Shown here piece by piece: positions 1 to 45,029 of a stretch of DNA of 45,029 nucleotides. Position numbers and translations under genes: made by a program. This stretch comes from Nitriliruptorales bacterium (GTDB lineage Bacteria; Actinomycetota; Nitriliruptoria; Euzebyales; Egibacteraceae), in the NCBI GenBank assembly GCA_009379795.1, contig WHTC01000003.1:1-45029 (forward strand), in the 5' to 3' direction. Numbering within the stretch: the stretch's first letter is position 1; every line of letters begins with the position of its first letter. A model generated the notes under the pieces. It saw nothing but the letters and a program-made list of their open reading frames with translations, had not been told where the DNA came from and ran no database searches.

Positions 1-815
1 AGGGCGGCCTCCTGCGGGGGGTCCGGGATGTCTTCCACAGCAAGTTCCTGGTCCTGCGAAGCTCCATCATCGGTACCGGCGTCGGGATGATACCCGGCAT
101 CGGCGCCAGCGTCGTGGACTGGTTGGCTTACAGCCTGGCGAAGCGTACATGCAGAAACTCGGAAAGTTTCGGCAAAGGCGATATCCGTGGTGTAATCGCC
201 CCGGAGAGCGCCAACAACGCGAAAGAAGGAGGGGCGCTTGTTCCGACCCTTCTTTTCGGCATCCCTGGTACGGCCACCAGCGCGATGCTGCTTGGGGGAT
301 TGTTGCTTCTCGGGATCCAGGTAGGGCCGACCATGGTCAGCACCGACCTCCCCGTCACGCTCAGCATCGGCTGGACGCTCGCGGTCGCGAACGTCTTTGG
401 AACAATGGCGTGCCTCATGCTCGTACTACCCATGGCGCGACTGACAGCCGTCCCCGCGAACCGCATCATGCCGTTCCTGATCGTGGTCATCATCATCGCT
501 GCTTACCAGAGCACGTTGGCCTGGGGCGATATTATCGTCCTTCTTGGTCTGGGAGGTCTCGGGTGGGTCATGAAGCGGGCTGGCTGGCCCCGGGCACCCC
601 TGCTTATCGGGGCGGTTCTCGCTGTCAACGTCGAGCGATACCTCCACATCTCGGTGAGCCGCTACGGGACCGATTGGCTCACCGACCCTGTGGTCATCGG
701 CATCGGCATTGTGAGCGTGCTGATCGTCCTCGGTGGCACCCGCAAGACCATCGAGACCGATGAGCAGAAGGTCGAAAGCGGCGCTGCCCAGGGTGAGCGT
801 CGGGAGGAGTCGTGA
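1..815 (+). CDS. tctA: Tripartite tricarboxylate transporter large permease, TctA family (3' part)
   Basis: The frame is open from base 3 to the TGA at 813-815, so the gene enters from outside the window and only its C-terminal 270 residues are seen. TctA proteins are usually about 500 residues with 10-12 membrane segments, and form the large membrane subunit of a secondary, cation-driven importer of di/tricarboxylates or aromatic acids fed by a binding protein. Family signs are the early GLLRGVRDVF and GVGMIPGIGASV stretches (the Pro-Gly-Ile-Gly loop), the PTLLFGIPGTATSAMLLGG repeat, and several later hydrophobic helices. The C-terminus is a charged cytoplasmic tail. The ribosome binding site of tctB (GGGAGGAG) lies inside its last codons, so the two genes are translationally linked. 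The family is certain; the substrate is not. Confidence 0.93.
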   Translation, partial: GGLLRGVRDVFHSKFLVLRSSIIGTGVGMIPGIGASVVDWLAYSLAKRTCRNSESFGKGDIRGVIAPESANNAKEGGALVPTLLFGIPGTATSAMLLGGLLLLGIQVGPTMVSTDLPVTLSIGWTLAVANVFGTMACLMLVLPMARLTAVPANRIMPFLIVVIIIAAYQSTLAWGDIIVLLGLGGLGWVMKRAGWPRAPLLIGAVLAVNVERYLHISVSRYGTDWLTDPVVIGIGIVSVLIVLGGTRKTIETDEQKVESGAAQGERREES

Positions 816-816
816 G

Positions 817-1320
817 ATGCAGCTGGCGGTAGCACTGCGGCTCGGTCTCGATCTCGTCCTCGTCCTGGTCCTTGCCGCGGCCGCCTACGCGGCCCTGGAC
901 TGGCCGATGCGCTCCGGGATCATGCCGCTGACGATGTCGGTGTTCGGGCTCACGCTGGGCTTGCTGAACCTTGTGCTCGATGTCCGGCGTTGGCGGAACC
1001 TGGGGCCGGCGTTCGTCAACGTTGACCGGGGGGATGAGAGGGATGTGCCGGACTCGGCTGACGCATCCGCGACTATGGAGTCCGAGGACCTCAAGAAGGG
1101 ACTTCGGTACCTGGGCTGGATCTTCGCTTTCGTGGTCGCTGTCTACCTTTTCGGTGCGCTCATCGGAGCCGCGCTGTTCCTGGCCGCGTATCTGCGTGTG
1201 GAAGGGCGGGAGTCCTGGGTGTACAGCATCGCGGGGGCCATCGCGGCGGCGGTGGCAATCACCATCCTGGAGCGCGTCCTGGAACTATCCCTTCCGGATC
1301 CTCTTTTGAGCATCTTCTAG
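817..1320 (+). CDS. tctB: Tripartite tricarboxylate transporter small membrane subunit, TctB family
   Basis: This 167-residue membrane protein has about four hydrophobic segments: residues about 5-25, 30-50, 100-120 and 125-150. That is the size and layout of TctB, the small four-helix subunit that pairs with TctA. The ATG at 817 was chosen because GGGAGGAG lies 8 bases upstream and the gene starts 1 base after the tctA stop; longer versions of the frame would run into tctA. A polar loop rich in Asp and Glu (about residues 65-90) separates the two helix pairs, as in the family. TctB sequences are poorly conserved, so the call rests on size, topology and position between tctA and tctC. Confidence 0.88.
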   Translation: MQLAVALRLGLDLVLVLVLAAAAYAALDWPMRSGIMPLTMSVFGLTLGLLNLVLDVRRWRNLGPAFVNVDRGDERDVPDSADASATMESEDLKKGLRYLGWIFAFVVAVYLFGALIGAALFLAAYLRVEGRESWVYSIAGAIAAAVAITILERVLELSLPDPLLSIF

Positions 1321-1335
1321 TGCGAGAGGAAGACC

Positions 1336-2514
1336 GTGAGCATCCGAGCCGGGTATCGCATCGTCCTTCTGCTTGCCTTCACGCTGCTGCTCGCGGCATG
1401 CGGTGAGGACGACGCGGCCGAGGACGAACCCGACACGCAAGCCCAAGCCGGAAACGATACGGATGCCGAAGCTGAGGGCGATGGTGTCCCGGCAGATGAT
1501 GCAGAAGACGCTGAGCCCTTCTACGCGGGGGAGACGGTCGAGATCCTCGTTCCGTTCGGGGCCGGAGGCGGAACGGACATCATCGGACGCTTCCTCGCCC
1601 AGGGCTACCAGCGGTTCCTTCCGGGCAACCCCACCGTGCAGGTGGTCAACGTCCCCGGGGGCGGGTCGATCCTGGGTGCGAACCAGTTCGAGCTGCAGAG
1701 CCCTCGCGACGGCTCGGTGGTGATGCTGACGGCCAGTTCGAATCTCATCCTCGAAGGCCTGGGACATCCTGAGGTGCGCTACGACACGAGCGAATGGGTT
1801 CCGGTTCTCGGCGGCCCCATGAACAGTGGTGTCGTGGTCAGGACAGACTCCGGTCTCGAGGAGGACGGGTCCAACTTCACTGAGATCCAGTTCGTCGCCG
1901 CGATGCGTGAGCCTGGCGGGGTCGATGCGCTCTTTCTCCTTGGCTACGATGTGCTGGGACTGGACGTGGACGGGGTGTTCGGCTATGAGGGGGCGAACGC
2001 GACCCGAGTCGCTCTGGAGCAGGGTGAGTCGAACATCGAGTGGCAGACGACTCCCGGATATCGGGAGAACGCCGAGCCGCTGATCGAGCAGGGAACGGTC
2101 TTCCCCTGGTTCTCGATGGGTCAGATGACCGCTGATGGCGAACTCGAGCGACCGGAGGCTCACAGCGACATCCCCCACATCGGCGAGCTGTATGAGCAGC
2201 TTCACGGTGAAGAGCCCTCCGGTCGGATCTGGGAGGCATACAAGGCGATGAACTCCGTCGCCTTCACGTCGCAGCGGGTGGTCTGGCTGCATCCCGACGC
2301 GCCGCAGGAGGCGATCGACGCGTTCCGCGAGGCCTCGGAGGCGATGGTTGCCGACGAGGAGTTCATGGCGGAGGCCTACGAGGTGATGGGCCCGTACGAT
2401 CTCCTGATCGGCGACGACCTGGAGGCCGTGCAGCCTGAGCTGCAGCTGTCTGATGAGCACGGCGAGTTCATCCTGTCGTTCCTCGAGCAGGAGTACGGAT
2501 ACACGTTCGAGTGA
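1336..2514 (+). CDS. tctC: Tripartite tricarboxylate transporter substrate-binding lipoprotein, TctC family
   Basis: This 392-residue protein starts with GTG at 1336, preceded by AGAGGAAGA. The N-terminus is a lipoprotein signal: a hydrophobic run followed by LLLAAC, with Cys22 as the lipidation site. An acidic linker to about residue 55 follows, rich in Asp, Glu and Ala. The mature domain begins with ETVEILVPFGAGGGTDIIGR, the typical TctC/Bug opening that binds carboxylates, and continues with VVNVPGGGSILGANQ. It would capture the substrate outside the membrane and deliver it to TctAB. It is longer than most TctC proteins (about 320 residues), mostly because of the linker. It overlaps the next gene by GTGA, suggesting coupled translation. 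The substrate is unknown; neighbours suggest an aromatic or heteroaromatic carboxylate. Confidence 0.92.
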   Translation: MSIRAGYRIVLLLAFTLLLAACGEDDAAEDEPDTQAQAGNDTDAEAEGDGVPADDAEDAEPFYAGETVEILVPFGAGGGTDIIGRFLAQGYQRFLPGNPTVQVVNVPGGGSILGANQFELQSPRDGSVVMLTASSNLILEGLGHPEVRYDTSEWVPVLGGPMNSGVVVRTDSGLEEDGSNFTEIQFVAAMREPGGVDALFLLGYDVLGLDVDGVFGYEGANATRVALEQGESNIEWQTTPGYRENAEPLIEQGTVFPWFSMGQMTADGELERPEAHSDIPHIGELYEQLHGEEPSGRIWEAYKAMNSVAFTSQRVVWLHPDAPQEAIDAFREASEAMVADEEFMAEAYEVMGPYDLLIGDDLEAVQPELQLSDEHGEFILSFLEQEYGYTFE

Positions 2515-3944
2515 GGACACGGGGGATGGGGTCACGCACTGATGTCGTCATCATCGGCGCAGGAGCCGCCGGTGCGGGCGCGGCCATCGAAGCGGCGGCC
2601 CGGGGGGCCACGGTCGCCGTCATCGACAGCGCGTCAGCGATCGGCGGGACTGCCCGGTACGCCGGCGGCGGTATCTGTATGGCGGGATCACCGCTCCAGG
2701 AGCAGCTCGGTATTGCGGACTCTCCCGATATCGCGCTCAACGACTGGCTGACGTGGGGCGGACCATCAGCTGACGAGGAATGGGCTCGCCGCTACCTCGA
2801 GGGCGTTGTCATGGAGATCTACGAGCGTCTGTGTGCCCTCGGCATCCGCTGGGGAAAGGTCAATTGGAACGAGGGCAACAGCGTCCCGCGGTGGCACGCG
2901 CCATTGGGCGGTGGTCGCGCCATCATGCACGCGCTTGCAAAGGAGGCTCACCGGTATTCGTCCATCGAGTGGCTGCTGGGCTCACGCGTCACCGAGCTGG
3001 TCGTCGCCGGTGGCCGCGTCGTCGGGGTCGCAGGTGACGGATCCTCGGGTCCGTTCGAGCAGCGCGCGGACTCGGTCCTGGTCGCCTCGGGTGGCTTCAG
3101 CAACAACGCGTCAATGGTTCGTGAGCACGCGACCGCTGCCAGGTCCGCGCAGAAGGTGCTGCTCGGTGGCGGTCCCGGCGCGGTCGGCGTCGGGCACCGC
3201 ATGCTCGCGAGGGTGCAGGCTCAGTTCGTGGACATGGATGCCGTGTGGATGTACGCGTTCGCCACCCCCGACTACCGGTCACCGAACAGTGAGCGAGGCC
3301 TGGTGCTTCGGTCCCTGGACGGTGACATCTGGGTGAACGGGCGAGGGCAGCGATTCCACGACGAGTCCCGGCGTGGCGGGGCCACCGGCACCCCGGCGCT
3401 GCTCAGCCAGCGTCCCGCGACCTGCTGGTCCATCATCGACGCGCGTATCGCTGCGCGGTACACGGTGTCGGATCCCGTGTATCGCCATGGCGTCACGCCG
3501 ATCCGTCGAGAACTCGACCGGCTGCTCGCCGAATCCCCGTACATCACGAAGGGCGACGACCTGTGGGCCGTGGCTGAGGGTGCTGGGATCGATGGGCAAC
3601 AGCTCACCGAAACGGTCTCGAGCCACAACCGGGTGCGTGCGAGCGGGCGCGCTCACGACCCGGAACACGGACGCCCCCTGGTCGGGGTCGAACCACTCAC
3701 ACAGCCGCCGTTCTACGCCATCCAACTCTTCCCGATGGCGCGGAAGAACCTGGGGGGCGTGCTCACGAACCTCGACTGTCAGGTCGTGGACCGGGGCGGC
3801 CGCACGGTGCCGGGGCTGTTCGCCGCCGGCGAGGTCGCCGGTATGGCCGGTGGCCACATCAACGGGAGGGCGGCGCTCGAAGGGACCATGTTCGGCCCGA
3901 GCCTGTACAGCGGCCTGGTCGCCGGACGTTGCATGACCAGCTAG
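2511..3944 (+). CDS. FAD-dependent oxidoreductase, succinate dehydrogenase/fumarate reductase flavoprotein type
   Basis: This 477-residue flavoprotein belongs to the FAD_binding_2 group (fumarate reductase, 3-ketosteroid dehydrogenase, tricarballylate dehydrogenase). The FAD dinucleotide fold is at the N-terminus (VVIIGAGAAGAGAAIEAA, GxGxxG near residues 16-21), then GGTARYAGGGI. The C-terminal FAD contact is GLFAAGEVAGMAGGHINGRAA, typical of the family. The GTG at 2511 overlaps the tctC stop (GTGA); an ATG at 2526 behind GAGGACACGGGG is an equally good start. It probably oxidises or reduces an activated C-C bond of the imported compound. TcuA, the tricarballylate dehydrogenase, is a family member known to accompany Tct-type transport, so a similar pairing is plausible but not proven here. 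No fused heme or flavin domain is visible. Confidence 0.85.
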   Translation: MRTRGMGSRTDVVIIGAGAAGAGAAIEAAARGATVAVIDSASAIGGTARYAGGGICMAGSPLQEQLGIADSPDIALNDWLTWGGPSADEEWARRYLEGVVMEIYERLCALGIRWGKVNWNEGNSVPRWHAPLGGGRAIMHALAKEAHRYSSIEWLLGSRVTELVVAGGRVVGVAGDGSSGPFEQRADSVLVASGGFSNNASMVREHATAARSAQKVLLGGGPGAVGVGHRMLARVQAQFVDMDAVWMYAFATPDYRSPNSERGLVLRSLDGDIWVNGRGQRFHDESRRGGATGTPALLSQRPATCWSIIDARIAARYTVSDPVYRHGVTPIRRELDRLLAESPYITKGDDLWAVAEGAGIDGQQLTETVSSHNRVRASGRAHDPEHGRPLVGVEPLTQPPFYAIQLFPMARKNLGGVLTNLDCQVVDRGGRTVPGLFAAGEVAGMAGGHINGRAALEGTMFGPSLYSGLVAGRCMTS

Positions 3945-4026
3945 CGGTCGGCGATTCCACATCGGCCCCCACTGAGTGGTTGATCACGGAAGCATCGAGG
4001 GCAGGAACCCAAAGCGAGGAGGCCGC

Positions 4027-4392
4027 ATGGCTGAGTGGTTCGCAGGGCGAGTGGAGGACTTCACCGAGGACGTCCGGACGATCGTCGAGATCGACGGCAG
4101 CGATGTGGTGGTGCTGAGGGCCGGTGAGAAGTTCCATGCGGTGGCGAACACCTGCCTGCACATGGGTGGGCCGGTGGGTGAGGGACTCGTCATGGGCCGC
4201 GTCTGCGCGGTGCTTGACGAACAGAAGCGACTGGTCCGCGAGGAGTTCTCACAGGATTCCGTGCAGATCGTCTGCCCATGGCACGGGTGGGCGTACGACA
4301 TCGACAGTGGGGCGTTCGCGGGCGATGAACGGCTCCGCCTGCGCACCTACCCGGTTCAGGTCCGTGAGGACGGCGTGTATGTCATTGCCTGA
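4027..4392 (+). CDS. Rieske [2Fe-2S] ferredoxin-like protein
   Basis: This 121-residue soluble Rieske protein has the cluster ligands CLH (Cys43, His45) and CPWHGW (Cys83, His86). The gap between the motifs is 37 residues, about 20 more than in BphF-type ferredoxins; the extra piece includes VLDEQKRLVREEF. The C-terminus, with LRTYPVQVREDGVYVIA, is the usual Rieske fold ending. The ATG at 4027 has GAGGAGG 4 bases upstream; the frame is open further upstream but without a better start. It likely carries electrons to an oxygenase or dehydrogenase, or is a subunit of one. It sits between the flavoprotein and the amidohydrolase, all on one strand. A role as a redox partner is inference; the cluster-binding call is secure. 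Confidence 0.88.
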   Translation: MAEWFAGRVEDFTEDVRTIVEIDGSDVVVLRAGEKFHAVANTCLHMGGPVGEGLVMGRVCAVLDEQKRLVREEFSQDSVQIVCPWHGWAYDIDSGAFAGDERLRLRTYPVQVREDGVYVIA

Positions 4393-4455
4393 GAGGGGCG
4401 TCGAACTTGCAATGTGGACGATGGGTGGAAAACCACGAAGGTAAGGAGGCTGGCG

Positions 4456-5733
4456 ATGACTGAACTCTTGGGCACCGAAGGTGACATGGTCCGTACCATG
4501 AATCTGGGCACCCGCGCGGGCTTCAACACCCGTGCGCATCTCCATAACGCGGAGAAGCAGGCCAAAGAGCGGGGACTCGACAAGATTCTCATCGTCGATG
4601 CGGACTCACATCACTACGAGAACGAGTGGATGACGGACATCTTCCGGTACGTCGAGGACCCTGTCCTTCGTCAGACGTTCCTGTCGAATCCGGGCGGCAA
4701 AGGCAGCGCGCTGCTCTACAACGCCGCACGAAACCAGTTCAACGCCGGTCGCATCCTCCGATACACCAAGGATCGTATGGAGAGTCCCGAACCGGGCGAG
4801 CATCTGGACGCCACCCGCGCGCGCCGGCAGCGGGAGGCGATCGGGCTCGACTACCAGGTCGTCTTCCCCACCCCGATGCTGCAGCTCGGGCTGCACCCCA
4901 ACCCCCGGGTGGAGACCGCGCTCGCGTGGGCGTACACCCGGTGGTGGACGGAGGAAGTGCTTCCGAACGATCCCGGCATGAGGACGATGGTTTATCTTCC
5001 GTTCCGCGATCCCGAAGCATCCCTGCGGATGATAGAGACGTTCAGCGAGAGTCCAGGGGTCATCGGTTTCATGGTGACCAGCACGCGCTTCGTGGCCGTC
5101 CACGAAGACAAGTACATGCCCATCTACGCGGCCTTGGAGGAGCGCGGGATGCCCCTTGGGTTCCACGCGGGGTTCAACCAACAGGACCGCCTTCTTGAGG
5201 GCATGAACCGCTTCCTGTCGGTTCACGCCATCGGGTTCGTACTGAACAACCTCATTCACACGACGAACCTCGTCATCAACGGCATTCCCGAGCGCTTCCC
5301 CAACTTGAAACTCATCATCATCGAGAGTGGATTGGCATGGATCCCCTTCCTCATGCAGAGGCTGGACAACGAGTACCTCATGCGCACCAACGAGGCTCCT
5401 CTGCTGAAGAAACGGCCGAGTGAGTACATGGCTCAGAACTTCTACTACACGACGCAGCCACTCGAGATGGAAAACATGCAGGCGCTCGAACTGACACTGG
5501 AGATGATCAACGCTGAGACGCAGCTGATGTTCGCCTCCGATTACCCGCACTGGGACTTCAACCTTCCCAGCACGATCTATGACCTGCCCTTCCTCAACCG
5601 GGAGCAGAAGCTCAACATCCTGGGCAGAAACGCCCTGGAGGTGTTCCCGATCCTGAAGCGTGACTACGAGGCGAGCAGCATCAGAGCTCATCGCCCGTCC
5701 GTACCACCGAGAAACGGAGCAGGTCATCATTGA
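4456..5733 (+). CDS. Amidohydrolase-2 family metal-dependent hydrolase or decarboxylase
   Basis: This 425-residue protein of the amidohydrolase-2 (ACMSD/LigW-like) TIM-barrel family starts with ATG at 4456, 6 bases after AAGGAGG. Visible metal-site elements are IVDADSHHYE (Asp48, Asp50, His52), FHAGFNQQ (His237), ESGLAWIPF (about residue 293), and FASDYPHWD (Asp362). Family members decarboxylate aromatic acids without redox change (gamma-resorcylate, 5-carboxyvanillate, 3,6-dihydroxypicolinate decarboxylases) or hydrolyse ring-cleavage products. Either job suits a cluster with a molybdenum hydroxylase and a UbiD enzyme. The 3' end overlaps the convergent GntR regulator by 53 bases. Family assignment is firm; the reaction is not readable from sequence. 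Confidence 0.85.
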   Translation: MTELLGTEGDMVRTMNLGTRAGFNTRAHLHNAEKQAKERGLDKILIVDADSHHYENEWMTDIFRYVEDPVLRQTFLSNPGGKGSALLYNAARNQFNAGRILRYTKDRMESPEPGEHLDATRARRQREAIGLDYQVVFPTPMLQLGLHPNPRVETALAWAYTRWWTEEVLPNDPGMRTMVYLPFRDPEASLRMIETFSESPGVIGFMVTSTRFVAVHEDKYMPIYAALEERGMPLGFHAGFNQQDRLLEGMNRFLSVHAIGFVLNNLIHTTNLVINGIPERFPNLKLIIIESGLAWIPFLMQRLDNEYLMRTNEAPLLKKRPSEYMAQNFYYTTQPLEMENMQALELTLEMINAETQLMFASDYPHWDFNLPSTIYDLPFLNREQKLNILGRNALEVFPILKRDYEASSIRAHRPSVPPRNGAGHH

Positions 5734-6484
5734 TGTAGGACTCGGTGACCCCGATGGGCCGGTCCCGGTCATCGATGTGCCGATGATCGAGGAGGAGGAC
5801 GGGAGCGCTTGGGGCAAGCTCAAGGGCTTGCGCCACGAAATCGGGGGCCGTGATGGCCCGGATCGCCGCCACGGAGTAGCGGACCCGGTGACCGCTCCAT
5901 CGTCTCACGAAGGCGAAGGTGGAGTGTTCGGCGGTGAGTTGCTCGGCGGGAGCATTCAGGTGTTCCGTGGGCACGTGGTCGCGGCTGTACACGGCGGGTC
6001 TGCCTGAGGCTCGGAACAATCGGTCGATCACGATGGCTGAAGGGGAAGCCGGTGAGCCCGCGCGTTCGAGCATGGTGCCGGGAAGCTCTTCCTCGGCGAA
6101 GCGGACGATGTCAACGCTGGCGGCGTGACCCATGCTTGCGATGATGTCCAGGAACGGCCGGTCCTCGGCGACATTCGCATCGATGCCGAGCGTGTACCGG
6201 TTGATGAAGGTTCCGACGCCGTGGAGCCGCTGGATCTTGCCTTCCTTCTGCAGGGCAAGCAGCGCTGACCTCACAGTGGGGCGGCTGAAGCCGAGGTCGT
6301 CGGAGAGCTGATCCTCTGCGGGAAGCCTCGCCTCGCCCTGATTCACCAGCCGGACGGCGAGTCCCTCAAGCGCCTGCTTCGCCTGTTGGTAGTAGGTCTC
6401 ACGCGCTGGGCGGCCGCTCCGCCTGGCCGTCGAGATCTCGCTCGCTGGATTCCCTTCCCGTACCGAGCACCGAACCATCCCCAT
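5681..6484 (-). CDS. GntR family transcriptional regulator, HutC/UTRA type
   Basis: This 267-residue regulator has an N-terminal winged helix (residues about 30-95, including LPAEDQLSDDLGFSRPTVRS and the wing GKIQRLHGVGTFI) and a C-terminal UTRA effector domain (about 110-260, with FAFVRRWSGHRVRYS and VLLLDHRHIDDRDRPIGVTE). HutC-type regulators usually repress transport and catabolism genes and release DNA on binding a small substrate-like molecule. It is divergent from the molybdenum hydroxylase genes (147-base shared upstream region) and convergent with the amidohydrolase, so it probably controls one or both units. The start is ambiguous between 6484 and 6478, and a shorter start nearer the helix-turn-helix is possible. 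The 53-base tail overlap with the amidohydrolase allows antisense interference. Confidence 0.9.
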   Translation of the reverse strand: MGMVRCSVREGNPASEISTARRSGRPARETYYQQAKQALEGLAVRLVNQGEARLPAEDQLSDDLGFSRPTVRSALLALQKEGKIQRLHGVGTFINRYTLGIDANVAEDRPFLDIIASMGHAASVDIVRFAEEELPGTMLERAGSPASPSAIVIDRLFRASGRPAVYSRDHVPTEHLNAPAEQLTAEHSTFAFVRRWSGHRVRYSVAAIRAITAPDFVAQALELAPSAPVLLLDHRHIDDRDRPIGVTESYINDDLLRFSVVRTGDEL

Positions 6485-6630
6485 GTGCCGTCACGTGCAT
6501 GGCCGCGCGCGGGCCTAGGGCAAACTATGCGGTCAGAGGTCTCTCGTCACACGTGTACCAGACTGCGGGAATCGTTTGACACAGGTTAGAGTCTTTAGGA
6601 CGATACAACCTTGAGCGAAGGCGGGAACAC
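6485..6630. promoter_or_regulatory. Divergent promoter region of gntR and the molybdenum hydroxylase operon
   Basis: The spacer holds a consensus-like -35 box TTGACA at 6576-6581; the best -10 candidates (GATACA at 6602-6607, 20 bases downstream) are weak. An 8-base perfect palindrome ACACGTGT lies at 6549-6556, just upstream of the -35 box, and is a candidate operator for the GntR protein. A second CACGTG core occurs near 6493. Boxes were matched by eye; no start site is known. Confidence 0.4.
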
Positions 6631-7518
6631 ATGAGCAATGGGTTCACGATCGAGGAGCCGCGCACCCTCGAGGAGGCACTGGAGCTCCTCGGTCAGGGAG
6701 ACGAGACGGTCCGCGTGGTTGCCGGGGGGACCGGGCTGACCCCGCTTATGAGGTACGGGTTCTTCCAGCCGACGACACTGGTGAGTCTTCGGCATCTCGC
6801 GCCGGAGCTCGGGGGGGTGGAGGCGACCGCGGACGGTGGCCTGCGGCTGGGAGCGATGAACACCCTGCGCGACCTCGAGGATTCCCCCGAGGTCGCCGCC
6901 CGTGCGCCGCTGCTGCGCCAGGCGCTGTATCGGCTGGCGACCATCCGGCTGCGCAATATCGCACAGCTCGGTGGCGCCATCGCGCACGGCCACCCGCAGA
7001 TGGACCTACCCCCCATTCTGTTAGCGCTGGACGCGCGGGTCCGTGTCCGGGGCCGCCGCGGCTCACGGTGGATCAACGCCGACGACCTCTTCCTCGGCTA
7101 CTACGAGACCGCGGTCAGCGACGACGAGCTGATCACTGAAGTGGTCCTTCCGCCGCCCGGTGAGCAGCGTGCCGTCTACCGCAAGGTAACCCCGCGAACG
7201 GCCGACGACTGGCCCATCCTGGGTGTCGCCGCGGTCGCTCGCCGGGACGGGGGACGCGTCAGCGAGGCGCGCGTGGCCGTCGGGGCGCTCACCGACCGGC
7301 CGCAACGGCTCCCCGTGGCCGAGGCGGCGCTCGTGGAGACCGATCCCACCCCGGAACAGCTCCGGAGCATCGCCGAGGAGACCGCTGACAGTCTCGACTA
7401 TCACCACGGACCTGCCGGCTCGGTGGCTTTCCAGCGTCAGATCGTGGCGGTCCACCTGCGACGTGCCTTCGACGCGGTGGTGCTGGGACGGGGCGGTCAA
7501 GGCCAAGGGGAGCGCTGA
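6631..7518 (+). CDS. Molybdenum hydroxylase medium subunit, FAD-binding (CoxM/xanthine dehydrogenase family)
   Basis: This 295-residue FAD subunit of a three-part molybdenum hydroxylase passes electrons from the iron-sulfur subunit to the acceptor. The FAD pyrophosphate loop is AGGTGL (residues 31-36) and the second FAD stretch is TIRLRNIAQLGGAIAHGHPQ, equivalent to the usual TIGGN(L/I) loop but with Ala in place of Asn in GGNI. A CO_deh_flav_C-like domain occupies about residues 180-290. It has the usual family length. ATG 6631 follows GAAGGCGGGAAC. Its stop overlaps the start of the large subunit (TGATG), so production of the subunits is coupled. The order medium-large-small is the one found in coxMLS-like sets. 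Confidence 0.92.
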   Translation: MSNGFTIEEPRTLEEALELLGQGDETVRVVAGGTGLTPLMRYGFFQPTTLVSLRHLAPELGGVEATADGGLRLGAMNTLRDLEDSPEVAARAPLLRQALYRLATIRLRNIAQLGGAIAHGHPQMDLPPILLALDARVRVRGRRGSRWINADDLFLGYYETAVSDDELITEVVLPPPGEQRAVYRKVTPRTADDWPILGVAAVARRDGGRVSEARVAVGALTDRPQRLPVAEAALVETDPTPEQLRSIAEETADSLDYHHGPAGSVAFQRQIVAVHLRRAFDAVVLGRGGQGQGER

Positions 7519-9845
7519 TGTCCAAGAATCAGGTCGGACGTTCGGTGCCTCGCCTCGAGAGCGAGGCGAAGGTGACGGGAACCGTCGAGTACATCCACAA
7601 CTTCGAGCTTCCGGGGATGCTGTACGGCAAGATCGTGCGCAGCGTGCTGCCGCATGCCCGGATCGTCGGGATCGACTCCGGGGCCGCACTCGAAGTTCCC
7701 GGCGTGCGCAAGGTCGTCACCGCAGCCGAGGTGCGCACCGTCACGGCGGTCGACTACGTCGGTCCCGCGTTCCACGATCAGCCGGTGCTCGCCATCGACA
7801 AGGTGGTGTTCGTCGGTGAGCCGGTCGCCTGCGTGCTCGCCGAGGATCCTCGCGCCGCCACCGAGGCGGCGGACCTCGTGGACGTCGAGTATGAGGAGCT
7901 GCCAGCGGTCTTCGACGAGGTCGCGGCGTGCAGCCCCGACGCGCCTCTCGTGCACGAGCGCGTCGAGGCGAGCGCGATGTTCTCCGATCTCAAGACCTTG
8001 TCCGATCGTCGCTCCACCAACGTCATCCTCGACTACCAGTTGCGGCGCGGCGAAGTGGAACAGGGGTTTGCGGAGGCCGATCACGTCTTCGAGAACACCT
8101 TCCACAGCCCGGCGAGCGTGCATACGACGATGGAGCCGTTCGTGAGCTTGGGCGAGGTCGGCGATGGCGGCCTGATCACGGTTCACTCCGCGACGCAGAA
8201 CCCGTCGATCGTCCAGATCGAGTTGGCGCGGCTCTTCGGCGTGCCGGAGAACCGCATCCGGGTCCGGACGGCATTCCTCGGGGGCGGGTTCGGCGCCAAG
8301 CTCTATCCGAAGCTCGAGCCACTCGTGGCCGTATGCGCCATGCTCACGCGACGGCCCGTCAAGATCGCGTTGACGATGGACGAGCAGTTCGTGACCCTCA
8401 CGCGCCACGCGACGACGATACGGCTCAAGACCGGCGTCAAGGCCGACGGGACCATGGTGGCGCGCCACTGCGACGTGACATGGAACACCGGCGCCTATGC
8501 GGACATCGGACCCCGGGTCGCGCAGAAGACCGGGTTCACCGCCGCCGGCCCCTACGACATCAAGCACGTCTGGATCGACTCGCGCTGCGTCTACACCAAC
8601 CTTCCGCCGGCCGGGGCGATGCGCGGGTTCGGGGTCCCCCAGGTGGCGTGGGCCTACGAGCGTCAGAGCGACATCATCGCGCGCGAGCTGGGGATCGACC
8701 CGCTGGCGTTCCGCGAGCGCAACGTGCTCCGCAACGGCCGCCCGCACGCCGCGGGCACGGAGATCAGGGGCGCGGGGACCGAGGAGGTGCTCGCGGAGTT
8801 GCGCAGGTCCATGCGCTGGGACGAACCGCTCGAAGACGGAGACGGCATGGTTGTACGGGGCCGTGGCGTCGCGTTCGGCATGAAGGCCGTGATCACCCCG
8901 TCGACCTCGGTCGCGATCATCAACCTCTCCGGTGACGCCAGCTGCCGGGTCTACTGCAGCAGCGTCGACATGGGACAGGCCTCGGACACCGCGTACGCAC
9001 AGATCGTCGCAGAGGTGCTGGGACTGCGAACCGAGGACGTCGCGATCGTCCATCCGGATACGCAGATCACGCCTTACGACATGGGCACGCTGGGCTCGCG
9101 ATCCCTGTATCACATGGGGAACGCCCTCCAGCGGGCCGCAGGCGAAGTCCGCGACCAGTTGCTCGCCTACGCGGTCGAGCACCTCGAAATCCCGCTTGAG
9201 GACCTCGACCTCGCTGACGGCGCCGTCGTCGCGCGCGACGGAAGGCGGATGCCGCTTCCCGAACTCGTCGCGGCGCGTTTCGGGATGCAGGCGGGCAACG
9301 TCATCGGGCGTGGGGAGTTCACCCCCTCCTACACCAAGCCCGAACCAGATACAGGACAGTCGCCGAACATCGCGGCCTTCTGGATGGTGGGCGGCGCCGG
9401 CGCCGAGGTGTCGGTCGACACCGAGACCGGGGATGTGAAGGTCCACCGCTTGGTCGTGCTCGGTGACGCCGGTCGGGCGATCAACCCCGATGTCGTCCGG
9501 GCGCAGCTCACCGGCGCAGCGGTCATGCAGCTGGGGATGGCGTGCTCCGAAGAGATGAGCTACGAGAACGGCCAGCTCACGAACGCGGGGCTGGCCTACT
9601 ACAAGGTTCCGGGCATGCTCGACATGCCCGAACGGTTCGAGGGGATCGTGGTGGAGTTCCCGATGGAGGGAGATGCGCCGTTTGGCGCGAAGGGCGTGGG
9701 CGAGACGGGCACCTTCGCCGTCGCCCCGGCTGTCGCGAATGCTGTCGAGAACGCCGCCGGCGCGCGAGTCATGGGCCTGCCATTGACCCCCGACCGGATC
9801 TGGGAGGCCTTGCCGGCCAGCGGCCGCCCCGAGGCGAGGAGCTGA
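7518..9845 (+). CDS. Molybdenum hydroxylase large subunit, molybdopterin-binding (aldehyde/aromatic hydroxylase type)
   Basis: This 775-residue catalytic subunit binds the molybdopterin cytosine dinucleotide cofactor and hydroxylates a ring carbon or aldehyde with water-derived oxygen. The N-terminal a/b hammerhead domain is residues about 15-120. Cofactor motifs are FLGGGFGAKLYPKLEP (about 252-267), GAMRGFGVPQ (about 366-375), GSRSLYHMGNAL (about 530) and FGAKGVGETG with the catalytic glutamate at about 729. The RGFG motif groups it with xanthine dehydrogenase, 4-hydroxybenzoyl-CoA reductase and N-heteroaromatic hydroxylases. The AYRCSFR loop that marks true CO dehydrogenase (form I) is absent, so this should not be called coxL. 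The substrate is probably an aromatic or heteroaromatic acid given the neighbours. Confidence 0.93.
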   Translation: MSKNQVGRSVPRLESEAKVTGTVEYIHNFELPGMLYGKIVRSVLPHARIVGIDSGAALEVPGVRKVVTAAEVRTVTAVDYVGPAFHDQPVLAIDKVVFVGEPVACVLAEDPRAATEAADLVDVEYEELPAVFDEVAACSPDAPLVHERVEASAMFSDLKTLSDRRSTNVILDYQLRRGEVEQGFAEADHVFENTFHSPASVHTTMEPFVSLGEVGDGGLITVHSATQNPSIVQIELARLFGVPENRIRVRTAFLGGGFGAKLYPKLEPLVAVCAMLTRRPVKIALTMDEQFVTLTRHATTIRLKTGVKADGTMVARHCDVTWNTGAYADIGPRVAQKTGFTAAGPYDIKHVWIDSRCVYTNLPPAGAMRGFGVPQVAWAYERQSDIIARELGIDPLAFRERNVLRNGRPHAAGTEIRGAGTEEVLAELRRSMRWDEPLEDGDGMVVRGRGVAFGMKAVITPSTSVAIINLSGDASCRVYCSSVDMGQASDTAYAQIVAEVLGLRTEDVAIVHPDTQITPYDMGTLGSRSLYHMGNALQRAAGEVRDQLLAYAVEHLEIPLEDLDLADGAVVARDGRRMPLPELVAARFGMQAGNVIGRGEFTPSYTKPEPDTGQSPNIAAFWMVGGAGAEVSVDTETGDVKVHRLVVLGDAGRAINPDVVRAQLTGAAVMQLGMACSEEMSYENGQLTNAGLAYYKVPGMLDMPERFEGIVVEFPMEGDAPFGAKGVGETGTFAVAPAVANAVENAAGARVMGLPLTPDRIWEALPASGRPEARS

Positions 9846-9850
9846 CAGCG

Positions 9851-10345
9851 ATGGCCACCAATGACCGGATCACCATCACCCTGAACGGCTCGCCGGTCGA
9901 GCTCCCTGCGGCGCCGCATGAGACCCTCCTTGAGGTGTTGCGACGGGAGCGGCTGCACGGCTGCCGTGAGAGCTGCGGTCAGGGTGTCTGTGGAACCTGC
10001 ACGGTGCTCATGGACAAGCGCGCCGTCGCCACCTGCATCCTGCTGGCGCGGCTCGCCGACGGCACCGAGATCGAGACGGTCGAGGGTCTCGGAGTGCCGG
10101 GGGACCTGAGCGTGGTGCAGGAGGCGTTCGTCCAGGAGGCGGGCTTCCAGTGCGGATTCTGCACCCCTGGCATAGTGCTCTCGGCGACACAGCTGTTGCG
10201 GGAGAAGCCCCATCCGACCGACGATGAGATCGCGCACTACCTTGCCGGCAACATCTGCCGCTGCGGCGCCTACCCCGAGATCGTGAGCGCCGTGCATGCC
10301 GCTGCGGATATGCTCGCGGCCGAGCAGGGGACGGGGGCACGGTGA
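9851..10345 (+). CDS. Molybdenum hydroxylase small subunit, 2x[2Fe-2S]
   Basis: This 164-residue small subunit carries two [2Fe-2S] clusters. The N-terminal plant-type ferredoxin site is ESCGQGVCGTC plus a later Cys (Cys42, 47, 50, 62); an extra Cys38 precedes it. The C-terminal helical site is FQCGFCTPG with GNICRCGAYPE (about residues 98-138). It relays electrons from the molybdenum centre to the FAD subunit. The length matches CoxS-like proteins. ATG 9851 begins 5 bases after the large-subunit stop; the Shine-Dalgarno is GAGGAG within the end of that gene. A GC-rich 14-base palindrome follows the stop. Confidence 0.93.
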   Translation: MATNDRITITLNGSPVELPAAPHETLLEVLRRERLHGCRESCGQGVCGTCTVLMDKRAVATCILLARLADGTEIETVEGLGVPGDLSVVQEAFVQEAGFQCGFCTPGIVLSATQLLREKPHPTDDEIAHYLAGNICRCGAYPEIVSAVHAAADMLAAEQGTGAR

Positions 10346-10354
10346 CGGCGCCAT

Positions 10355-10368
10355 CGGGGGCGCCCCCG
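10355..10368. terminator. Perfect GC palindrome between convergent genes
   Basis: The 14 bases CGGGGGCGCCCCCG are a perfect palindrome in the 39-base space between the convergent small subunit and alpha/beta hydrolase genes. It may stop transcription from both sides, but there is no loop of normal size and no T-run, so the terminator role is tentative. Confidence 0.35.
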
Positions 10369-10384
10369 GTCGGCCCTCGGGCAT

Positions 10385-11142
10385 TCAGATGCGGGTGAAC
10401 AGATCCGCCTCGAGCAGCCGCGCGATCGCGTCGGGGCGTTCCACTGCGCTGAGGTGGCTGCAGCGGGGGATGACGTGCAGACCCGTGTCCGGGATGAGCT
10501 GGCGTAGCAGCTCGGCGTCCGTCGCCGGATCCTGGGCGCCGACGATGACAGTCGTTGGCGCGGTGATCGCCGGGACCAGCGCGCGCAGGTCCATAGCGCC
10601 CATCGCTCGACAGGTCGCAGCGTAGTGGTCCAGGTCGTTCGACCGGAAGACGTCGAGCAGTCGTTCGCCCATCTCCGGGTTCTGCTCGGCGAACCCGGCG
10701 GAGAACCACCGGTTCAGCTGAAAGGCGGCGAGCGAATCCAACCCGTCGCGCAGTGCCTTCTGAGCGCGCCCCTCCCAATCCGCGGGCGCGGTCTCGCCAT
10801 ACCAGCAGGTGGTGTCCAGCAGGGCGAGGCCGCGGACGAAGCCGGGGTGCCTCGCCGAGACGGCCTGAGCGACGCACCCCCCGAGAGAGAGAGACCCACG
10901 ACGATCACCGGTCCGGTGCCAAGGTCCCGGAGAAGCGCCGCGACCTCGTCGGCCATCGCCTCTATGGTGATCTCTTCGAGTCTCGGCGACGCGCCGTGAC
11001 CCGGAAGGTCAAGCGCGATGATGCCGAAGCGATCGCGCACGAGCGGGATCATGCCCTCCCACACCGTTCGGTCGAGTGCCAGCGAGTGGAGGAGAACAAG
11101 CGTTCCCTCGCCGCCGCCGTCGTGTCGGGTGAACTCGAGCAT
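10385..11142 (-). pseudogene. Alpha/beta hydrolase (3-oxoadipate enol-lactonase-like), broken by a 2-base frameshift
   Basis: Two leftward reading frames, 10714-11142 and 10385-10741, are halves of one hydrolase. The first ends properly up to VIVVGLSL and then runs into nonsense at a (GA)6 tract (10883-10894, CT on the coding strand). Removing one dinucleotide restores VVGLSLGGCVAQAVSARHPG, the standard nucleophile elbow GxSxGG, and gives a continuous protein of about 251 residues. The other catalytic parts are intact: LLHS oxyanion region, LDLPGHGAS, the acid in IVGAQDPATD, and the His in IPRCSHLSAVERP. The intact form resembles PcaD-like lactonases or ring-fission product hydrolases, fitting the catabolic setting. 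It is convergent with the Mo-hydroxylase operon and divergent from the UbiD gene. Whether this is a true mutation, slippage switching or an assembly error cannot be told here. Confidence 0.85.
10883..10894. repeat. (GA)6 dinucleotide tract at the frameshift
   Basis: Six GA units, directly preceded by six C residues, lie exactly at the nucleophile elbow of the hydrolase. Five units would keep the reading frame. Such tracts are prone to slippage during replication and to sequencing or assembly errors. Confidence 0.85.
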
Positions 11143-11209
11143 CGCTACCTCCCGCGCGCCGTGATGTCGGTCTCGAGGAACCGGGGCGGCTCGAGCGTAG
11201 GAGCAGTCG

Positions 11210-11239
11210 TTGACTTAAATCAAATATCAACGCTAGAGT
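11210..11239 (+). promoter_or_regulatory. Promoter with overlapping dyad upstream of the first ubiD-like gene
   Basis: TTGACT (11210-11215) and TAGAGT (11234-11239) are separated by 18 bases, a fair match to a sigma-70 type promoter pointing at the UbiD gene at 11310. The -35 box is half of a near-perfect dyad at 11210-11223, TTGAcTTAAaTCAA, with a single mismatched pair. This is an AT-rich island in GC-rich DNA and lies between divergent genes, as expected for an operator. The regulator could be the local GntR or IclR protein; that is a guess. Confidence 0.45.
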
Positions 11240-11309
11240 GCGTCAATCCAAGGGTCCCGGACGACGGTGCCCCACGATTCGTCGACGGCACAGGAGCAGG
11301 TGGAGGGAC

Positions 11310-12740
11310 ATGGCGAAGGATCTGCGGAGCTTCCTGAACGAGGTGGTCGAGCATCGGCCGGGCGATGTGAAAATCGTCGATTCCGCGGTTGACCCCCGGT
11401 TCGGTATCACCGCCTGGGGGGCGGCGTACGAGCGGCGGGGTGAGTTCCCGGCGTTCCTGTTCACCAACGTCGAGGGCGGCGCGACGTCGGTGGTGACGAA
11501 CCTGGCGGCTACCTGGGAGCGGATGGCGCTGGCGCTGGGAACCAGCGTGCACGAACTGCAGACCACGACCAACATGAACGAGGGTCGCACTGCCCATCCG
11601 CCCGTTGAGGTCGCTCGGGAGCAGGCTCCGGTCAAGGAGGTCGTCTGGACCGGTGATGAGGCCAGGCTCGATCGCCTGCCGATCCCGACGCATAACCACG
11701 CGGACGGTGGCCCGTATCTCACGGCCGCGGTGGGGATCATGCGCGATCCGCTCACCGAGGAACTGAATGCCGGCATCTATCGTCATCATGTCTACGACGC
11801 CAGGTCGATGGGTGTCTGGTTCTTCGGGTCCCACCATGGCGGAACGATTCACCGCCGGTACGAGCAGAAGATGGAGGGGACGCCCATCGGGTTGGCCATC
11901 GGCCATCACCCCGGATTCCTGATGGGGGCCGTCTCCCGGGTTCCCGGGATAGGCGGGGAGTACAACGCGGCGGGAGCCTTCCTTGGCGAGTCCGTGGAGG
12001 TCGTGAGGGCGGAGAAGCTCGACATCCTGGTTCCCGCGCGGGCGGAGATCGTCATCGAGGGGGTCATCCGCCCGGGTGAGCAACGTGAGGAGGGACCCTT
12101 CGCCGAGTGGCCGGGTCTGTATGTGGCCGGTGGACCGAAGCCCATCATCGACGTGGTCGCCATCACGATGCGGCGCGACGCGGTGTTCCAGGACATCCAG
12201 TCGGCCGGCCAGGAGCATCGGCTGATGGGGGGGCTGCCCCGGATCGCCAGCGTCCAGGCCAACGTATCGAAGGTTGTCGACGAGTTGGTGGGGGTCAACA
12301 TCCCGCTGCACACGAGGATGCACTGCTACGTGTCAATCAAGAAGACCAACGACGGCGAACCCACGCGTGCGGCGTTCGCTGCGCTGAACACCGAGCCGGA
12401 GAACCTGCGCATGATCGTCGTCGTGGACGACGACATCGACGTGCATGACGAGAAGGCCGTTTCGTGGGCGGTCGGGACGCGCTTCGACGCCGAGAGGGAC
12501 CTGCAGATCATCCCTCGGTGGAACGGCCCCGCAGGTCTGCTGCCCACCAATTGGTCCTACGATGACAAGGGTGCGCGTCAACCGCGCATGTCGTCGGCGT
12601 GCATCATCGACGCGACCAAGCCGGCGCCTCCGATCCAGTACCCCGACCGGGCGTACGTCCCTCAGGCGGCGATCGAGGAAGTCCGACCCGAGTCGACCAG
12701 CGACTTCACGCCCGGGTGGGAGCTGCCGGCGGTCCGGTGA
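11310..12740 (+). CDS. UbiD family (prenylated-FMN dependent) decarboxylase
   Basis: This 476-residue protein has the UbiD fold. UbiD enzymes reversibly decarboxylate aromatic or unsaturated acids using prenylated FMN made by UbiX. Recognised parts are the N-terminal domain with ITAWGAAYERRGEFPAFLF, the cofactor region NAGIYRHHVYDARSMGVWFF, and the acidic catalytic stretch EIVIEGVIRP followed by REEGPFAEWPGLY (Glu246-Glu266 area, where the E-R-E catalytic acids lie). The start is ATG 11310 behind GGAGGGAC; the frame is open further upstream without a good ribosome site. It is transcribed away from the broken hydrolase and followed after 59 bases by the flavin monooxygenase. No ubiX is present in the window, so the cofactor must come from elsewhere. 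Substrate unknown; an aromatic carboxylate is likely. Confidence 0.9.
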   Translation: MAKDLRSFLNEVVEHRPGDVKIVDSAVDPRFGITAWGAAYERRGEFPAFLFTNVEGGATSVVTNLAATWERMALALGTSVHELQTTTNMNEGRTAHPPVEVAREQAPVKEVVWTGDEARLDRLPIPTHNHADGGPYLTAAVGIMRDPLTEELNAGIYRHHVYDARSMGVWFFGSHHGGTIHRRYEQKMEGTPIGLAIGHHPGFLMGAVSRVPGIGGEYNAAGAFLGESVEVVRAEKLDILVPARAEIVIEGVIRPGEQREEGPFAEWPGLYVAGGPKPIIDVVAITMRRDAVFQDIQSAGQEHRLMGGLPRIASVQANVSKVVDELVGVNIPLHTRMHCYVSIKKTNDGEPTRAAFAALNTEPENLRMIVVVDDDIDVHDEKAVSWAVGTRFDAERDLQIIPRWNGPAGLLPTNWSYDDKGARQPRMSSACIIDATKPAPPIQYPDRAYVPQAAIEEVRPESTSDFTPGWELPAVR

Positions 12741-12799
12741 GACCCTGGAAGCGTCTGCTTGGGCGCGTGCGGCCGCCGTCGAGCGTGAGGAGGAGGGAC

Positions 12800-14014
12800 G
12801 TGTCCAGGACGACAAGGGTGATTGTCGTGGGCGCCGGTCCTGTCGGCGTTGCCGCCGCGCTGGACGCTTCGCGACGAGGGTTCCGGGTGACGCTTCTCGA
12901 GTCGCAGGGCACCATCGACTCCGCCCCGCGCGCCGCGACGTTCCATCCCTCGACCCTGGAGATGGTCGCTCGGTTGGGTGTCTGGGACGAGTTCGTGGCT
13001 GCGGGCCTCGTGGCACGTATGGTCGACTTCTGGGATAAACCATCCCGCACACTCGTCGCCCGGTTCGATCACGCCGTGCTTCAGGACGACACCGAGTTCC
13101 CCTTCGTCGTCCAGACCGAGCAGCACAAACTCGTGGACATCGCCCTCCGGCGGTTGGTCGGGCAGTCGGACGTCGCCGTGCACCTGTCGACGGCGGTGAC
13201 CGGGGTACGGCAGACCGCGGACTCCGTGACCGTCACGGCGGTCGGGCCAGAGGGCGAGCGGACGTTTGAGGGCGATTTCGTGGTCGGCTGCGACGGTGGG
13301 CGGAGCACGGTCCGCAAGGCGGTGGGCGTGGAGTTCGAGGGCTTCACCTGGCCTGAGCGATTCGTCGTCCTGACCGCCCGTTTCGATGTCCAGCGGGTCC
13401 TCGACTGCTCGTACCGCAACTACTTCGCCGACCCGCAGGCGTGGGCAAACCTCTTCAAGGTCGCGGGTGACGATGGCCTCGGCCGCTGGCGAGCGGTCTC
13501 TCCGACCGGTGTGTCCGAGAGCGACGGGGAGGCCGTGAGCGATGAGCAGTCTGCGCAACGACTCGGCAGCCTCGTTCCGGAGGCCGGGATCGAGGACCTC
13601 GTCCACCGCAACGTCTACCACGTGCATCAGCGGGTGGCGTCCCGCTTCCGGGCAGGTCGCGTGTTTCTCGCCGGCGACGCGGCGCACGTGAACAACCCCA
13701 TCGGTGGCCTCGGCCTCAACTGCGGCGTGCATGACGCCGTCGAACTCATGGACACCCTGGAGCTCATGCCTCCGGATCGGCTCGACGAGTCGCTGCTCGA
13801 TCGGTACGAGCGCCGCCGCAGGCCGCTCATCATCGAGTTCGTGCAGGATCAGACGATCGCCAACAAGCGACGTCTCGAGGAGCAGGACCCCTCCGCACGC
13901 CTCAAGCGGCAGCGGGAGCTGCGGGACACGGCCGCAGACCCCAAGCGGCACCGCGAATTCCTGCTGCGCAGCTCACTGATCGCGAGCGTCCGCCGGTCGA
14001 GGGAAATCGCCTGA
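12800..14014 (+). CDS. FAD-dependent monooxygenase, PheA/TfdB/UbiH-like
   Basis: This 404-residue flavin hydroxylase (FAD_binding_3) would add an oxygen to an aromatic ring using NAD(P)H. The Rossmann motif is VIVVGAGPVGVAAAL (GAGPVG, residues 11-16). The DG motif is VVGCDGGRSTVRKAVG (about 155-170). The GD motif is RVFLAGDAAHVNNPIGGLGL (about 286-305). The GTG at 12800 was chosen because GAGGAGGAGGG lies just upstream and the FAD motif then begins at the usual distance; the frame is open far upstream inside ubiD but without family similarity. It is short compared with phenol hydroxylases (500-600 residues) because the C-terminal thioredoxin-like domain is missing. It follows UbiD, so decarboxylation then hydroxylation, or the reverse, is plausible. 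Confidence 0.9.
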   Translation: MSRTTRVIVVGAGPVGVAAALDASRRGFRVTLLESQGTIDSAPRAATFHPSTLEMVARLGVWDEFVAAGLVARMVDFWDKPSRTLVARFDHAVLQDDTEFPFVVQTEQHKLVDIALRRLVGQSDVAVHLSTAVTGVRQTADSVTVTAVGPEGERTFEGDFVVGCDGGRSTVRKAVGVEFEGFTWPERFVVLTARFDVQRVLDCSYRNYFADPQAWANLFKVAGDDGLGRWRAVSPTGVSESDGEAVSDEQSAQRLGSLVPEAGIEDLVHRNVYHVHQRVASRFRAGRVFLAGDAAHVNNPIGGLGLNCGVHDAVELMDTLELMPPDRLDESLLDRYERRRRPLIIEFVQDQTIANKRRLEEQDPSARLKRQRELRDTAADPKRHREFLLRSSLIASVRRSREIA

Positions 14015-14235
14015 GCTGTGCGCCACCTTGTTCAAACGCGGTGAGACCAAGCCCGGCAAGCCACGACGGCACGAGGGGCATCAGCAGGGTTGCGCCGAGC
14101 ATCAACTGACTCTTTCCGGGACGCTCACCCGCACGTACCCGGGCTCGCGTGCCCACACGCATATGACGTGAGTTGCGATGAGTTCTGCTGCCGCTGGCCG
14201 TCTTAGTTGATGGGAATTGAGCGAAGGAGGCCGGA

Positions 14236-14991
14236 GTGCTGCTCAGAGGCAAGAACGCCCTGGTGTACGGAGGGGGCGGGTCGATCGGCGGCGCCGTCGC
14301 GCGCGCATTCGCCCGCGAGGGAGCGAGCGTCTTTCTCGCCGGTCGCACCCTGGCGAATCTCGACAAGGTGGCCGCGGACATCGCCGCCGCGGGAGGAGCG
14401 GCCGACACGGCCCAGGTCGACGCGCACGACCCGGAAGCCGTCGAGGCTCACGTGGAAGAGGTGGCGAGGAAGGCGGGGACCATCGATGTCTGCTTCAACG
14501 CGGTCGGCCTCAACGACGTGCAGGACATGCCACTTGTCGAGATGTCGCTGCAGGACTTCATCACTCCGGTTACCGAGGCTGCGCGCACCCACTTCCTCAC
14601 GGCCACCGCGGCGGCGCGGCGGATGACCGCGCAGGGCTCGGGGGTGATTGTGATGCTCTCGTCGTCGGCTGCCCGCGAGTCGGGCTTCGAGATGGGGGGC
14701 TTCAGCCTCGCCTGTGCGGCGATCGAGTGCCTTACACGCAGCCTCGCCGGTGAGGTTGGACGCCATGGCGTGCGGGTCGTGGCCCTGCGGCCGAATTTGA
14801 TTCCTGAAACCCACCCAGAGATCTCCGAGAGTCACCCACAAGCGGTCCAGGCCTTGGCAGAAGGCACCGCGCTCGGGCGCCTGTCCCGGCTTGCCGAGGT
14901 CGCCGACACCGCCGCGTTCGTGGCCTCCGACCATGCCGGCGCGATGACCGGCGCGGTCGTGAACCTCACCTGCGGCGCGATCGTCGACTGA
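14236..14991 (+). CDS. Short-chain dehydrogenase/reductase with altered catalytic residues
   Basis: This 251-residue protein has the classical SDR fold. The cofactor loop is YGGGGSIGGAVARAF (residues 11-25, variant of TGxxxGIG), followed by AGRT and NAVG (88-91). The serine region LSSSAA (141-146) is present, but the YxxxK pair is replaced by Phe156 and Cys160 in GGFSLACAAIECLTRSLAGE. GTG 14236 has AAGGAGG 5 bases upstream. The Phe/Cys variant argues against a normal Tyr-Lys proton relay: the protein may be a non-redox SDR, a partner subunit, or use another mechanism. It ends the rightward catabolic run and is convergent with the helicase gene. SDR family is certain; dehydrogenase activity is doubtful. 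Confidence 0.88.
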   Translation: MLLRGKNALVYGGGGSIGGAVARAFAREGASVFLAGRTLANLDKVAADIAAAGGAADTAQVDAHDPEAVEAHVEEVARKAGTIDVCFNAVGLNDVQDMPLVEMSLQDFITPVTEAARTHFLTATAAARRMTAQGSGVIVMLSSSAARESGFEMGGFSLACAAIECLTRSLAGEVGRHGVRVVALRPNLIPETHPEISESHPQAVQALAEGTALGRLSRLAEVADTAAFVASDHAGAMTGAVVNLTCGAIVD

Positions 14992-15032
14992 GGAGCAGGC
15001 GGATGTTATCGCCGAGCCCTTTCCGCCCGCCA

Positions 15033-18000
15033 TCAGCGGGTGTTGGGCATCGGTGAGGCGAGTGTGTCGGGGGGCGGGACGCCGTCGACGTAGCGGATCG
15101 AGTCCCTCGGGAGCGCCGGGACGCGGGGACCGGGCAGGACGATCCCCACGAGGTTCATCGGGTCGGCGGCGGAGAGCCGCAGGGTCTCGCCGGTACGGTC
15201 CTGCTTCCGCACGGATCGGAGGACGTCGACGGCGTCGGGGGCCGCGTACTGCTCGCCGGTGAAGCCTGCGACGAACCGACCGCCACGGATCGTCCCGCGA
15301 GCCTCCATCCGCCGCAGCGCCCACAGCACCTCGCGCCAGGGCAGCCCCAGCGCCTCGCGGACCAGGAGGTCGCGGAAGACCACCCCCCACCTGGCCAGCA
15401 GCTGCTCGGCGACCGCTTCGGCCAGCTCGTCGGAGTCCTCGGTGGCGAGCGTCGCCGGAAACAGCGACCAGCGCCCGGAGGACCGTGCTGCGATGGCTCC
15501 GCCGCCCCTGCGCAGCCGGCCCCTGCTGGTCGCCCGGGCTACGTTCCGGCGGGCCAACAGCGAGCGCACCGCCTGGAACCCGTCGGCGGTGACCAACCCC
15601 CGGGCGACGGCGTCCCACAGGGCCTCCTCGACCTCTGTCGGCAGCCGCCTGGTGACCGTGGTCAGGTCGGACTGGAACAGCGCGCCGTGTTCCCGCAGCG
15701 CCTCGAGCACGTCGAGGGTGCGGCCGGGGCCCGGCTCCTGGGGGGTGCGGTCCCCCCGCGCCGCCTGCAGCAGCCAGGGGAGGTCGTTGCGGACGGCCAG
15801 GGTGATCGGGGTCGCCCGCGACGGGGTCATGCCGCTTCGCCGAGGGGCCTCGTCTCCGCTGGCGTTCCGAACCGACAGCCGCCCCCAGGTGAGGTCGCCG
15901 GAGAGGCAGAGATCGTCGAGCCACTCGCTTCGGTAGCCTTCCACCCGCGCCCGGAGGGCGTCCTCCCAGGCGCCGGCCGCAAGCTCGAAGCCCTGGAGTT
16001 GCTCGATCACCGCGAGGACCCCCAGGCGCCCCTCCCGCTTCGTCCCGGGAGCCACGTGCTGCCAGCGCAGCAGGAACCGCATGAAGTCCTGTGCAGTGAC
16101 CGGTTCGATCTCGCGCCGCAGCCGCTGCTGGGTGTAGCCGTGGATCCGGGCCAGGAGCCGCCGGGCGCAGAATTCTTCCGGACCCTCGGGCGATGAGAAG
16201 CGCCCACGGAAGGCGAAGCCCTCGGCCTCCAGCCGGGCGACGGCAATCACCACGTCGGAGGGCGGCAGGCCCGTCGCCTCGGCCAGGTCGGCGACCGAGG
16301 AGGGGCCCCGGTACTCCATATGCCCGCGGAGCATCTCCGCGGCCGCCGCGTCCCGGGTGATCGACGGCGCGGCCATTGGGGAGCGGTGGTCGGGCGTCAT
16401 CGCGGCGCCGGGAAACAGCAGCTCGAGCGCCGGCCTGCGCTCCACCGCGCCCCAGAGATGCCCGTCGCCCGCCTGCGCGGTGACGGCTCGGCGCTCCTCC
16501 ACCAGCTCCTGGAACCAGGAGCGCCAGTCCTCCTCGGGGCGTAGCCCGATCACGGCCGTCAGCAGGTCGTGGAGCTCGTCTGCGTCGCGCGGGTCCGGCC
16601 GGACCTCCTCGCGTACCCGCTCGATCGCGCCGGAGTCCAGCCGGCCCAGGTCCCTGGCCGCCACGGGCAGGCCCCGGCGCAGCTGCACGGCGCGGCTGCG
16701 GCGCTCCTCCAGGGGCGCGTCGTCCAGATAGGTGAACGGCCGTCCGTTGAGGATCTCGTGGGCCAGCACCGAAGGCTCGGTGGTGTCGCGCACCACCACC
16801 CGGATGCGGCCCGTCTCGACCCCGGCCACCAGTGCCCGGAGGCCGTCGATGTCCATGGCCTCGTGCAGGCAGTCCTCGAGGGTCTGGCGGACCAGGGGAT
16901 GGTCGGGGACTTCAAGGGGGCCCGGCGCCACGTTCTCCTGGCAGGCGGCCAGGGTGGGGAAGACGGCCGCCATCAGGTCGTCGGCCTCCATCCGCTGGAT
17001 GGGCGGCGGGTTCCGGCGGCCTCCCCGCATCCTGAGCACCGCGAGGGCCCGGTTGAGGTTCCACCGCCACCGCGCCGCGAACATCGGCGAGGTGAGCACC
17101 GCCTGCCGGACCACGTCCTCCACCGTCGGGGAGGCCAGGAATTTGGGCACACGCTCGAGCGGGAAGCTGTGCTCGGGCCCCAGCGACAGCAGGACCGCAT
17201 CATCGCTGGCCGCCGCCTGAAGCTCGAAGTCGAAGGTCACGCAGAACCGTTTGCGCAGGGCGAGGCCGAACGCGCGGTTGAGCCGCGCGCCGAACGGCGC
17301 GTGCCCCACGAGCTGCATCCCCCCGCTCTCGTCGAAGAACCGCTCCAGCACGACCGTGTGCATCGTGGGCAGGGCCCCCAGTGCGGCCAGTCCAGTCGCG
17401 AGGTAGCGAACGATCATCTCGGCCGCGGCCTGGTCGATCCCGCACCCCTCCTGGAGCCATCGCCGGGCGTCATCCGGGGCGTCGGCCCGCAGCCGCGCCT
17501 CGACCTCCTCCCGCAGGCGGGAAACCTCCTCGGAGAGCTCCGCCGTGCGGCCCGGGGCCTCCCCGAGCCAGAACGGCACCGACGGCGGGGCGCCCTGCGC
17601 GTCCACCACGCGGACCGTTCCCGGCTCGATCCGGCGGATCCGCCACGAGGTCGTCCCGAGCAGGAAGACGTCGCCGGCCATGCTCTCGACGGCCCAGTCC
17701 TCGTTCACGGTCCCGACGAACGTGTCGTCCGGCTCGGCCACGACCCGGTAGTCGCCGAGCTCGGGGATCGCCCCACCGGAGGTGAGCGCGGCCAACCGCG
17801 CCCCACGGCGCCCCCGGAGCCGGCCGTTCACCCGGTCGCGATGCAGATACGCCGCGCGCCGCCCGCGGCCGGTGTGGATCCCCTCGGAGACCAGTTCGAT
17901 CACGTCGTCGAAGTCGTGCCTGGAAACCCCCGCGAACGGCGCCGCCCGCCGGACCAGGTCGAAGAGCGCGTCCTCGGACCACTCCTCGGCGGCGCACTCG

Positions 18001-19406
18001 GCCACGATCTGCTGGGCGAGGATGTCCAGCGGCGCAACAGGGACCAGGATGGCGTCCAGGCGCCCGGCACGAACGCCCCGCAGGAGCGCCGCGCACTCGA
18101 CCAACTCGTCCCGGCTGGTGGGGAACAGCACCCCCTTGGGGGTGCCGCTGCGGGTGTGGTTCGAGCGGCCCACCCGCTGGAGGAACGTGGCCAGGCTCCT
18201 GGGCGAGCCGATCTGGCAGACCAGCTCCACGGGACCGATGTCGATCCCGAGCTCCAGAGACGCCGTGGCCACCAGCGCCCGAAGGTCGCCGGCCCGCAGG
18301 CGGGACTCCACCCGCTGCCGGCGCTCTCTCGACAGGCTCCCGTGGTGGGCGGCCACCTGGTCGTTACCCATGGCCTCTGGCGCGGGCCCGGCGCGGCCCA
18401 GCCGCTCCCCCAGTTGGTGGGCGACGCGCTCGGCCATCCGCCGGGTGTTCACGAACACCAGCGTGGTCCGGTGAGCCGTCACATGCTCGGCGATGCGGTT
18501 GAGGATCTCGGTCATCTGCTCGGCCGAGGCGACTGCTTCCAGCTCGTCATCGGGGAGTTCGAGGGCCAGGTCGAGTTTCCGCTGGTGCCCGACGTCCACG
18601 ATCGCGCACCGCGGCGAATCGTCCGGGTTCGATCGGTCCTGCCCGGCCCCCACCAGGAGTCGGGCGACCACCTCGATGGGCCGCTGGGTCGCTGACAGGC
18701 CGATCCGCTGCGGCGGTCCCTCCACGATGTGGGCCAGCCGCTCGAGCGTGAGCGCCAGGTGCGACCCCCGCTTGTTCCCGGCGACGGCGTGGATCTCGTC
18801 GACGATCACGGTCTGTACGCCGCGGAGCATCCCCCGGCTGCGCTCCGCCGTCACCAGGAGGTACAGCGACTCGGGGGTGGTGATGAGGAAGTTCGGGGGC
18901 CGCCTGAGCATGGCGGCCCGCTGCGAGGCAGCGGTGTCCCCGGTACGGACCGCCACCCGGACCTCCGGAGCGGTGAGCCCGAGCTCGGCGGCGACCTCCG
19001 CGATCTCCCTGAGCGGCGCCTCCAGGTTCTGATGGATATCGACCGCCAGGGCCTTCAGCGGCGAGACGTACACCACCTGCGGGCCCTCCGCGATGCCGCC
19101 ACCCTGCTGGTGGGCGCGGAACAGCCGGTCGATGCACACCAGGAACGCCGCCAGCGTCTTGCCGGAGCCGGTCGGCGCGGCGATCAGCGTGTCCTCACCG
19201 CCCGCGATCTTGTGCCAGCCGCCCACCTGCGGAGCGGTGGGCCCCTCAGGGAACCGCCGCTCGAACCAGGCGCGGACCGCCGGGTGGAACGTGTCGAGCA
19301 CGCGGTCAGGGTACCGCCCCGTGGCGACAGAAGAGCTGGCGCGGGTGCCGGCCATGTCCAAGACAACGGTGTGCATGACGTCCACGCTACGGCAGATTCC
19401 GGCCAT
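15033..19406 (-). CDS. lhr: Lhr-type ATP-dependent DNA/RNA helicase (large helicase-related protein)
   Basis: This 1457-residue superfamily 2 helicase has the size and layout of actinobacterial Lhr. Motifs, numbered from the first ATG: Walker A APTGSGKT (77-84), VVYVSPLKAL (Ia), TTPESLYLL, the DEIH box VIVDEIHAVAGNKRG (about 201-215), LSATQRP (III), HHGSLSRERR, and LATFLQRVGRSNH (VI). A long C-terminal region follows (Lhr core winged helix and beta-barrel domains). In mycobacteria Lhr is a 3'-5' translocase linked to DNA damage responses. The true start may be later: a GTG at 19299-19301 begins VLDTFHPAVRAWFERRF, where family similarity starts. It stands alone on its strand between two catabolic regions and looks like core genome. 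Confidence 0.95.
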   Translation of the reverse strand: MAGICRSVDVMHTVVLDMAGTRASSSVATGRYPDRVLDTFHPAVRAWFERRFPEGPTAPQVGGWHKIAGGEDTLIAAPTGSGKTLAAFLVCIDRLFRAHQQGGGIAEGPQVVYVSPLKALAVDIHQNLEAPLREIAEVAAELGLTAPEVRVAVRTGDTAASQRAAMLRRPPNFLITTPESLYLLVTAERSRGMLRGVQTVIVDEIHAVAGNKRGSHLALTLERLAHIVEGPPQRIGLSATQRPIEVVARLLVGAGQDRSNPDDSPRCAIVDVGHQRKLDLALELPDDELEAVASAEQMTEILNRIAEHVTAHRTTLVFVNTRRMAERVAHQLGERLGRAGPAPEAMGNDQVAAHHGSLSRERRQRVESRLRAGDLRALVATASLELGIDIGPVELVCQIGSPRSLATFLQRVGRSNHTRSGTPKGVLFPTSRDELVECAALLRGVRAGRLDAILVPVAPLDILAQQIVAECAAEEWSEDALFDLVRRAAPFAGVSRHDFDDVIELVSEGIHTGRGRRAAYLHRDRVNGRLRGRRGARLAALTSGGAIPELGDYRVVAEPDDTFVGTVNEDWAVESMAGDVFLLGTTSWRIRRIEPGTVRVVDAQGAPPSVPFWLGEAPGRTAELSEEVSRLREEVEARLRADAPDDARRWLQEGCGIDQAAAEMIVRYLATGLAALGALPTMHTVVLERFFDESGGMQLVGHAPFGARLNRAFGLALRKRFCVTFDFELQAAASDDAVLLSLGPEHSFPLERVPKFLASPTVEDVVRQAVLTSPMFAARWRWNLNRALAVLRMRGGRRNPPPIQRMEADDLMAAVFPTLAACQENVAPGPLEVPDHPLVRQTLEDCLHEAMDIDGLRALVAGVETGRIRVVVRDTTEPSVLAHEILNGRPFTYLDDAPLEERRSRAVQLRRGLPVAARDLGRLDSGAIERVREEVRPDPRDADELHDLLTAVIGLRPEEDWRSWFQELVEERRAVTAQAGDGHLWGAVERRPALELLFPGAAMTPDHRSPMAAPSITRDAAAAEMLRGHMEYRGPSSVADLAEATGLPPSDVVIAVARLEAEGFAFRGRFSSPEGPEEFCARRLLARIHGYTQQRLRREIEPVTAQDFMRFLLRWQHVAPGTKREGRLGVLAVIEQLQGFELAAGAWEDALRARVEGYRSEWLDDLCLSGDLTWGRLSVRNASGDEAPRRSGMTPSRATPITLAVRNDLPWLLQAARGDRTPQEPGPGRTLDVLEALREHGALFQSDLTTVTRRLPTEVEEALWDAVARGLVTADGFQAVRSLLARRNVARATSRGRLRRGGGAIAARSSGRWSLFPATLATEDSDELAEAVAEQLLARWGVVFRDLLVREALGLPWREVLWALRRMEARGTIRGGRFVAGFTGEQYAAPDAVDVLRSVRKQDRTGETLRLSAADPMNLVGIVLPGPRVPALPRDSIRYVDGVPPPDTLASPMPNTR

Positions 19407-19632
19407 CCTTTGACCTGAATGCCCCAGCGGCGGAAGCTAGCCTGCCGGGGGAGCACTCACGTCCGAGCGCACTCGGATCCCTGGAGAAAGCCTCCCAGAG
19501 GTGGCCGTCGATGTCCTGAGAGCTCCGTCGCGGCGGCGCCGTCGGGGGGCGTCCAACGGCTGCTTCATCGTGGTCTGTCATACCCCGCCGATACGCTCTG
19601 ATGCAATAGGAGATCATGAAAGGGTCGGGGAA

Positions 19633-19680
19633 GTGCCACGTTGGGCGGAAGTGGAAGGGCATACGCTGTGGTTCTATTAA
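19633..19680 (+). pseudogene. Possible remnant of a DUF4160 toxin-antitoxin-like partner gene
   Basis: A 15-codon frame from GTG, VPRWAEVEGHTLWFY, ends with TAA 9 bases before the DUF2442 start. It resembles the N-terminus of DUF4160 proteins (MP...GYRFFFYSNE). DUF4160 genes often sit directly upstream of DUF2442. The match is short, so this is a tentative reading. Confidence 0.2.
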
Positions 19681-19689
19681 GGTGAGCGC

Positions 19690-19956
19690 ATGGAACCGAT
19701 CATCGACGTGACCGACGTGCGGGTGCTGTCGCGCTACGTCGTCGAACTCACCTTCGACACCGGCGAGGTAAAGGTCCTCGACCTGGAGCCGTTGCTCCGT
19801 GGCCCCGTTTTCGAGCCGCTGAAGCGTGATTACAAGCTGTTCAAGCAGTTGCGTGCCGACGCCGAAGCCGGCACCATCACCTGGCCCAACGGCGCCGACA
19901 TCTCCCCCCGCACGCTGCATCGGCAGAGCCGGGAGGCCGTCCCCCACGTCTCCTGA
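19690..19956 (+). CDS. DUF2442 domain protein
   Basis: This 88-residue protein opens with MEPIIDVTDVRVLSRYVVEL and contains the family pattern of a short beta-rich start (ELTFDTGEVKVLDLEPLL), followed by PVFEPLKRDYKLFKQ and TITWPNGADISPRTLH. The ITWPNGADISP stretch is the hallmark of DUF2442. Function is not established; many members lie beside DUF4160 and have been suggested to act as antitoxin-like or regulatory partners. The ATG at 19690 has AAGGTGA a few bases upstream. Here the usual partner is missing or reduced to a stub. The gene is flanked by decayed sequence on its right side. Confidence 0.85.
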   Translation: MEPIIDVTDVRVLSRYVVELTFDTGEVKVLDLEPLLRGPVFEPLKRDYKLFKQLRADAEAGTITWPNGADISPRTLHRQSREAVPHVS

Positions 19957-20389
19957 CTCCATCAGGTTGCTTCTGGAGCCTCGACGTCACCGACCCAACA
20001 GAGGTTCGCGGTGGACCGGGGATGGGTCCGGCTACGGGCGGGTCTCTGCGGTGGGGCGTCGGCGCTGCGCCGAGAAGAACTCTCAGCCGCAAAGCAGCCG
20101 GCCAGCGCCCGACCTCTTGCCTTCCGCTATGACCAGCCGCACGGCCCCCAGAGCCGAGGTCGGAGGTCAACGGGTCCATGGCCGGCGCAGCCTCTTCGGC
20201 CGTCACCGGCGGCCACGGGAAGCCCACCACACCACCGGCGGTGACGGCAACCCGGCAGTCCACCAACTGCGCACGCAGCACGGCGTCGACCGCGCTCGCG
20301 GCGAGGACATGGCGCAGCGATATTGCAGTCGACACGGAACACAGATCCAGCCACGCCTGCCCTCGCGCACCTGCTCCCTGGCGAGGGCG

Positions 20390-20625
20390 CGCGTCGCTCT
20401 TGCCATAGACCCTGCCGATCACCTATTGGAGATAGGGTGCGGGCGTGGGGTCGCCGTGTCGTTGATCTGCGGGAAGCTGGCCGACGGGAAGATCACCGCC
20501 ATAGACCGATCGGCAGTGGCGATCAACGCGGCCAAACAGGCGAGCGTCAAGCATGTCCGCTCCGGCAAGGCGGCGTTCCATCATACCGAGTTGGCCGGCG
20601 CAGCGAATCTGGGCCCGTCGCAGGT
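20390..20625 (+). pseudogene. SAM-dependent methyltransferase fragment
   Basis: About 75 codons in one frame read as the core of a class I methyltransferase: ALAIDPADHLLEIGCGRGV (motif I, the SAM-binding E-x-G-x-G), then VSLICGKLADGKITAIDRSA (motif II with the acidic residue that binds the SAM ribose), and AAFHHTELAGAANLG. The matching N-terminus, motif IV and the C-terminal half are missing, since similarity stops near 20625 where an unrelated G-rich spacer begins. No convincing start or ribosome binding site precedes it. It is a truncated gene, probably left by a rearrangement that brought in the Rieske oxygenase module. Confidence 0.7.
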
Positions 20626-20633
20626 CTTGAGAC

Positions 20634-20659
20634 GGGGGCCTGTGGGTTGGGCGGTTGGG
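20634..20659 (+). promoter_or_regulatory. G-quadruplex-type motif upstream of the Rieske oxygenase
   Basis: Four G-runs (20634-20638, 20644-20646, 20649-20651, 20657-20659) are separated by loops of 5, 2 and 5 bases, matching the G3+N1-7 pattern. The last run is 64 bases before the oxygenase start, inside the likely promoter or leader. Folding has not been tested. Confidence 0.35.
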
Positions 20660-20723
20660 CGGTTAGTGTCGGGTGGGTGCTGATGGAGGCTGCTGGCGTG
20701 GTCCACGGTAGGAAGGCCGAGGG

Positions 20724-22016
20724 GTGCTGACGCGTGAGCGCAATGAGCTGCTTGTCCGCAGTGATCATGACACGTTGATGGGGCGACTACTTCGGCGGTA
20801 TTGGGTGCCTGCGCTGTTGGCCGAGGAGTTGCCTGAGCCGGATTGCCCGCCGGTAAGGGTCAAGCTTTTAGGTGAACAGCTGATCGCGCTTCGGGACAGC
20901 GACGGGCGGTTGGGCCTGCTGGACGAGTTCTGCGCGCACCGGGGAGTGTCGCTGTTCTTCGGCCGCAACGAGGAGTGCGGGTTGCGGTGCTCGTATCATG
21001 GTTGGAAGTTCGATGTGGACGGCAATTGCGTGGATATGCCGTCGGAGCCGGATGAGAGTAATTTCAAGGATCGGGTGCGGTTGAAGTCGTATCCGGCGGT
21101 GGAGCGCGGCGGGATCGTGTGGGCGTATATGGGCCCGGAGGAGCATCGGCCGCCGTTGCCGGAGCTGGAATGGGCGGCGTTGCCTGCCGAGCGGCGGTTT
21201 GTGTCGAAGCGGTTGCAGGAGACCAACTGGGTGCAGGCCATGGAGGGCGGGATCGACTCGAGCCATGTGTCGTTCACGCACCGCTATGACATCGCCGAGG
21301 ATCCGATGCATGCGGGTACTGCGGGGCTTGCGTATATCAAGGCTGATCGTCATCCGCGGTTCGAGGTGGCCGAGTCTGACGGGGGGTTGTTGATCGGCGC
21401 CCGTCGCAACACCGGCGAGGATGACGAGTATTACTGGCGGATCACGCAGTGGCTGATGCCGTGGTACACGATCATCCCCCCGTTTGGTACGCATAACCCG
21501 TTGGGGGCCCATGCGTGGGTGCCTATCGATGATGAGCATTGTTGGGCGTGGAGCATCAACTACCACCCCACCCGGGCGCTGCGCGCGGACGAGCTTGACA
21601 GTATGCGGGCCGGGGAGGGCATCCATGTGGAGTATGTCCCTGGCACGTTTCGGCCCAAGGCCAACCGCGACAACGACTACCTGATCGATCGTGAGGCGCA
21701 ACGCCAGAAGAAGACCTTCAGCGGGGTCGCTGGGATCTCCGCTCAGGACTTCTCGTTGCAGGAGAGCATGGGCGTGATTGTTGACCGCACCAAGGAGCGG
21801 TTGGGTACCAGCGATGCCGGCATCATCACCGCGCGGCGGCGGTTGTTGCGCGCCGCGCAACTCTTGGCGGATAAGGGGGAGACCCCGCCGGGGATCGCGG
21901 TGGAATCGCAGCGGGTGCGGTCCGCGTCGCTGCTGTTGCCCGCCGACGAGGCGTTTCACGTGGGCGCGCGTGACGCGTTGCGCGCCGAGCCCGGCACCGA
22001 GTTCGTGTCCATCTAG
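20724..22016 (+). CDS. Rieske non-heme iron oxygenase alpha subunit, phthalate 4,5-dioxygenase type
   Basis: This 430-residue oxygenase has an N-terminal Rieske domain with CAHRG (Cys70, His72) and CSYHGW (Cys89, His92), and a C-terminal mononuclear iron domain with NWVQAMEGGIDSSHVSFTH (Asp178, His181, His186). GTG 20724 follows AGGAAGG by 7 bases. The N-terminus (NELLVRSDHDTLMGRLLRRYWVPAL) is typical of phthalate dioxygenase-type enzymes, which work without a beta subunit and need a separate reductase; none lies nearby. Downstream dehydrogenase and dihydroxyphthalate decarboxylase-like genes support an aromatic dicarboxylate-like substrate, which is inference. TTG leucine codons and T-ending codons are more common here than in neighbours, suggesting separate origin. 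Confidence 0.92.
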   Translation: MLTRERNELLVRSDHDTLMGRLLRRYWVPALLAEELPEPDCPPVRVKLLGEQLIALRDSDGRLGLLDEFCAHRGVSLFFGRNEECGLRCSYHGWKFDVDGNCVDMPSEPDESNFKDRVRLKSYPAVERGGIVWAYMGPEEHRPPLPELEWAALPAERRFVSKRLQETNWVQAMEGGIDSSHVSFTHRYDIAEDPMHAGTAGLAYIKADRHPRFEVAESDGGLLIGARRNTGEDDEYYWRITQWLMPWYTIIPPFGTHNPLGAHAWVPIDDEHCWAWSINYHPTRALRADELDSMRAGEGIHVEYVPGTFRPKANRDNDYLIDREAQRQKKTFSGVAGISAQDFSLQESMGVIVDRTKERLGTSDAGIITARRRLLRAAQLLADKGETPPGIAVESQRVRSASLLLPADEAFHVGARDALRAEPGTEFVSI

Positions 22017-22053
22017 CCTCCGTGGCGGGCGGGGTTATGCGACAGGGGTCAGC

Positions 22054-23172
22054 GTGAGCGTGACCGGGGAGGTTCCAGACTCGGCGCTTGCCGCGGTGAC
22101 CGGCCTGGATGGGCGCACGCAGGTGCGTTCCTACCGGCTGCCGGCGGTCAGCGCGGACACCGGGTTGCTGCGGGTGGCCGCCAGCGGGGTATGCGGGACG
22201 GATACCGCGATCGTCCGCGAGGGCAGGCTGGCCGGACCCACGGTGCTGGGCCACCACGTCGTCGGGTGGATGGTCGCGGTCGGGTCACAGGCCGCCCGGC
22301 GGTGGGGGGTCGGGGTGGGCGATCTCGTCGCGCTGCAGGAGTATCTGCCCTGCCACGCCTGCCGCTGGTGCGCCCAGGGCGAGTACCGGATGTGTGACCG
22401 CAGCGACATCCGTACCGGAGGCCGCCGGTTCGGCACCATCTCCGTGGCCGAGCAGCCCAGCCTGTGGGGCGGCAACGCAGAGTTTCTGCACCTGCCGGCG
22501 GAGACCCTCGCGCACCGGTTGCCGCCATCGATGGACCCCGCACGGGCGGTGTGGCTGCTGCCGCTGGCCAACGCGTTTGACTGGACCGCCGAGATCGGCG
22601 CGCTGCCACCCGGCGGGACCGTGGTGATCATCGGGCCCGGGCAGCACGGGCTGGCGTGCGTGGTCGCCGCCCGCGAAACCGGCGCGGGCCAGGTCGTGAT
22701 CGTCGGCCGGACAGGCGACCAAGACCGGCTCACGTTGGCCACCAAACTCGGCGCCGATCACACGGTTGCCCTCAACGGCCGCGACGACCTCAACCTCGTC
22801 CTCAACCGCCTCGGCAACGACCGCGCGGACCTGGTCATCAACACCTCAGGGGCAGGCCCCGAGTTGACTCCCGCCCTGCTGGCGCTCGCCGGTAAACGCG
22901 CCACCGTCGTCGAAGCAGGACTCGCCCGTGGGCATGCACCACAACTCGACATGGCCGCGCTCACCTCCCGCGCCGTCGCGCTCGTGGGCGCCCGGGGGCG
23001 CAGCATGACCGCGATAGACCGTGCGCTTTCCTCGCTGTCATCCTCTGACGGCGCCCACCCCCTCGACAGCGTCCCCTCGCCTGCGATCAGCCTCAAGGGC
23101 ATCGACGCGATCCTGCGACCCGACCTACCACACGCCCAACCGCCCGCCATCCACCCCATCGTCCGTCCCTGA
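22054..23172 (+). CDS. Zinc-type medium-chain alcohol dehydrogenase
   Basis: This 372-residue MDR dehydrogenase has the catalytic zinc cysteine in GVCGTD (Cys47), the structural zinc loop CHACRWCAQGEYRMC (Cys100, 103, 106, 114) and the Rossmann motif VVIIGPGQHGLACV in the middle. The catalytic-zone GHE is GHH here (His67-His68), so the conserved Glu is replaced. It starts 37 bases after the oxygenase stop; GTG 22054 (with GACAGGGG upstream) is the likely start, and GTG 22060 is possible. It probably oxidises the hydroxylated or cis-diol product of the Rieske oxygenase, a job done by other dehydrogenase families in the known phthalate route. The C-terminus is Pro/His-rich. Confidence 0.88.
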   Translation: MSVTGEVPDSALAAVTGLDGRTQVRSYRLPAVSADTGLLRVAASGVCGTDTAIVREGRLAGPTVLGHHVVGWMVAVGSQAARRWGVGVGDLVALQEYLPCHACRWCAQGEYRMCDRSDIRTGGRRFGTISVAEQPSLWGGNAEFLHLPAETLAHRLPPSMDPARAVWLLPLANAFDWTAEIGALPPGGTVVIIGPGQHGLACVVAARETGAGQVVIVGRTGDQDRLTLATKLGADHTVALNGRDDLNLVLNRLGNDRADLVINTSGAGPELTPALLALAGKRATVVEAGLARGHAPQLDMAALTSRAVALVGARGRSMTAIDRALSSLSSSDGAHPLDSVPSPAISLKGIDAILRPDLPHAQPPAIHPIVRP

Positions 23173-23205
23173 CTCCCTGAGCCATCCCAGGAGGCACGCC
23201 CCCCC

Positions 23206-23268
23206 ATGCCACTCAAGACCCTCCTGTGGGCCGTCCCCCCGGTGCGGTCGGGTCGCGGCGTCCGATGA
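23206..23268 (+). CDS. 20-residue leader-like ORF overlapping the flavin monooxygenase start
   Basis: ATG 23206 has a strong AGGAGG 11 bases upstream and encodes [20 protein letters not shown]. Its TGA overlaps the ATG of the next gene (ATGA, 23265-23268). The next gene lacks its own good ribosome site, so the small ORF may serve to couple translation. It could equally be the stub of a gene cut by a rearrangement. No homology recognised. Confidence 0.35.
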
Positions 23269-24869
23269 GGGAAACGCAGGTACTCATCGTTGGCGGCGGG
23301 CCGGTGGGGCTGATGCTGGCCATCGACCTTGGCCAGCGCGGCATCGAGTGCATGTTGGTGGATAAGCGCGATGCCCCCGCATTCCTGCCCAAGATGGAGC
23401 GTTGCAACCCCAGAACGATGGAGTTCTTCCGTCGGCTGGGCATCGCCGACAGGATCCGCGACGCCGGGTACCCCAGCCACCTGCCCATGGACGTCTTCAT
23501 TGTCACCTCGTTGGAGGACCCTCCACTTGCCCATCACCCGTACCCCTCGGTCGACGAACTGCGGAAGCGAACCGCTGCCACGAACGATGGAAGCCTTCCT
23601 CTTGAGCCGTACCAGCTCGTTTCCCAGTACACCTTGGAACCGCTGCTGAAATCTGTCGCGGAAGAGACCCCCGGGGTGACGGTCCGCTTCGGTACGGAAC
23701 TGATCTCCTTCGAGCAGGACGCCGAGCAGGTGATCGCCCATGTCGTGCACGGGGATGGATCGATGGAGATCGTCCGGACGTCGTACATGGCTGGGTGCGA
23801 TGGCGGGAGCAGCACGGTCCGCAGACAGTCGGGCATCGTGTTGGAGGGCGAGTCAAATATCCTCGAGCTTCGGCAGGCGCTCTTTCGCTCAGAGGACCTG
23901 TACGAGAGGATCCCGATCGGCAAGGGACGCCATTACCACGTGGCCGATGATCGATCGACATTCCTCATCGTCCAGGACGACTGCCGCCATTTCACCCTGC
24001 ATTCCGTGGTGGACAGCGACGAAGCAATGCCAAGGATGTTCCAGAAAATCGTCGGCATGCCGATCGCGTTCGAAACCCTCTACGTCGGGAAGTGGACGCA
24101 ACGGCTCATGCTGGCCGACAGGTATCAGGCCGGACGCGTGCTGCTGGCAGGCGACTCCGCGCACCTCGTGGTGCCGACGGGAGGTCTGGGCATGAACACC
24201 GGCGCCGCCGACGCGATCGACCTGTCCTGGAAGTTGGCTGGGACGCTCGCGGGCTGGGGTGGGCCGGACCTGATCCGCTCCTATGAGCTCGAGCGCCGGC
24301 CCGTGGGCGCTCGCAACGTGGACGCGTCGAGGCGGAAGTCCACGGCCCGGCGAGCATGGCGCGCAGCCTACGAGCCGAGTATCGCCGAGGATTCGCCGGA
24401 GGGGGAAGCGGCCCGCAGGCGCCTCGCGAAACTGGCCAACCGCGAACGGTTCAAGATGGTTGGTATCGAGTTGGGATACCGCTACGCCGGTTCACCACTC
24501 ATCTGCGAGGAACCGGGCGGCGACGATGCCGACTGGGACAACTTCAGTTACGTCCCGACAAGCCGCCCGGGCGCTCGCCTCCCGCACATCTGGTTGGACG
24601 ACGGAAGCGCACTTCACGACCATCTCGGCAACGGCTATACGCTGCTTACTCCAGCCGGCTCGGGCGAGAAGTCACACGTGCTTGCGCGCGAGTTCGAGCG
24701 GCGGGGGGCGCCGTTCGAGATCCTCGAAATCGACTCGGAAGTCGCCTGGCGGGTCTACGAGACGGATCTGCTCCTGGTGAGGCCCGACCTCCACGTCGTG
24801 TGGCGAGGTGACTCGCTGCCCGCCGACGTGAAGCGACTCGTCGCCACGGCGACCGGCCACCGGACGTAG
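23265..24869 (+). CDS. FAD-dependent aromatic monooxygenase, MhpA/PheA type
   Basis: This 534-residue flavin hydroxylase has [17 protein letters not shown] (GGGPVG, residues 10-15), the DG motif [14 protein letters not shown] (near 177), and [19 protein letters not shown] (GD motif, near 295) followed by [10 protein letters not shown]. The C-terminal domain ends in [17 protein letters not shown], typical of MhpA/PheA-type enzymes with a thioredoxin-like tail, so it is full length. These enzymes hydroxylate phenolic acids ortho to an existing group. ATG 23265 overlaps the stop of the 20-codon ORF; a GTG at 23226 is in frame but less likely. It follows the dehydrogenase by 92 bases and is convergent with the decarboxylase-like gene. 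Confidence 0.92.
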
Positions 24870-24886
24870 GCGGGAGGTGAACGAGT

Positions 24887-25879
24887 TCACAGCGTGTATG
24901 CGGACAGCGTCTGCGGAGCGAAGAGGTCGTCGACCTCGAGTTGCCGCGCGGCAACGCCCTGTTCGTAGGAGAACTGGAGGAATTTCCCGACTGTTGCCCG
25001 GTTGGCCTCCACCCCGTACGGAAAGGGGTCACCGCCGAAGAGGCGTTCGACGTCCTTCAAGTGATCGCGCAGCCAGGGAACAGGGAAACGACTGGCGTTG
25101 AGGTCAGCGAGCCGATCAAGACTGTTCTGCTTCGATCGATCGAACGCCGCCAGGAGGTTGCCGGCGACCCACGGGTGTGCGTCCAACACGTCCTGCTTGA
25201 TCGTGACGACGTGCATCAGCGGGTACAGGCCGGTCGTCTGGTAGTACGCCGCCTCCTCCTCGCGGCCCCCGTCCCCGAAGAGTTGCACGATCTCGCCGGT
25301 GCCGCGTTTGAACGGCTCCGGCGGGTGGGCTGAAAGAACGGCGTCCAGGGTGCCGTCGAGGAGCATCTCGGTCAGGCTTCGGTCAGGCGCCGACGAGTAG
25401 TTGACCCCGACCGGGATCTTGAGCGGAACCTTCTCCTGGCGCCCAGGGCTGCTGACGCCCGCCTGCACCCAATCGATCTCCTGGATCCGAACACCCACTT
25501 CGTGATGGAGCCAGCTGCGGGTCCATACCGATGCCGTCTGCGCCCACTCCGGGACGCCCACCCGTTTCTCTCGCAGATCCTCCGGAGAACGGAGCGGGGA
25601 ACCCGCCCGGATGTAGATCGATGATTGGCGGAACGCACGCGACGGGAAGACCGGGATCGCGGTGATGTCATTCACGTCCTGATCCTTCATCGCGACGTAC
25701 TTCGCGAAGGAGAACTCGGCGACATCGAAGTCGCGAAACTTCGCCACCCGGTAGAAGATCTCTTCGATCGAGAGTTGGATCGCAACGAGGTCGATCCCCG
25801 GAGTGGCGACTCGCCCCTCGACGAGATCGCGCGTGTGGTCGTAGCCGCTGAGGGCCAGACTCAACTGAACGTTACCCAC
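24887..25879 (-). CDS. 4,5-dihydroxyphthalate decarboxylase-like protein
   Basis: This 330-residue protein resembles Pht5/OphC-type 4,5-dihydroxyphthalate decarboxylases, which share the fold of periplasmic binding proteins. Family signs are LALSGYDHTRDLVEGRVATP near the start, FDVAEFSFAKYV, AIPVFPSRAFRQSSIYI, LREKRVGVPEWAQTASVW, and GLYPLMHVVTIKQDV followed by HPWVAGNLLAAFDRSK. There is no signal peptide or lipobox, so it is cytoplasmic and an enzyme rather than a transport protein is favoured. GTG 25879 follows GAGGGGAAGG by 8 bases. It is convergent with the monooxygenase and would act after the Rieske oxygenase and dehydrogenase, removing a carboxyl group. Whether the true substrate is dihydroxyphthalate or an analogue is unknown. 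Confidence 0.82.
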   Translation of the reverse strand: MGNVQLSLALSGYDHTRDLVEGRVATPGIDLVAIQLSIEEIFYRVAKFRDFDVAEFSFAKYVAMKDQDVNDITAIPVFPSRAFRQSSIYIRAGSPLRSPEDLREKRVGVPEWAQTASVWTRSWLHHEVGVRIQEIDWVQAGVSSPGRQEKVPLKIPVGVNYSSAPDRSLTEMLLDGTLDAVLSAHPPEPFKRGTGEIVQLFGDGGREEEAAYYQTTGLYPLMHVVTIKQDVLDAHPWVAGNLLAAFDRSKQNSLDRLADLNASRFPVPWLRDHLKDVERLFGGDPFPYGVEANRATVGKFLQFSYEQGVAARQLEVDDLFAPQTLSAYTL

Positions 25880-25997
25880 ACGGTTGCCTTCCCCTCAACG
25901 AGAACGTGGCGAGACCAGCGGCGGCAGATGCCACAACGGCCAGCTCGAGGGTAGCGGGCGGCGGTGACGCCTCCAGCAACGTGGCAGGCTCTTTGGC

Positions 25998-26465
25998 ATG
26001 GAACTGCACCCGGCTCTTGCCGTCCTTGCTCCGCTTGTCGGCAGGTGGCGCGGCGAGGGTCGCGGCGAGTACCCCACCATCGAGCCGTTCACCTACGGCG
26101 AGGAGGCCACCTTCGCCCATGTCGGCAAGCCGTTCCTGGCCTACACCCAGCGAACGTGGTCGCTTGACACCGGGGCGCCGCTTCACGCCGAGGCGGGCTA
26201 CTGGCGTGCCGGCGGGGATGGGCGCATCGAGGTGACCCTGTCGCATCCGTTCGGGGCCGTCGAGGTGCTGGTCGGCACGATGGCGGGGGGCAGGCTGCAC
26301 CTCGCCTCGCAGGCCGTGGTGACCACGCCCACTGCCAAGCGCATCGACGCGATCGAACGTGACATCGACTTCGATGGTGATGTGCTGCGCTACAGGATTC
26401 GTATGGCCGCGGTCGGCGAGCCGATGACGCATCACCTCGCGGCGGAACTGAGCCGCTCTTCGTGA
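25998..26465 (+). CDS. Nitrobindin-like heme-binding protein (DUF1794/THAP4 C-terminal type)
   Basis: This 155-residue protein forms a ten-stranded FABP-like barrel in known relatives and binds heme. Family signs are LAPLVGRWRGEGRGEYP (the GxWxGxG loop, residues about 11-27), FTYGEEATFAHVGKPFLAY, GYWR, VTLSHPFGAVEVLVG, and the C-terminal MTHHLAAELSR containing the likely proximal heme histidine. Nitrobindins react with nitric oxide and peroxynitrite. ATG 25998 is preceded by GGCAGG. The gene starts a tight rightward housekeeping block with the S4 protein 18 bases downstream, and shares its 118-base upstream region with the divergent decarboxylase-like gene. Confidence 0.88.
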   Translation: MELHPALAVLAPLVGRWRGEGRGEYPTIEPFTYGEEATFAHVGKPFLAYTQRTWSLDTGAPLHAEAGYWRAGGDGRIEVTLSHPFGAVEVLVGTMAGGRLHLASQAVVTTPTAKRIDAIERDIDFDGDVLRYRIRMAAVGEPMTHHLAAELSRSS

Positions 26466-26483
26466 GTCAGGGTAGGGCGCGAG

Positions 26484-26885
26484 ATGGATAAAGCCGTGGA
26501 ACCCACTCGGGTTGACCGGTGGCTGTGGGCCGTCCGGCTGTTCAAGACCCGGTCGGCGGCCACCGGCGCCTGCCGCGCCGGACATGTGCGCATGAATGGC
26601 ACCAGGGTGAAGCCGGCGACCGTGGTGAAGGTTGGTGACACGGTCCAGGCTCGCGTCAACGGCCGTGAGCGTGTGGTGGAGGTGGTGCGGATCGTCCATG
26701 CGCGTGTCGGAGCCGCCGTGGCCGCCGAGTGCATGGTCGACCATTCCCCTCCGCCCCCGCCGCGAGCGTTCCTGCCGCAGGTGGCACGGCGGGACCGTGG
26801 CGCGGGCAGGCCGACCAAGCGGGAGCGTCGTCAGCTGGACAGGTCGCGAGGTCGGGACGGGCGGTGGAGTCGCAGGGGTCGTTGA
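26484..26885 (+). CDS. hslR: S4 domain RNA-binding protein, Hsp15-like
   Basis: This 133-residue protein begins with RVDRWLWAVRLFKTRSAATGAC and RAGHVRMNGTRVKPATVVKVGD, the S4 RNA-binding fold of the Hsp15 group. The C-terminal 40 residues are basic and rich in Arg and Pro (GRPTKRERRQLDRSRGRDG), as in Hsp15. In E. coli Hsp15 binds 50S subunits carrying stalled nascent chains. ATG 26484 follows AGGGTAGGG. It is close behind the nitrobindin gene and is probably cotranscribed with it. Confidence 0.9.
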   Translation: MDKAVEPTRVDRWLWAVRLFKTRSAATGACRAGHVRMNGTRVKPATVVKVGDTVQARVNGRERVVEVVRIVHARVGAAVAAECMVDHSPPPPPRAFLPQVARRDRGAGRPTKRERRQLDRSRGRDGRWSRRGR

Positions 26886-26984
26886 CCGTCCTGGGGTCAG
26901 ACGGGCCCGGAGCGGCGCGAACGCGGACGGAGAAATCCTCGTCTCGAGCCTCCGCCGCGGCGTCAGATGTGGAGACTGGGTTTT

Positions 26985-27353
26985 ATGGACGCTCATTTCA
27001 CCATCGACCAGGCGCGTGCGCTGATGCCGGAACTGCGGCAGCGCGCGGAGAGGATCGTGCGGTTGCGCGCCGATCTCGCCGACGCCCAGGCAGCCCTGAG
27101 CCGCGGATCGGAGCCGACCGGCGGGATCCCGGAGGCCAAGTCCCTGGAGGCGCACCTCCAGGAGACGATCGACTGGTTCGGTGATCGCGGCATTCACCTG
27201 AAGGGCATCGCTCCGCTCATCGCCGACCTGCCGAGTGAGCTTGCCGGTGAGCGGGTGCTGCTCTGCTGGCTGGAAGGCGAGACCTCCCTCGACTGGTATC
27301 ACCGACCCGAAGTCGGATTCATCGGCCGCCGGCGCCTCCCCGATGCTTCGTAA
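26985..27353 (+). CDS. DUF2203 family protein
   Basis: This 122-residue protein opens with MDAHFTIDQARALMPELRQ, the typical N-terminus of DUF2203, has a helical middle (coiled-coil-like, about 15-60), and ends with GIHLKGIAPLIADLPSELAG, VLLCWLEGETSLDWYHRPE and GFIGRR, the conserved C-terminal block with DWYHRPE. Function is unknown; the family is common in actinobacteria and firmicutes. The ATG at 26985 matches the family start; an ATG at 26967 gives six more residues. A strong hairpin follows the stop. Confidence 0.88.
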   Translation: MDAHFTIDQARALMPELRQRAERIVRLRADLADAQAALSRGSEPTGGIPEAKSLEAHLQETIDWFGDRGIHLKGIAPLIADLPSELAGERVLLCWLEGETSLDWYHRPEVGFIGRRRLPDAS

Positions 27354-27371
27354 CGCCCGCGGCAGCCGCAC

Positions 27372-27406
27372 TGACAGGGGCGACCCGAACGGGGCCGCCC
27401 CTGTCA
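27372..27406. terminator. Strong bidirectional hairpin between convergent genes
   Basis: An 11-base perfect inverted repeat, TGACAGGGGCG (27372-27382) and its complement at 27396-27406, encloses a second small stem (CCC-GAAC-GGG). It lies in the 70 bases between the convergent DUF2203 and membrane protein genes. No long T-run follows, as is common in high-GC actinobacteria. Confidence 0.75.
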
Positions 27407-27423
27407 TCACCTCTTGTCGCGTG

Positions 27424-27756
27424 CTACTGGACGCGGGCCGCGCGCGGGACAGGTGCGGTCTCCGCAGGCGGTTCGACGGCGCGGTGGGCGAGCGCGCTGA
27501 CGAGGGAGCGGACGAACTCACCGATGGCGATGAGCACGAGGCCGGTCATGACGGGATGCATCCACTCCGCTCGCAGCTCCTGGCCGAAGGCTGAGAAAGC
27601 GGAGTAGCCGATCATCCACGCCAGGCCGGCGCCCACGACGACGGCGACGGTCCGGGTCAACGCGATCGGGGCGCGGAAGGGGATCAGCTCGTCGAGGGCC
27701 TGCAACAGGATGGACAGGGCCAGCGCGAGTCCGACAAGGACGAGGAACGGGTACAT
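27424..27756 (-). CDS. Small membrane protein, three predicted helices
   Basis: This 110-residue protein has hydrophobic segments at about residues 2-20 (FLVLVGLALALSILLQAL), 34-52 (TRTVAVVVGAGLAWMIGYS) and 67-88 (VMTGLVLIAIGEFVRSL). The soluble tail is Pro/Ala-rich. The ATG at 27756 was chosen because AGGAG lies 7 bases upstream; the frame is open further upstream without a ribosome site. No family was recognised. It is divergent from the sigma factor gene, sharing 106 bases of upstream sequence. Confidence 0.7.
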   Translation of the reverse strand: MYPFLVLVGLALALSILLQALDELIPFRAPIALTRTVAVVVGAGLAWMIGYSAFSAFGQELRAEWMHPVMTGLVLIAIGEFVRSLVSALAHRAVEPPAETAPVPRAARVQ

Positions 27757-27862
27757 CTGCGCTACTCCTGAGTGTGGTCGGCGAGACGCTTTGCCTCGCT
27801 CACCTTCTTGGACTCGGGACACGCGGGATCGGTTACATGGTTGCCGGGTAGGAGTTCCGACA

Positions 27863-28429
27863 ATGGCGGGCATGGACGTCGACCCGGGTCACGTGCGCGC
27901 GGTGCAGCGCGGCGAGCCGGGTGCCATGGACGCGCTCATCCGAGCCACGTACGCCGCGGTCTACGCGCTGTGCCGGCGGCTGCTTGCCGACCCCGCTGAC
28001 GCCGCCGACGCCACGCAGGAGGTCTATGTCCGGGTGGTGCGGTCGGTGGTTGGGTTCCGTGCCGAGGCGGCGTTCGGCACGTGGCTGCACCGCGTGACCG
28101 TGAACGTGTGCGCGACGGCTCTGCGCCGGCGCGGCGACGCGCGTGCACGGGGTCAGGTCGCCGGAACGATCGCGTTCGCCACGCCGGGAGCGGCTGACAT
28201 CCTGCCGTCCAGCGACGACACCGAGGGTCGTGTCGCCGAGCGCGACCAGGCACGCCGTGTCGCCGGCGCGATCGCCGGCCTGCCGGCTGACGCTCGCGCG
28301 GTCGTGGTCCTGCGGGACGTCCAGGGGTTGTCGACGAAGGAGGCGGCGGCCGTGCTCGGTATCAGCGAGGGGGCGGTGAAGGTGCGCTTACACCGCGCGC
28401 ACGCGAGGCTGAGGGAAATGGTGGACTGA
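27863..28429 (+). CDS. ECF-type RNA polymerase sigma factor
   Basis: This 188-residue sigma factor has region 2 (ALCRRLLADPADAADATQEV and FGTWLHRVTVNVCATALRRR, residues about 35-95) and region 4 with the helix-turn-helix STKEAAAVLGISEGAVKVRL (about 155-175), joined by a short linker; region 3 is absent, as in ECF sigmas. ATG 27863 has AGGAG 8 bases upstream; ATG 27872 is an alternative. Its stop overlaps the anti-sigma start (TGATG), the classic sigma/anti-sigma arrangement. ECF sigmas usually control their own operon and a small stress regulon. The target promoter was not identified. Confidence 0.93.
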   Translation: MAGMDVDPGHVRAVQRGEPGAMDALIRATYAAVYALCRRLLADPADAADATQEVYVRVVRSVVGFRAEAAFGTWLHRVTVNVCATALRRRGDARARGQVAGTIAFATPGAADILPSSDDTEGRVAERDQARRVAGAIAGLPADARAVVVLRDVQGLSTKEAAAVLGISEGAVKVRLHRAHARLREMVD

Positions 28430-28863
28430 TGACGACTGGAGGTGCGGTGAGCAGGATCTGCCGGGAGGTGCAGGCTCAGCTGCCCGGCGTCGTCGACGGC
28501 ACGCTGCCGTGGTGGCGTCGCCGGCTGGTCGCGCTGCACCTTCGTGGCTGCGAGGCCTGCAGGGCGGAGCTGGAACGGCAGCGTGCCGTCGCTGCGGGGC
28601 TGGACGAGCTTGGCGAGGCCACCGCCGCCATGGACGAAGCACCACCCGAGGGCCTGCTCGATCAGCTGCTCGAGCAGGCCCAGCGGCCGGGCGTGCGCGG
28701 CCGTGCGGCGGTCCCCGCGCGCGGCGCCGTCAGCGGCGCCCGCCCGGCCCTGTCGGTGGCTCTGCTCATCGTCGGTGCTGCGGCGGGGACGGGCGCGGGG
28801 TACGTGAGCTGGCGCGCGGCTCGCGCCATCCGGCGGCGCCTGGGGGGCGCCGGGGACCATTGA
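28429..28863 (+). CDS. Zinc-finger anti-sigma factor, membrane-anchored
   Basis: This 144-residue protein has an N-terminal zinc-binding anti-sigma motif, HLRGCEACRAE (HxxxCxxC, about residues 37-47), preceded by a Cys near residue 11 as in ZAS-type anti-sigma factors, then an acidic helical stretch and one membrane helix (ALSVALLIVGAAAGTGAGYV, about 107-126) with a short basic tail. It would hold the upstream ECF sigma factor inactive at the membrane until a signal arrives. The start overlaps the sigma stop. There is no large extracytoplasmic domain, so sensing may be inside the cell or through a partner. Confidence 0.85.
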   Translation: MTTGGAVSRICREVQAQLPGVVDGTLPWWRRRLVALHLRGCEACRAELERQRAVAAGLDELGEATAAMDEAPPEGLLDQLLEQAQRPGVRGRAAVPARGAVSGARPALSVALLIVGAAAGTGAGYVSWRAARAIRRRLGGAGDH

Positions 28864-28883
28864 CCTGAGAGAGGAGCTCACAC

Positions 28884-29705
28884 ATGGCGACCACGTCCTC
28901 CACGACGGTGTCGAAGGCGTTCCGCGTGCTCAATCTGTTCTACCGGCACCCCGTGCTGACGACCACCCGGTGCGCTGAGGAGCTCGACATCTCCCGATCC
29001 ACCGCCCACCGCCTGCTCGTGAGCCTGCGGGAGGCGGGAGCGGTGGAGCCGACCGAGCATGGCCACTTCCGCCTCAGCCTCAGCCTGTTCGAGCTGGGCT
29101 CCCTGGCGCCGCAGCGCCGCTTCCTGGGTGACCGGGCGACCGCTGCGATGGAGGAGTTGGCCGACGTCGTCGGGCTTCGCGTACACCTCGGTGTTCGACA
29201 GGACCTTCACCTGCTCTACCTGGAGACGGCCCACGGAAGGTACGCCCAACGTGTGCCCACGAGGGTCGGCAACCGCGGGCCCCTCCACGCGACGGCGCTG
29301 GGAAAGGTCCTGCTCGCCTATGCCCCCGAGCCGGTCATCAACCGCGTGCTCGCCTCGGACCTGCAGGGATTCACGCCGCACACGACCCGGTCGGCGTGCG
29401 CGCTGCGCACGGAGCTCGAGCGCGCCCGTTGCGAGGGTGTGGCCCACGGTCGCCAGGAGTACGTGCTCGGCAGCTGCTCGATCGCCGTGCCCGTGGTCGG
29501 GCCCGACGGGCAGGCCCGCGCCGCGATCTCCATCGCCGGGAGCACTGTTGCGGTGTACCCCAGGGTCAGCGCCCTCACCGCGAAGCTGAGGCATACCGCG
29601 CGGACCATCGAGCGGGGCTCGGCCTGGGAGGAGAGCTACGACTCGATGAGCCGCCGCAGCACCTTCCGCCAGCGCCAGGAAACCATGGTCCGCGCGGCGT
29701 CCTGA
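28884..29705 (+). CDS. IclR family transcriptional regulator
   Basis: This 273-residue regulator has an N-terminal winged helix (residues 1-60; TTRCAEELDISRSTAHRLLV is the helix-turn-helix) and an IclR effector domain (about 75-245, with LRVHLGVRQDLHLLYLE, GNRGPLHATALGKVLLAY and SCSIAVPVVGPDGQARAAIS). IclR proteins often control aromatic acid catabolism and transport. ATG 28884 follows GAGAGGAGCTC. It lies 140 bases before the ABC transporter/UbiD operon on the same strand and probably regulates it. The C-terminal 30 residues are Arg/Ser-rich and beyond the family core. Confidence 0.92.
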   Translation: MATTSSTTVSKAFRVLNLFYRHPVLTTTRCAEELDISRSTAHRLLVSLREAGAVEPTEHGHFRLSLSLFELGSLAPQRRFLGDRATAAMEELADVVGLRVHLGVRQDLHLLYLETAHGRYAQRVPTRVGNRGPLHATALGKVLLAYAPEPVINRVLASDLQGFTPHTTRSACALRTELERARCEGVAHGRQEYVLGSCSIAVPVVGPDGQARAAISIAGSTVAVYPRVSALTAKLRHTARTIERGSAWEESYDSMSRRSTFRQRQETMVRAAS

Positions 29706-29845
29706 CCTTTCCTGAGGCCCGTCTCACCATGGAGGACACCGGCAGTCCACTCGGCTCGTTCAGTCGTCTCTAATGGTTGCCGGACAAGCGATGCGGGAGT
29801 GCGTCCCGGTCGCCTGGCCCATGCCAGTGCGAGGAGGCGCCGAGC

Positions 29846-30682
29846 GTGCAGGCAGCACCGTCACACCCGGCGCACCGGCGCGGACTGTTCGCGGCGGTGG
29901 TCGGCGCATCCCTCCCGTACCAGATCCTTACGTTCGTCATCGTTGCCCTTGGGTGGGAACTCTTCGCTCGCAACACCGGCGGAGTCCTCATCCCATCATT
30001 CTTCGACACGATGGGCGGGCTGTGGAGCCTCGTGCAGGATCGTCGCCTGTGGGAAGCCCTCGCGACCAGCAACATCGCGCTGGCGTTGGGGTACTTCATC
30101 GCCATCCCGGTCGGGATCCCCGCCGGGCTGGCCATGGGAAGGTTCCCGGGCATCGAGCGCTTCGCTGACGTCTATATCAGCATCCTGCTCGTGACACCGA
30201 TGGCGGCGCTGTTGCCCATCATCATGATGGCCGTCGGCATCACGATGACGGCGCAGGTCATCGTGATCTTCATCTTCACGGTGGTCATCCTGGTCGTGAA
30301 CGCACGCGCCGGGGTCCGCCAGGTCGATCCGTCACTGGTGGAGATGGCGAGGTCGTGCGGCGCCACCGAGCTTGAGGTATGGCGTCACATCCTGCTCCCG
30401 GGGGCCCTTCCCGCGATCATGACCGGCGTCCGCATCGGGATCGGCCGGGCCTTCACTGGCATGGTCATCGTCGAGTTGCTGCTCGTGCCGGCCGGTGTAG
30501 GGGGGCTCATCCTCGACTTCCGCGGCTTCTTCCAGGGAGACCTGCTCTACGCCACGGTCATCATGATCGTCGCGGAGGCGCTCATCCTCATCTCCTTCGC
30601 AGAGTGGCTGGAGCGCAAGCTCACCCCCTGGAACCTTGTGCGCCAGAACGATAAGTCTCTGAGCGCAAAGACGACGGAATGA
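29846..30682 (+). CDS. ABC transporter permease, SsuC/TauC type (first of two)
   Basis: This 278-residue membrane protein has about six helices and the EAA loop VDPSLVEMARSCGATELEVW followed by LLPGALPAIMTGVRIGIGRA, the site that docks to the ATPase. GTG 29846 is preceded by GAGGAGG at 8 bases; the frame is open upstream but poor. It belongs to the nitrate/sulfonate/taurine group, whose importers usually use two copies of one permease. Here a second, different permease is encoded after the ATPase, so a heterodimer is likely. The ligand is probably the substrate of the downstream UbiD enzyme, which is inference from gene order. Confidence 0.9.
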   Translation: MQAAPSHPAHRRGLFAAVVGASLPYQILTFVIVALGWELFARNTGGVLIPSFFDTMGGLWSLVQDRRLWEALATSNIALALGYFIAIPVGIPAGLAMGRFPGIERFADVYISILLVTPMAALLPIIMMAVGITMTAQVIVIFIFTVVILVVNARAGVRQVDPSLVEMARSCGATELEVWRHILLPGALPAIMTGVRIGIGRAFTGMVIVELLLVPAGVGGLILDFRGFFQGDLLYATVIMIVAEALILISFAEWLERKLTPWNLVRQNDKSLSAKTTE

Positions 30683-30692
30683 GGATGCTGCG

Positions 30693-31514
30693 ATGATCGA
30701 AATCAGCGGCCTGAACAAGTATTACGCGGGCCGGCGTGGCCTAGACCGCGTCCACGCACTGGCCGACGTCAATCTTACGGTCAACAGCAACGAGTTCCTC
30801 ACCGTGCTGGGACCGAGCGGATGTGGGAAGACCACCCTCCTCAAGATCATCGCTGGCCTGGTTCCCTTCGAGCACGGCGATGTCCGGATCGACGGCGAGG
30901 CGATCAAGGGGCCCGGGCCCGAACGGAGCATGGTCTTCCAGAACTTCGCACTCATGCCATGGGCCAGCGTGCTGCGCAACGTCGCCTTCGGCCTGGAGCT
31001 CCGGAAGGTCGCCAAGGACGAGCGCACCGAACGCGCCAGAGACCTCATCAGGATGGTGGGCCTGGAGGGATTCGAGAGCCGCTATCCCGCCGAGCTATCG
31101 GGTGGGATGCAGCAGCGGGTTGGGCTGGCCCGCGCCCTGGCGGTTGAGCCCCGCGTCCTGCTCATGGACGAGCCGTTCAGCGCGCTCGACGAGCAGACCC
31201 GCCGCCTGCTGCAGGAGCAGCTCATCGACATCTGGGAGAAGAGCAAGACAACCGTCGTCTTCATCACCCACAGCATGGATGAAGCGGTGCTGCTCGGTGA
31301 CCGAGTCGTCCTGATGACGGTGCGCCCGGGCCGCGTCGAGCAGACGCTGCACGTCCCGCTGCCGCGCCCTCGCAACCGCGACATGGAGCGGACGAGCGAG
31401 TTCACCGGCATCACGGGCCTGCTGTGGGACCGCTTGCGCGTGATGCAGGAGGAACAGGTGGAGACGACCAGCAGCATCCCGAAGCCGCAGGCGCACGCAG
31501 TTGAGGTGGAGTGA
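30693..31514 (+). CDS. ABC transporter ATP-binding protein, SsuB/TauB type
   Basis: This 273-residue ATPase has Walker A GPSGCGKTT (residues 40-48), Q-loop in VFQNFALMPWASVLRNV, the signature LSGGMQQR (about 134-141), Walker B RVLLMDEPFSALDE (Asp159, Glu160 area) and the switch His in VFITHSMDEA. It powers the import system of the two flanking permeases. ATG 30693 begins 10 bases after the first permease, with GAGGATG upstream. The C-terminus carries about 25 extra residues beyond the domain. Confidence 0.95.
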   Translation: MIEISGLNKYYAGRRGLDRVHALADVNLTVNSNEFLTVLGPSGCGKTTLLKIIAGLVPFEHGDVRIDGEAIKGPGPERSMVFQNFALMPWASVLRNVAFGLELRKVAKDERTERARDLIRMVGLEGFESRYPAELSGGMQQRVGLARALAVEPRVLLMDEPFSALDEQTRRLLQEQLIDIWEKSKTTVVFITHSMDEAVLLGDRVVLMTVRPGRVEQTLHVPLPRPRNRDMERTSEFTGITGLLWDRLRVMQEEQVETTSSIPKPQAHAVEVE

Positions 31515-31515
31515 C

Positions 31516-32352
31516 ATGGCAGCCATCCCCGCGCAGGCGACTGGCAGCGAACCCCGTGCGCGTGAGCCTCGCGGGCCGGTCGGCCGCAGCGTGCGGGACG
31601 GCCTGTCCTCGAACTTCCCGTCGCTCGCCGCGATCCTCACCGGAGTGCTCGGATGGGAGATCATCGGACAGGTCGCGGACGTCGCGTACTTCCCGCCGTT
31701 CAGCGCGGTCGTCGGCCGGTTGGTCGCGCTCGTCGCGTCGGGTGTGATCATCGCCAACGTCTTCAACAGCCTGGTCAACTTCATCGTCGCGTTCGCGTTC
31801 TCCGTCGTGGTCGGCGTGACCGTCGGCCTGCTGATGGGTGCGATCCCTCAGGTCCAGGCCGCGCTCGGCATCTACGTGAACGCGCTGCTGACTGCTCCCG
31901 CCCTGGTGTTCGCCCCGATCTTTTTCTCCGTTTTCGGCCTCGGGCGCGGATCCATCATCTCGCTCATCATCATGTACGCGATATGGCTCATCACCATCTC
32001 GACCGCGGACGCGGTGCGAGGCGTCGACCGCCAGCTGCTGGAGATGGCGAATTCGTTCATGATCTCGCGTCCCCAGATGTTCCTCAAGATCATGCTGCCG
32101 GCAGCCTTGCCCCGCATCATGGCCGGCATCCGCATCGGCGCGGGCCGCGGGGTCAAAGGAATGATCAACGGTGAGATGTTCATCGCCGCCGTCGGTCTGG
32201 GCGCCGTGGTGCAGGAGGGGGGTCGCCGCTTCGATGCGGAAAGCGTGCTCGCCGTCCTGCTCGTGATTCTTGCCGTCGCGATCGTGGTCGACCGGATTGT
32301 GACCACGCTGGACCAGTGGCTCACGTCGTGGGCTCCGTCCTCCGGACGTTGA
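31516..32352 (+). CDS. ABC transporter permease, SsuC/TauC type (second of two)
   Basis: This 278-residue permease has about six helices and the EAA loop VDRQLLEMANSFMISRPQMF with IMLPAALPRIMAGIRIGAGR. ATG 31516 begins 1 base after the ATPase stop, and GGTGGAG lies upstream. Its N-terminal half (including FPSLAAILTGVLGWEII) is clearly different from the first permease although the lengths are the same, so the two probably form a heterodimeric membrane channel. A 188-base gap then precedes the UbiD gene, enough for an internal promoter. Confidence 0.9.
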   Translation: MAAIPAQATGSEPRAREPRGPVGRSVRDGLSSNFPSLAAILTGVLGWEIIGQVADVAYFPPFSAVVGRLVALVASGVIIANVFNSLVNFIVAFAFSVVVGVTVGLLMGAIPQVQAALGIYVNALLTAPALVFAPIFFSVFGLGRGSIISLIIMYAIWLITISTADAVRGVDRQLLEMANSFMISRPQMFLKIMLPAALPRIMAGIRIGAGRGVKGMINGEMFIAAVGLGAVVQEGGRRFDAESVLAVLLVILAVAIVVDRIVTTLDQWLTSWAPSSGR

Positions 32353-32540
32353 CGCGCATCCTCCTGCGGCCGGCGAGCCGAGTCTTCGTGACCCGACCCA
32401 GCATGTGGGACGGCGCCATTCCCGCTCGGCCGGGCCGTTGCCTAGGTTTCCCATCCTGGGTGGAGGCCGGAACGAGGGGCCCTCGACAGCACGACGTGGG
32501 CGGTCGCGAACACCATGACGAGCGCGAAAGGGCAGATCTC

Positions 32541-33965
32541 ATGAGCGAGCCACCAAGAAACACCCTCGGCTCCGTCACCCACGAGTTCATCGAGCGGGTC
32601 CAGAAGTGGGATCCCTCCCAGGTCCTACGGATCAGCGACGAGGTGAACCCGGCCGACTTCGGGGTGACGGGGGTGCTCGGCGCCCTTGAGGCCGAGGGGC
32701 GGTCCCCGATGGTCCTCTTCGAGAACCCGCTGACGGTGAACGGCGAGCCGTCACCGATCCCCGTGCTCACCAACGTGTTCGCGTCCCGCGAGCGCTGCGC
32801 GATCGCCCAGGGGCTCGATCCGTCGGCTGCGGGCCTCGATCTCAGCCTCGACTTCTCCAGCCGGGAGCGTGGAGCGCTCGATCCCGTCATCGTGCCGCCC
32901 GAGCAGGCACCGGTCCGCCAGGTCGAACTCATCGGCGAGGATGCGGACCTCGGCGACCTCCCCGTCGTGCGTTTCCACAAGATGGATCCCGGCCCGTATA
33001 TCGACATGGTCTGCGTCATGAAGAACCCGGAGAAGGACTCCTACAACTCCGCGTTCCTGCGCAACATGCTCCAGGGGCCGCGCCAGGTGGGCATTCACAT
33101 GTCGCCGCGGCACAACTGGCGGTTCTGCCGGACCAACGAGCGTGAGAACAGACCGACGCCCGTGGCGATCGTCGTAAGCCACGACCCGAGCTTCTACCTC
33201 GGCGCGCTCAACGTCCGCCCGTACGGCGACAACGATTACGAGGTCATCGGCTCGATCATGGGTGAGCCACTGCGGCTCACGCCATCGGCCACGCTGGGCG
33301 ACGATTTCATGATCCCTGCGGACGCCGACATCGTGGTGGAGGGCCGGGTGCTGCCCAACAAGCGGCAGGTCGAGGCGCCCTTCGGTGAGTTCCCCGGGTA
33401 TTACGGCCCCCAGCGGCGGAACTGGGTCATCGAGGTCAGCGGCATCGTGCGGCGCGAGAAGCCGGTGTTCCAGGCGATCTTCGTGGGTCACAAGGACAAC
33501 TGGGTCCTCGGGTCCATTCCCAAGGAGGGCGCCCTGTTCAGCCGCATCCGCGGCGTCGTCCCGGGAGTCACGGCCGTGCACCTGCCAGACTCCGGCTGCG
33601 GCCGGTTCCACTGCTACATCTCGATCGACAAGCGCGTCGATGGCGAGAGCAGGCAGGCCGCGCTCATCGCGCTGGGTGAGATCGACTTCGTCAAGCACGT
33701 GGTGGTCGTGGACGCCGACATCGACGTCTTCCAGGAGGAGCAGGTCGTGTGGGCGATCGCCACACGGATCCAGGCCTCCCGGGACATCGACATCATCAAG
33801 AACGCGAAGGGAAACACGCTCGATCCGTCGCAGATCGACGACATCATGACGGACAAGCTCATCATCGATGCCACGAAGCCCGTCTCCCGGCCGTTCGCCA
33901 AGCGCGTCGAGGTGCCGGAGGAGGCGCTCACCAAGGGCCGGGCGATCCTCGAATCCCTCAAGTGA
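32541..33965 (+). CDS. UbiD family (prenylated-FMN dependent) decarboxylase, second copy
   Basis: This 474-residue UbiD-fold protein has NSAFLRNMLQGPRQVGIH in the cofactor region, DIVVEGRVLPNKRQ followed by EAPFGEFPGYYG (catalytic acids in the area 263-284), and the late MTDKLIIDATKP block shared with the first UbiD (CIIDATKP). ATG 32541 has GAAAGGG upstream; earlier in-frame starts give non-family sequence. It is co-directional with the ABC genes on its left, and a 57-residue zinc-ribbon gene follows after 33 bases. In known hydroxyarylic acid decarboxylases of this family a small zinc-ribbon subunit (D) accompanies the large subunit C. An aromatic acid delivered by the ABC system is the likely substrate. 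Confidence 0.9.
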   Translation: MSEPPRNTLGSVTHEFIERVQKWDPSQVLRISDEVNPADFGVTGVLGALEAEGRSPMVLFENPLTVNGEPSPIPVLTNVFASRERCAIAQGLDPSAAGLDLSLDFSSRERGALDPVIVPPEQAPVRQVELIGEDADLGDLPVVRFHKMDPGPYIDMVCVMKNPEKDSYNSAFLRNMLQGPRQVGIHMSPRHNWRFCRTNERENRPTPVAIVVSHDPSFYLGALNVRPYGDNDYEVIGSIMGEPLRLTPSATLGDDFMIPADADIVVEGRVLPNKRQVEAPFGEFPGYYGPQRRNWVIEVSGIVRREKPVFQAIFVGHKDNWVLGSIPKEGALFSRIRGVVPGVTAVHLPDSGCGRFHCYISIDKRVDGESRQAALIALGEIDFVKHVVVVDADIDVFQEEQVVWAIATRIQASRDIDIIKNAKGNTLDPSQIDDIMTDKLIIDATKPVSRPFAKRVEVPEEALTKGRAILESLK

Positions 33966-33998
33966 ACCGCTTGCTGTGCCCCGTAAGGAGCGATTCTG

Positions 33999-34172
33999 AT
34001 GGTCATGATGTTCTGGATCACCTGCCCGAAATGCGACGGCGAGTTCTACGTCCACGCCGAGTTGCGCGGCACGGACCACGACCTTCTGTGCCCATACTGC
34101 GGCGAGTTGTTCAAGGAGAAACAGAGCCCGAAGGTCTGGGGAGACGCGAGCTCCTCCCCGGGGTGGTCCTGA
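33999..34172 (+). CDS. 57-residue zinc-ribbon protein, possible UbiD partner subunit
   Basis: ATG 33999 is 8 bases after a near-ideal AAGGAG, and the frame ends at a TGA that overlaps the ATG of the binding protein gene (TGATG, 34170-34174). The protein has two CxxC knuckles, CPKC (Cys9, Cys12) and CPYC (Cys31, Cys34), separated by FYVHAELRGTDHDLL, the pattern of a zinc ribbon. No signal peptide. Its strong ribosome site, coupling to the next gene and metal-binding pattern argue that it is real. Similar-sized zinc-ribbon proteins (VdcD/YclD, subunit D) work with UbiD-type hydroxyarylic acid decarboxylases, so a partner role with the preceding UbiD enzyme is a good guess. It is not a close sequence match to subunit D that I can confirm. 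Confidence 0.8.
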   Translation: MVMMFWITCPKCDGEFYVHAELRGTDHDLLCPYCGELFKEKQSPKVWGDASSSPGWS

Positions 34173-35293
34173 TGAAGAACCGCTCTTGCGGCTTTCGGGC
34201 CGGACCATGGGTCGGGCTGCTTCTCGCTTTCGCACTCGTCGCCGCGGGATGCGGGGATGGCGCCGGCGACGCGGCCGGTGACGATGCCGCAGAGACCGAG
34301 GCCGCCGGTGGGGACACCGCCGCCGACGCAGATGCCGATACGGCGGACAGCACCGGCACCATCGAGATTCCCGACGAAGAGACGCGATCGTTCTCGTTCG
34401 CGCATCCGAGCGTCCCTCTCATCGGCCACGTGGCGATCCATGCGGCCCTCGACCGGATGCGTGAGGAGGGGTTCGAGATCGAGGAGCCCCGTATCGCCGA
34501 GTCCGAGCTCGTGGCCGAGGGCGTGGCTCGCGACGAGTTCCAGATGGCATCGGCCGGCGCCAACTCACCGATCCTGCTCGCGCAGCAGGACGCGCCGCTG
34601 CGTGTGCTCATGCAGCGTAACGGCAACGATTGGGCGCTCTTCGGTGTCACGGACATCGAGGACTGTGAGGACCTCGATGGCCGTGACCTCGCGATCCACA
34701 GCGAGGGCGGGGTGAGTGCCGCGATCATCCGGCACTGGATCGAGGAGAACTGCCCCGGCACCGAGCCTCGCTATCTGACCATCCCCGGCGGGCCCAACCG
34801 CGCCCAGGCGATGCTCGCTGGACAGGTGGAGGCCGCCCCGGTTCAGCTCGACCAGGTCCTCGAGCTCGAAGCGCAGGGAGAGGGACGCTTCCACGTTATC
34901 TCGAACTACGCCCAGGAGATCCCGGTCCTCATGACGTACGCGATCTTCGGCAACAGCGAATTCATCGAGCAGAACCCGAACGTGGTGAAGCTGTTCCTGA
35001 TGCGCGTCATCGAGGAGCACCGGGCGATCAGCGAGGATTCCGAGTACCTCGGCGACCTCATCCGCGAGTACCTGCCCGACTACCCCGAGGAGCAGATCGA
35101 GCCGGCCTCGGAGCTGTACGTCGAGTCCGACCAGTTCGACCCCAACGGCGGAGCAAGTGACGAGATCCTGAACTTCACGATCGACTTCTACCAGGAGGCC
35201 GAGGTCGTGGAGCAGGAGCCCGCGATCACGCCCGACGACATCGCTGCCAGGGGCCTGCTCGAAGAGGTTCTGGACATCATGGGCAGGGTGTAA
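34172..35293 (+). CDS. ABC transporter substrate-binding lipoprotein, NMT1/THI5-like
   Basis: This 373-residue protein begins with a lipoprotein signal ending in LVAAGC (Cys27), then a long acidic, Ala-rich linker to about residue 68. The binding domain shows SFAHPSVPLIGHVAIHAALD and FQMASAGANSPILLAQQDAP, typical of the NMT1/SsuA group, and DLDGRDLAIHSEGGVSAAII. It would capture a small organic acid and feed the two-permease ABC system encoded 1.8 kb upstream; the UbiD and zinc-ribbon genes lie between. ATG 34172 overlaps the zinc-ribbon stop. Ligand unknown. The acidic linker resembles that of the TctC protein at 1336. Confidence 0.9.
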   Translation: MKNRSCGFRAGPWVGLLLAFALVAAGCGDGAGDAAGDDAAETEAAGGDTAADADADTADSTGTIEIPDEETRSFSFAHPSVPLIGHVAIHAALDRMREEGFEIEEPRIAESELVAEGVARDEFQMASAGANSPILLAQQDAPLRVLMQRNGNDWALFGVTDIEDCEDLDGRDLAIHSEGGVSAAIIRHWIEENCPGTEPRYLTIPGGPNRAQAMLAGQVEAAPVQLDQVLELEAQGEGRFHVISNYAQEIPVLMTYAIFGNSEFIEQNPNVVKLFLMRVIEEHRAISEDSEYLGDLIREYLPDYPEEQIEPASELYVESDQFDPNGGASDEILNFTIDFYQEAEVVEQEPAITPDDIAARGLLEEVLDIMGRV

Positions 35294-35354
35294 TACCGAC
35301 CGGCTCCTCGACCGCCGGGTTGCCCAGCGGGACAGGAGGTCGCGGTCCACCCTG

Positions 35355-35370
35355 CTGGCAAGCCTGCCAG
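35355..35370 (+). other. Short hairpin just upstream of the kinase gene
   Basis: CTGGCA-AGCC-TGCCAG forms a 6-base stem with a 4-base loop, ending 2 bases before the kinase ribosome site. It may weakly terminate the upstream operon or mask the ribosome site. Role unproven. Confidence 0.35.
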
Positions 35371-35381
35371 TGTGGAGGGCG

Positions 35382-36761
35382 ATGAACGTCGGAAACGAGA
35401 CCGCTGACGATCGTCGTCGGGTGGGCGAGCGCTACCGGTTGGACGGGCTGATCGGTCGTGGCGGCGCGGGTGCGGTATGGCGGGCGCACGACGAGCGCCT
35501 CGACCGTGCGGTCGCGGTGAAGGAGATTCTCTGGCCGGTCGACCCGGCGGAGTCCGGACCCGAGCGGGCGCTGCGAGAGGCGCGCGCGGCCGCGCGCCTG
35601 CGTGATCCGGGTGTCGTGCAGGTATACGACATGCTCACCGAGAGCGACCGCGCCTACCTCATCATGGAACTCGTCGACGCCCCGAGTCTGGAGCGGCTCG
35701 TCGAGCGGGATGGCCCGCTGGCTCCACCGCGCGCCGCGGCGCTTGGCGCGAGCATCCTGGCCACGCTGAGCGCGGCCCACGCCGCCGGCATCGTCCACCG
35801 GGATGTCAAGCCGAGCAACGTCCTGATCGAGGGTGACGTCCCCCGGCTGACCGACTTCGGCATTGCCCGCCTGGCGGACAACCCCGCCCTCACCGCGACA
35901 GGCATGGTGCTGGGTACCCCGAGTTTCATCGCGCCTGAGCAGGCGCGGGGCGAGCCTGCCGGCCCGGCTGCGGACCTCTACGGGCTCGGCGCGACCCTGT
36001 ACTTCGCGGTCGAGGGCGTCGCGCCCTTCTCGGCGGAGAACTCATTCCAGACCGTGATGGACGTGGTGAGTTCACCCCCCCGACCCTTGCAGCGTGCCGG
36101 AGATCTTGCTGATCTCATCGAGGCTCTGCTCCAGAAGGACCCGGCGGCGCGACCTGCCCCGGAAACGGTGGAGCGCCACCTGCGGGCGGCAGCGGCACCG
36201 GCTCTGGGCCCTGAAAGCATCCCCACGGTCCCCCTTGTCCCCACCCGGTCGGATCAGGCGCCGACCTCGACAAGGCTGCTGACCTCGGCGTCCGACCAAA
36301 CCGCCGCTCTGGTCGACGAGGCGCCTGCCGCGGAGGCGTCCTCCCCCCGAGGCGGTGGCGCCGGTCGCGTGATGGCGGTCATCGCGGGTTTTCTCGCCGT
36401 CGCGGCGCTGGCCCTGGTCGGGTTGTCCCTGCTCGACGGCGCGGGCGATCCAGCAGAGGACGAGTTGCCAGCCCAGACCCCGTCACCGGAGGGCGAGACC
36501 CCCGCCCCCGAGGCCCCGGAAGGCGAGGCCCCGGAAGGCGAGGCCCCAGAAGGCGAGGCCCCCGCCCCCGAGGCCCCGGCCGCGGAGCCGGCTCCCGACG
36601 TCGCCCCTCCGAGCGTCCCGCAGGAGGCTCCCCCTGCCGATGAGCCGACGCCGATCGAGCCCGACGCATCGAGCCCCACCGCGGACCCGGAGCCGGAGAC
36701 CGACGCGGGCGCATCCCCCGCGGAACCGCCAGCAGACGGCGGCGACTCAGCGGCGGGTTGA
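35382..36761 (+). CDS. Ser/Thr protein kinase, PknB-like, single membrane helix
   Basis: This 459-residue protein has an N-terminal kinase domain (about residues 18-270): glycine loop GRGGAGAVW (25-33), AVKE with Lys47, HRDVKPSN with Asp141, DFGIAR with Asp158, and GTPSFIAPEQARG. A single membrane helix follows (VMAVIAGFLAVAALALVGLSLL, about 330-352) and then an outer tail of about 100 residues that is rich in Pro, Glu and Ala, with repeated PEGEA units and no PASTA domain. ATG 35382 has TGGAGGG upstream; a GTG at 35370 is possible. It probably senses the envelope or outside through the tail. It is transcribed after the ABC/UbiD operon but is likely an independent gene. Confidence 0.93.
   Translation: MNVGNETADDRRRVGERYRLDGLIGRGGAGAVWRAHDERLDRAVAVKEILWPVDPAESGPERALREARAAARLRDPGVVQVYDMLTESDRAYLIMELVDAPSLERLVERDGPLAPPRAAALGASILATLSAAHAAGIVHRDVKPSNVLIEGDVPRLTDFGIARLADNPALTATGMVLGTPSFIAPEQARGEPAGPAADLYGLGATLYFAVEGVAPFSAENSFQTVMDVVSSPPRPLQRAGDLADLIEALLQKDPAARPAPETVERHLRAAAAPALGPESIPTVPLVPTRSDQAPTSTRLLTSASDQTAALVDEAPAAEASSPRGGGAGRVMAVIAGFLAVAALALVGLSLLDGAGDPAEDELPAQTPSPEGETPAPEAPEGEAPEGEAPEGEAPAPEAPAAEPAPDVAPPSVPQEAPPADEPTPIEPDASSPTADPEPETDAGASPAEPPADGGDSAAG
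36510..36554 (+). repeat. Three 15-base tandem repeats in the kinase tail
   Basis: GAGGCCCCGGAAGGC occurs at 36510-36524 and 36525-36539, with a third copy at 36540-36554 carrying one change. It encodes EAPEG units of the kinase tail. The repeat number may vary between strains without breaking the frame. Confidence 0.85.
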
Positions 36762-36784
36762 CGCCATCGGGCTGATTCGAGCGC

Positions 36785-36817
36785 GGTCGGCGGCCGGACC
36801 GGAACGCCGGGCCGACC
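36785..36817. terminator. Hairpin between convergent kinase and unknown gene
   Basis: GGTCGGC (36785-36791) and GCCGACC (36811-36817) form a perfect 7-base stem around a GC-rich, partly self-pairing loop. It lies in the 81-base gap between convergent genes. There is no T-run, so terminator activity is only likely. Confidence 0.45.
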
Positions 36818-36842
36818 ACGCTCCCTCCATGCAGCCAGGGAT

Positions 36843-37403
36843 TCAGACAGGGCGGTAGAGGACTGGTGCCCGGCCGGGACCGTGGTGGTCGGGGTCGGTG
36901 CCCTCGCTGCGCAGGCGGCTGGAGGCTTCCTCCTCGGCGACCACCTTGCGGACTACTGCCGGCGACGCTCCTGAAACGTCTTGCAGATGTTTGATGGTGA
37001 AGGGGCCTTTAGGAATCGCGGCCCGAACCTGCTCCGTGGTGACCCGGGATCGCCTCGGCCGGGCGCTCCCTCGCGCGCCGCGACCTCGCCGGCCCCCGAC
37101 CTGGAAGCCGGCCTTGCGCAACACGTCGTTGGGGACGCCCTCATCAGTAAAGGCCTTCAGGCTGATTCCGTGGTCTTCAGCCCATGCTCTGGCATGGGTG
37201 CGGAATGCCTGCTCGTGGCGATCCAACGGCGGTGCTTCCAACTCCAGCAACTGCTGGCGGAGGCGCAGGCGCTCGACGGGATCGTCAGATTTCTCAAGCT
37301 GCGCGCCCAACTCATTGATCGTCTCGTCGTCACGAAGCGAGGCCGGATCCTTGAGGGCACGCAAGTAGTCCCGGACGGCGGTCTCAGCGGTGGCAGATGG
37401 CAT
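36843..37403 (-). CDS. Conserved protein of unknown function with basic hinge and winged-helix-like C-terminus
   Basis: This 186-residue protein starts at ATG 37403 (GAGG 7 bases upstream). The N-terminal part (about 1-100) is helical and charged, with VRDYLRALKDPASLRDDE and DDPVERLRLRQQLLELEAPP. A very basic hinge follows (GGRRGRGARGSARPRRSRV), then a C-terminal domain (TTEQVRAAIPKGPFTIKHLQ, SPAVVRKVVAEEEA) that looks like a winged-helix DNA-binding fold. The frame remains open upstream to about 37553 and there encodes CxxC-type sequence without a normal start codon. DNA binding is inference from the basic hinge and C-terminal pattern. It is leftward, behind the large membrane protein. Confidence 0.7.
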   Translation of the reverse strand: MPSATAETAVRDYLRALKDPASLRDDETINELGAQLEKSDDPVERLRLRQQLLELEAPPLDRHEQAFRTHARAWAEDHGISLKAFTDEGVPNDVLRKAGFQVGGRRGRGARGSARPRRSRVTTEQVRAAIPKGPFTIKHLQDVSGASPAVVRKVVAEEEASSRLRSEGTDPDHHGPGRAPVLYRPV

Positions 37404-37607
37404 ACGAGCCTCGTTGGTCGTCGTCGGCGGTTCCATGTACGCGAAGCCACAACAGGGCATGAACGTACTGCGGTTTGCTACCCCGCAGTCTATGACTTCA
37501 AAGCCGCAGCGCGCACATTTGACCTTTGTTTCCCTCGATCCTGGCCTTGACGATCAGCCACCTCCGGGATGAAGTCCAATCACTGGGCAAGAATCGTCAG
37601 GCGTCAT

Positions 37608-40600
37608 TCAGTCTTTGCGCCGGCCGCCGGCCGCCGGCACAGGCTCCGGTCCTGATCCTGCGCTGATAACTGGTGGAGCCGCCGCCTGCAGCGCACGCAT
37701 GGGCTTCGCCCTGGCGTCCGGAGAGCGCCAAGCTTGGAGCAGAAGCTGCCCGAAAGCTATACCGAGTGCGACGAACGTGGCCATCCAGGGCAGCGCGGTT
37801 GCAGTGTTTCCCCACGGTGACCAGCCGAGCAGCGCTTGCACGCTGACCCCGATGTCGGTCCAGCCCGCCGGGCCCCAGTAACGCAGCAACGTGGTGTGCA
37901 TGGCGACGACCTGCAGCCATATCCCCACGGCGAGCAGCGCCGGCGGCAGCCAGCGGGCGCCGCGCCCCAGTACCACCAGAGCACCGGCGCCCACGATGGC
38001 GGCTATGCCGGTCACGGCCGGGAATACATAACGGCCTTGCATACCCACGATGCGAGCGGAATCGGTGTAATAGTCCCAGGAGCCCTTGGTCATGATGGCC
38101 AGCAGTCCCCCAACCGGCACCAGCAGGATCAGCAGATCAAGCCTTGACCAGGGGTGCCGGCGCCTGGTCATGACGAAGGCGATGGCGATCAGCATCGTAA
38201 GGCCCCAGGTGACGCTTACCACGAGCGAATAGTCCAGCGGCGCTTCGGTCCACCCGGTGCTGCCCCAGAAGGTGCGGAGCACCCGCGGGTGGACCGTGTC
38301 GTACCACTCCCGGAAATCGGGTGTGAAATTGGCGACAGCGCGCTCGAACTCGATCCCTCGGGGCTGGATTACCCCAAGGACGACAATATTGCGCATCCAC
38401 CACCAGCCGCCCACGATCACGGCGCTCATGAGCGCCGTGAGACCGGACAGCGTCGCCGAGCGGAACTGCCGGTGCCGGATGGCGGCCACCAGGAAGACCG
38501 ACGGCAGCCAGAGCAGCGCGAACAGGGCGAAGCCCTTGGTCAGCAGCGCCAGCCCGGTCACCAGCCCGACCATGGCCCCCCGCCGCAGGGACAGGTCGCC
38601 GAAAAGAACGCCGACGAGCAACACCGTCTGCACGCCGACCAGGATGATCAGAAGCGCGTCGTTGTTCACTACCGACCCGATGTGGGTCATCTGGGGGATG
38701 GCGAACGGCACCACGGCGGCGGCCACGGCGGCGGCGTCGGATCCTGTCAGCCGCCGGCAGGCAAGATAGGCGAGCAACGGCAGCGGGACCAGCGCGGCCA
38801 CGCTCACCAATCGCAGGAGACTGATCACCTGCTCACCTGACCAGTCGGCCGCGCCCGGGATCACCATGCGCGCCGCTCCCAACGCCACCGCCCCTGCCGC
38901 GTAGGCCAGTCGCGGGTGCTGCCATTGCTGATTCATCACCCGAGAAGGCCGGTCCGGGCCGGCTTCCTCGAACGTCGGGCGCGACGCTCGTGGTGTCGCC
39001 TCCCAACGGTGGCGCGGTCCCCTGCCGGGCGCGAACCCCGAGGCATCCCTAACGCCGCTGACCTGCCGGCTCACGTACACGGGACCCGTCTCTGTCCAGG
39101 TGTCCAGGCCGGCCGCTGCGAGGATCATGTCGAGGTGCCTGTCCTCGTCCGGGGCGTGGAAGACAGGAACCAGCGTCGACCATGCGGTGAGCAGCACCGC
39201 GAAGGCGATCACCAACGACCAGACCGCCCTCGGCGCCCCCAACGGCCGGGACAGCCGTCCCTGGCCGAGGCCGGGCCAGTCCTTGCCTGCAGCGCGTTCG
39301 CCGACGGTGACTCCCCGCACTCCGGCCACGATCATCCAGCCGCCGAGCAGCAGAAGACCGCCCGCCACGGCCATCCACCATGCGGACACGCCGACGTTGG
39401 CCAGCGCGGCGAATGGCGCCTCCCAGTTCGACACGCGCCGCACGGCGGGGTTGCGGTCGGTGAGAAAGTCGGCCCAAATGACGAGGTTCAGGGCCAGTTG
39501 GACGCCCAGGCCCAGCAGCAGCGGTGCCCCGCCGGAATCCGAATTGCTGGTGCCACCCTGCCGCGCGAGCGGACCCAGCCAGCCGAGGAGACGGGGCCGG
39601 AACGACAGTCCCGACCAGCCCGCGGCCACGACCAGGGCAGCGAGCGCCACGGCTGGGAAGACGTAGCGCCCGTGAGTGCTGCCACCACGACTTGCGAATC
39701 CCGCCACCGAGATGACCAGAAGCGCGAACTGCAACCCGGCGGCGGCCCAGGAGATGCACAGGCCCGTCTCGGGGCGTGGACGGCCCCTCCGCAGCCAGCG
39801 GATGCCCGCGAACACCAACCCGGGCGCCGCCAGCACAACCAGCCAGCGGGTGATCGCGAGCTCACCACCTCCGATCGCCCACCCGCCGCCGAAGCGACCC
39901 CACCAGTCCCGCTGGAGGACCAGCCAGAACTCCGCGCTGACGAGGTAGGCCCAGGGCGGCTGGCCGGGCGAGCGGCCGAAGACGTCGAAGAGGGCCTCTG
40001 CGCCTGTCGGGTCCCCGTAAAGGCGGACGTTGCGCAGGTAGAACCATCCTGATGCCGCCAGCGCCGCGGCGACGCCCACCATCCCTGCTGCGGCCGCCCG
40101 CAGCCCGCGGCGCAGGGGATCCCCGCCACCGCGCAGCCACGTTCCCCCGGCCACGGCCAGTGCCGCCACCGCGACGGTCACGAAGCCGGAGACGCGCGTG
40201 GTTGCCGCAGCCGCGCTGAGGATGCCGACTGCGGCCAGTCGCAGGACGCTCGGCCCGCGCTGCGCCACAAGCACGCCGGCTATCAGCAAACCCGTCGCCG
40301 ACAGCACCGCCAGCGCGTCGTTGTGCACCAGCGCGGAGATGTGCACGAAGGACGGCATCATCGCCGTCACCGCCGCGGCCCCCACCGCGAGCATCGGCCG
40401 GCGGGGAACCAGCAGTCTCGCCAGCCACGCGGCCAGCGCCACGCTGGCAGCGCCGAGCGCCACGCCGAGCATCCGCGCGCCCAGGAACCCGCCCAACGGG
40501 TCGCCGGACTCCAGACCCCAGCGCAGCGGCACGGACGCCAGCAGGTAGTACAGCGGCGGATGGTTGGCCGTCCAGGTCAACCGGTCCTCGGGGATGCCGG

Positions 40601-40880
40601 AGATGACTTCCGGCGCCGGGTCGCCGATGGTGGGCAGTTCGCCACCGGCGACAATCAGGGCATAGCCGGTATGGCTGGCCTCGTCGGCCGGCAGGAACGG
40701 CGGCACGGTCAGTGCCTGCAGCGTCCCCAGAGTGACGAACAGCAGTACGGCCCCGAGCGCGCCGAGCAGCAGCGGCGCCCGCGGCGGGGTACTTGCGGGA
40801 GGCGACTGCCGCCGCTGCTCGATCGGCGCCGGGGCGGAAGCCTGGTTGATCTCTGCGCTCACGCTCACCCACGGTCGCAT
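37608..40880 (-). CDS. Large membrane protein with two DUF2142/GT-C-like halves
   Basis: This 1090-residue multi-pass protein is made of two similar halves. Half one has VPPFLPADEASHTGYAL (acid pair near residue 67), TANHPPLYYLLASVPL and FVHISALVHNDALAV. Half two has VPVFHAPDEDRHLDMIL (near 575), QWQHPRLAYAAGAVAL and MTHIGSVVNNDALLI. DUF2142 and related GT-C membrane enzymes of 450-550 residues carry this first-loop acidic pair and HPPLYY-type motif and usually move sugars from lipid carriers. Twin units in one chain suggest gene duplication and fusion. The exact start is uncertain (ATG 40880, or GTG codons just inside). It lies 27 bases behind the rubrerythrin-VIT gene and is probably cotranscribed with it. 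Confidence 0.8.
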   Translation of the reverse strand: MRPWVSVSAEINQASAPAPIEQRRQSPPASTPPRAPLLLGALGAVLLFVTLGTLQALTVPPFLPADEASHTGYALIVAGGELPTIGDPAPEVISGIPEDRLTWTANHPPLYYLLASVPLRWGLESGDPLGGFLGARMLGVALGAASVALAAWLARLLVPRRPMLAVGAAAVTAMMPSFVHISALVHNDALAVLSATGLLIAGVLVAQRGPSVLRLAAVGILSAAAATTRVSGFVTVAVAALAVAGGTWLRGGGDPLRRGLRAAAAGMVGVAAALAASGWFYLRNVRLYGDPTGAEALFDVFGRSPGQPPWAYLVSAEFWLVLQRDWWGRFGGGWAIGGGELAITRWLVVLAAPGLVFAGIRWLRRGRPRPETGLCISWAAAGLQFALLVISVAGFASRGGSTHGRYVFPAVALAALVVAAGWSGLSFRPRLLGWLGPLARQGGTSNSDSGGAPLLLGLGVQLALNLVIWADFLTDRNPAVRRVSNWEAPFAALANVGVSAWWMAVAGGLLLLGGWMIVAGVRGVTVGERAAGKDWPGLGQGRLSRPLGAPRAVWSLVIAFAVLLTAWSTLVPVFHAPDEDRHLDMILAAAGLDTWTETGPVYVSRQVSGVRDASGFAPGRGPRHRWEATPRASRPTFEEAGPDRPSRVMNQQWQHPRLAYAAGAVALGAARMVIPGAADWSGEQVISLLRLVSVAALVPLPLLAYLACRRLTGSDAAAVAAAVVPFAIPQMTHIGSVVNNDALLIILVGVQTVLLVGVLFGDLSLRRGAMVGLVTGLALLTKGFALFALLWLPSVFLVAAIRHRQFRSATLSGLTALMSAVIVGGWWWMRNIVVLGVIQPRGIEFERAVANFTPDFREWYDTVHPRVLRTFWGSTGWTEAPLDYSLVVSVTWGLTMLIAIAFVMTRRRHPWSRLDLLILLVPVGGLLAIMTKGSWDYYTDSARIVGMQGRYVFPAVTGIAAIVGAGALVVLGRGARWLPPALLAVGIWLQVVAMHTTLLRYWGPAGWTDIGVSVQALLGWSPWGNTATALPWMATFVALGIAFGQLLLQAWRSPDARAKPMRALQAAAPPVISAGSGPEPVPAAGGRRKD

Positions 40881-40907
40881 CCGCCTGGAAAGGCGACCAG
40901 GCTAGTG

Positions 40908-41948
40908 CTAATCGAGTATCACGCCGAACAGGTTGCCCAGTCCGTAGGTGATGGCGGCAGCGATCATGCCGATCGCCAGTTGCCGCAGGCCGCGGACCAG
41001 CACGGGACCTCCGGAGAGCACGGCGGCGGCGGCGCCCGCAAGGAACAGCGCCGCCGCGGCGATCGCCGCGGCGGTCACCTCCGCCGCGGCGCCAGCGAGC
41101 AGGAAGAACGGCAGGACCGGCAGGGAGGCGCCGATCGCGAAGGAGCCGAAACTGGAGACGGCCGCTCCTGCGGCGCTCCCGACGACATCCTCCCGCACCT
41201 GGTCGGTGTCCTCCTCACCGACATGCGCCTCAGTCAACAGTTCGGCCGCGCGTTGCTCGGCATCCTCGCGGCTCATGCCCTCGGCCTGGAACGCCAGGGC
41301 CAGTTCCTTGCGCCCAGCGCCGCGTAGCGCCGTGAGGGTCTCGGGGTCCAGGCGGGGCGGTGGGCTGTGGATCAACTCCAATTGGGAACGCACCGAAACG
41401 TACTCACCGGCGGCCATCGACAGCGCTCCGGACAGCAGACCGGCGAGCCCGGTGATCAGCACCGTGGTCGGAGCCACGCCCGCGCCGGCCACCCCCAGGA
41501 TGAGCGAGAGGTTGGACACGAGGCCGTCGTTGATGCCGAATACGGCCGCGCGCAAGGTGCCCGAGGCGCGGGCCCGCCGCCGCCGGGCCAGCCCGGCCAC
41601 CACCCGGGCGTGCACCCGCTCGTCGGCGGCGAGCGCTGGTGTGGCGTCGGGCTCCTCCCTGTAGGTGTCCCGGAGCTCAGCGCGCTGGACCAGCGACAGC
41701 ACCAGCAGCGACCCCACCCGCCGGGCCAACCAGCTCAGAATCCGGGCGCGCAGTCCCAGACGGTGGGGGGGCACCTCCGGCTCGTCGAGCAGGTGAGCCC
41801 AGTGGGCGGCGTGGCGCTCCTCGGCACGAGCCAAGGCGATCAGCAACTCGTGCTCCACACCGTGCCGGCGGGCGGCCAGTGCCCGGTACACGGCCGCAGC
41901 GTCACGCTCGGCGTCAAGTCGCTGCCGATAGCGTTCCGTCGAACTCAT
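40908..41948 (-). CDS. Rubrerythrin/ferritin-like domain fused to VIT1/CCC1 transporter
   Basis: This 346-residue protein has an N-terminal ferritin-like helical domain (residues 1-100; ERDAAAVYRALAARR and ARAEERHAAHWAHLL supply Glu and His metal ligands) and a C-terminal VIT/CCC1 membrane domain with LRAAVFGINDGLVSNLSLIL, the typical first helix, then SMAAGEYVSVRSQ. The fusion recalls MbfA, a membrane-bound ferritin that exports iron. ATG 41948 has TGGAGC upstream; an ATG at 41960 is possible. It would lower free iron or manganese in the cell. It heads or shares the leftward unit with the large membrane protein. Confidence 0.88.
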   Translation of the reverse strand: MSSTERYRQRLDAERDAAAVYRALAARRHGVEHELLIALARAEERHAAHWAHLLDEPEVPPHRLGLRARILSWLARRVGSLLVLSLVQRAELRDTYREEPDATPALAADERVHARVVAGLARRRRARASGTLRAAVFGINDGLVSNLSLILGVAGAGVAPTTVLITGLAGLLSGALSMAAGEYVSVRSQLELIHSPPPRLDPETLTALRGAGRKELALAFQAEGMSREDAEQRAAELLTEAHVGEEDTDQVREDVVGSAAGAAVSSFGSFAIGASLPVLPFFLLAGAAAEVTAAAIAAAALFLAGAAAAVLSGGPVLVRGLRQLAIGMIAAAITYGLGNLFGVILD

Positions 41949-42130
41949 CCGACGCTCCATTCGGGGCCCGGACCGCGCAGGCATAGCCATGGATGGTGCG
42001 CGTTCCAGGGCCGTTCGCGCCCGCGGTCCGCTCCGAGGGGGCGCTGGTTCCAGTCTCGGACGCCGCAGGCCGCCTTGCAGTCTGCCCCGCCGCCCCGACA
42101 CGAGTAAGGCCTGTGGATGCTGCGTGCCGT

Positions 42131-42787
42131 TTACACCCTGAGGTACGTGAGCACAGCGAGGACGCGGCGGTGGTCGCTCTCGGCGGGCGCGAGGTGCAGC
42201 TTGGCGAAGATGTTGCTGACGTGCTTCTCCACCGCACCGTCGCTGACGACGAGCTCGGCGGCGATCGCCGCGTTCGATCGCCCTTCAGCCATCAGTCCGA
42301 GGACCTCCCGTTCACGCGGGGTCAGGCGCTCCAGCGGGTCATCCCGCCGGCGACGCCCAAGAAGCTGCGCCACGACCTCCGGGTCGATCACCGCGCCCCC
42401 TCCGGCAATCCGCCGCACCGCGTCGAGAAAGTCCTCAACATCGGCCACCCGATCCTTGAGGAGGTAGCCAACGCCGTGGGCACTCCTCCCGATCAGGTCG
42501 CTCGCGTAGCGCTCCTCGACGTACTGGCTGAGCACCAGCACACCGACCCCAGGGTGGCGCTCGCGCACTTCCAGAGCCGCGCGCAGCCCCTCATCGCTGA
42601 AGGTAGGCGGCATGCGGACGTCGACGATGGCGATATCGGGCGGGTCGCGGTCGATCGCGGAGAGCAGGCGATCGCCCCGGTCGACGGCTGCCACGACCTC
42701 GAGACCGCTCTCCCGCAGGAGCCGCACGAGCCCTTCGCGCAGCAGCACCGAGTCCTCCGCGACAACCACGCGCATGCCCGCCATCAT
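42131..42787 (-). CDS. Two-component response regulator, NarL/LuxR type
   Basis: This 218-residue regulator has a receiver domain (about 1-125; acidic pocket AEDS, phosphorylated Asp56 in PDIAIVDVRMPP, Lys in GYLLKDRV) and a C-terminal LuxR helix-turn-helix (LTPREREVLGLMAEGRSNAA, VSDGAVEKHVSNIFAKL). The start overlaps the stop of the kinase gene (ATGATG at 42782-42787); ATG 42784 or 42775 are alternatives. It is the partner of the upstream kinase. Targets were not identified; the adjacent DUF4190 and VIT genes are candidates. Confidence 0.93.
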   Translation of the reverse strand: MMAGMRVVVAEDSVLLREGLVRLLRESGLEVVAAVDRGDRLLSAIDRDPPDIAIVDVRMPPTFSDEGLRAALEVRERHPGVGVLVLSQYVEERYASDLIGRSAHGVGYLLKDRVADVEDFLDAVRRIAGGGAVIDPEVVAQLLGRRRRDDPLERLTPREREVLGLMAEGRSNAAIAAELVVSDGAVEKHVSNIFAKLHLAPAESDHRRVLAVLTYLRV

Positions 42788-44019
42788 GCACTCCACGGGA
42801 GTTCCGCCCGGACCAGGGTGCCTCCGCCACGGGGGCTGTCGATCCGCAACCGTCCGTCGATGGCGGCGACCCGGTCGGCCAGGCCCCGGAGCCCGGTCGA
42901 AGGCCCGGGCTCGGCGCCGCCCCGGCCGTCGTCGGAGACCTCCACGATGATGTGGCGGGCCTCAGTGGCGACCGTCACGCGTGCACGCCCGGCGCCGCTG
43001 TGCCGGGTCACGTTGGTCAGCGACTCGGCGATCAGGAAGTAGGCGACCGCCTCGATCTCGGCGGGCAGGCGCCGGGGGAGCGCGACGGCCACTTCGACCG
43101 GTACCGGCGAGCGTGCCGCGAGCGCCGAGACCGCCGCGTCCAGTCCGCGGTCTGTCAGCACGGCCGGGTGCACTCCGCGGGCGAGGTCGCGCAACTCGAC
43201 CAGGGCGCGCTTGGCCTCCTCGTGCGCCCGTTCGACCAGTTCGCGCGCGCCCTCCGGATCGCTCGCCAGCTTCGCCTTGGCGCGGCCCAGTTCCATTGCC
43301 AGGGCCACCAGGCGTTGCTGGGCACCGTCGTGGAGGTCTCGCTCGATGCGCCGCCGCTCGGCCGCCGCAGCCTCGACCGCGCGCGACCGGCTCTCCGACA
43401 GCACGTCCACCCGTGCCCGGAGGGCGGCCGTCGTGGGGCCGAGCAACTCGGCGGTGAGGGCGCCGTGAGCCACCGCGCCCGCGCGCACGATCCACGGCAA
43501 GGCCGGCATCAGGAGCAGGGCGATCAGCGCCACGATCCAGGCCTCCGCCGCCGAGTCCACCAGCACCAATCCCAGGTCGAGCGGCAGCGCGGGATACCAG
43601 GCGGGGTAGGTGAGCGCCACCGGGACGCTGATCCACAACAGGGCGAGAGCGCCCGAGATCACCCCCACAGGCCCGAGCAGCAGCAGATATCCCAGGTCTC
43701 GCCATGTGGCCGGGTCGCGGGCGGCGTGACGCAGGCGGGCCACCGGAGACCCACCTGCCGGAGGCCGGTACGGGGCGGGCACCGGCACTCCGAGGAGGCT
43801 GCCGAGGCGGCCCCGCTCCATGCCCGCGCCCTGTCGGGCGAGCATGACCGTGGCGGCGGCGGCGACGAAGCCGATCGGGGGGATGACCAGCGCGCCGAGG
43901 CCGGAGACCAGCGCCACGAACCAGCACAGCCCCAGTGGCAGGCTGAGCGCGAGGTAGAAGGTGCACCCCCAGGTGCGTGCGTCGGTGTAGGCGCGGGTGA
44001 CGCGCTGCAGGACGCGCAC
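42784..44019 (-). CDS. Sensor histidine kinase, NarL-partner type with membrane sensor domain
   Basis: This 411-residue kinase has an N-terminal membrane sensor domain with four helices (about 20-180; LSLPLGLCWFVALVSGLGAL is typical of the actinobacterial 'sensor' domain), then the HisKA_3 dimerisation region with RRRIERDLHDGAQQRLVALA (His230) and a C-terminal ATPase domain (ESLTNVTRHSGA, VSDDGRGGA, GLRGLADRVAAI). The GTG at 44019 is supported by GGGAGGATC upstream and family similarity starting there; a longer start would overlap the DUF4190 gene. It phosphorylates the regulator encoded next, with overlapping stop and start. Confidence 0.93.
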   Translation of the reverse strand: MRVLQRVTRAYTDARTWGCTFYLALSLPLGLCWFVALVSGLGALVIPPIGFVAAAATVMLARQGAGMERGRLGSLLGVPVPAPYRPPAGGSPVARLRHAARDPATWRDLGYLLLLGPVGVISGALALLWISVPVALTYPAWYPALPLDLGLVLVDSAAEAWIVALIALLLMPALPWIVRAGAVAHGALTAELLGPTTAALRARVDVLSESRSRAVEAAAAERRRIERDLHDGAQQRLVALAMELGRAKAKLASDPEGARELVERAHEEAKRALVELRDLARGVHPAVLTDRGLDAAVSALAARSPVPVEVAVALPRRLPAEIEAVAYFLIAESLTNVTRHSGAGRARVTVATEARHIIVEVSDDGRGGAEPGPSTGLRGLADRVAAIDGRLRIDSPRGGGTLVRAELPWSA

Positions 44020-44068
44020 GCCACGATCCTCCCACCTGCCGGCGGGAGGATCGGTGACAGCGGTCTGG

Positions 44069-44587
44069 TCAGTGCCGGCCAAAGGGGCCTCGTCCCCCGA
44101 AACCTGAGAACTGGCTCTGGCAGGCGTCCACGGCCTCAACCGTGTCCGCCTCCGCCAGGCACTCCCGGTACTCCTGTTGCTGACCCTCGTTGCGGTCCCA
44201 GCGGTCCCACGGGCCGAAGCGGTCGCCGCGGCCGCGGTCGACGCCGAGCGTGAGAAACCCTGCTACGGCGGCGATCGTCAGCAGGACCGCGATTGGCCCA
44301 AGGATCAGGCCGGTCAAGGCCTGGCCGCTGTTGTCCGCATCTCCGCGCTGGACGCGCTGTCGCCCAAGGACCCCGAAGATCGTGGCCAGGACCCCGGCGC
44401 TCAGCGCGAGCGGGATGGCGAAGAAGGCGAACCCGGTCAGGGTGGTGATGATCGCAGCGATTCCCAGGACCATCGCCGCGACCCCGTAGCCGTTGTTGCG
44501 GCCGGTCGCCGCCGGGCCGGGCGGAGTCGCGGGCGATGCGTCCCCCTTCCCGCCGCCGTCTCCCGGTGGCTGCTCAATCGTGCTCAT
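44069..44587 (-). CDS. DUF4190 domain membrane protein
   Basis: This 172-residue protein has a disordered N-terminus rich in Gly, Pro and Ala, then a DUF4190 pair of helices (GVAAMVLGIAAIITTLTGFA, ALSAGVLATIFGVLGRQRV) and a third hydrophobic segment (LTGLILGPIAVLLTIAAVAG), followed by an outer Asp/Arg/Gln-rich tail with two Cys residues that could form a disulfide. ATG 44587 has GGAG 9 bases upstream; a GTG at 44596 is in frame. It lies just upstream of the two-component genes and may be part of the signal input. Function unknown. Confidence 0.82.
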   Translation of the reverse strand: MSTIEQPPGDGGGKGDASPATPPGPAATGRNNGYGVAAMVLGIAAIITTLTGFAFFAIPLALSAGVLATIFGVLGRQRVQRGDADNSGQALTGLILGPIAVLLTIAAVAGFLTLGVDRGRGDRFGPWDRWDRNEGQQQEYRECLAEADTVEAVDACQSQFSGFGGRGPFGRH

Positions 44588-45029
44588 GATGTTCACTCCA
44601 TGGTCTTGCTGGTGGCGGGTTCCCGCCGCTCCAGCGCCGTTCGCCGGAGGTGAGGCAAACGGTAGGCCCCGGAGCTCGTTCGCGAAGTCCCGCCACCCGG
44701 CGTCTTTGGGGTAGGGACAACCCCACCGCCGTCATGGAGTTGACCGAGCCTTGGCCTGGCCATACGCGACCCGAACGCCCTTTCGGCCAGGAGACACCTG
44801 TACTCCTGGCCATTCGGCCATGGCGGTGGCGCCGAAGCGTACGCCGCTACCCTTATTAGGAGGGATTCCACCGCTCTGTGACTGCGACGTGTCACGGCTC
44901 AGCAACAGCAAGTGAGGCGCCACTGCGACGGCGAGCGTTCATCAAACCTGGGCATTGGGGTGGATTCCGGACGGCGGGGCCAGCCCCTCGGCGGGGTGTT
45001 CCGTTGACGGTTCGCAAGGGGCTACCTAG
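44588..45029. other. Terminal non-coding stretch
   Basis: No reading frame here shows a recognisable family, ribosome site and codon pattern together. The stretch includes the upstream region of the DUF4190 gene and one clear hairpin (44785-44811). No tRNA-like cloverleaf was seen. Confidence 0.5.
44785..44811. other. 9-base perfect inverted repeat
   Basis: GGCCAGGAG (44785-44793) and CTCCTGGCC (44803-44811) flank a 9-base loop. TTCGGCCA also occurs on both sides (about 44782 and 44813). It could be a terminator for a gene outside the window or an operator. Confidence 0.45.

Follow-up and report, generated by a model that had tools for sequence, protein, structure and literature searches.

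Organization of the UbiD operon

The window, i.e. the whole 45,029-nucleotide stretch of DNA that was analysed, carries on its forward strand a gene cluster headed by an IclR-family regulator (28884-29705; PF01614, PF09339). The regulator is followed by an ABC permease (29777-30682; PF00528) whose true start may be internal, a TauB/SsuB/SaoA-like ABC ATPase (30693-31514), another ABC permease (31501-32352; PF00528), a UbiD-family (de)carboxylase (32541-33965), a small zinc-ribbon gene (33999-34172) and an NMT1/THI5-like substrate-binding lipoprotein (34172-35293; PF09084). The UbiD assignment is based on PF01977/PF20695/PF20696, TIGR00148 and motif alignment, with scores above the cut-offs of PF01977 (163.7 bits vs 23.3) and TIGR00148 (267.4 bits vs 244.85). 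The catalytic E(D)-R-E motif is intact, and its segments, SAFLRN and VEAPFGEF, can be aligned to those of HmfF and VdcC. The ATG at 32541, which gives a protein of 474 aa, is the most plausible start and is preferred over a longer GTG frame.

The zinc-ribbon ORF begins with an ATG after a 33-nt gap from the UbiD stop codon (33963-33965) and comprises 57 codons, with MVMMFWITCPKCDGEFYVHAELRGTDHDLLCPYCGELFKEKQSPKVWGDASSSPGWS as its product. The four cysteines of this protein form two CxxC knuckles, C9xxC12 and C31xxC34, separated by 18 residues. A Shine-Dalgarno sequence, AAGGAG (33985-33990, forward strand), is positioned with an 8-nt spacer to the ATG, and the stop codon TGA (34170-34172) overlaps the ATG at 34172 of the binding-protein gene by 1 nt within the sequence TGATG. 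The gene length, ribosome-binding site, cysteine knuckles and TGATG coupling after ubiD, all listed in the initial annotation, are thereby confirmed on the sequence. Third-position GC in this ORF is 0.90 vs 0.47 at codon positions 1 and 2, resembling the surrounding real genes, and the ORF is the sole match to a CxxC-(8-40)-CxxC pattern among those of fewer than 110 codons in the window. The window genome contains one copy.

Homologues of the zinc-ribbon gene and their neighbours

A scan of an 84,980-species contig collection with the single window sequence returned two matches, one in an acidobacterial MAG (L003, genome G424; 55% identity) and one in Mesonia (L004). The latter is not a relative, its ribbon lying within a methyltransferase. 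A 51-aa homologue is encoded in a genome of the window's class (G045), 3 nt after a UbiD gene. A three-row profile search of the phylum to which the acidobacterial MAG belongs gave five more homologues, all of them adjoining UbiD (G519, G555, G650, G730, G635), which brings the homologues to seven other genomes, six of the acidobacterial phylum and one of the window's class. A seven-row profile, which includes the homologues found earlier, identified no additional family member in later searches of 38, 397 and 396 genomes; the profile searches covered two phyla. In the 396-genome search, the rows that built the model score 84-92 bits, and the next matches, at about 30 bits, lie in frames of at least 164 aa.

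Several other ribbon matches were discarded. Two matches on haloarchaeal plasmids (H31, H32) are located away from UbiD, and those in Rahnella lie inside a phage terminase. Most of the weaker matches from the searches of two phyla (L010-L021, L038-L043) lie in larger frames, and for none of them did tblastn detect a UbiD within about 1.5 kb on either side; those of the last profile search (L088-L098) are in frames of at least 164 aa.

The initial annotation had linked the small gene to UbiD and proposed a search for it beside UbiD genes of other genomes. All seven homologue genomes have it in that position, and with the window a UbiD gene adjoins the zinc-ribbon gene in 8 of the 8 genomes that carry it. 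The gene lies 3' of UbiD in four of them (window, G045, G424/L003, G519) and 5' in the other four (G555, G650, G730, G635). Four of the eight genomes are closely related and carry nearly identical copies, and the set thus represents about four or five independent contexts. Neighbours beyond UbiD vary: an ABC importer in the window, an amidohydrolase in both G424 and G635, BenE transporters in G519, and in G045 a molybdenum-hydroxylase FAD subunit, an aldehyde dehydrogenase, CoxG, a MobA-like gene and XdhC. UbiD is the sole neighbour common to these loci. The binding-protein gene adjoins the small gene only in the window, which argues against an association with the binding protein alone. The same holds for the ABC importer, which had been taken as part of the system and is better seen as a local addition.

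The zinc-ribbon gene is rare. Among 30 genomes of the order a single one carries it, against two among 66 of the class and one among 397 in a phylum sample, which suggests patchy inheritance or transfer. Its coding sequence is conserved where it occurs. The copies of G555 and G650 differ with a dN of 0.044 and a dS of 1.37, and dN/dS is about 0.03-0.06 between the better-diverged copies, indicating purifying selection. C9/C12 and C31/C34 are invariant across the seven aligned members. The ORF at 33999-34172 is a real gene: a homologue 54-55% identical, directly after a UbiD gene in the acidobacterial MAG, and the low dN/dS elsewhere place it beyond chance.

The partner UbiD clade

In a tree of 39 UbiD rows, the zinc-ribbon-linked UbiDs group together, with two UbiDs without the gene, L052 (G424) and L005 (Natrinema), inside or beside them (90/91). 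The VdcC proteins that occur with VdcD form a separate group, branching from the zinc-ribbon-linked UbiDs with 100/100, and many partnerless UbiDs are found between the two clades. The small gene travels with one particular UbiD group in two distant bacterial groups. Its absence at the two close relatives L052 (G424:C109) and L005 indicates that the clade is not always in need of it. Against the VdcC model NF041204, the window UbiD scores 256.6 bits, below the cut-off of 650. Its best-scoring solved relative is HmfF (PDB 6H6V; 259.8 bits), for which we know of no zinc-ribbon subunit.

Every aligned zinc-ribbon-linked UbiD, together with the sisters L005 and L052, has a five-residue N-terminal insertion (FENP-LTVNG-EPS in the window protein; codons at 32730-32744 of the forward strand, boundaries approximate from the alignment). 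The insertion is missing from VdcC, HmfF and nearly all other aligned UbiDs, a similar one being present in L053. Judged from the alignment, it may be a docking element for the small protein; it could also be merely a marker of the clade.

The acidobacterial MAG G424 gave 14 UbiD matches, and of those fetched, one has a small CxxC-CxxC neighbour of the zinc-ribbon family. Its UbiD set (L044-L054) is unusually rich. Two sister UbiDs, L055:5107-6543 (G045) and L052:2316-3704 (G424), have altered E-R-E residues, with R replaced by K and the first E by A or Q, and the second E replaced by D in L055; these two may be catalytically unusual.

Comparison with VdcD and other small ribbons

The window family resembles VdcD/ShdD/BsdD (NF041205, PDB 7AE4) in being a small ribbon with two CxxC knuckles whose gene adjoins UbiD. 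The two differ in the spacing of the knuckles, which is 21 residues in VdcD and 18 (or 25) in the window family. VdcD proteins also have an invariant W before knuckle 2, a WR after it and a long C-terminal tail, all of which are missing from the window family; some of its members have instead a short tail with SP[KQ][VI]. In addition, and unlike in VdcD/ShdD/BsdD, the partner UbiD lies outside the VdcC clade and the gene is sometimes 5' of UbiD. With NF041205 (cut-off 30 bits), no match at E<=1 was obtained for the window protein or for the L003, L033, L034 and L002 members. The BsdD control sequence scored 108.8 bits with this model and also matched PDB 7AE4, which validates it as a control. 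Alignment of the window family to VdcD with hhalign gave a probability of 4.8%, no better than for unrelated ribbons such as those of FmdB and the Mesonia methyltransferase, and the similarity thus reflects a shared ribbon pattern only. Taken with the missing W/WR motif and tail and the non-VdcC partner, these results led us to reject VdcD membership by sequence.

The CPxC...F......CPxC...F pattern is also that of MJ0042-type (TIGR02098) and Zn_ribbon_4 (PF13717) ribbons. The zinc-ribbon protein scores below both cut-offs (18.8 of 20.9 bits and 22.2 of 30.3 bits, respectively), differs in being a stand-alone UbiD neighbour, and is below the cut-off of the YnfU family as well.

Structure prediction and proposed role

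AlphaFold2, run with a two-row alignment, models the zinc-ribbon protein as a beta-ribbon (pLDDT 80). With this model as query, Foldseek returned no match at E<=0.001; the 50 matches listed do not include VdcD. A read-through fusion of UbiD and the small protein, modelled for contacts, reached a pLDDT of 41.5, the alignment being too shallow for the model to be interpreted.

Six copies of VdcD, a zinc ribbon that likewise has two CxxC knuckles, bind the VdcC hexamer; VdcD touches the E-R-E loops and is required for activity (PMC8379154). Because the predicted beta-ribbon is of the same kind as VdcD and the window UbiD retains its E-R-E triad, we propose that the zinc-ribbon gene, on balance, probably encodes the small subunit of a UbiD-type (prFMN-dependent) aromatic-acid decarboxylase that works in a VdcD-like manner. 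For this pair we infer zinc binding, complex formation, activation and a substrate as follows. The two knuckles would hold one zinc and fold the protein into a small beta-ribbon, which would bind a UbiD protomer in a stoichiometric complex. The bound ribbon might then keep the UbiD active site, including the E-R-E loops and domain closure, in a competent state, as VdcD does for VdcC. The NMT1-type ABC importer of the IclR-headed operon probably brings in the substrate acid.

The name diverged small subunit, used in the initial annotation, is apt in its functional sense since VdcD is itself a zinc-ribbon subunit needed for VdcC activity (PMC8379154), but neither descent from VdcD/ShdD/BsdD nor a VdcC-clade partner is borne out. 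A true, strongly diverged VdcD orthologue, in which both UbiD clades would have inherited one ancient D subunit, has in its favour the two CxxC knuckles, the length of 50-75 aa, the same partner family and, in the window, a gene order as in vdcC-vdcD. The failure of all members tested to match NF041205, the hhalign result and the many partnerless UbiDs between the clades make such an orthologue quite unlikely. It is also unlikely that the small protein is a maturation factor or a prFMN/UbiX docking chaperone that acts transiently and forms no subunit. LpdD and PhdC set a precedent, as small non-UbiX proteins linked to UbiD that can take part in loading or oxidizing the cofactor (PMC10865409, PMC13040415), and with UbiX elsewhere in the genome, outside the operon, a helper could be useful. 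However, LpdD is proteasome-chaperone-like and PhdC is an HpaC-like flavin reductase, and both bind prFMN (PMC10865409, PMC13040415), whereas the 57-aa protein is modelled as a beta-ribbon of about 50 residues with scant room for a flavin site. The clade specificity is also more in keeping with a subunit interface than with a general cofactor factor.

In favour of a zinc or metal chaperone, or of a zinc-ribbon regulator merely riding in the operon, many nucleic-acid-binding proteins contain zinc ribbons, and the best PDB sequence matches of the small-protein profile are generic ribbons and fingers. The metal chaperone suggested in the initial annotation gained no support. The adjacency to UbiD across different operons and in both gene orders, with no other neighbour in common, renders such a chaperone or regulator highly improbable. 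The best reading is that the zinc-ribbon protein represents a second, unnamed class of UbiD partner, either convergent with VdcD or diverged beyond recognition. VdcD, PpcGamma and LpdD have no sequence similarity to one another (VdcCD paper, PMC8379154), and unrelated UbiD partners are thus the rule and not the exception. The VdcCD paper was the only one retrieved when the literature was searched for UbiD together with zinc ribbons. Tentatively, we suggest that UbiDs may have recruited a zinc-ribbon activator at least twice independently, as VdcD in the VdcC clade and as the window family in a separate clade, with the N-terminal insertion as a possible docking site. Some UbiD enzymes show no activity unless a partner is co-expressed, and many of the small partners have yet to be assigned a role (PMC8379154, PMC10865409). 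Another class of zinc-ribbon partner, falling below current family-model cut-offs, would explain why some UbiDs have resisted study and, if true, opens the question of whether the UbiD active site came under zinc-ribbon control on more than one occasion.

Genomic surroundings of the operon

The window also includes an aromatic or heteroaromatic catabolic island (1336-25879), with an FAD oxidoreductase, an amidohydrolase, a molybdopterin hydroxylase, a LigXa-type Rieske oxygenase and an FAD ring hydroxylase. Another UbiD gene of the window (11313-12740, forward strand) has no zinc-ribbon neighbour. The Rieske oxygenase, ring hydroxylase and molybdopterin hydroxylase, together with this second UbiD, make an aromatic acid the likely substrate of the UbiD at 32541-33965. 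The second UbiD is 81% identical to a UbiD of G048, a genome of the window's class, which argues for correct binning of the contig. A third UbiD of the window genome is located at G000:C411. The only UbiX above the cut-off in this genome (L062, G000:C496:21-563) is on another contig, away from the UbiD of the operon. On the 3' side of the operon, the ORF at 35370-36761 (forward strand), judged by its reading frame alone, looks like a gene for a Ser/Thr protein kinase and includes an EGEAP-type repeat region.
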